Positions 1 to 24,807 of a stretch of 24,807 bases of DNA are shown here, piece by piece (position 1 is the stretch's first letter; each line of letters starts with the position of its first letter). The DNA comes from a virus. The stretch spans positions 1 through 24,807 of IMG/VR virus record IMGVR_UViG_3300035698_005274; one strand, 5' to 3'. The notes under the pieces are model-generated. The model ran no database searches, was not told where the DNA came from, and saw only the letters and a program-made list of their open reading frames with translations. Made by a program: the position numbers and the translations under genes.

Positions 1-137
1 CCATACTTCTTGATAGCTCTTTTCAAAATTTTACCAGATCCCATATAATCATCTTCAAGATTATCTGTTTTATGACATCCAATATAAATCTTACCATTTA
101 CTAAGTTTGTTGTTTTATATATTATATGTTTCTTCAT
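1..137 (-). CDS. GIY-YIG endonuclease-type protein, 3' part cut by window edge
   Basis: The visible 45 residues begin [20 protein letters not shown] and continue with a G-S-G-K-I-L-x-x-A-I-x-K-Y-G segment. This is the usual order of the GIY-YIG nuclease fold found in free-standing phage homing endonucleases. The ATG lies at 135-137 and the gene runs off the left end, so the DNA-binding domain is unseen. It is the first of three such genes in the window. Family assignment is firm; target site and activity are unknown. Confidence 0.8.
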
Positions 138-169
138 ACAACTATTTATAATAGTTCGATAAAAAAATG

Positions 170-243
170 TGCTGATGGGTGGACTTGAACCACCGACCTC
201 ACTACTTATGAAATAGGTGTTCTACCTACTGAACTACACCAGC
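170..243 (-). tRNA. tRNA-Met/Ile2 (anticodon CAT)
   Basis: On the minus strand the acceptor GCTGGTG pairs with CATCAGC, followed by a GTTC/GAAC D-stem, an anticodon loop TTCATAA and a T-arm GGTGG/CCACC. The anticodon is CAU, so it is Met, or Ile if C34 is modified to lysidine. The anticodon stem has a mismatch at its top pair (C/T). The 3' CCA is not encoded. Confidence 0.85.
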
Positions 244-249
244 ATTATC

Positions 250-471
250 TTAATTAATACAAACAGCATTAACTTCTATTTCTTCTACATATTCGATATT
301 TGCTGTTAAAAAAATACCATCTTCTGTATATTCACCCATTGAAGGTGTATAATTAACAAAATGAAAACTATTACCCTCATCATCACCACCAAATATCACA
401 TCCATTTTCATAGATTCTGGGTGTTCTTTTGTGTACTTTATTAACTCTTGGATATACTTTTTAAATTTCAT
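250..471 (-). CDS. Small conserved phage protein ending in AVCIN
   Basis: This 73-residue acidic protein begins MKFKKYIQEL, has a central GGDDEGNSFHF segment and ends NAVCIN with TAA. That layout (an N-terminal helix, an M-x-V-I strand, a D-D-E-G-N turn and a C-terminal AVCIN) recalls small phage proteins of unknown function. A Shine-Dalgarno AAAGGATAAAAG precedes the ATG. The gene sits between tRNA-Val and tRNA-Met. The start resembles the MKFKxYLxE head-targeting leaders seen at the right end, but the body looks like a different family, so that likeness may be chance. Confidence 0.7.
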   Translation of the reverse strand: MKFKKYIQELIKYTKEHPESMKMDVIFGGDDEGNSFHFVNYTPSMGEYTEDGIFLTANIEYVEEIEVNAVCIN

Positions 472-542
472 CTTTTATCCTTTGTTTAAATATGAATCTT
501 ATTTACTCTGTATGAACCCATCTATTCAAATTACCTTGTTTT

Positions 543-618
543 TGGTAGGGGTAAATGGAATTGAACCAATCACTTCTTGGATGTAAGCCAAGCGCTCTAC
601 CATATGAGCTATACCCCC
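543..618 (-). tRNA. tRNA-Val (anticodon TAC)
   Basis: Acceptor GGGGGTA pairs with TACCCCT (a G-U first pair), D-stem GCTC/GAGC, anticodon stem CTTGG/CCAAG around loop CTTACAT. The T-arm has one T-T mismatch. CCA is encoded at 543-545. Confidence 0.9.
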
Positions 619-624
619 ATAAAA

Positions 625-699
625 TGGTAGGTCCAAAGGGAATCGAACCCTTATTGACGGGTTAAAAACCCGATATTCTTCCGTTGAATTATGAACCTA
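625..699 (-). tRNA. tRNA-Lys (anticodon TTT)
   Basis: Acceptor TAGGTTC pairs with GGACCTA, the anticodon loop is TTTTTAA and the T-arm is AAGGG/CCCTT. The anticodon UUU reads both Lys codons. CCA is encoded. The first three bases of this tRNA are TAG and lie in frame with the upstream YqeY-like gene, so they may also be its stop codon. Confidence 0.9.
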
Positions 700-1113
700 A
701 ATTGTTAATCATTTATTTTTTAATATTTGTGACAATTTTCCTTTATCAACATTAAAACCATCTTCTTCTAAAATTGTAATAACTGGTTTCATCATTTGCA
801 TTGGATTTTTAAATAACATTTCTGATGTTGCTAATGCCTGATTAATAGCCACTTTCATGTCAATTTCGTTTGCTTCTTGTGGAAGAAAACTTTTTAAATA
901 TTCTATTTCTCTTATTGATTCTTCATCATTAGGTACATTGCTAAGAACAATATTAATACTTTTAATAAGTTTCTTTATTACAGCAACACATTGAATATCA
1001 TTAATAGGTTTACCATCATCTATTCTATTGAATTCACCTAACATAAATCTTAAAAAACTTCTTTTCCATGTTATTTTTGAATCTTTTAACAATTTTTTAA
1101 TTTTCTTTTCCAT
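697..1113 (-). CDS. GatB/YqeY-domain-like protein
   Basis: The protein has about 138 residues when TGA at 709-711 is read as Trp; it then gains the tail W-L-T-I and stops at TAG 697-699, inside tRNA-Lys. With a TGA stop it would be 134 residues. The segment EIEYLKSFLPQEANEIDMK and the C-terminal KLSQILKN resemble YqeY-like proteins, which share a helical domain with the GatB tail and are linked to tRNA metabolism; its setting among tRNA genes fits. The SD GAAAGGAGATGAT is strong. A structured RNA with its own promoter (1136-1290) lies directly upstream. The role in the phage is unknown. Confidence 0.65.
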
Positions 1114-1135
1114 ATCATCTCCTTTCTAATTTTAA

Positions 1136-1290
1136 AAAATGTGTCTAGTTGCAAGATCTGTTTTTACGACCAACGCTTATGATTGACTCTGGTCACTTTC
1201 GCTGATCAACTTAATGGTATCAGTAATTAGTCTTAGACCCTATATGGTAACTTTCTTTCCACTCTTACGAGTTAAGATTAGACACATTTT
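1136..1290 (-). ncRNA. Structured RNA, family A copy 1
   Basis: A perfect 12-bp inverted repeat (AAAATGTGTCTA at 1136-1147 and its complement at 1279-1290) closes a domain of about 155 nt. On the minus strand it contains a CUC-GUAA-GAG hairpin with a GNRA tetraloop, the block GAAAGAAAGUUACC, an ACC/GGU hairpin followed by UCUAAGACUAAUU, a CUGAU/AUCAG hairpin, a GACCA/UGGUC hairpin and the block ACAGAUCUUGCAA. The same order and the same conserved blocks occur at 9191-9347. A consensus promoter sits just upstream and a run of U follows the closing helix, which could act as its own terminator. The next gene starts about 20 nt later, so it could also be a leader. It matches no RNA family I recognise. 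Confidence 0.75.
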
Positions 1291-1302
1291 ATTTATAGAT
1301 AC

Positions 1303-1331
1303 ATATTACATCAATTAAATAATCTTGTCAA
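1303..1331 (-). promoter_or_regulatory. Sigma70-type promoter for family A RNA copy 1
   Basis: TTGACA and TAATAT are separated by 17 bp. The predicted start is about 6-9 nt before the closing helix of the RNA at 1136-1290. Confidence 0.8.
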
Positions 1332-1345
1332 TGATTATTTTAAAA

Positions 1346-1422
1346 TGGTGGACCAGAAGGGATTTGAACCCTTGACTTCCTCCTTGCAAAAGAGGCACTC
1401 TCCCAAACTGAGCTACAAGCCC
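1346..1422 (-). tRNA. tRNA-Ala (anticodon TGC)
   Basis: Acceptor GGGCTTG pairs with CTGGTCC and contains the G3-U70 wobble that marks tRNA-Ala, plus a U-U mismatch lower in the stem. Anticodon loop TTTGCAA, T-arm AAGGG/CCCTT, encoded CCA. Confidence 0.92.
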
Positions 1423-1428
1423 ATTTAA

Positions 1429-1517
1429 TGGTGGGAAATGATGGAATTGAACCACTCGTCGCCCTCTGAGATTTTTTATGACCAGAGTTTTACAGACTCC
1501 TACCCAGAACATCTCCC
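1429..1517 (-). tRNA. tRNA-Tyr (anticodon GTA)
   Basis: Acceptor GGGAGAT pairs with ATTTCCC. The anticodon loop is CTGTAAA. A long variable arm follows, as expected for bacterial tRNA-Tyr. CCA is encoded. It begins eight bases after the stop of the GIY-YIG gene at 1525. Confidence 0.88.
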
Positions 1518-1524
1518 ATAAATA

Positions 1525-2175
1525 CTATTTTCTACCTCTATTTCAACCTATATTTAAATATTCATTTAATTTTTCTTTTTCAATAAATTTAGTTTTATTG
1601 TTTTTATTAATTCATCTTCTGTTTTTTGATGAAATGCCTATTTTGTTTTTTGTTTCTTGTGATCTAGGTATGCCAATTTTTGCATTACTTAATTTTTTCT
1701 TGTGATTTTCTGACAATTTTATTCCCTTTTTTGGTGATTCCCTATTTGACATTGATTTGCTTATTTTCAATTTAGTTTCATCAGACATTTTTTTATTAAT
1801 ACGAGAATCTCTCATTTTGTTTTTTGTTTCTTGTGATAATATTTTTCCTTTACTTGATTTACTTATTTTCATTTTAATTTCATCTGTCCAACAACTACAT
1901 CCATTACCACCACCAGCAATATTATAAGTATTTCTACTATTAATAAATTTTTTATTAACTATTTTACTTTCTAAAAGATAAGCTTCTTCATAAGTATTAC
2001 AAAATTTAAGTATTGTTTTAATAAATTTTGATTTACCATATTTGTTAATAGCTTTATTTAAAATTTTACTTGAACCAAAATAGTTATCATTAAAATTATT
2101 TGTACCATGTACACCTATATATATTTTATCATTTATAGTGTTTTTAATCTTATATACAAAAATATAATCTTTCAT
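1525..2175 (-). CDS. GIY-YIG homing endonuclease with NUMOD3-type repeats
   Basis: The protein has 216 residues when TGA is read as Trp. Residues 1-95 are a GIY-YIG nuclease domain (YIFVYKIKN, KIYIGVHG, YFGSSKILNKAINKYGK, and a Glu in the LLESKIV helix). Residues 110-190 hold repeated K-M-S-x-E-T-K-x-K-I-S-like units typical of NUMOD3 DNA-binding motifs. Two in-frame TGA codons occur near the end; read as Trp they give a tail with GW-N-RGRK, the kind of ending common in this family, before TAG at 1525-1527. A standard-code reading would cut the protein at 187 residues. It is a mobile gene placed between tRNA genes, with no sign that it lies inside an intron. Confidence 0.88.
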
Positions 2176-2225
2176 TATATAATAATCCTATTATAATTAA
2201 TTATGATTTTTTAAATTGAAATCAT

Positions 2226-2366
2226 AAAAACAATCCTTATTTAGTCTGATAACAAGGAAGAGTTGTTGCGCCCTTACGACTTTGGGGCATCGCAGTAAGG
2301 TTACTTTATGAAACATTAAGCCCCTGCTCAGTTTCAATGGAAGTCTTTACACATTGCTCCCATTCT
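2226..2366 (-). ncRNA. Structured RNA with predicted pseudoknot, downstream of tRNA-Gln
   Basis: The segment begins directly after the CCA of tRNA-Gln. On the minus strand it can form hairpins CAAUG/CAUUG and GAAAC/GUUUC. The loop of the second holds GGGGC, which is complementary to a later GCCCC, while CCUUAC between them pairs with a GUAAGG beyond it. The two helices interleave as in an H-type pseudoknot. The 3' end is a hairpin (AACAA and UCCUU pairing with AAGGA and UUGUU) followed by five U, which looks like an intrinsic terminator. No good reading frame covers it. It may be the 3' part of the tRNA-Gln transcript or a separate processed RNA. Short blocks (AAAGUAACC, AGACUAA) recall family A, but overall homology is not clear. 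Confidence 0.5.
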
Positions 2367-2441
2367 TGGAAGGGATTATGGGGTTTGAACCCATGTACTC
2401 AGCTTCAAAAGCTGATATCTGTTCCACTCGATTAAATCCCA
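2367..2441 (-). tRNA. tRNA-Gln (anticodon TTG)
   Basis: TGGGATT and AATCCCT form the acceptor with an open first pair (U1/U72); a weak first pair is typical of tRNA-Gln. D-stem ATC/GAT, anticodon stem TCAGC/GCTGA around loop TTTTGAA, T-arm ATGGG/CCCAT, encoded CCA. Confidence 0.88.
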
Positions 2442-2450
2442 ATATTTAAA

Positions 2451-2616
2451 TAAATAAGTTATGCTATAAACTCCCCACTTATCTGCAGTTCGAGGATCTC
2501 ATGCTAGTGTATCTTATCCTTATATGGGAGCTACCCATGATGGAAGTCGAGAACTAATTTAATGTTGTTTGACTCTATTACGAAAGAAACTGAACAACAC
2601 TAGCATAACTTATTTA
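2451..2616 (-). ncRNA. Structured RNA closed by a 16-bp helix, between a gene and tRNA-Gln
   Basis: A perfect 16-bp inverted repeat (TAAATAAGTTATGCTA at 2451-2466, complement at 2601-2616) encloses about 135 nt. The 5' strand of this helix on the minus strand, AUGCUAGUGU, is also perfectly complementary for 10 bases to ACACUAGCAU inside the domain, so the two helices are mutually exclusive. Other possible stems include GUUGUU/AACAAC. The stop codon of the upstream gene is the first three bases of the helix, and tRNA-Gln begins about ten bases after it. It may help processing of the tRNA or be a stable RNA; its function is unknown. Confidence 0.6.
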
Positions 2617-2850
2617 AATTTTAATTCTTATAATATAATCTTCTAATATATATTGTGTAAGATCTTTGAAATACCATGACTTTATTTTACACCACTTTTT
2701 TCCAAGTTTTCTTTCAAGTCTCATGGAAATCTTTTGCATCTTAAATCTGTACTCTCCAAGTTTATAATGACCAAACCTATCAGGATCACAAAAGTTGTTA
2801 TTCAAACAGTCCTTCAATTCATTGATATGTTTCTCTCTAAGCTTGTTCAT
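2614..2850 (-). CDS. Small basic protein of unknown function
   Basis: This protein has 78 residues, starts MNKLREKHINELKDCLNNNF and is rich in Lys, Arg and aromatic residues (KKWCKIKSWYFKDLTQYILEDY). It uses TGG for Trp and stops at TAA. It follows the 21-codon hydrophobic frame at 2852-2917 with one intervening base, and GGGGATATTAAA before the ATG can serve as SD. It is probably the last gene of the short operon driven from 3073-3101. I recognise no family. Confidence 0.65.
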   Translation of the reverse strand: MNKLREKHINELKDCLNNNFCDPDRFGHYKLGEYRFKMQKISMRLERKLGKKWCKIKSWYFKDLTQYILEDYIIRIKI

Positions 2851-2851
2851 T

Positions 2852-2917
2852 TTAATATCCCCAAAAGTTTATTACAATCCATATTATTACTATAATAGAT
2901 CCCCAAAATACCATCAT
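2852..2917 (-). CDS. Possible 21-residue membrane peptide
   Basis: The frame MMVFWGSIIVIIWIVINFWGY is almost wholly hydrophobic and long enough to span a membrane once. Its ATG overlaps the stop of the gene before it (TAATG), and its TAA is one base from the next ATG, so it fits exactly as the middle of a translationally coupled trio. No separate strong SD is seen. It could be a real small membrane peptide or spacer that happens to be open. Confidence 0.45.
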   Translation of the reverse strand: MMVFWGSIIVIIWIVINFWGY

Positions 2918-3039
2918 TACAAGTGTTCCTTATGTTTCTTGGTTCTGTTATATTTGGATTTATCCTTGAAATCAAAACCACAAGGTGGAACTGCTTTTCT
3001 TACATGTTTCATTTGATTATGTGGTTTCTTAACTTTCAT
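2917..3039 (-). CDS. Very basic 40-residue protein
   Basis: The frame begins MKVKKPHNQMKHVRKAVPPC and ends NRTKKHKEHL with TAA. About a third of its residues are Lys, Arg or His, which suggests nucleic acid binding. A textbook SD (AAGGGAG) lies seven bases before the ATG and a consensus promoter lies about 35 bases upstream, so expression is well supported. It has no recognised family. Confidence 0.68.
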   Translation of the reverse strand: MKVKKPHNQMKHVRKAVPPCGFDFKDKSKYNRTKKHKEHL

Positions 3040-3072
3040 ATTTAAACTCCCTTGTTTAATTATTATAGATAC

Positions 3073-3101
3073 ATAATACACCCTTTTAATCAAACTGTCA
3101 A
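3073..3101 (-). promoter_or_regulatory. Sigma70-type promoter
   Basis: TTGACA, 17 bp, TATTAT, followed by TATCTATAATAATTAAAC and the SD of the gene at 2917-3039. The leader sequence is shared with several other promoters in the window. Confidence 0.85.
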
Positions 3102-3124
3102 GTATTATTTTAATACCCTTAAAA

Positions 3125-3199
3125 TGGTAGTTCCTAGGGGAATTGAACCCCTACTCCAAGATTGAAGGTCTTGTGTCCTAACCGTTAGACGAAGGAACT
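3125..3199 (-). tRNA. tRNA-Glu (anticodon TTC), C at position 33
   Basis: Acceptor AGTTCCT pairs perfectly with AGGAACT. D-arm GTCTAACGGTTAGGAC, anticodon stem CAAGA/TCTTG and T-arm AGGGG/CCCCT are sound. The loop is CCTTCAA, so the nearly universal U33 is C. CCA is encoded. Confidence 0.9.
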
Positions 3200-3311
3200 A
3201 TATTTTTTCTTTAAAACATAATTTATATTTTTCCATTATATTTTTTACTCTTGTATAATTACCACCTTTAGGTGGTAATTTAACTTTAAATAAAGATCTT
3301 CACTGAAAATC
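3198..3311 (-). pseudogene. Coding-like fragment between tRNA-Glu and tRNA-Leu
   Basis: A frame open from the end of tRNA-Leu to a TAG inside tRNA-Glu reads, with TGA as Trp, DFQWRSLFKV then KLPPKGGNYTRV then KNIMEKYKLCFKEKI. The G-G-N-Y-T-x-V-K pattern recalls the segment ahead of the nuclease core in some HNH endonucleases. There is no start codon except a late ATG and no room for an HNH core, so this is probably the remnant of a mobile endonuclease gene. A 10-bp inverted repeat, AATTACCACC and its complement, lies inside it. Confidence 0.35.
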
Positions 3312-3389
3312 TGGTACGGGATAAGAGATTCGAACTCTTAATTGTAGGAGGCTTAAACCCCTTGTGTATTCCAGTTCCACCAATCCCGT
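3312..3389 (-). tRNA. tRNA-Leu (anticodon TAA), short variable loop
   Basis: Acceptor ACGGGAT pairs perfectly with ATCCCGT. The D-arm GTG/CAC with a large loop is leucine-like. Anticodon stem AGGGG/CTCCT surrounds loop TTTAAGC. The variable region is only ACAATT, whereas bacterial tRNA-Leu normally has a long arm. A shifted reading of the loop would give UUA (a UAA reader), but its stem would contain two A-C mismatches. Confidence 0.8.
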
Positions 3390-3401
3390 AAATTTATATT
3401 T

Positions 3402-3540
3402 TGTAGTCCTATCAGGGAATCGAACCCCAACTTTTAGGTAGCCACACCTAAAGTCTGTAGACCTAATGGTTTAAAGTTGTCTATGTAATGTTAACATGTA
3501 TTAACCACACTTATTTCTTATCACCACCTACAGATAGAAC
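3402..3540 (-). ncRNA. tRNA-like RNA, family B copy 1 (about 139 nt)
   Basis: GTTCTAT at the 5' end pairs with ATAGGAC at the 3' end over seven base pairs. A T-arm TGGGG-TTCGATT-CCCTG directly precedes the 3' strand, exactly as in a tRNA. Between them lie about 100 nt in place of the D and anticodon arms: a GTTAA/TTAAC hairpin, TAGAC/GTCTA interleaved with AACTTT/AAAGTT (a possible pseudoknot), and TTTAGGT/ACCTAAA just before the T-arm. The 3' end is ACA, not CCA. It sits in the tRNA array with 7- and 12-nt spacers, so it should be excised like a tRNA. A related element occurs at 10447-10595. It could be a tmRNA-like molecule or a tRNA with an insertion; no tag frame was recognised. Confidence 0.6.
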
Positions 3541-3547
3541 ATATATT

Positions 3548-3623
3548 TGGTAGGAATGAAGGGATTCGAACCCTTAGATATGGAGGTCTAAGCTCCACGT
3601 GTATGCCGTTCCACCACATTCCT
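3548..3623 (-). tRNA. tRNA-Leu (anticodon TAG), short variable loop
   Basis: Acceptor AGGAATG pairs with CATTCCT, D-stem GTG/CAC, anticodon stem TGGAG/CTCCA around CTTAGAC, T-arm AAGGG/CCCTT, encoded CCA. The variable loop is TATCT, again short for a leucine tRNA. Anticodon UAG reads CUA; it is not an amber suppressor. Confidence 0.87.
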
Positions 3624-3644
3624 GTATTTCTTAATTCTAAAACT

Positions 3645-3673
3645 ATTATAATCTATTTATGCAAAGATATCAA
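3645..3673 (-). promoter_or_regulatory. Promoter for the Leu/tRNA-like/Leu/Glu array
   Basis: TTGATA, 17 bp, TATAAT, located 22 bp before tRNA-Leu(TAG). It follows the terminator at 3683-3714, so it starts a new transcription unit. Confidence 0.7.
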
Positions 3674-3682
3674 CAAATAAAA

Positions 3683-3714
3683 AAAGGGTATCTAAATTAA
3701 ATCAGACACCCTTT
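3683..3714 (-). terminator. Intrinsic terminator after the Asn-rich protein gene
   Basis: AAAGGGTGTCT pairs with AGATACCCTTT (one G-U pair) around a 10-nt loop, followed on the minus strand by a run of T. Confidence 0.8.
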
Positions 3715-3743
3715 ATTTAATTTATTATGTTTTTACATGTCAG

Positions 3744-4733
3744 CTAAAACAGTTTAATGAAATTAAACGCTTGTGATGCCATACCCTTATAACCAGAATT
3801 ACCAAATATAAAACCAAACAATCCACTTCCTGTTCCATTTCCTTGAGTTCCTGTGCCAGCTCCACCACCACCAACATTTACTCCTCTTTGTTGAAACTGT
3901 CTGTCTGATCCTTGTTGGATGAGTAACATATGAGTAGCTCCTCTATCCATCCCTGCTAAAGCATTTTTTGCAAATAAGCCAACTGAATTACTATATTTAT
4001 TTGTACATACAGAAGGACCACATCCAAAGTCTACCATTGAATTTCCTTGTGGTTTTTCAAAAAGAACTGTAATTTTATCTGTTGGTTCATATTTACCTTT
4101 TTTAACTTTCCATCTTATACCAAGTTTCTTCCCAGTACTTTTACTTGATAACATCTCTTCAGCTTCTTCTCTTGTTACTGTTGCGGAAAATGTGGTGATT
4201 TGTTCTAATGGAACATATTGAGATCCGTTTTCTTTCTTTTCATTATATCCTTGTGCTGGTGCTGTGACTGTTATGTTAATAGGTTGAATTTTATCTTCAA
4301 CTATTGTATTGTCAATTAATTTAACATCTGTTTTCTGTACATTAGCTTGTTTAGTTTTATTAACATTCTTATTTGCATTTAAATTAAGATTTGCATTTTT
4401 ATTAACATTCTTATTTGCATTTAAATTAAGATTTGCATTTTTATTAACATTCTTATTTGCATTTAAATTAAGATTATTATTCTTATTAATACTTGTTTGT
4501 TTCTGACCTTGTAATTGACCCTGTAATTGACCCTGAGCTTGTTTATTATTTGCATTTTGAGTAACTGGTATACTAGTAGCACCATAATTTATACCACCAT
4601 TAATATGATTATTACCTTGAATATTACCAGTACCACAAACAAAATTACCACCATTACCACCAGAAAAACCAATACCACTCATAACAAATAAACAAATAAT
4701 TGCTATCATAAAAACTTTTCACATTTTTTTCAT
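3744..4733 (-). CDS. Secreted or envelope protein with Asn/Lys repeats
   Basis: Read with TGA as Trp, the 329-residue protein starts MKKMWKVFMIAIICLFVMSG, a typical signal peptide (basic end, hydrophobic core). Stopping at that TGA would remove the signal. The ATG at 4731-4733 has an SD (GGAG). After a Gly/Asn-rich stretch come a Gln-rich segment (QLQGQLQGQ), then three near-identical 14-residue units built on N-A-N-K-N-V-N-K, a folded-looking central region with a C-G-P-S-V-C motif, and a Gly-rich tail. Export to the host envelope is inferred from the signal peptide. I recognise no family. The gene lies downstream of the reductase genes and ends at its own terminator. Confidence 0.7.
4357..4471. 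repeat. 42-bp tandem repeat, nearly three copies
   Basis: Units start at 4357, 4399 and 4441, each beginning TTATTAACATTCTTATTTGC. The last is cut short. They encode the 14-residue Asn/Lys repeats of the protein at 3744-4733 and are almost identical at DNA level, so copy number may vary by slippage or recombination. Confidence 0.95.
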
Positions 4734-4834
4734 ACTTGAAATCTCCATTTTTAAATTGTTAAATGTTAAATCATCAATACTATATCAATGATTTTATAAA
4801 TTACTTCTTTTATATATAATATTACCGCTATTAA

Positions 4835-5068
4835 TTACTTATGTAAACAATCTTTTATTTCTTCCGCATATTCATCTATTTTTTTACCCAATTGTTTTAA
4901 TGTCTTTATTTTATCATTTTCCTTAACCTGATCGTTTATTAATGATTTTACAACACTTCCAATAGAAGTAAAAAAGGTTTTCGTTTCATTTTTACCTTTC
5001 TTTTTATGTAAAATATATTGTTTACTATCCGATGTTAAATGATATTTAGCATTTATTTTAATATTCAT
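4835..5068 (-). CDS. Small lysine-rich protein after nrdJ
   Basis: This 77-residue protein begins MNIKINAKYHLTSDSKQYIL and continues with a basic KKKGKNE turn, an FFTSIGSVVKSLIND helix and a Lys/Glu-rich C-terminal helix. Its layout resembles short phage proteins that open with a K-Y-x-L-T-S-D-S-x-x-Y-I-L segment. Its ATG follows the reductase stop by nine bases with SD TAAGGAGAAAAT, so it belongs to the reductase operon. Function unknown. Confidence 0.7.
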   Translation of the reverse strand: MNIKINAKYHLTSDSKQYILHKKKGKNETKTFFTSIGSVVKSLINDQVKENDKIKTLKQLGKKIDEYAEEIKDCLHK

Positions 5069-5077
5069 ATTTTCTCC

Positions 5078-6160
5078 TTATAATATTAACTCACATGAAG
5101 GACCAGAACAAGCTACAAGCTGACTGCTAGTTGTAGTATCTGATTTTTCATATTCTGATAACTTATCCCAGTTTATATTAGGAAAAGATTTTATTTGTAT
5201 ATTATATTCTTCTTCTGTGATTTCTTCTAATGGAGCATTGTCATATATATGATCTTCTTTAGGAAAAAATGATAATCCACCAACTAAATCTCAGTTTGCT
5301 CATATCCAATCAGCAACTTGGAAAAACTCATCATCTGTATAATATATAGTTTGTGAAGGGTTTCCATCACACCAAAATTCTTTATATATTTTTCATAAAT
5401 TAAGTTGTGATAATGCATCCATATCATTTTGTATAACTGAATGTTCAGGTGATTTCATATAAAATGAAAATATAACTTTATCAACTTCATCTACATATGG
5501 AAGACCTTCGTTTATTAATAAAAGTGTCAATGGGTCTGTTTTAGCTTGTCTTACACGTCTAATAAAATATTTTGAATATCTTGGATGTATACCAGACGAA
5601 GTTCCTGTTAAAATGGAAACTGTGCCGCTAGGTTTTATTAAAGTTGTTTGTCCAGCTTCTTTTATACCAAGTAATTTAGCATATTTTTTATTAATTGCTT
5701 TTGCATATGCTCTTAAATGATCTAATATACTTTCAAGATTAATAAATTTTTCTTTACCAGAAAATTTATGAAATTCATCTTTATTGGCTGTATTAGAAAA
5801 AATCTTATTATCCATTATACCTGTTAATGATACACCAAGTAAAGCTTCATCTTCTGCATTATTTTGTCATACTTTTCTAAGGTATCTAAAATTTGTTAAT
5901 GTAGCTTGAAATGTACCTATAATTACAGCCATTTCTATTTTATCTTCAATACTTTTAAGAGTATCGTCAGGTCGTATCATTACCTCTGTCAGATTACATA
6001 AACCACCTGTATCTCTAAGTATAGCTTCACCACAATTGTGAACTAACATATTATTAGCAAAGAAGTTGTGGTTGCTCTCTGTTGTTATGTCATACACATC
6101 TTGGTTCTCTTCAACTCATATTCGTTTAACTCTGCTTTTGATAACTTTACACTCTTCCAT
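5078..6160 (-). CDS. nrdJ: Class II ribonucleotide reductase, C-terminal half fused to C-intein
   Basis: The product has 360 residues with TGA as Trp. Residues 1-42 are a C-intein ending NHNFFANNMLVHN. Residue 43 is Cys, followed by GEAILRDTGGLCNLTEV; by family comparison this Cys is the thiyl-radical cysteine of adenosylcobalamin-dependent ribonucleoside triphosphate reductase. Further on come ALLGVSLTGIMD, KPSGTVSILTGTSSGIHPRY and a tail with ACSGPSC, the usual paired cysteines that reduce the active site. Five TGA codons are in frame. One directly precedes Q-N-N-A-E-D-E-A-L-L-G-V, where the family has Trp. The start ATG (6158-6160) has a strong SD, AAGGGAG, eight bases upstream, which supports an independent gene. 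Activity requires trans-splicing to the product of 6229-7485. Confidence 0.88.
6035..6160 (-). other. C-terminal split intein (IntC), 42 residues
   Basis: The sequence MEECKVIKSRVKRIW then VEENQDVYDITTES then NHNFFANNMLVHN contains intein motifs F and G with the terminal His-Asn and a +1 Cys. Its length and its start with Met-Glu match known natural C-inteins. One TGA (Trp 15) is in frame. Confidence 0.85.
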
Positions 6161-6228
6161 TCACTTAACTCCCTTGTATATGTTTGTTCACTAAATGGTT
6201 CTATATCATCTATGACCATTATCTTATT

Positions 6229-6528
6229 TTATTGATAACATACAACTTCATCATTACATGTCAATTTTCCTGCTTCAATATACCCTCTATTTGATGTATA
6301 CACCTTGTGGTCTGGTGTTAATTTTAACATAGACCCATCTTCAAGTTCAATCTTTATAACTAACACCATTTCTCTTGTCTTACCAGCAAAGGTAATTTTT
6401 TCTTCTTCTATTCTACCACTGGCTGGGTTATATGTCAACACTTTATAATCATCTTTATCATTGTTCACAATATCATCAATCCTAATATCACCTTTGTCTG
6501 TCTTAACCAAAGTGTCTGCTGTTACACA
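6229..6528 (-). other. N-terminal split intein (IntN), 99 residues
   Basis: It starts with Cys1 (CVTADTLVKTDKGD, motif A) and contains LTPDHKVYT (motif B with T-x-x-H), then RGYIEAGKL and ends DEVVCYQ-TAA. That end point is close to where natural split N-inteins of phage reductases end. There is no homing endonuclease domain and no TGA codon. Confidence 0.87.
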
Positions 6529-7485
6529 TGGATTAAGTAAATAAGATCCGTCATGTTCTCTACCACAAAAATCAGCTTTTTTTCTTAATGATTCTTGATT
6601 AACAATTCCTCTTTCACCTGATTTACTTTTATGTAATGATCTTCATTCTTTAGAAAATGAATCAAGATCTGGTTTTTCAGTATACATAACACTATTATTT
6701 GCTAATGCTCTTTGTCCTGCTGATTGTCACCATTGACCTGTTTTAGCTCTTCTCATTCTATCATCTGTTAAATTAGAAAAGGATATACCAGCCGAGCGTC
6801 TTACTCCCCCAACTACAACTGTATCAAGTATATAACAAACAATATCATGACATTCCACAGAATTAAGTTTTCTACCTTTTGCCCCTGTTATAATTCTAAC
6901 CACATTTTTAAATAACCTGTTTAATGGTTCAGGTCCACTAGCTCTTCCACCAAAAGTTTTCAGTCTTGAACCAGCAGGTCTTATTTTATCCATATTTCAT
7001 TTAGGAATAGTTCCTTGATACAATAAAGATATAATTTCTTTTAATGAAGATGATCAACCTATTTTTGAATCTCGTACAACAATAGTTGAATCAGACTCAA
7101 AAAATTCTTCTGCTACTTCTGGTAATTTGTTAATGTATTGTCTTTCAACTGAGAATCCTGTACCACATCCGTTCAAAGCAAGAAAAAATATCTCATCAAA
7201 ACATCTTATGTGAGTTATTGATATTGCTGAACAATTATATCCTGCTATTTCATCTCTTGTTAATGCTTTTCCTGCAGTCATTAAAGCTCTCATTGAAGGC
7301 ATTGTTTTCATACTAACAATATTATCATACATCTTATTAAATACGCTATTATATGTATCTGGAAATCTATCTCTTCAAAAGTCTACATATCTTTGACAGG
7401 TTTCTTCTCACGTTTCTCTTCTATTTTTTTCTGGCAATCATCTTGCATATTTTGATGTAGCTATATAACGTTGAATTGAATCCAT
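6229..7485 (-). CDS. nrdJ: Class II ribonucleotide reductase, N-terminal half fused to N-intein
   Basis: The product has 418 residues with TGA as Trp. The extein (residues 1-319) shows YARWLPEKNRRETWEE, MPSMRALMTAG, AGYNCSA, CGTGFSVERQYINKLPEV, IGWSSSLKEIISLLYQG and RPAGSRLKTFGGRASGPEPL. All are typical of the monomeric B12-dependent triphosphate reductase that makes dNTPs. Seven TGA codons are in frame, several at conserved Trp positions. The extein ends Y-L-L-N-P, just before the catalytic Cys, and runs into a 99-residue N-intein that stops at TAA (6229-6231). The spliced enzyme would be about 637 residues, somewhat shorter than well-known members. The gene starts three bases after the gene at 7489 with SD AAAGGAC. 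Confidence 0.9.
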
Positions 7486-7488
7486 ATA

Positions 7489-7944
7489 TTACTCGTCCTT
7501 TGTATAATGTTGCTCTGCAATGTCTTGGTGTCTCTGTTGCCATTGGGTATCTTCTTTATTTCTTTCAATCTCATCATAAAAGGTTTCAACTTCTGCACCT
7601 CTTAATGTATATGGATTGTCTTTCTCCATATCAACATCAGCAAATTCAAGAGCATGACTTATAATTAAGTTTTTATCCCTATCATCAAACTGGTAATATA
7701 CTTCAACATCAAAAAATAAGATGTAGTCAACATCATTTCCATTGATTGTCTTGAATATATGTTTAATTAAGGAGTTTGGCTTGGATAAGGTTGCTAATTG
7801 ATATTTACCTTTTGACATTTTCTTCTTATTAAGAAAAATTGGTTCTATGATGCTACCAGTAAGGTTTTTAAAATCTTTTTCAATAATAGTATCAATTAAT
7901 TTTCTTATATCATCATCTGTTACTTGAGAATATGTTTCACTCAT
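7489..7944 (-). CDS. Phage metallopeptidase-like protein with degenerate active site
   Basis: This 151-residue protein has the layout of the putative phage metallopeptidase family: KYQLATLSKPNSLIKHIF, DVDYILFFDVEVYYQFDD, a helix LIISHALEF where family members carry H-E-L-x-H, then LRGAEVETFYDEIERN. The two metal-binding His and the Glu of HExxH are not all present (SHALEF), so it is probably not a peptidase. It lies between the HTH gene and nrdJ with gaps of three bases on each side, so all are co-translated. Assignment rests on the overall pattern and is moderate. Confidence 0.5.
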   Translation of the reverse strand: MSETYSQVTDDDIRKLIDTIIEKDFKNLTGSIIEPIFLNKKKMSKGKYQLATLSKPNSLIKHIFKTINGNDVDYILFFDVEVYYQFDDRDKNLIISHALEFADVDMEKDNPYTLRGAEVETFYDEIERNKEDTQWQQRHQDIAEQHYTKDE

Positions 7945-7947
7945 ATA

Positions 7948-8202
7948 TTATACTGTTCCTTTCATTCTTTCTTTATTTATTTGTTTTTTATCTTCAACTG
8001 ATAGATTATTAAAAAAATATCCAACATCTTTCATATCTTGATAAATGTTTAATCCAACCAACATCATCTCATATGTTTCGATATATGACAATTTATATTT
8101 TTTCTTAGCATTTTTAAACAGTTTCTTTATAGCTCTTGATGCAGTTTGCGCAGTATTTTGTCTTGAAGTTCCAAGCACAACACTTATTTCAGTGAGATTC
8201 AT
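7948..8202 (-). CDS. Small HTH protein resembling sigma factor region 4
   Basis: With the start at ATG 8200-8202, chosen for its SD AAAGGATACTGAC, the protein has 84 residues. The N-terminus (LTEISVVLGTSRQNTAQ, then ASRAIKKLFK) matches the pattern of sigma70 region 4.2, where L-x-E-I-x-x-x-L-G-V-S-R-x-R-V-x-Q is followed by x-x-A-L-x-K-L. The rest is helical and basic. An upstream ATG would add 16 residues but overlaps the terminator hairpin at 8228-8260. It may recruit RNA polymerase or recognise the -35 element; that is inference. Confidence 0.55.
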   Translation of the reverse strand: MNLTEISVVLGTSRQNTAQTASRAIKKLFKNAKKKYKLSYIETYEMMLVGLNIYQDMKDVGYFFNNLSVEDKKQINKERMKGTV

Positions 8203-8227
8203 GTCAGTATCCTTTCTTTTACAGGCA

Positions 8228-8260
8228 AATATAGCCCATGAGTCAAACATGGGCTATATT
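8228..8260 (-). terminator. 13-bp hairpin after the HU gene
   Basis: AATATAGCCCATG and its perfect complement flank a 7-nt loop just after the HU stop codon. The T-tract is weak (ATTTG), so it may terminate only partly and let RNA polymerase continue into the HTH-nrdJ operon, or protect the 3' end. Confidence 0.6.
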
Positions 8261-8271
8261 AATGTTAATTT

Positions 8272-8547
8272 CTACTCTAAGATATTACCTTTAAGAACTG
8301 ATGATGCTTTGAATTTTGGAACTCTTTTTGCTTCGACATCCATTGGATCGCCTGTTTGAGGATTGCGATAAGTTCTTGCAGCATTAATCTTTGTACTGAA
8401 TTTACCAAACTTTGGAATTGACACGTCATCACCTGCAACCATTACTTCTTCAATTGTATTAAATACAGTTTTAAGAATATCATTTGCTTTTACCTGTGAT
8501 GTTTCCATTTTTTCTGCTAACATTTTAACTAAATCTTGTTTCTTCAT
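8272..8547 (-). CDS. HU/IHF-family DNA-binding protein
   Basis: This 91-residue protein begins MKKQDLVKMLAEKMETSQVK, contains D-D-V-S-I-P-K-F-G-K-F and R-N-P-Q-T-G-D-P-M-D, and ends in a helix. These are the dimerisation helices, the beta saddle and the R-N-P-x-T-G arm tip of HU proteins, at normal length. It should bend or compact phage DNA. SD AAGGAG precedes the ATG, and a consensus promoter lies 66 bp upstream, leaving a leader with a short TTGAG/CTCAA hairpin. It has no Trp codon. Confidence 0.93.
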   Translation of the reverse strand: MKKQDLVKMLAEKMETSQVKANDILKTVFNTIEEVMVAGDDVSIPKFGKFSTKINAARTYRNPQTGDPMDVEAKRVPKFKASSVLKGNILE

Positions 8548-8612
8548 TTTTAAACTCCTTGTTTAATTTGTTGTTTAATTTCTTTTTGAGATTATTCTCA
8601 ATAGTTATACTT

Positions 8613-8641
8613 ATAATAAACCTTTTTAATCCGTTTGTCAA
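8613..8641 (-). promoter_or_regulatory. Promoter for the HU gene
   Basis: TTGACA, 17 bp, TATTAT, directly downstream of tRNA-Trp in the reading direction. Confidence 0.85.
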
Positions 8642-8661
8642 CTACTTTTATTTCTTTTTTT

Positions 8662-8735
8662 TGGCAGGCTATATAGGAATCGAACCCATGTCTGCTGGGT
8701 TGGAACCAGCCATTCTACCACTAAAATAATAACCT
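8662..8735 (-). tRNA. tRNA-Trp (anticodon CCA)
   Basis: Acceptor AGGTTAT pairs with ATAGCCT, anticodon stem GCTGG/CCAGC surrounds loop TTCCAAC, G73 (a Trp identity base) and CCA are encoded. Anticodon CCA reads UGG; it is not expected to read UGA well without help. It follows the small Cys-rich gene by six bases. Confidence 0.9.
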
Positions 8736-8741
8736 TTAATT

Positions 8742-8870
8742 TTATTTCTTTACAAATGCTTTGCAAATTGCATGTTTTCTTCCAACATACTCATTATGTT
8801 CTTTGCAAAATGAAGGATTATTTTTATGTTTCTTACAATCCTGACAAGTATTTTTCTTAGGTTTTAACAT
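8742..8870 (-). CDS. Small Cys/His-rich protein, possible zinc finger
   Basis: This 42-residue basic protein carries C-Q-D-C, then F-C-K-E-H and a final C-K (MLKPKKNTCQDCKK at the start), enough Cys and His to bind zinc. Its ATG overlaps the end of the previous gene by seven bases, with SD AGGAGAG. It lies directly before tRNA-Trp. Function unknown. Confidence 0.65.
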   Translation of the reverse strand: MLKPKKNTCQDCKKHKNNPSFCKEHNEYVGRKHAICKAFVKK

Positions 8871-9175
8871 GGCTCTCCTACTCCTATATTTAATTCTACT
8901 TCATTATCATTAGCAAATAATGAAGTTTTATTTAAAAATTCTTCAAAGTCTTGGTCTTTAATGTCATAAAATTCAATATCTACTTTATATCTTGGTTCAT
9001 CCAAAAGATTATAGAAGGTTCTTTCTTTTGCAAACTCAGATGGTGTTTTTCCAATTGTATATCTTCCAACTATTGGATTTGGTGCACTACCTTCCCATGT
9101 ATGAATCGCGCCTTCTTTTATAATTTCATCATTCTTTACTTCTTTATAATCCTTACATCCAAATTTAATATACAT
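8864..9175 (-). CDS. Protein of unknown function downstream of family A RNA copy 2
   Basis: The chosen start ATG 9173-9175 has SD CAAGGATA; the protein then has 103 residues, beginning MYIKFGCKDYKEVKNDEIIK. It contains an H-T-W-E-G-S-A-P-N-P-I-V-G-R-Y-T-I-G segment and an acidic C-terminus ending GEPC. Longer forms would begin inside the structured RNA. The family A RNA and its U-run end 15-20 bases before this gene, so expression may depend on read-through of that RNA. I recognise no family. Confidence 0.65.
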   Translation of the reverse strand: MYIKFGCKDYKEVKNDEIIKEGAIHTWEGSAPNPIVGRYTIGKTPSEFAKERTFYNLLDEPRYKVDIEFYDIKDQDFEEFLNKTSLFANDNEVELNIGVGEPC

Positions 9176-9190
9176 TTTAAATATCCTTGT

Positions 9191-9347
9191 GTAAAAAGTG
9201 TGTTTGTTTTGCAAGATCTGTATTTACGGCTTTCGTCCCTATGCTGGCAGCCACTTTTATCGGGGGGTCGAACCCTGCCGACAATTAGTCTTAGACCGGC
9301 TATCCGGTTACTTTCTTCATCTCTTTCGAGGTAGTACAAACACACTT
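9191..9347 (-). ncRNA. Structured RNA, family A copy 2
   Basis: A perfect 12-bp helix (AAGTGTGTTTGT at 9196-9207, complement at 9336-9347) closes the domain. Inside, in the same order as at 1136-1290, are a CUC-GAAA-GAG hairpin, GAAGAAAGUAACC, a strong ACCGG/CCGGU hairpin, UCUAAGACUAAUU, a long UUGUCGG/CCGAUAA hairpin, GGCU/AGCC and ACAGAUCUUGCAA. Helices are kept while their sequences differ (ACC/GGU versus ACCGG/CCGGU; CUGAU/AUCAG versus UUGUCGG/CCGAUAA), which is compensatory change. Five U follow the closing helix, and a consensus promoter precedes it. Local GC content is higher than in the surroundings. Confidence 0.75.
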
Positions 9348-9360
9348 AAATTATGTAACT

Positions 9361-9389
9361 AATATATACCCTATTTAATATAATGTCAA
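9361..9389 (-). promoter_or_regulatory. Promoter for family A RNA copy 2
   Basis: TTGACA, 17 bp, TATATT; predicted start about seven bases before the closing helix of the RNA. Confidence 0.82.
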
Positions 9390-9408
9390 CAACTAAATTA
9401 ATTATCTT

Positions 9409-9801
9409 TTAAATATTAAAATGTTCATAAACATCTTCTGCATATAATCCATTATTATCAGCTTTTAACATTCTTAAAGATTCAGATATTCTATTCCTAT
9501 CCTTCTCAGATGTAACCCTTTTAATTTGGGTGCTGTACAAACCCGGTGATGTAAATGCAGTTCCATCAACTGTACTAAACATGAAATTTTCAATTTTACC
9601 TTTTAAAGAAAATAAGAAATCAATTTTTTTAAGTGACAAAATAACATATTTTTTAGTTATTCTAACATTAATACTATTATCATTAAATCTTTTTAAACAT
9701 CTTTTACAGGTTACAAGTTTCTTATCGTCAGTAGATTTAAATGTTTTAGCTTTAGTACCACACAAAATCTCTTCATCTTTCATATAATGTATTACTGTCA
9801 T
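9409..9801 (-). CDS. Zinc-ribbon-like protein of unknown function
   Basis: This 130-residue protein starts MTVIHYMKDEEILCGTKAKT. An early H and C-G, followed by T-C-K-R-C-L-K-R-F near residue 32, form a possible zinc site as in many short phage zinc-ribbon proteins. The middle is rich in beta-type residues and the C-terminal part (RNRISESLRMLKADN) is helical. SD AAGGAAC lies eight bases before the ATG. It is the second gene of the operon from 10180-10208. Confidence 0.65.
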   Translation of the reverse strand: MTVIHYMKDEEILCGTKAKTFKSTDDKKLVTCKRCLKRFNDNSINVRITKKYVILSLKKIDFLFSLKGKIENFMFSTVDGTAFTSPGLYSTQIKRVTSEKDRNRISESLRMLKADNNGLYAEDVYEHFNI

Positions 9802-9828
9802 ATTAAATGTTCCTTTTTAATTTATTGA

Positions 9829-10146
9829 TTATCTTAAATTTGCTGGACCATATGGTGTAATTGAATTTAATCCATTAAATTCATCAAAAATATTTCCTCT
9901 TGATATTTTTGAAGGTGCTTTATATGAAGCAGCTTTTAATACATTACCATTTGTCATATCAATAAAAGCCCAAACACTAGTTTCTGTAAGTATTTTGATA
10001 TATCTTCTACCTTTTTTAACAGTTAGAATATTATTGTATATATCTAAAATCCTCTGGCTACCTTTTGCTCTATCTGTAGCATAATCTGTAATTATTTTTT
10101 GTGATCCTTTTAACCATGATTTGAATTTTGCTTCAAAATTTTTCAT
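9829..10146 (-). CDS. Conserved phage protein ending YGPANLR
   Basis: This 105-residue protein begins MKNFEAKFKSWLKGSQKI. It contains GRRYIKILTETSVWAFIDMTNG, K-A-A-S-Y-K-A-P-S-K-I-S-R-G-N-I-F-D-E and ends P-Y-G-P-A-N-L-R. This pattern (beta hairpin, then an A-x-K-x-x-R-G-N-I-F-D box, then YGP-x-LR) is recurrent in phage proteins of unknown function. SD AAGGAG and a promoter 34 bp upstream support the start. Confidence 0.78.
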   Translation of the reverse strand: MKNFEAKFKSWLKGSQKIITDYATDRAKGSQRILDIYNNILTVKKGRRYIKILTETSVWAFIDMTNGNVLKAASYKAPSKISRGNIFDEFNGLNSITPYGPANLR

Positions 10147-10179
10147 ATTATGTCTCCTTGTCTAATTGATTATGTAAAG

Positions 10180-10208
10180 ATTATACATGAATTAAATATG
10201 AATGTAAA
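10180..10208 (-). promoter_or_regulatory. Promoter of the 9829/9409 operon
   Basis: TTTACA, 17 bp, TATAAT, then a leader CATAATCAATTAGACAAGG like those of other promoters here. Confidence 0.8.
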
Positions 10209-10249
10209 GAATTATTTTAAATAAAATGACATTTCTTACTGGTGGAGAT

Positions 10250-10294
10250 AAAAATAATATTTTGTTCTCTAGATGGGAACAAAATATTATTTTT
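10250..10294. terminator. 18-bp perfect hairpin, bidirectional terminator
   Basis: AAAAATAATATTTTGTTC and its exact complement flank a 9-nt loop. T-runs lie on both sides. It ends the tRNA-Asp transcript on the minus strand. Confidence 0.85.
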
Positions 10295-10367
10295 TTGTAA
10301 TGATAGGTATACCCATCACTATACTTGACTATTAAATGGGAGTGCGTATGTCTCATTTAATTTTGTG

Positions 10368-10441
10368 CGAAGATGAAGGGGATCGAACCCTCTACCTCTA
10401 GGTTGACAACCTAGCGCTCTAACCTGATGAGCTACATCTCC
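10368..10441 (-). tRNA. tRNA-Asp (anticodon GTC)
   Basis: Acceptor GGAGATG pairs with CATCTTC, anticodon stem CTAGG/CCTAG around TTGTCAA, T-arm, and G73 as expected for Asp. CCA is not encoded (CAC follows G73). Confidence 0.9.
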
Positions 10442-10446
10442 AAATT

Positions 10447-10595
10447 TGTGTGCCGCTTCAGGGAGTTGAACCCTATGATCCGTCGATCTAAAACAGTATA
10501 AAAAATTACCCTTATAGGAACCTAAACTAATTACCACTAGTAAATAAATCTACATTTAGTTAATTTATGCTGTTAAAGTACCACCACTTGCGACA
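10447..10595 (-). ncRNA. tRNA-like RNA, family B copy 2 (about 145 nt)
   Basis: On the minus strand GTCGC near the 5' end pairs with GCGGC at the 3' end, and a T-arm TAGGG-TTCAACT-CCCTG directly precedes the 3' strand. About 100 nt replace the D and anticodon arms. They include AACTAA/TTAGTT, AACAG/CTGTT and a GATC-GACG-GATC hairpin just before the T-arm, where copy 1 also has a hairpin. Both copies share a G-G-T-G-G-T motif shortly after the acceptor strand. The 5' end is four to five bases after the stop of the gene at 10600 and the 3' end is a few bases from tRNA-Asp. The 3' end lacks CCA. Confidence 0.5.
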
Positions 10596-10599
10596 TATT

Positions 10600-10770
10600 C
10601 TAATATTTTGTTCTACAATCGTAATTGGTCCAAGACCCATCCGATTCTTTTCTGTAATAATTATATGTATGACCTCTTTTTCTTACTATCAATCCTTGTT
10701 CTAATTGATAAACAGAGGAAACAATACCTTTCATACTGACCATTTCTTTATGTGTGTATTGTCCTATCAT
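10600..10770 (-). CDS. Small protein of unknown function
   Basis: With the start at ATG 10768-10770 the protein has 56 residues (MIGQYTHKEMVSMKGIVSSV) and ends DGSWTNYDCRTKY with TAG. This start overlaps the TAA of the preceding gene (TAATG), provided TGA at 10785-10787 is read as Trp. Two further in-frame ATGs lie six and twelve bases... upstream-coupled starts at 10782 and 10788 are possible but would overlap the preceding gene more. The protein looks like a small beta-rich domain (QGLIVRKRGHTYNYYRK). It is the last gene before tRNA-like RNA copy 2. Confidence 0.6.
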   Translation of the reverse strand: MIGQYTHKEMVSMKGIVSSVYQLEQGLIVRKRGHTYNYYRKESDGSWTNYDCRTKY

Positions 10771-11033
10771 TATTCTTTCCATCCTCATTTATATTCTTTT
10801 AAAGTTTTAAAAAGATTAAATTTTCTTTCTTTTATTAAAAATGGGAACAAATAAGTATATGAAAAACATAACCAAATTACAGGAAATAAAAATGAACCAA
10901 TCAAGAATATTTCCCATTCTTTTTCACCATATTTATTAATTGGTATATCTTCTTCTACTCTATTAAGATGAAATATCAATAACATTGTTATTAAACTACC
11001 TAAAATCCAGTATAATACAACAGATTCAATCAT
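10770..11033 (-). CDS. Small membrane protein
   Basis: The protein has 87 residues with TGA as Trp (tail KWGWKE, TAA). Two hydrophobic segments are clear: residues 4-22 (SVVLYWILGSLITMLLIFH) and about 45-66 (FLIGSFLFPVIWLCFSYTYL). The charged loop between them reads NRVEEDIPINKYGEKEWE. ATG follows the stop of the gene at 11037 by three bases with SD AAAAAGGATAA. It is likely an inner-membrane protein; function unknown. Confidence 0.68.
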
Positions 11034-11036
11034 TAT

Positions 11037-11216
11037 TTATCCTTTTTGTGTGCAAAAACCTCTTTCAATAAGAGTTTGTGCTTGTCTACCAAACCATCCC
11101 TGTAATTTCCAACAAAGATCAGTATCTATGAGATACTGCCATGCTTCAATTAATTGATCTTCATTTTCAGCTTCTTCAACACCTTCTGCAATCATTACTG
11201 CCGTAAAATCATCCAT
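11037..11216 (-). CDS. Conserved small phage protein (LQGWFGR family)
   Basis: This 59-residue acidic protein runs from MDDFTAVMIAEGVEEAENED through AWQYLIDTDLCWKLQGWFGR to LIERGFCTQKG. The pattern A-W-Q-x-L-I-D-T-x-L-x-W-x-L-Q-G-W-F-G-R recurs in many phage genomes, always with unknown function. All four Trp are TGG. It follows a consensus promoter with SD AAGGAG and is the first gene of a three-gene operon. Confidence 0.78.
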   Translation of the reverse strand: MDDFTAVMIAEGVEEAENEDQLIEAWQYLIDTDLCWKLQGWFGRQAQTLIERGFCTQKG

Positions 11217-11244
11217 AATGTTCTCCTTATTTAATTATAGATAA

Positions 11245-11273
11245 AGTATATACCCTTTTAACAAGATTGTCAA
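11245..11273 (-). promoter_or_regulatory. Promoter of the 11037-10600 operon
   Basis: TTGACA, 17 bp, TATACT, then TATCTATAATTAAATAAGGAG. The -35 box begins two bases after the stop of the upstream gene. Confidence 0.85.
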
Positions 11274-11274
11274 G

Positions 11275-11613
11275 CTAATCCTCAGTTAATTTCATTAATT
11301 CATGATAACAATTTTCACATACTTCAACTTCTTTACCTGCAATCATGATATATTTTACATGAAAATCTTCTGATTGATTTGCCCCCTGATAAGCGTTCCA
11401 ATTAAAAGGAGATGCTTCATATCCATCATCATTACACATTTTACAATGAGAATAAGATGTATCATTTATAGCTACATGTATCAGATCATCAATATCTTCA
11501 TCTGAAATATATTTAGTACCTACATTATACCAAGTTATCATATAATTTACTAATTCTCTGTTTTTTAATTTTTTAAACATTTTATTAAATACATCTGTAA
11601 ATGTGTAATTCAT
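11275..11613 (-). CDS. Zinc-ribbon-like protein with two CxxC motifs
   Basis: This 112-residue protein begins MNYTFTDVFNKMFKKLKNRE. An N-terminal helical half is followed by H-C-K-M-C near residue 57 and V-C-E-N-C near residue 98. Four cysteines in two CxxC knuckles about 40 residues apart suggest a single zinc site. The intervening region contains G-Y-E-A-S-P-F-N-W-N. It shares a leader and operon with the gene at 11629 and has SD AAGGAG. Role unknown. Confidence 0.7.
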   Translation of the reverse strand: MNYTFTDVFNKMFKKLKNRELVNYMITWYNVGTKYISDEDIDDLIHVAINDTSYSHCKMCNDDGYEASPFNWNAYQGANQSEDFHVKYIMIAGKEVEVCENCYHELMKLTED

Positions 11614-11628
11614 AATAGTATCTCCTTG

Positions 11629-11787
11629 TTAAACTTTAATAGACACAACATCACGACCTTTGTTTTTCTCATACGCATCAATATAAATACTTCTTATAAT
11701 TGACGAGTATGAATTATCAACATTTATTTTAATTTTATAATCTTTTGGTAGTCTTTCAAGTCTTTCAATTAGATCTTTTACATTCAT
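11629..11787 (-). CDS. Small protein of unknown function
   Basis: This 52-residue protein, MNVKDLIERLERLPKDYKIK onward, has an N-terminal helix and then I-N-V-D, I-Y-I-D and V-S-I-K-V strands. The opening resembles small phage proteins that begin with a short K-D-L-I-x-x-L-x-x-L-P helix. It follows a perfect-consensus promoter with SD CAAGGGAG. Confidence 0.7.
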   Translation of the reverse strand: MNVKDLIERLERLPKDYKIKINVDNSYSSIIRSIYIDAYEKNKGRDVVSIKV

Positions 11788-11822
11788 AATAGTATCTCCC
11801 TTGTCTAATTAATTATAAAAGA

Positions 11823-11851
11823 ATTATACACCTATTTTATAGGATTGTCAA
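11823..11851 (-). promoter_or_regulatory. Consensus sigma70 promoter
   Basis: TTGACA, 17 bp, TATAAT: both boxes match the bacterial consensus exactly. It drives 11629 and 11275. Confidence 0.9.
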
Positions 11852-11922
11852 GTGTTATTTTATGAATAGAACATCTCATTCCACGTACATGGCAATTAAC
11901 TACATGTGCGTTTCTATAATCA

Positions 11923-12090
11923 CTAATCATTATCATATATTCTGTGAAAACATTCTTCACAGAGTTGCCCAGCACCTTCTATATAATAATTTCTTTGATC
12001 AATATGATCTTTTATTAAATAAGGGGTTTCTCTTTCACATAATACGCATAAATCAAATTGTAAATCATCTTTTGTTTCAGATTTTTCCAT
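11923..12090 (-). CDS. Small zinc-ribbon-like protein
   Basis: This 55-residue acidic protein contains L-C-V-L-C-E-R near residue 15 and L-C-E-E-C-F-H near residue 45, a pair of CxxC knuckles like those of the gene at 11275, to which its tail is similar (both end in C-E-x-C-x-H/Y-x). ATG lies 12 bases after the ligase stop with SD AAAGGTAATTAAA, so it is translated from the ligase transcript. It ends with TAG. Confidence 0.7.
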   Translation of the reverse strand: MEKSETKDDLQFDLCVLCERETPYLIKDHIDQRNYYIEGAGQLCEECFHRIYDND

Positions 12091-12101
12091 TTTAATTACC
12101 T

Positions 12102-13931
12102 TTATTTTATATCTTCTAATAATTTTTTATATGTGATAATTGGAACACCAAACCCTCTTGCTTTAGTTGCTTTGCTACTCCCTGAATTAACATCATTAGT
12201 TACAAGAAAATCTACATTTTTACTGATACCTTTTACAGTACAGCCAGCATCTTCAAGTAATCCTACTAGTTCAGCTCTTTTCATTGGTGCTTTTCCTGTC
12301 AATGTAACAGTGTTTCCATAAAAATCATGAACCATTTCAATCTCCTTTTTAGTTTCTTTTTTCCATTTCATACCATGTGTTAGCATCATATTGTAGATGT
12401 CATATCCTCTATCTAATCCTTTGAGGATTTTGTCACTTGTAATTTTACCAATTCCGGGAAGGAAAGAAAAATCACCAGTTTCCCAAATTTTATCAAAACT
12501 CATGTGCTTAAGTATCAATTTTGATGATGTGTTACCAAGTCCTGATATACCAAGTCCTGCTAAAAATTTTGCTGGATCCATCACAAGTTTTGATTTCAAT
12601 TCATTTACAATAGTATTAGCTTTCTTTTCACCAAACCCATCTTTTTTCATAATATCTTCAACTGTAAGATTGTATAGTATATCCATATCAGAAACACCAA
12701 GATTGATTAATGTGGTTTTTGATATACCCATTACACCAATTGTTTTAAGAAAATGTTCTAAAGATTTGTAACTCTGTACAGAACACATAGGATTTATACA
12801 TACCAAATCAACACCTTTAGGTGTTAAAACGTCTCCACAAGATTCACAGTAATCTGGTGCAACGAAATCTTTTCCAGTATCAGAATATACATCAACTATA
12901 TAAGGAATAACTTCACCTGATTTGACTACGGTTATTTTAGTACCAATTCCTATATTGTTATCAGAAATATATTTATAGTTATGTGCTGTAACTTTTGATA
13001 TAGTAGAACCACCAATTTCAATAGGATCAATTAATAGAACTGGAATAGCTCTTCCTTTTCTTGAAGTATCCCATTTACATTTAACAACTGTAGTTTCAAT
13101 TGCTTCTTGATTAACCTTAAAAGCAACCTTATGTTCAGGTCTTTTAACATTTTCTCTTTTACTTATGTTTTTTGCTAAAACTAATCCATCAATTTCAAAA
13201 CCCTTGTTATTGTACTGTTCTTTTATTTCTTTAAGAGTATCAGTTAAAATTGTTTCTATATCATCTTCACAGCAAAAATTAAATGTTTTAAAGTCAATTG
13301 TTGGCACTTGAATACCATCTCTTAAAAATATTAATCTACCTGATTCAGTTTCTAAATCTGAATTAATGTGCTCATAAAATAATACTTTAAGATTGGCATG
13401 ATATTGGCTTTCAGCATCATTCAAGATGCCTGCTACTGCAGCTGTCTTATGTTTATAATCTGAACCTTGTGGTAAAGATTCAAGAATAACTTCACCTCTT
13501 ATCCACTCATTGCCTTGAGATTTAATAGGTTTAATAAATTTTCTGGCAATATTAGTAATATTCTGTCCATATTCACCATCACCTCTTCTAAAAGCTGATG
13601 CTACAATACCATTTGAAAAATTAACAAGTATTGAATTACCATCTAGTTTAGGAGTAACTACAGTAAAGTCGTTTTGTTTTTGTATCCATCTAACGGCTGA
13701 ACCCATTTTCTCATCATCTTTTTTCAATTTGGTTTTCTTCAAACTACCCAAAATAAAAGGAAGTTTAACTTTTTCTCTATCATCTACAGGAGCACCAACA
13801 GTTTTAAAATATGGATCATCAGGATTTAATTTAAATTCCTTATCCCTATAATCATCATAATGTCTGTCAGATGTAATAGGAAATCCATTTCTATAAGTCT
13901 TATCATATAATTTTAATTGTTCAATAGACAT
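12102..13931 (-). CDS. ligA: NAD+-dependent DNA ligase
   Basis: This 609-residue protein seals nicks in duplex DNA using NAD+. The nucleotidyl-lysine motif is T-P-K-L-D-G-N-S (Lys about 95). R-R-G-D-G-E-Y-G-Q-N-I-T-N-I-A and G-F-E-I-D-G-L-V-L-A-K follow, then V-A-F-K-V (motif V), an OB domain, a zinc site C-E-S-C-G then C-I-N-P-M-C (about 365-386), helix-hairpin-helix repeats (G-D-F-S-F-L-P-G-I-G) and a C-terminal BRCT domain from about 535 (G-N-T-V-T-L-T-G-K-A-P). The N-terminal Ia domain is short compared with cellular LigA. All Trp codons are TGG and none is TGA. SD GAGGATT precedes the ATG, and a promoter overlaps the end of the previous gene. Confidence 0.95.
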   Translation of the reverse strand: MSIEQLKLYDKTYRNGFPITSDRHYDDYRDKEFKLNPDDPYFKTVGAPVDDREKVKLPFILGSLKKTKLKKDDEKMGSAVRWIQKQNDFTVVTPKLDGNSILVNFSNGIVASAFRRGDGEYGQNITNIARKFIKPIKSQGNEWIRGEVILESLPQGSDYKHKTAAVAGILNDAESQYHANLKVLFYEHINSDLETESGRLIFLRDGIQVPTIDFKTFNFCCEDDIETILTDTLKEIKEQYNNKGFEIDGLVLAKNISKRENVKRPEHKVAFKVNQEAIETTVVKCKWDTSRKGRAIPVLLIDPIEIGGSTISKVTAHNYKYISDNNIGIGTKITVVKSGEVIPYIVDVYSDTGKDFVAPDYCESCGDVLTPKGVDLVCINPMCSVQSYKSLEHFLKTIGVMGISKTTLINLGVSDMDILYNLTVEDIMKKDGFGEKKANTIVNELKSKLVMDPAKFLAGLGISGLGNTSSKLILKHMSFDKIWETGDFSFLPGIGKITSDKILKGLDRGYDIYNMMLTHGMKWKKETKKEIEMVHDFYGNTVTLTGKAPMKRAELVGLLEDAGCTVKGISKNVDFLVTNDVNSGSSKATKARGFGVPIITYKKLLEDIK

Positions 13932-13957
13932 ATTTTTAATCCTCTTCTGTTAAAACC

Positions 13958-13986
13958 ATTATACCATTAAATTAATATCTTTACAA
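13958..13986 (-). promoter_or_regulatory. Promoter for ligA
   Basis: TTGTAA, 17 bp, TATAAT. The -35 hexamer includes the TAA stop codon of the gene at 13981. Confidence 0.7.
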
Positions 13987-14325
13987 TGTTTTAGAATCAG
14001 ATCTCTTTTCTTCTGAACTGATTGTTGTTGATTTTGGGTTAAGTACATTTTCAAAAGTCTCCATGCCATCTGTAAGCATTTTAGTAAATCCAATTTCAAT
14101 AACTAATCGCAATTCTTCTTGAGACATATCTATCTCTACAACTGCTGAACCATCTTCATTTTCTGTAACACATAATACTTTCATTTTTATTATTCCTTTC
14201 GATATTCTCATAATTTTCGTTAAAGGATGTTCTTTAGATTTATCTATAAACCAATTATATAATAATCTATCATCACCACTATCAGGTTCAACTCCTACAA
14301 TGTCACTCCATTCTTTACTATTCAT
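13981..14325 (-). CDS. Small protein with a likely second in-frame start
   Basis: The full frame has 114 residues (MNSKEWSDIVGVEPDSGDDR onward) and follows a promoter with SD AAGGAAC. About 47 codons in, an ATG (14182-14184) has a strong SD, AAAGGAATAATAAA, and begins MKVLCVTENEDGSAVVEIDM, which by itself resembles a common small phage protein (K-V-x-x-x-x-E-N-E-D-G-S-A-x-V-E-x-D-M). Either two products share one frame or two genes have fused. The C-terminal tail is Ser/Lys-rich. No Trp is coded by TGA. Confidence 0.68.
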   Translation of the reverse strand: MNSKEWSDIVGVEPDSGDDRLLYNWFIDKSKEHPLTKIMRISKGIIKMKVLCVTENEDGSAVVEIDMSQEELRLVIEIGFTKMLTDGMETFENVLNPKSTTISSEEKRSDSKTL

Positions 14326-14355
14326 AATTTTGTTCCTTATTTAATTTATATATAC

Positions 14356-14384
14356 ATTATATATAAATTCTAATATAAAGTCAA
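14356..14384 (-). promoter_or_regulatory. Promoter for 13981-14325
   Basis: TTGACT, 17 bp, TATAAT, starting just after the stop of the gene at 14388. Confidence 0.82.
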
Positions 14385-14387
14385 CAA

Positions 14388-14849
14388 TTATTTTATCTTT
14401 TTGATAGGTCTCCAACCAAGTATATTAAAATTTGTACCATTAGTATAATATAAATCTTCGTTTTTATCTATGAAACACGTTGTTTCGCCTGTTGTCATTG
14501 TTCTTTTGCCTATTGTTTCAATAGTTTCCTTTTGATCTAATTCTTTACATATCATATTAACATCTACATCAAATGGTGGTAAGAATTGCGAACATGGAAT
14601 CCAATTTAGTTTTCCTGTAGTTTCAACCCTCCATGTTTTAAAAGTAAAAGGTTCATTTTTATCTAAAAATGATGTTAATATCCATACCATTGAAATACAA
14701 TATACAATTACAACACCAATAAAAAATAATGTATGTGTTGCATTTAAAAACACAACAATAAAAAATATGTTAACAATTGCAACAAAAATAAACAAAAATC
14801 CTCTTGTAAAATCACCTAATTCTTTATGTAACCATTTTAACATCTTCAT
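14388..14849 (-). CDS. Membrane protein with DUF551-like C-terminal domain
   Basis: The start ATG 14847-14849 is chosen for the SD AGAGGTAGAT; a longer frame would need a TTG start. The 153-residue protein begins MKMLKWLHKELGDFTRGF, has two adjacent hydrophobic segments (FLFIFVAIVNIFFIVVFL and TLFFIGVVIVYCISMVWIL), then a soluble part with N-W-I-P-C-S-Q-F-L-P-P-F-D-V-D-V and a final L-G-W-R-P-I-K. W-I-P-x-S-x-x-L-P and a closing W-x-P are the hallmarks of DUF551-type domains, often found in phages. The gene is read from the promoter ahead of tRNA-Ser and tRNA-Pro. Confidence 0.68.
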   Translation of the reverse strand: MKMLKWLHKELGDFTRGFLFIFVAIVNIFFIVVFLNATHTLFFIGVVIVYCISMVWILTSFLDKNEPFTFKTWRVETTGKLNWIPCSQFLPPFDVDVNMICKELDQKETIETIGKRTMTTGETTCFIDKNEDLYYTNGTNFNILGWRPIKKIK

Positions 14850-14882
14850 ATCTACCTCTTTATTTAAAAAGTTTAACAATTA

Positions 14883-14954
14883 TGGTCGCGGATGCTGGTA
14901 TCGAACCAACCTAGCTGCGCTCCAGACGCAACCTGTCTCCATGATCAACCCGCG
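14883..14954 (-). tRNA. tRNA-Pro (anticodon TGG), C at position 33
   Basis: Acceptor CGCGGGT pairs with ATCCGCG, starting with the C1-G72 pair typical of tRNA-Pro. Anticodon stem TTGCG/CGCAG surrounds loop TCTGGAG, with C instead of U at 33. T-arm GTTGG/CCAGC, encoded CCA. Confidence 0.85.
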
Positions 14955-14961
14955 ATTATTC

Positions 14962-15047
14962 TGGCGGAGAATGAGGGATTCGAACCCACAAGGCTTTGAC
15001 ACCTGATGGCTTAGCAAGCCACTCCAATACCGTTATGGCAATTCTCC
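14962..15047 (-). tRNA. tRNA-Ser (anticodon GCT)
   Basis: Acceptor GGAGAAT pairs perfectly with ATTCTCC, anticodon loop TTGCTAA, long variable arm, G73 and encoded CCA, all normal for tRNA-Ser. Confidence 0.92.
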
Positions 15048-15098
15048 TTAATATTCTTTTAATCTATCATTTCTTAAAGTCCACATATTTATAAAAGA

Positions 15099-15127
15099 AT
15101 TATACATTAATAGATTATAGATGTCAA
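15099..15127 (-). promoter_or_regulatory. Promoter for tRNA-Ser and tRNA-Pro
   Basis: TTGACA, 17 bp, TATAAT, exact consensus, next to the stop of the gene at 15128. Confidence 0.85.
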
Positions 15128-15430
15128 CTAATATATTATTTTTTTAACTGTTGCTGAATAATCATATCCTTCACGTCCTTCTTTTTTAGTTATTTCAATA
15201 TTATATTCTGGTATTTCTTCACCAGCCTTTATAATATCAAATAAAGGACTATATCCTTTCATTACAAACAACTCACAACAATAATCACATTCAACATGAA
15301 GTGGAATAAAATCAATTAAAGATAATGGATTAAAATGATCGAATGTATTAAGACTCTCACATATTTCTTTCATAAAACTTATACTTATATGAATTGTTCC
15401 ATATCGTTTAACATCCAATTTATTAACCAT
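15128..15430 (-). CDS. Protein of unknown function with a CxxCC motif
   Basis: The start ATG 15428-15430 overlaps the stop of the previous gene by eight bases and has SD GGAGCAGGTAGAA. The 100-residue protein begins MVNKLDVKRYGTIHISISFM, contains V-E-C-D-Y-C-C-E-L-F at its centre and ends KKEGREGYDYSATVKKIIY. The cluster of three cysteines may bind a metal, but there is no second pair. Last gene of the SNSSSSSF cassette. I recognise no family. Confidence 0.65.
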   Translation of the reverse strand: MVNKLDVKRYGTIHISISFMKEICESLNTFDHFNPLSLIDFIPLHVECDYCCELFVMKGYSPLFDIIKAGEEIPEYNIEITKKEGREGYDYSATVKKIIY

Positions 15431-15836
15431 TTCTACCTGCTCCATAAGCCATATCCATATTTCCAATACAACCAGCTTCATCTAATTTTTTTAAAGTTTT
15501 TTCCACATCTGGACTTGTACAATCATTATAATCAACATCATAATCCATATCTCCTGTACAATTAGGATCAAAATGACTATCACCTTCATCATTTAGGTTA
15601 TATAACACAAGAACATGATCCCCAATTTCACAATCACATTGAACTTTATCATACATAAAAGATTCTTCTATTTTATCACTATAATATGCCACTTCTTTTA
15701 TTTCAAAAGTATCCCAGTAACCACAAGAATCTGCTTTAATAATTTCTTTTGTTTTATCCATGTCCAATATTTTAGCAATCCCTATTAGGAAACTGCTTGA
15801 ACTGGAATTACTTACAAATCCGTCTCTAATCTTCAT
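15423..15836 (-). CDS. SNSSSSSF-tagged protein 1
   Basis: The 137-residue protein begins MKIRDGFVSNSSSSSFLIGI and continues with an acidic body (D-M-D-K-T-K-E, Y-N-L-N-D-E-G-D-S-H-F, T-G-D-M-D-Y-D-V-D-Y-N-D). The first 16 residues are almost the same in three other genes at 16466, 16882 and 17164, while the bodies differ. This N-terminal motif is seen on otherwise unrelated phage proteins; its role is not known to me. SD GAGGAGGAAGAAT is strong. The ATG overlaps the end of the gene at 15826. Confidence 0.78.
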   Translation of the reverse strand: MKIRDGFVSNSSSSSFLIGIAKILDMDKTKEIIKADSCGYWDTFEIKEVAYYSDKIEESFMYDKVQCDCEIGDHVLVLYNLNDEGDSHFDPNCTGDMDYDVDYNDCTSPDVEKTLKKLDEAGCIGNMDMAYGAGRNG

Positions 15837-16059
15837 ATTCTTCCTCCTCATACCAATTTGGATGTTTTTCTTTTACTATTAAATTAACTAATGAATTATT
15901 AAAATAATCTGATTCGCACACATTATCCCAATCCTGTCCTTCTAGAACATCAAGTAGTTTTATAATAATGCTTTTTCTTATAGCATATGTAATTTCTTTA
16001 TGTTTATATATTTCATTGATTACTGTATCAAAAATTTCTGTTCCACCACTTCAACTCAT
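15826..16059 (-). CDS. Conserved MSWSGG phage protein, readable only with TGA as Trp
   Basis: Codon 3 is TGA. Read as Trp the frame gives 77 residues, MSWSGGTEIFDTVINEIYKH to HPNWYEEEEYED. M-S-W-S-G-G-T, then G-Q-D-W-D-N-V-C-E-S-D-Y-F and H-P-N-W, is the pattern of a common small phage protein of unknown function in which residue 3 is Trp. Standard translation would stop after two codons, so the gene would be missed. SD GGAGAATAATT precedes the ATG. Overlaps the next gene by 11 bases. Confidence 0.85.
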
Positions 16060-16061
16060 AA

Positions 16062-16442
16062 TTATTCTCCTTTATTAAAATCTTCTTGATATTTTAAGAC
16101 CTTTTCTCTTCCTTCCTGTAAAGCTGTAATGAAAGCATCCAAATGATCTATTCCTTCTATCATAAATGATCCTTCATGTTCAGTGAAACCTTTAAAAAGA
16201 ATTTGTAGAGCCATTTTGACTCTTAACCATCCTCTTTGCCAAAACCATTTCTTTTGGTAATAATCACCCCACATAATGGTTTTATAAAATTCTACATCAA
16301 TATGCCCAAAGTCTTTATCAAAGGACAAATCAATCATTGACCCATGTTCACCTGCCCCACAAGCACAATCCACATGATACCATACAGATTGACCCTTCCA
16401 TTCTTTGAGTTTTGAAACTCCTGTTGATGTTTTATCTACCAT
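16062..16442 (-). CDS. Conserved phage protein of unknown function (CxCG type)
   Basis: This 126-residue protein starts MVDKTSTGVSKLKEWKGQSV. It has W-Y-H-V-D-C-A-C-G-A-G-E-H, two strand-rich segments (I-D-L-S-F-D and H-I-D-V-E-F-Y), a Trp/Arg-rich helix (WFWQRGWLRVKMALQILFKG) and a final helix H-L-D-A-F-I-T-A-L-Q-E-G-R. The C-x-C then R-x-x-x-A-x-x-x-x-x-F-G/K-G arrangement recurs in small phage proteins. Six Trp codons are all TGG. SD GGAGATAACAA. Confidence 0.72.
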   Translation of the reverse strand: MVDKTSTGVSKLKEWKGQSVWYHVDCACGAGEHGSMIDLSFDKDFGHIDVEFYKTIMWGDYYQKKWFWQRGWLRVKMALQILFKGFTEHEGSFMIEGIDHLDAFITALQEGREKVLKYQEDFNKGE

Positions 16443-16465
16443 TTGTTATCTCCTATTAACATTTA

Positions 16466-16882
16466 TTAATGATCCATATAACAATCTCTGTACCATCCAA
16501 TAGGAAGATTTTTAATATCTCCAAAGGATTTTATAAGATTTTCTTTAATTTTTAATTTCATTTCATTTATGGTTTTATTTTCTGGAAAATTTGTTGGGTC
16601 TAAACCTATATATAAATGATCGCTATCATAATCTGTTTCAAGATCATATCCTTTAGGAACATAATTTTCCATATACTCACGAAGTTCATAACGGTCTTTA
16701 CAACTACCATCTTCTTCAATACAAATATCTTTAAATTCATTTACTTCTTCTGGTGGTAAATTATCAATGATTTTCTTTGCAATAATATTACAAACATTAT
16801 TATCATACATATCAAATGAAGCACCATACAACACAAAAGAACTACTTGAACTGTTACTCACAAATCCACTTCTTATTTTCAT
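16466..16882 (-). CDS. SNSSSSSF-tagged protein 2
   Basis: The 138-residue protein begins MKIRSGFVSNSSSSSFVLYG. The body is acidic with several Tyr and Cys (D-M-Y-D-N-N-V-C-N, Y-D-L-E-T-D-Y-D-S-D-H-L-Y-I-G-L-D) and ends P-I-G-W-Y-R-D-C-Y-M-D-H. Its ATG overlaps the TAA of the gene before it (TAATG), so translation is coupled. The D-x-D-x-D-H-L-Y-I-G layout is shared with the relative at 17164 (Y-E-C-Y-Y-V-G-I-Y-P). Confidence 0.78.
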   Translation of the reverse strand: MKIRSGFVSNSSSSSFVLYGASFDMYDNNVCNIIAKKIIDNLPPEEVNEFKDICIEEDGSCKDRYELREYMENYVPKGYDLETDYDSDHLYIGLDPTNFPENKTINEMKLKIKENLIKSFGDIKNLPIGWYRDCYMDH

Positions 16883-17151
16883 TATCCCTCACCATATGCA
16901 ACATATTCTTCTAAATTAAACTGTTTAAAGAAATTGTTGATCCCTTCATAAGCACAATTATCAATTGTACCTATAAAATAATGTTTACCTTCATCTATAT
17001 AAGTTCCATACTCACCGCAAAAATCATCATTATCATTCATTTTACTAAGGAATGACTTAAATAATTTTATTTGTGATTCCTTCATAAATGTTTTAGCAAT
17101 ACAGAATGAACTGCTTGAACTATTACTCACAAAACCTGTTCTTATTTTCAT
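16882..17151 (-). CDS. SNSSSSSF-tagged protein 3
   Basis: The 89-residue protein begins MKIRTGFVSNSSSSSFCIAK and has an acidic, Phe/Tyr-rich body with C-G-E-Y-G-T-Y-I-D-E-G-K-H-Y-F-I-G-T-I-D-N. SD AAGGAAAATAATT. It is the shortest member of the four and ends in a TAATG junction with member 2. Confidence 0.78.
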   Translation of the reverse strand: MKIRTGFVSNSSSSSFCIAKTFMKESQIKLFKSFLSKMNDNDDFCGEYGTYIDEGKHYFIGTIDNCAYEGINNFFKQFNLEEYVAYGEG

Positions 17152-17163
17152 AATTATTTTCCT

Positions 17164-17514
17164 TTAATTATAAATTATACCTTCATGCCATCCTATATCC
17201 ATTTTAACACCTTTTAATTTTTCCATTAAAAATGTTTCAATTTCTTGTTTCCATTCAATATGTTTTTGATTATCATCTTGTGATTCTGGATATATACCAA
17301 CATAATAACATTCATATCCTTCACTATCATCAACTGCTGATATGTTTTTATCCATATCTCATAAATATTCAATTACACAATCAACTTCATCAGGATCATC
17401 TTTTCTTTTCAATAAATTGTATATTTTTTCATCTTCACTATGGCTTATCTTTGCACCATACAAACAAAATGATGAACTTGAACTATTGCTTACAAAACCT
17501 GTTCTAATTTTCAT
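17164..17514 (-). CDS. SNSSSSSF-tagged protein 4, with one TGA codon
   Basis: Read with TGA as Trp this is 116 residues: MKIRTGFVSNSSSSSFCLYG, then Y-L-W-D-M-D-K-N-I, then Y-E-C-Y-Y-V-G-I-Y-P and ending G-W-H-E-G-I-I-Y-N with TAA. The standard code would break it after about 50 residues and detach the tagged N-terminus. SD GGAGAAGGTA. The ATG overlaps the stop of the gene at 17504 by 11 bases. Confidence 0.8.
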
Positions 17515-17689
17515 TACCTTCTCCTAGTGTTTTAAGAGCTAATTTCATTGATTTCTCTATTTTTTTATTATCCTTATCCATTAAAAATCTACATAAAAAT
17601 CTTTGAATATATCTTTTTGCAGATTTTTGAGTAAATCTTTTACTAGATGTTAATTTTTTTCTAGTTCTTCTGTTATTTGATACTGGCAT
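17504..17689 (-). CDS. Small very basic protein
   Basis: The 61-residue protein begins MPVSNNRRTRKKLTSSKRFT and is dominated by Lys and Arg, with an amphipathic helix near its end (KSMKLALKTLGEGNEN). It may bind nucleic acid; no family recognised. It starts 11 bases after the radical SAM stop with SD AAGGAGAAATA and overlaps the next gene. Confidence 0.68.
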   Translation of the reverse strand: MPVSNNRRTRKKLTSSKRFTQKSAKRYIQRFLCRFLMDKDNKKIEKSMKLALKTLGEGNEN

Positions 17690-17699
17690 TATTTCTCCT

Positions 17700-18746
17700 T
17701 TATACGTTATATATTGGGCAGTTTCTTTTGTTTTTTAACAATTTATCTCTGAATTTAACAGTTCTTTCATTATACCAAACGTCTTTTAAAAAGTCAACAC
17801 AAGTATCTGTTTTAATTCCCTTTTCCCATCCTTTAGTATTTTCTGTAAAAGAACAAGGGCTAAATTCTCCTTTACTATTGATATAAGCGCTGAATAAACC
17901 AGACTCACAAGGCTCACTTAATGTTTCGAGTTCTTTAAAATCTTCTCTTCCAATAATACTGTTAATAAATTTAGGTTGGCTACAACTATCAAATCCTATA
18001 GGAATATTATTATCCATTGCTGTTTGTGTTAATTTATTAAATTCTTCTTGTGACAATGGAGTAAAATGTTCACCTCTTCCTTTGGTCTTCAATGATAACA
18101 ATACAATAGCATTTAATCCTTTGAGTCTTGGATCTTTATTAATGTAATCACTGAATGTATCATATACTTGATTAAGAGTTTCTTTGCTAATCATTATATG
18201 GATATTAACTTGATCCATCCCTCTATCGGTCAATTTTTTAATAGAATTATAACAATAATTCTTGTTCTCATACCTTGACACGGCAACTGCTCCACATACT
18301 ATAGCAAGCTTATCCGCTGTTTTATCTGTTATATCTGCAACTGTAATATTAGGTATAATACCTAATGATCTAGCATAAGTCATCATACTAAATGTATCAG
18401 GATTAGATTCACATTGAGCATCAGCACCTATTGCCATTTGATTTAAATAAGGAATATTATCTACTTTTGGCATCCTGTCTATAATATCCTTAAACATAAA
18501 AAATGACATGTTAGATGTATTCGTAGGTTTATTAGATTTATAACAAAATGGACAAGGAATACCACCCGGACCTCTACATATATCAGTAATTTCAATATCA
18601 AGAATCATAGGACCTTGGGGAGACATAACCGGATTGTCTTCAAATGTCTTGCCCCAAGTTTCAGTATATCCATTTTGTTTATTAAAATTAAAATTCAAAT
18701 TTTTAGATCTAAACAATTTTACTTGTTCTGTTTCACACAATTTCAT
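17700..18746 (-). CDS. Radical SAM protein with SPASM-like C-terminus
   Basis: In this 348-residue protein M-I-L-D-I-E-I-T-D-I-C-R-G-P-G-G-I-P-C-P-F-C-Y-K puts Cys at 57, 65 and 68. This is a C-x7-C-x2-C cluster, an expanded version of the usual C-x3-C-x2-C that binds the 4Fe-4S and SAM. The rest follows the TIM-barrel order (I-A-I-G-A-D-A, I-P-N-I-T-V-A, A-V-A-V-S-R, V-N-I-H-I-M-I). A C-terminal region with P-C-E-S-G and F-S-P-C-S-F plus a last Cys resembles SPASM auxiliary-cluster segments. C-Y-K-S-N is typical of phage radical SAM proteins. The substrate is unknown; peptide or nucleotide modification are both possible. It has no TGA codon. Confidence 0.88.
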   Translation of the reverse strand: MKLCETEQVKLFRSKNLNFNFNKQNGYTETWGKTFEDNPVMSPQGPMILDIEITDICRGPGGIPCPFCYKSNKPTNTSNMSFFMFKDIIDRMPKVDNIPYLNQMAIGADAQCESNPDTFSMMTYARSLGIIPNITVADITDKTADKLAIVCGAVAVSRYENKNYCYNSIKKLTDRGMDQVNIHIMISKETLNQVYDTFSDYINKDPRLKGLNAIVLLSLKTKGRGEHFTPLSQEEFNKLTQTAMDNNIPIGFDSCSQPKFINSIIGREDFKELETLSEPCESGLFSAYINSKGEFSPCSFTENTKGWEKGIKTDTCVDFLKDVWYNERTVKFRDKLLKNKRNCPIYNV

Positions 18747-18785
18747 ATTATTTCCTATTATTTCCTATTATTTCTTTATCTTCAT

Positions 18786-19355
18786 TTAAATTATTTGCCA
18801 TTTTTCTTCTTTTATATCTTGATTAGCTGGTTTAACATCTTCGTCATCTTCTTTTATATCTTGATTAGCTGGTTTAATATCTTCATCATCTTCATTTCTT
18901 TCATCAAAATCTGGATCATAATAAGGGTCATCAGCTTCATCACCAACAGCTCTAGATCCAGCATCTATCATCTCGGCAACAATTTCTTCCCTCCATTCAA
19001 AAAGCTCATCCATTAAATATCCAACAACTGCACTGATTTTGTTATTTTTATAATATTTTTCCATTTTACATAAAAAATCAGGCATAACATCAAGAACAGA
19101 AAATGGAATTATTTCAAATAAATCAAAAATATCATCACCAGTAGTATATTTTTCCATTCTTTCATTTTTTAATGCTCTGTTTATTGCAACTTCATTGTTT
19201 TTATCAAATTTTTCTGTTTTTCTACAAAGAGACCAGCCAATACATACTTCTCCAGTATCAGGATGAACACCAGAAATTAACATACCTTTTTTAGTTCTGT
19301 TATTATTCCTTATGTACTCAATAAGAACATTATTTAATTTACTTTCTTTCAACAT
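18786..19355 (-). CDS. Protein with acidic 14-residue repeats at the C-terminus
   Basis: The 189-residue protein begins MLKESKLNNVLIEYIRNNNR. The N-terminal 130 residues look folded (K-K-G-M-L-I-S-G-V-H-P-D-T-G-E-V-C-I-G-W-S-L-C-R). The V-C-I-G-W-S-L-C segment, followed by A-I-N-R-A-L and a late helix, recalls phage proteins near virion assembly genes, but I cannot name a family. The C-terminus is highly acidic and ends with two copies of D-D-E-D-I/V-K-P-A-N-Q-D-I-K-E. SD AAAGGAG. It lies between tRNA-His and the radical SAM gene. Confidence 0.65.
   Translation of the reverse strand: MLKESKLNNVLIEYIRNNNRTKKGMLISGVHPDTGEVCIGWSLCRKTEKFDKNNEVAINRALKNERMEKYTTGDDIFDLFEIIPFSVLDVMPDFLCKMEKYYKNNKISAVVGYLMDELFEWREEIVAEMIDAGSRAVGDEADDPYYDPDFDERNEDDEDIKPANQDIKEDDEDVKPANQDIKEEKWQII
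18805..18888. repeat. 42-bp direct repeat, two copies
   Basis: Units start at 18805 and 18847 with TCTTCTTTTATATCTTGATT and differ at only a few bases. They encode the acidic 14-residue repeat of the protein at 18786-19355. Confidence 0.9.
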
Positions 19356-19384
19356 ATCATTTTCTCCTTTAAGTTAATAAATAT

Positions 19385-19473
19385 TGGGGTGATCGACGAG
19401 ATTTGAACTCGTACACTCATTACAAGTAGAAGGGTCACAGCCTTCCGTGTCTACCATTTTCACCACAACCACC
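19385..19473 (-). tRNA. tRNA-His (anticodon GTG) with an extended variable arm
   Basis: Acceptor GTGGTTG pairs with CGATCAC. An extra G at the 5' end faces C73, the G-1:C73 pair that identifies tRNA-His. D-stem GTG/CAC, anticodon stem GAAGG/CCTTC around CTGTGAC, T-arm ACGAG/CTCGT, encoded CCA. The variable region is about 16 nt with an ACT/AGT stem, whereas tRNA-His normally has five. Confidence 0.85.
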
Positions 19474-19483
19474 ATATAATTAC

Positions 19484-19513
19484 ATCATACTACACTTACC
19501 CATCATTTGACAA
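19484..19513 (-). promoter_or_regulatory. Promoter for tRNA-His
   Basis: TTGTCA, 18 bp, TATGAT, ending about ten bases before the tRNA. It overlaps the end of the small frame at 19496. Confidence 0.6.
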
Positions 19514-19576
19514 CGCTCTTTTTATTAAAGATTTTTTATATGCATTAATTAATACAGTTTGACTTTTATTTTCCAT
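19496..19576 (-). CDS. Possible 26-residue basic peptide
   Basis: The frame MENKSQTVLINAYKKSLIKR-ALSNDG starts at an ATG that overlaps the stop of the gene at 19576 (TAATG), with GGAG ten bases upstream. It could form one amphipathic basic helix. Its end coincides with the tRNA-His promoter. Existence rests on the coupling alone. Confidence 0.4.
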   Translation of the reverse strand: MENKSQTVLINAYKKSLIKRALSNDG

Positions 19577-19863
19577 TATAGCATTTCTCCAAATTTTATT
19601 AAAGATTCTTTATAGTATTCGATGTTATCTTTACACTTTTTCATTTGTTGTAGTATAAACTCTTCTGGAAGTTTATTAACAGTTTCATAATCAAATCCAC
19701 GATATTTGTCAGAATAATTATATTCCTGTGCTAGATTTTCTTCATGATCAAGAAAATCACCCATATCATCATAACCCCATTCAACCCAATCATTAGGAAT
19801 CTCAAGATATGTTCAATCTTTTTCTTCACATCATGCAAACTTATGTCTGTATTTTATCCACAT
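19576..19863 (-). CDS. Small acidic protein, two TGA codons
   Basis: Read with TGA as Trp the frame gives 95 residues: MWIKYRHKFAWCEEKDWTYL, then E-I-P-N-D-W-V-E-W-G-Y-D-D and a helical C-terminus ending I-K-F-G-E-M-L. The N-terminal strand with W-C-E-x-x-D-W-T-Y-L-E-I-P is separated from the rest under the standard code. SD AAAGGAAAATATAT and a promoter 37 bp upstream fit this start. Function unknown. Confidence 0.8.
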
Positions 19864-19899
19864 ATATATTTTCCTTTTGTTCAAAATTAATTTATAATT

Positions 19900-19928
19900 A
19901 GTCTAACATAACTTTTTAGTTATGACAA
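19900..19928 (-). promoter_or_regulatory. Promoter for 19576-19863
   Basis: TTGTCA, 17 bp, TAGACT. A short inverted repeat TAACT/AGTTA lies in the spacer. Confidence 0.65.
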
Positions 19929-19946
19929 TTAATGACATAAATATTT

Positions 19947-20270
19947 TTAATAAGCAGCAACACCATAGAAAACAAAGACTTTTCCTTTTTTACCTTTAAG
20001 ATTATGTTCAGCTTTCCATTTTGATGTTGCTGTTTTAGGCAATTCAATACATTCACAATCCCATTTATCCATTTTTTCTAATCTATTTTCAATGAATTTT
20101 TTTACATTCCTTCTAGATGGGAGTTCAACCATTTTATAAGAATCACAAGTTGATATAGTACCATTATAACTATCATGACCATATTCATGAGTAGCAGACA
20201 AAACAATACGGGAAAAAACATCTTTTGAATATTTTCCCATTCCTTCATTTACAAATTCACATGCACCCAT
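19947..20270 (-). CDS. Conserved phage protein of the MGACxFxxxxxGK type
   Basis: This 107-residue protein begins MGACEFVNEGMGKYSKDVFS and continues A-T-H-E-Y-G-H-D-S-Y-N-G-T-I-S-T, a pattern seen in many phage proteins (M-G-A-C, G-K, E-Y-G-H-x-x-Y-N-G-T-I). It ends F-V-F-Y-G-V-A-A-Y, predicted as a strand. The small alpha-beta fold has no assigned role. SD AAAGGGGG and the promoter at 20301-20329 support the start. Both Trp codons are TGG. Confidence 0.78.
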   Translation of the reverse strand: MGACEFVNEGMGKYSKDVFSRIVLSATHEYGHDSYNGTISTCDSYKMVELPSRRNVKKFIENRLEKMDKWDCECIELPKTATSKWKAEHNLKGKKGKVFVFYGVAAY

Positions 20271-20300
20271 AATTTACCCCCTTTAATTAATTATAGATAT

Positions 20301-20329
20301 ATCATATATTAATTTATAAAGAATGTCAA
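20301..20329 (-). promoter_or_regulatory. Promoter for 19947-20270
   Basis: TTGACA, 17 bp, TATGAT, followed by the shared leader TATCTATAATTAATTAA. Confidence 0.82.
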
Positions 20330-20344
20330 GAATTAATTATAATA

Positions 20345-20374
20345 TTGTCATCCTTATATATAATATGATATTAT
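20345..20374 (+). promoter_or_regulatory. Promoter for trpS
   Basis: TTGTCA, 18 bp, TATTAT on the plus strand, about 29 bp before the trpS ATG. It is back to back with the minus-strand promoter at 20301-20329. Confidence 0.6.
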
Positions 20375-20402
20375 TAAATATAACTTTAACAGGAGAAAAT
20401 AT

Positions 20403-21335
20403 ATGATTTTAACAGGTATAAAACCAACGGGTACATTTCATATAGGTAACTTTATAAGTACAATTAAACCTATATTAAATAAAGATGCTATCATTTTAAT
20501 TGCAGATCAACATGCATTGATAAGTAATCCTAAAAATTTAAAAGAAAATATAATAGATTTATATAGAATATTTTTATCATTTGGATTTAAAAACATTGTA
20601 AGACAATCAGAATTACCAGAAATATCAGAATTGAACTGGATTTTATCGTGTTGTACTGAAATTGGACATCTTAACAGATCTCATGCATATAAATCAACTA
20701 AGGATTTTAATGTACTTAATAATTTTAATGAAAATAAAGGAATTACTGCAGGATTGTTTAATTATCCTACTCTAATGGCGGCGGATAATATAATATTTGA
20801 TACTGAATATGTTAGCATAGGGCAAGATCAAGTATCACATATAGAAATAGCAAAATTCATTGCAAATAAATTTAATCACATATATAATACAGATATATTA
20901 AAAGTTCCTAAACCAGTTATTTCTAATGATATTATTCTAGGATATGATGGAAGAAAAATGAGTAAAAGTTACAATAATGTAATTCCACTATTTTGTTCTG
21001 AAAAGAAATTGAAGAAACATATATTCAGTATGAAGACTAATTCTAAAAATATTGGCGAACCAAAATTTATGAATGAAAGTCCTGTATGTGATTTGTTTAA
21101 TTCAATTTCATCAGATGAGCAAAAATGTGTTATGAAAAATTTGATGGAAGATGGTATTGGATGGGGTGATATAAAACTAATTACATTTGATCTTCTTAAT
21201 GGAATGGTTAAAAATGAAAGAGATATCTATAACAATTCATTTAATGGTAAGCCCACTTATGTTGAAACTTATAACCGTGATACAATATTTAATGTGAAAA
21301 AGAAAATAGAAAAGATTAAGCACTTAGTGTACTAA
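20403..21335 (+). CDS. trpS: Tryptophanyl-tRNA synthetase
   Basis: This 310-residue class I synthetase charges tRNA-Trp. The HIGH-type motif is P-T-G-T-F-H-I-G-N (residues 8-16). G-L-F-N-Y-P-T-L-M-A-A-D and G-Q-D-Q-V-S-H-I-E (140-148) match the tryptophan and ATP site of TrpRS, and K-M-S-K-S is at 185-189. Length is close to cellular TrpRS (about 330). SD ACAGGAGAAAAT. It is the only clear plus-strand gene here, with its own promoter and terminator. Its Trp codons are TGG and none is TGA, so it can be made before recoding takes effect. With UGA read as Trp through the genome, its likely job is to charge a UGA-reading tRNA-Trp; that link is inference. Confidence 0.96.
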   Translation: MILTGIKPTGTFHIGNFISTIKPILNKDAIILIADQHALISNPKNLKENIIDLYRIFLSFGFKNIVRQSELPEISELNWILSCCTEIGHLNRSHAYKSTKDFNVLNNFNENKGITAGLFNYPTLMAADNIIFDTEYVSIGQDQVSHIEIAKFIANKFNHIYNTDILKVPKPVISNDIILGYDGRKMSKSYNNVIPLFCSEKKLKKHIFSMKTNSKNIGEPKFMNESPVCDLFNSISSDEQKCVMKNLMEDGIGWGDIKLITFDLLNGMVKNERDIYNNSFNGKPTYVETYNRDTIFNVKKKIEKIKHLVY

Positions 21336-21377
21336 ATTTTACACATTAACTCAAAAATTACACTTAATGTGTAAAAT
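21336..21377. terminator. 14-bp hairpin between convergent trpS and structural genes
   Basis: ATTTTACACATTAA and its exact complement flank 14 nt, starting at the base after the trpS stop. It can end transcription from both sides, although the T-runs are short. Confidence 0.75.
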
Positions 21378-21385
21378 ATTGTACC

Positions 21386-21847
21386 TTATATATTGAGTTC
21401 TTTTTCTGTAATAATTTTAAAGTGTCAACCTTTTAATTTACAGTATTTTATAGCCGATATCCATTTAGCTTTGTTTGTAGTATAGGTTTTAGCTTCATAT
21501 ATCTTTGTCTTTCTGCTTTTACCTTTAGATTTATTTGGTGGGATACATTCTTTATAAGGTTTAACTTCGATTAGCCAAACCTTTTCTTTTCTATTGGTTT
21601 TATCTATAACTTTTAAAAGGAAATCAGGAAAATATCTTCTGTTTTTCATCTTGACAGGATCATAATAATTTATATCAATAGGTTCACTTGCCCATGATAA
21701 TACTTGATCATTGGTATCAGCTCATTTACAGAACTTAGTTTCTCAAGTACTTCGTGTTCATATGGGTAACTTACCCTTATATTTCTTTCTATTTATTGGT
21801 GTATAATTAGAGCCATTCTTTGATGGCATACTTGTCATATATGACAT
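21386..21847 (-). CDS. T4 gp4-like head completion nuclease
   Basis: Four TGA codons are in frame; read as Trp the frame gives 153 residues. The order is K-K-Y-K-G-K-L-P-I-W-T-R-S-T-W-E-T-K-F-C-K-W, then V-L-S-W-A-S-E-P-I, R-R-Y-F-P-D-F, V-W-L-I-E-V-K-P, A-K-W-I-S-A-I-K-Y-C and G-W-H-F-K-I-I-T-E-K-E-L. This is the restriction-endonuclease-like fold of T4 gene 4 head completion proteins: the D of Y-F-P-D-F and E-x-K of I-E-V-K are the catalytic residues. It acts in finishing packaged heads. The ATG directly follows the TAA of the gene before it. Under the standard code only residues from the last ATG to the final TGA would be seen. Confidence 0.88.
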
Positions 21848-22033
21848 TTATTTAATATCAGATTTTAAAAACTTTTTAAAGGCTTTTTTTGCTTGTGCTA
21901 TTGAATCACATTTTGTTGTTTTCCCATTTGGGTCTTCAAAAATCCAAAATTTTCCTTTCTTTTCAATAACAGCTTCATTTCCATCTACTGTTATTGTTTC
22001 AATCTTCTCATTTAAATATTTTTTAAATTTCAT
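21848..22033 (-). CDS. Small protein with MKFKKYLNE leader, possible internal virion protein
   Basis: This 61-residue protein begins MKFKKYLNEKIETITVDGNE, then has a strand-rich part (A-V-I-E-K-K-G-K-F-W-I-F-E-D-P-N-G-K-T) and a basic helix (QAKKAFKKFLKS). The leader ends in L-N-E, a fit to the L/I-x-E sites cut by T4-type prohead protease, and resembles the M-K-T-Y-Q-E-F-I-A-E leaders of T4 internal head proteins. SD AAGGAGAAAAAT. Head targeting is inferred. Confidence 0.7.
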   Translation of the reverse strand: MKFKKYLNEKIETITVDGNEAVIEKKGKFWIFEDPNGKTTKCDSIAQAKKAFKKFLKSDIK

Positions 22034-22043
22034 ATTTTTCTCC

Positions 22044-22535
22044 TTAGAAGTTTTTACGTTTTTTCATTGATTTTTTAGTCTTACGAGCTATTGAAGCTTT
22101 TTTACCTTTTTTCTTTTTGGCACCTCTTTTAGCTGACTTGGATTTTTTCTTTCTGTCAGATTTACTTTGTTTTACACACTTACCACTTTTTAAAATAAAT
22201 CCATCTTTACAGACCTTTTTCTTAATAATTTTACCACCACGTACAACTTTTTTAATCTTTTCAGATATAAATTGATGCAAGAAATGAAGATTGATTTTAT
22301 CAGAGTCTTCATATTCTTCACATACAGACTTGTATATTGTAACCATATCACTAATATCAAGTTCTTCCATTCATTCATCACCTAAATTTTGAAAGAATTC
22401 ACTAATATCTTCTAATTCATCAGGAGTTGATATATCATATTCATTTAATTGATGGTAATAGAATTCACATAATTCTTTGTCTTCTTCTATAATTCCCACT
22501 CTATCATACTCTTCTAAAATTTGTTCTATTTTCAT
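22044..22535 (-). CDS. Acidic-basic protein with Lys/Arg-rich tail, probable virion core or DNA-binding protein
   Basis: With one TGA read as Trp this is 163 residues. The N-terminal 75 residues are acidic and helical (MKIEQILEEYDRVGIIEEDK; D-E-W-M-E-E-L-D-I). Then comes K-K-V-C-K-D-G-F-I-L-K-S-G-K-C-V, a two-Cys segment, followed by about 50 residues that are mostly Lys, Arg and Ser (K-S-A-K-R-G-A-K-K-K-K-G-K-K-A-S-I-A-R-K). This C-K-x-G-x-x-L-x-x-G-K-C-V plus basic tail pattern occurs in phage head-associated proteins; a core or DNA-binding role is inferred. It follows the gene at 22539 by three bases. Confidence 0.72.
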
Positions 22536-22538
22536 AAT

Positions 22539-22745
22539 TTAATCCTCGTATGCTGGTTCTATTGCTAATAACCCAACTTTTGATTTTGGTACTTTTAATT
22601 TCTTGATAGCCACTAGTTTTGCTCCATAAAGGTCTTTAGCTTCAGACTTCTTTATTTCTATTTGTTTTCTATTATAAATGGCAATTCATCCCACCATTTT
22701 TTCACCTTCACCTAAATATTTATCAATCTTTTCTAATATATCCAT
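22539..22745 (-). CDS. Conserved small phage protein (KVPKSK type)
   Basis: The 68-residue protein begins MDILEKIDKYLGEGEKMVGW, where the last Trp is TGA, and ends K-L-K-V-P-K-S-K-V-G-L-L-A-I-E-P-A-Y-E-D. The D-x-Y-x-A-K-x-x-A-I-x-x-L-K-V-P-K-S-K-x-x-L-L-A-I pattern recurs in phage proteins near head genes. SD AAAGGTAAGAAATAAT supports this ATG. The same frame is open about 30 codons further upstream without an ATG, so a longer form with an unusual start cannot be excluded. Confidence 0.7.
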
Positions 22746-22800
22746 ATTATTTCTTACCTTTCTTAAAAATTCCGGGTTTCCTTCGGCTTTTCATTCATAT

Positions 22801-23376
22801 TTATTTCACCAAGTAATTTCCCTGCTGTCCTTTTATATGAGCATCAACTTTTCTTCTACCTTTCTTGAGAACTCCCGGCTTGCCTTCTTTTTCTCATTCA
22901 TCAGGATTCTGTTTCTTCCATTTCTTAAATAACAAGACATGTTGTCCGCTTACTATAATAACTCATAAAACAGCATATATAGCTATTTTCTTTCAGTCCA
23001 AATCTTTTATTCCAGCACCATCTATGAGTTTGTCCAACTGGAACCATATTTGCAAAGTTGGAAATATAGCAAGCGCAGGATATGTTTCGCTCTTCCAGAA
23101 CATAAGGAAGTTTTTTCAGTCTTCATTCAGGTTGGATTCTTTCAATGATTTCAATTGTTTAAGAGACTTATAGCTAGTCTTGAACTGTTTATTAAGAATC
23201 TTTAAGAACTTATCTTCAAGATCATTATCAACTAACAGTTTCGTAAATTTATTAAAACTATCCTTTAATAAATTTTTAAGACTATTACCACTTAATTTTT
23301 TAAGACCTTTAATATAGCTAGTTATATTAGATTCATTTAATGAATTTTGTTCATCAAGGTATGTTTTAAATTTCAT
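22801..23376 (-). CDS. Membrane-associated protein with MKFKTYLDE leader
   Basis: With four TGA codons read as Trp this is 191 residues. The leader MKFKTYLDEQNSLNES resembles head-targeting leaders, with L-D-E as a possible cleavage site. A helical Lys-rich part follows (SGNSLKNLLKDSFNKF). Then come F-W-K-S-E-T-Y-P-A-L-A-I-F-P-T-L-Q-I-W, a transmembrane segment (KKIAIYAVLWVIIVSGQHVL) and a charged tail ending G-Q-Q-G-N-Y-L-V-K. The second half disappears under the standard code. SD AAAGGATATACA. It overlaps the GIY-YIG gene by 11 bases. It may be a virion or membrane component; function not known. Confidence 0.72.
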
Positions 23377-24031
23377 TGTATATCCTTTCACATTTAAATC
23401 CTTTATGATGTGTTTGTTTTTTACTCATAACTGAAATTAATCCTTGATATGTTAAATTGTTTTTTCTACAAAAATCTCTTAATCCTGTTATTGTTTTTTT
23501 ATTGCCATCAGGATAAATTATAATATATTTTTTGGATAATTTACAATCTTTACCTTTTGGCATTGATTTACCAATATTACCCTTACTAATAGCTTCCCTT
23601 CATTCTTTTGAGAATTCAGGTCTTTTTTTACCTTTATTTCAAGCAACATTTCCTTTATTAGCATCTGATATTTTCTTTTTAGTTTCGTCTGAACACTTTT
23701 TACCATAATTTGGATTATCTTTTCCAAAAAGACCACAACCATGTTTACCTTCACCACCTAAAGTTAAATTATAACCACCAGAACCAAAGGAATTATATTG
23801 TTTGATATGATGAAACTCCATTTCATCTAACTCTTCTTTTGTTTCACATTCACATAGAATTTTTCATTCAAAATTATCTTTTCCATACTTTTTTAAAGCT
23901 CTATGAAAATAAGAAGATGGGTTATCACCAATAGCAAGACTAAAATGGCAACTTTGTCTTTTCTTAAAATCAATTGCTTGTCCTATATAACATTTTTTAA
24001 CTAATTTATTTGTGGCTTTATAAATTACCAT
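23366..24031 (-). CDS. GIY-YIG homing endonuclease with NUMOD-type C-terminus
   Basis: With three TGA codons read as Trp this is one 221-residue protein. Residues 1-95 are the GIY-YIG domain (MVIYKATNKLVKKCYIGQAI, F-H-R-A-L-K-K-Y-G-K-D-N-F-E-W, and E-M-E-F-H-H-I with the catalytic-type Glu). Then come G-G-Y-N-L-T-L-G-G-E-G, N-P-N-Y-G-K, NUMOD3-like repeats and a C-terminal HTH-like NUMOD1 segment (I-T-G-L-R-D-F-C-R-K-N-N-L-T-Y-Q-G-L). The start overlaps the previous stop as TAATG. The standard code would split it into four pieces. It is inserted between virion-type genes. Confidence 0.88.
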
Positions 24032-24210
24032 TATTTTTTCTCTTTTTTTGAAGACCACTCCTTATCTATTTCATTAAAAAATTTAATTTTTTCTTTTTTT
24101 GATAATTCGGATGGTGATTTAATTTTATATTCTTTTAATTTTTTCTCAAAGAACTTATCATAAGCTGATTTTTCATTTAGTACTAAGTCTAATTTTTGTT
24201 CTAATTCCAT
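24031..24210 (-). CDS. Conserved small phage protein (SPSELSKKEKIKFFNEID)
   Basis: This 59-residue protein runs from MELEQKLDLVLNEKSAYDKF to W-S-S-K-K-E-K-K. The F-F-x-K-x-L-K-x-Y-x-I-x-S-P-S-E-L-S-K-x-E-K-x-K-F-F-x-x-I-D-K-E-W pattern is common to small helical proteins in T4-type phages and their relatives; function unknown. It ends in a TAATG junction with the homing endonuclease gene. Confidence 0.78.
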   Translation of the reverse strand: MELEQKLDLVLNEKSAYDKFFEKKLKEYKIKSPSELSKKEKIKFFNEIDKEWSSKKEKK

Positions 24211-24241
24211 GTTATTTTCCTTTTGTTTATATTTATAATAA

Positions 24242-24802
24242 TTATTCTATTAATAAAATTTTTGGATTAAAATCTGGTATTGATACTTGTTTAAAGTCTT
24301 CTGGTATAATATAATCTTCTTTATTTTCATACCATTCTAATAAAGTTTTTTGATCTTTAATTTCTTCTAATATTTTAATTTTCACATCTTTAGGACAAGC
24401 ATGTACAAATTCAAAAGTACTATTTCTTAAACTACCTTTTGTAATTCAATCTATACAACACATTTCTTTAATTTTAAAAATTCACATATCCTTATCTAAT
24501 ATTTTTCTTTTCTCATCAGTTAGGTCTCCGATTTGTTCTTTTAAAAAAATAGATTGCTGGTAAAATCTTTTAAATTCTCTTTCTGTGTCTTTATAAACTC
24601 TGTCAGATTCTTCCATCCGCATGGTTTTTCTTTTAAATTCAATATTAGCATATTTCTTTTTAAACTGATCCGCGTCATGTTCTTTAATAAATTTTTGTTC
24701 TTCAATCTCTACTACTAATTTTTCTCTATCACAGGTAATTTCTCTTAATCCCCTGAATCTTTTATAAAGTTCTCTTAGGGATTGTTTATATTGACCGTAC
24801 AT
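24242..24802 (-). CDS. Coiled-coil virion-type protein, start near window edge
   Basis: With two TGA codons read as Trp the frame gives 186 residues from ATG 24800-24802: MYGQYKQSLRELYKRFRGLR onward. The first 100 residues are strongly helical and charged (coiled coil, R-E-F-K-R-F-Y-Q-Q-S-I-F-L-K-E-Q-I-G-D-L). Then comes M-W-I-F-K-I-K-E-M-C-C-I-D-W-I-T-K-G and a tail ending P-K-I-L-L-I-E. R-F-Y-x-Q-x-x-x-L-K-E-Q-I-G-D-L is seen in structural-region proteins of T4-like phages, but I cannot name it. The true start may lie beyond the window. Confidence 0.7.
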
Positions 24803-24807
24803 TGTAC

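Follow-up and report, generated by a model that had tools for sequence, protein, structure and literature searches.

Candidate tRNA-ended, non-decoding RNAs in the tRNA array of a virus fragment and their resemblance to T4 RNAC

Long tRNA-like RNAs in phage tRNA arrays

RNAC of phage T4 (rnaC, also species 1 RNA) is a stable RNA that has been known for decades without a known function. The rnaC gene is 139 nt long and lies within the T4 tRNA region, and its RNA carries a U-ACA tail and a T-arm that is directly preceded by a hairpin. According to a review and an RNA-seq study, RNAC is transcribed and its function is unknown (PMC3014915, PMC9697503). We aligned ten sequences, namely T4 RNAC and relatives from other T4-like phages (Tevenvirinae), and found that 90.3% of cells are paired, with compensatory change in 27 of 54 pairs, while slid and shuffled controls came nowhere near these values. 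The covarying plan consists of an acceptor, a long arm, a hairpin preceding the T-arm (pre-T hairpin) and the T-arm. Moreover, the loops of the central and pre-T hairpins form a kissing loop of six pairs (UUGACG/CGUCAA), which is paired in all ten sequences and compensated at two positions.

When other phages were searched for tRNAs, KVP40, GAP32, Atu_ph07 and the huge phage LR745206 gave matches of excessive length. Some matches of this kind are annotated as tRNA-Pseudo (KVP40 and Serratia phage BF) or tRNA-OTHER (Vibrio phage 1.081.O), and in Vibrio phages K567 and 1.081.O the long tRNA-like genes lie near an RNA-ligase-like gene. An alignment of fourteen members from KVP40, K567, 1.081.O, GAP32 and BF revealed a family with an acceptor, a D-arm, a three-pair stem, an inserted 7-bp hairpin, an invariant C.GCA motif and a T-arm, in which 98.1% of cells are paired and compensatory change is seen in 23 of 26 pairs. 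The corresponding covariance model scores members at 70-120 bits and recovered four members outside its training set at 70-82 bits. As the KVP40 "pseudo" tRNAs are constrained by covariation, the label does not imply decay, and pseudo-tRNA annotations in large phages can hide conserved RNAs. The existence of a covarying, anticodon-less, tRNA-ended class in KVP40- and GAP32-type phages further indicates that phage arrays do keep such RNAs. No paper treating them as a class was found in full-text literature searches.

Two candidate tRNA-ended RNAs in the window

The window, that is, the whole stretch of DNA analyzed here, is an IMG/VR virus fragment of 24.8 kb in which ARAGORN identifies 13 tRNA genes; no close phage relative was found in the collections searched. 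Two loci within the array, referred to as B1 and B2, have the ends of a tRNA enclosing a long middle. Their features and neighbours are as follows.

3312..3389, - strand: tRNA-Leu(UAA), downstream neighbour of B1 (ARAGORN)
3402..3540, - strand: B1, tRNA-ended RNA of 139 nt including a UACA tail, with T-arm, 7-bp acceptor and tRNA-like spacing
3406..3412, - strand: B1 acceptor, 3' strand AUAGGAC, followed by the U-ACA tail at 3405-3402
3413..3429, - strand: B1 T-arm, UGGGGUUCGAUUCCCUG (stem UGGGG/CCCUG, loop UUCGAUU)
3433..3452, - strand: B1 pre-T hairpin, UUUAGGUG/UACCUAAA, 8 bp, -6.9 kcal/mol
3534..3540, - strand: B1 acceptor, 5' strand GUUCUAU, 7/7 pairs with 3406-3412, one of them G-U
3548..3623, - strand: tRNA-Leu(UAG), upstream neighbour of B1 (ARAGORN)
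10367..10441, - strand: tRNA-Asp(GUC), downstream neighbour of B2 (ARAGORN)
10447..10595, - strand: B2, second tRNA-ended RNA of about 149 nt, with T-arm, weak acceptor and a cruciform minimum free energy (MFE) fold
10452..10458, - strand: B2 acceptor, 3' strand AAGCGGC, five pairs and two A-A mismatches by direct reading
10459..10475, - strand: B2 T-arm, UAGGGUUCAACUCCCUG, as good as that of B1
10576..10589, - strand: B2 D-arm-like hairpin, AAGUGGUGGUACUU, from the MFE structure

B1 ends in a perfect T-arm and in an acceptor of 7 bp, which lie 135 nt apart. No T-arm of this strength occurs elsewhere in the window once the called tRNAs and B1/B2 are set aside, shuffled windows contain a mean of 0.03 T-arms of B1 quality, and a T-arm with a 7-bp acceptor 100-160 nt upstream occurred in none of 200 shuffled windows. 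With only 12 nt to tRNA-Leu(UAA) and 7 nt to tRNA-Leu(UAG), B1 fills a tRNA slot between two tRNA-Leu genes. Thus, the tRNA-like ends and spacing proposed in the initial annotation hold for B1. In B2, which lies 5 nt from tRNA-Asp, the T-arm is good but the acceptor is weak, with only GUCGC/GCGGC paired. The annotated GGUGGU motif after the acceptor is indeed common to both loci and resembles a tRNA D-loop; its reading as a T-box motif was dropped, as its position is the one expected of a D-loop. Both also lack an encoded CCA (UACA in B1, ACACA in B2), a feature that is not distinctive, because tRNA-Asp and tRNA-Met of the same window lack it likewise.

The middles are a different matter. With the ends fixed, folding of the middle did not exceed that of shuffled controls in either B1 (z -0.72) or B2 (z -0.28), compared with z -4.76 for the middle of T4 RNAC. 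The predicted hairpin directly before the B1 T-arm is present, but it was equalled in 56 of 1000 shuffles, and no supported partner was found for its loop, so that the suggested pseudoknot was not borne out. The MFE fold of B2 is a cruciform with its D-arm-like hairpin and a long stem resembling an anticodon arm, with a z of only -1.34. Nor could B2 be upheld as a second copy of B1, as their middles align no better than shuffled sequences (z -0.4, equalled by 192 of 300 shuffles). Altogether, support is good for the ends and lacking for the middle, given the absence of excess folding, the frequency of the B1 pre-T hairpin among shuffles and the lack of mutual similarity.

Neither locus is called as a tRNA by ARAGORN at default settings, and neither passes the RF00005 gathering cut-off. 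The description as an RNA of about 140 nt with tRNA ends that is not a tRNA is therefore supported for B1, while for B2 it is plausible only. Distant blastn searches with B1 and B2 against phages gave T-arm-sized or chance matches only, 17-18-base patterns from both had coincidental matches lacking a tRNA-like context in viral contigs, and scans for relatives through the neighbouring proteins (ribonucleotide reductase, tryptophanyl-tRNA synthetase and ligase) returned none with a comparable tRNA array. A lack of homologues had been named beforehand as an argument against an unusual RNA, and sequence homologs are indeed lacking; this is weak evidence, because records close to the window may be missing from the searched sets.

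Several other elements were observed in the window. A tRNA-Tyr(GUA) at 1433-1517 (- strand) was missed by ARAGORN and has in Rfam only a sub-threshold tRNA-Sec match. The segments 1140-1287 and 9196-9346 (both - strand) are RNA-like, each about 150 nt in length and closed by a long stem, and their alignment (z 10.4) shows them to be homologous; neither an Rfam match nor a real homolog in viral contigs was found for them. A pattern derived from the RNA labelled family A in the window gave a single chance match among viral contigs, in a coding-dense contig. Two further segments, 2215-2364 and 2458-2612 (both - strand), flank tRNA-Gln and are foldable and apparently non-coding; their sequences are unrelated to each other and to the pair above, and similar closing-stem sequences occupy tRNA slots in LR745206 and LR756502.

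Regarding the coding content, TGA is a sense codon at least in the ribonucleotide reductase (5078-7485, - strand), with 12 in-frame TGA across its two parts, while the ORFs for DNA ligase (12102-13931, - strand) and tryptophanyl-tRNA synthetase (20403-21335, + strand) contain none. An in-frame stop separates the two parts of the reductase, which is B12-dependent and carries an intein at 6040-6540 (- strand), with halves of the splicing domain in both ORFs. The tRNA-Trp of the window has the anticodon CCA and a U11-A24 pair, the latter as in the Hirsh suppressor.

Possible origin and role of B1 and B2

For B1, and less surely for B2, we propose tRNA-ended, non-decoding RNAs that would be matured by tRNA processing and be analogous to RNAC, a reading in which confidence and doubt are about equally balanced. 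On this reading, each locus has the acceptor/T-arm minihelix of a tRNA at its ends, and a long non-tRNA middle takes the place of the D-arm and anticodon arm. The RNAs would be transcribed along with the tRNA array, excised at the acceptor by RNase P and the host 3' trimming and CCA machinery, and persist as stable RNAs unable to decode, their task presumably residing in the middle and not in the tRNA shell. As a guess at the role, each could be a putative trans-acting RNA engaging tRNA-binding host factors or tRNA-cutting defences. In favour of this proposal are T-arms far beyond chance, the 7-bp acceptor of B1, the tight spacing and the failure to obtain a tRNA by excision (see below), together with the match of B1 in length and layout to T4 RNAC, which is transcribed and whose plan is kept by covariation in ten phages. 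It is weakened by the absence of homologs, low scores in the RNAC and KVP40-type models, unstructured and mutually unrelated middles, the defective B2 acceptor and the lack of an RNAC-like kissing loop.

The main rival, which we regard as possible though doubtful, is that these are relic tRNA genes whose middles were replaced or expanded through insertion and drift, leaving the T-arm and acceptor behind. Such an origin would fit the random appearance of the middles and their lack of similarity to each other, the two mismatches in the B2 acceptor and the pseudo-tRNA annotation of the KVP40 look-alikes, and it stays in contention for both loci because the middles carry no selection signal in a single sequence and no homolog was found. 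Nevertheless, B1 has kept a full 7-bp acceptor, a perfect T-arm and intact spacers of 12 and 7 nt, and the KVP40 "pseudo" tRNAs are themselves under covariation constraint. Decay is more likely for B2, which may be of the same kind as B1 or a relic.

It is improbable that B1 and B2 are true, very diverged homologs of RNAC or of the KVP40-type family. B1 shares the RNAC plan and size and aligns end to end to both covariance models, but the scores lie under those of ordinary tRNAs in each. With the RNAC model, B1 reached 7.0 bits (E 3.1) and ordinary tRNAs up to 16.7 bits, so that its score is not that of an RNAC homolog; with the KVP40-type model, B1 and B2 reached 10.1 and 10.4 bits against 21.6-44.6 for the tRNAs of the window, and they are thus not members. 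Furthermore, the UUGACG/CGUCAA kissing loop and the C.GCA motif following the inserted hairpin were not found; manual reading of B1 and B2 found no complementary loop of the RNAC type.

Equally improbable are intron-bearing tRNAs, an option also raised in the initial annotation; here, removal of an intervening sequence of 50-75 nt would yield a normal tRNA. At 90% of its threshold, ARAGORN does report B1 as a tRNA-Pro(AGG) with a 39-nt intron. Yet when all possible intervals were excised, it accepted two products for B1 and none for B2, compared with 0-146 for shuffled middles, so that a canonical cloverleaf with a 7-nt anticodon loop was restored no more often than in these controls. In addition, the anticodon calls of similar RNAs in KVP40 and GAP32 disagree among relatives. 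Lastly, kinship with tmRNA, whether the tag is missing or simply unrecognised, is very improbable despite the long insert between tRNA-like ends. No tmRNA was found in B1 or B2 down to 40% of the ARAGORN threshold or in Rfam up to E 10, neither has a tmRNA core with a tag reading frame, and in both the long arm is separated from the T-arm by a hairpin.

Comparison with known systems

A broader proposal, which we consider unlikely, is that B1 and B2 belong to a wide, overlooked guild of phage RNAs. Such RNAs would be processed and stabilised by means of tRNA ends, while a middle that evolves fast would act against defences that cut tRNAs or host enzymes that bind them, with T4 RNAC and the KVP40 "pseudo-tRNAs" as two conserved branches. 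If unrelated phages independently retain tRNA-ended, non-decoding RNAs in their arrays, the tRNA shell would be a reused maturation device, and the role of RNAC would become testable through comparison.

Among known systems, tmRNA resembles B1/B2 in having tRNA ends that enclose a long insert, whereas B1/B2 have no tag frame and no tmRNA core and possess a hairpin before the T-arm. Over-long tRNA-like genes also stand in the arrays of the uncultured huge phages LR745206 (365524-365647) and LR756502 (388572-388674), as B1/B2 do in theirs, although these matches have a canonical D-arm and no sequence link to B1/B2 emerged. The KVP40/GAP32/BF-type RNAs have in common with B1/B2 the tRNA ends, an expanded middle, an unusable anticodon and a place in phage tRNA arrays, but they are 113-129 nt long and possess a canonical D-arm, an inserted hairpin of 7 bp and the C.GCA motif.

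With RNAC, neither locus has detectable similarity in sequence or by covariance model, and the RNAC middle is strongly folded around a covarying kissing loop, unlike those of B1 and B2. B2 follows the RNAC plan in part only, given its weak acceptor and a D-arm-like hairpin that RNAC does not have. B1, in contrast, follows it closely in size and layout: like the RNAC family, whose members measure 139-142 nt, it occupies a tRNA slot in the array without an anticodon, and both present an acceptor, a long central arm, a hairpin abutting the T-arm, the T-arm itself and a U-ACA end without CCA, with a middle of 104 nt in B1 and 105 nt in T4 RNAC.
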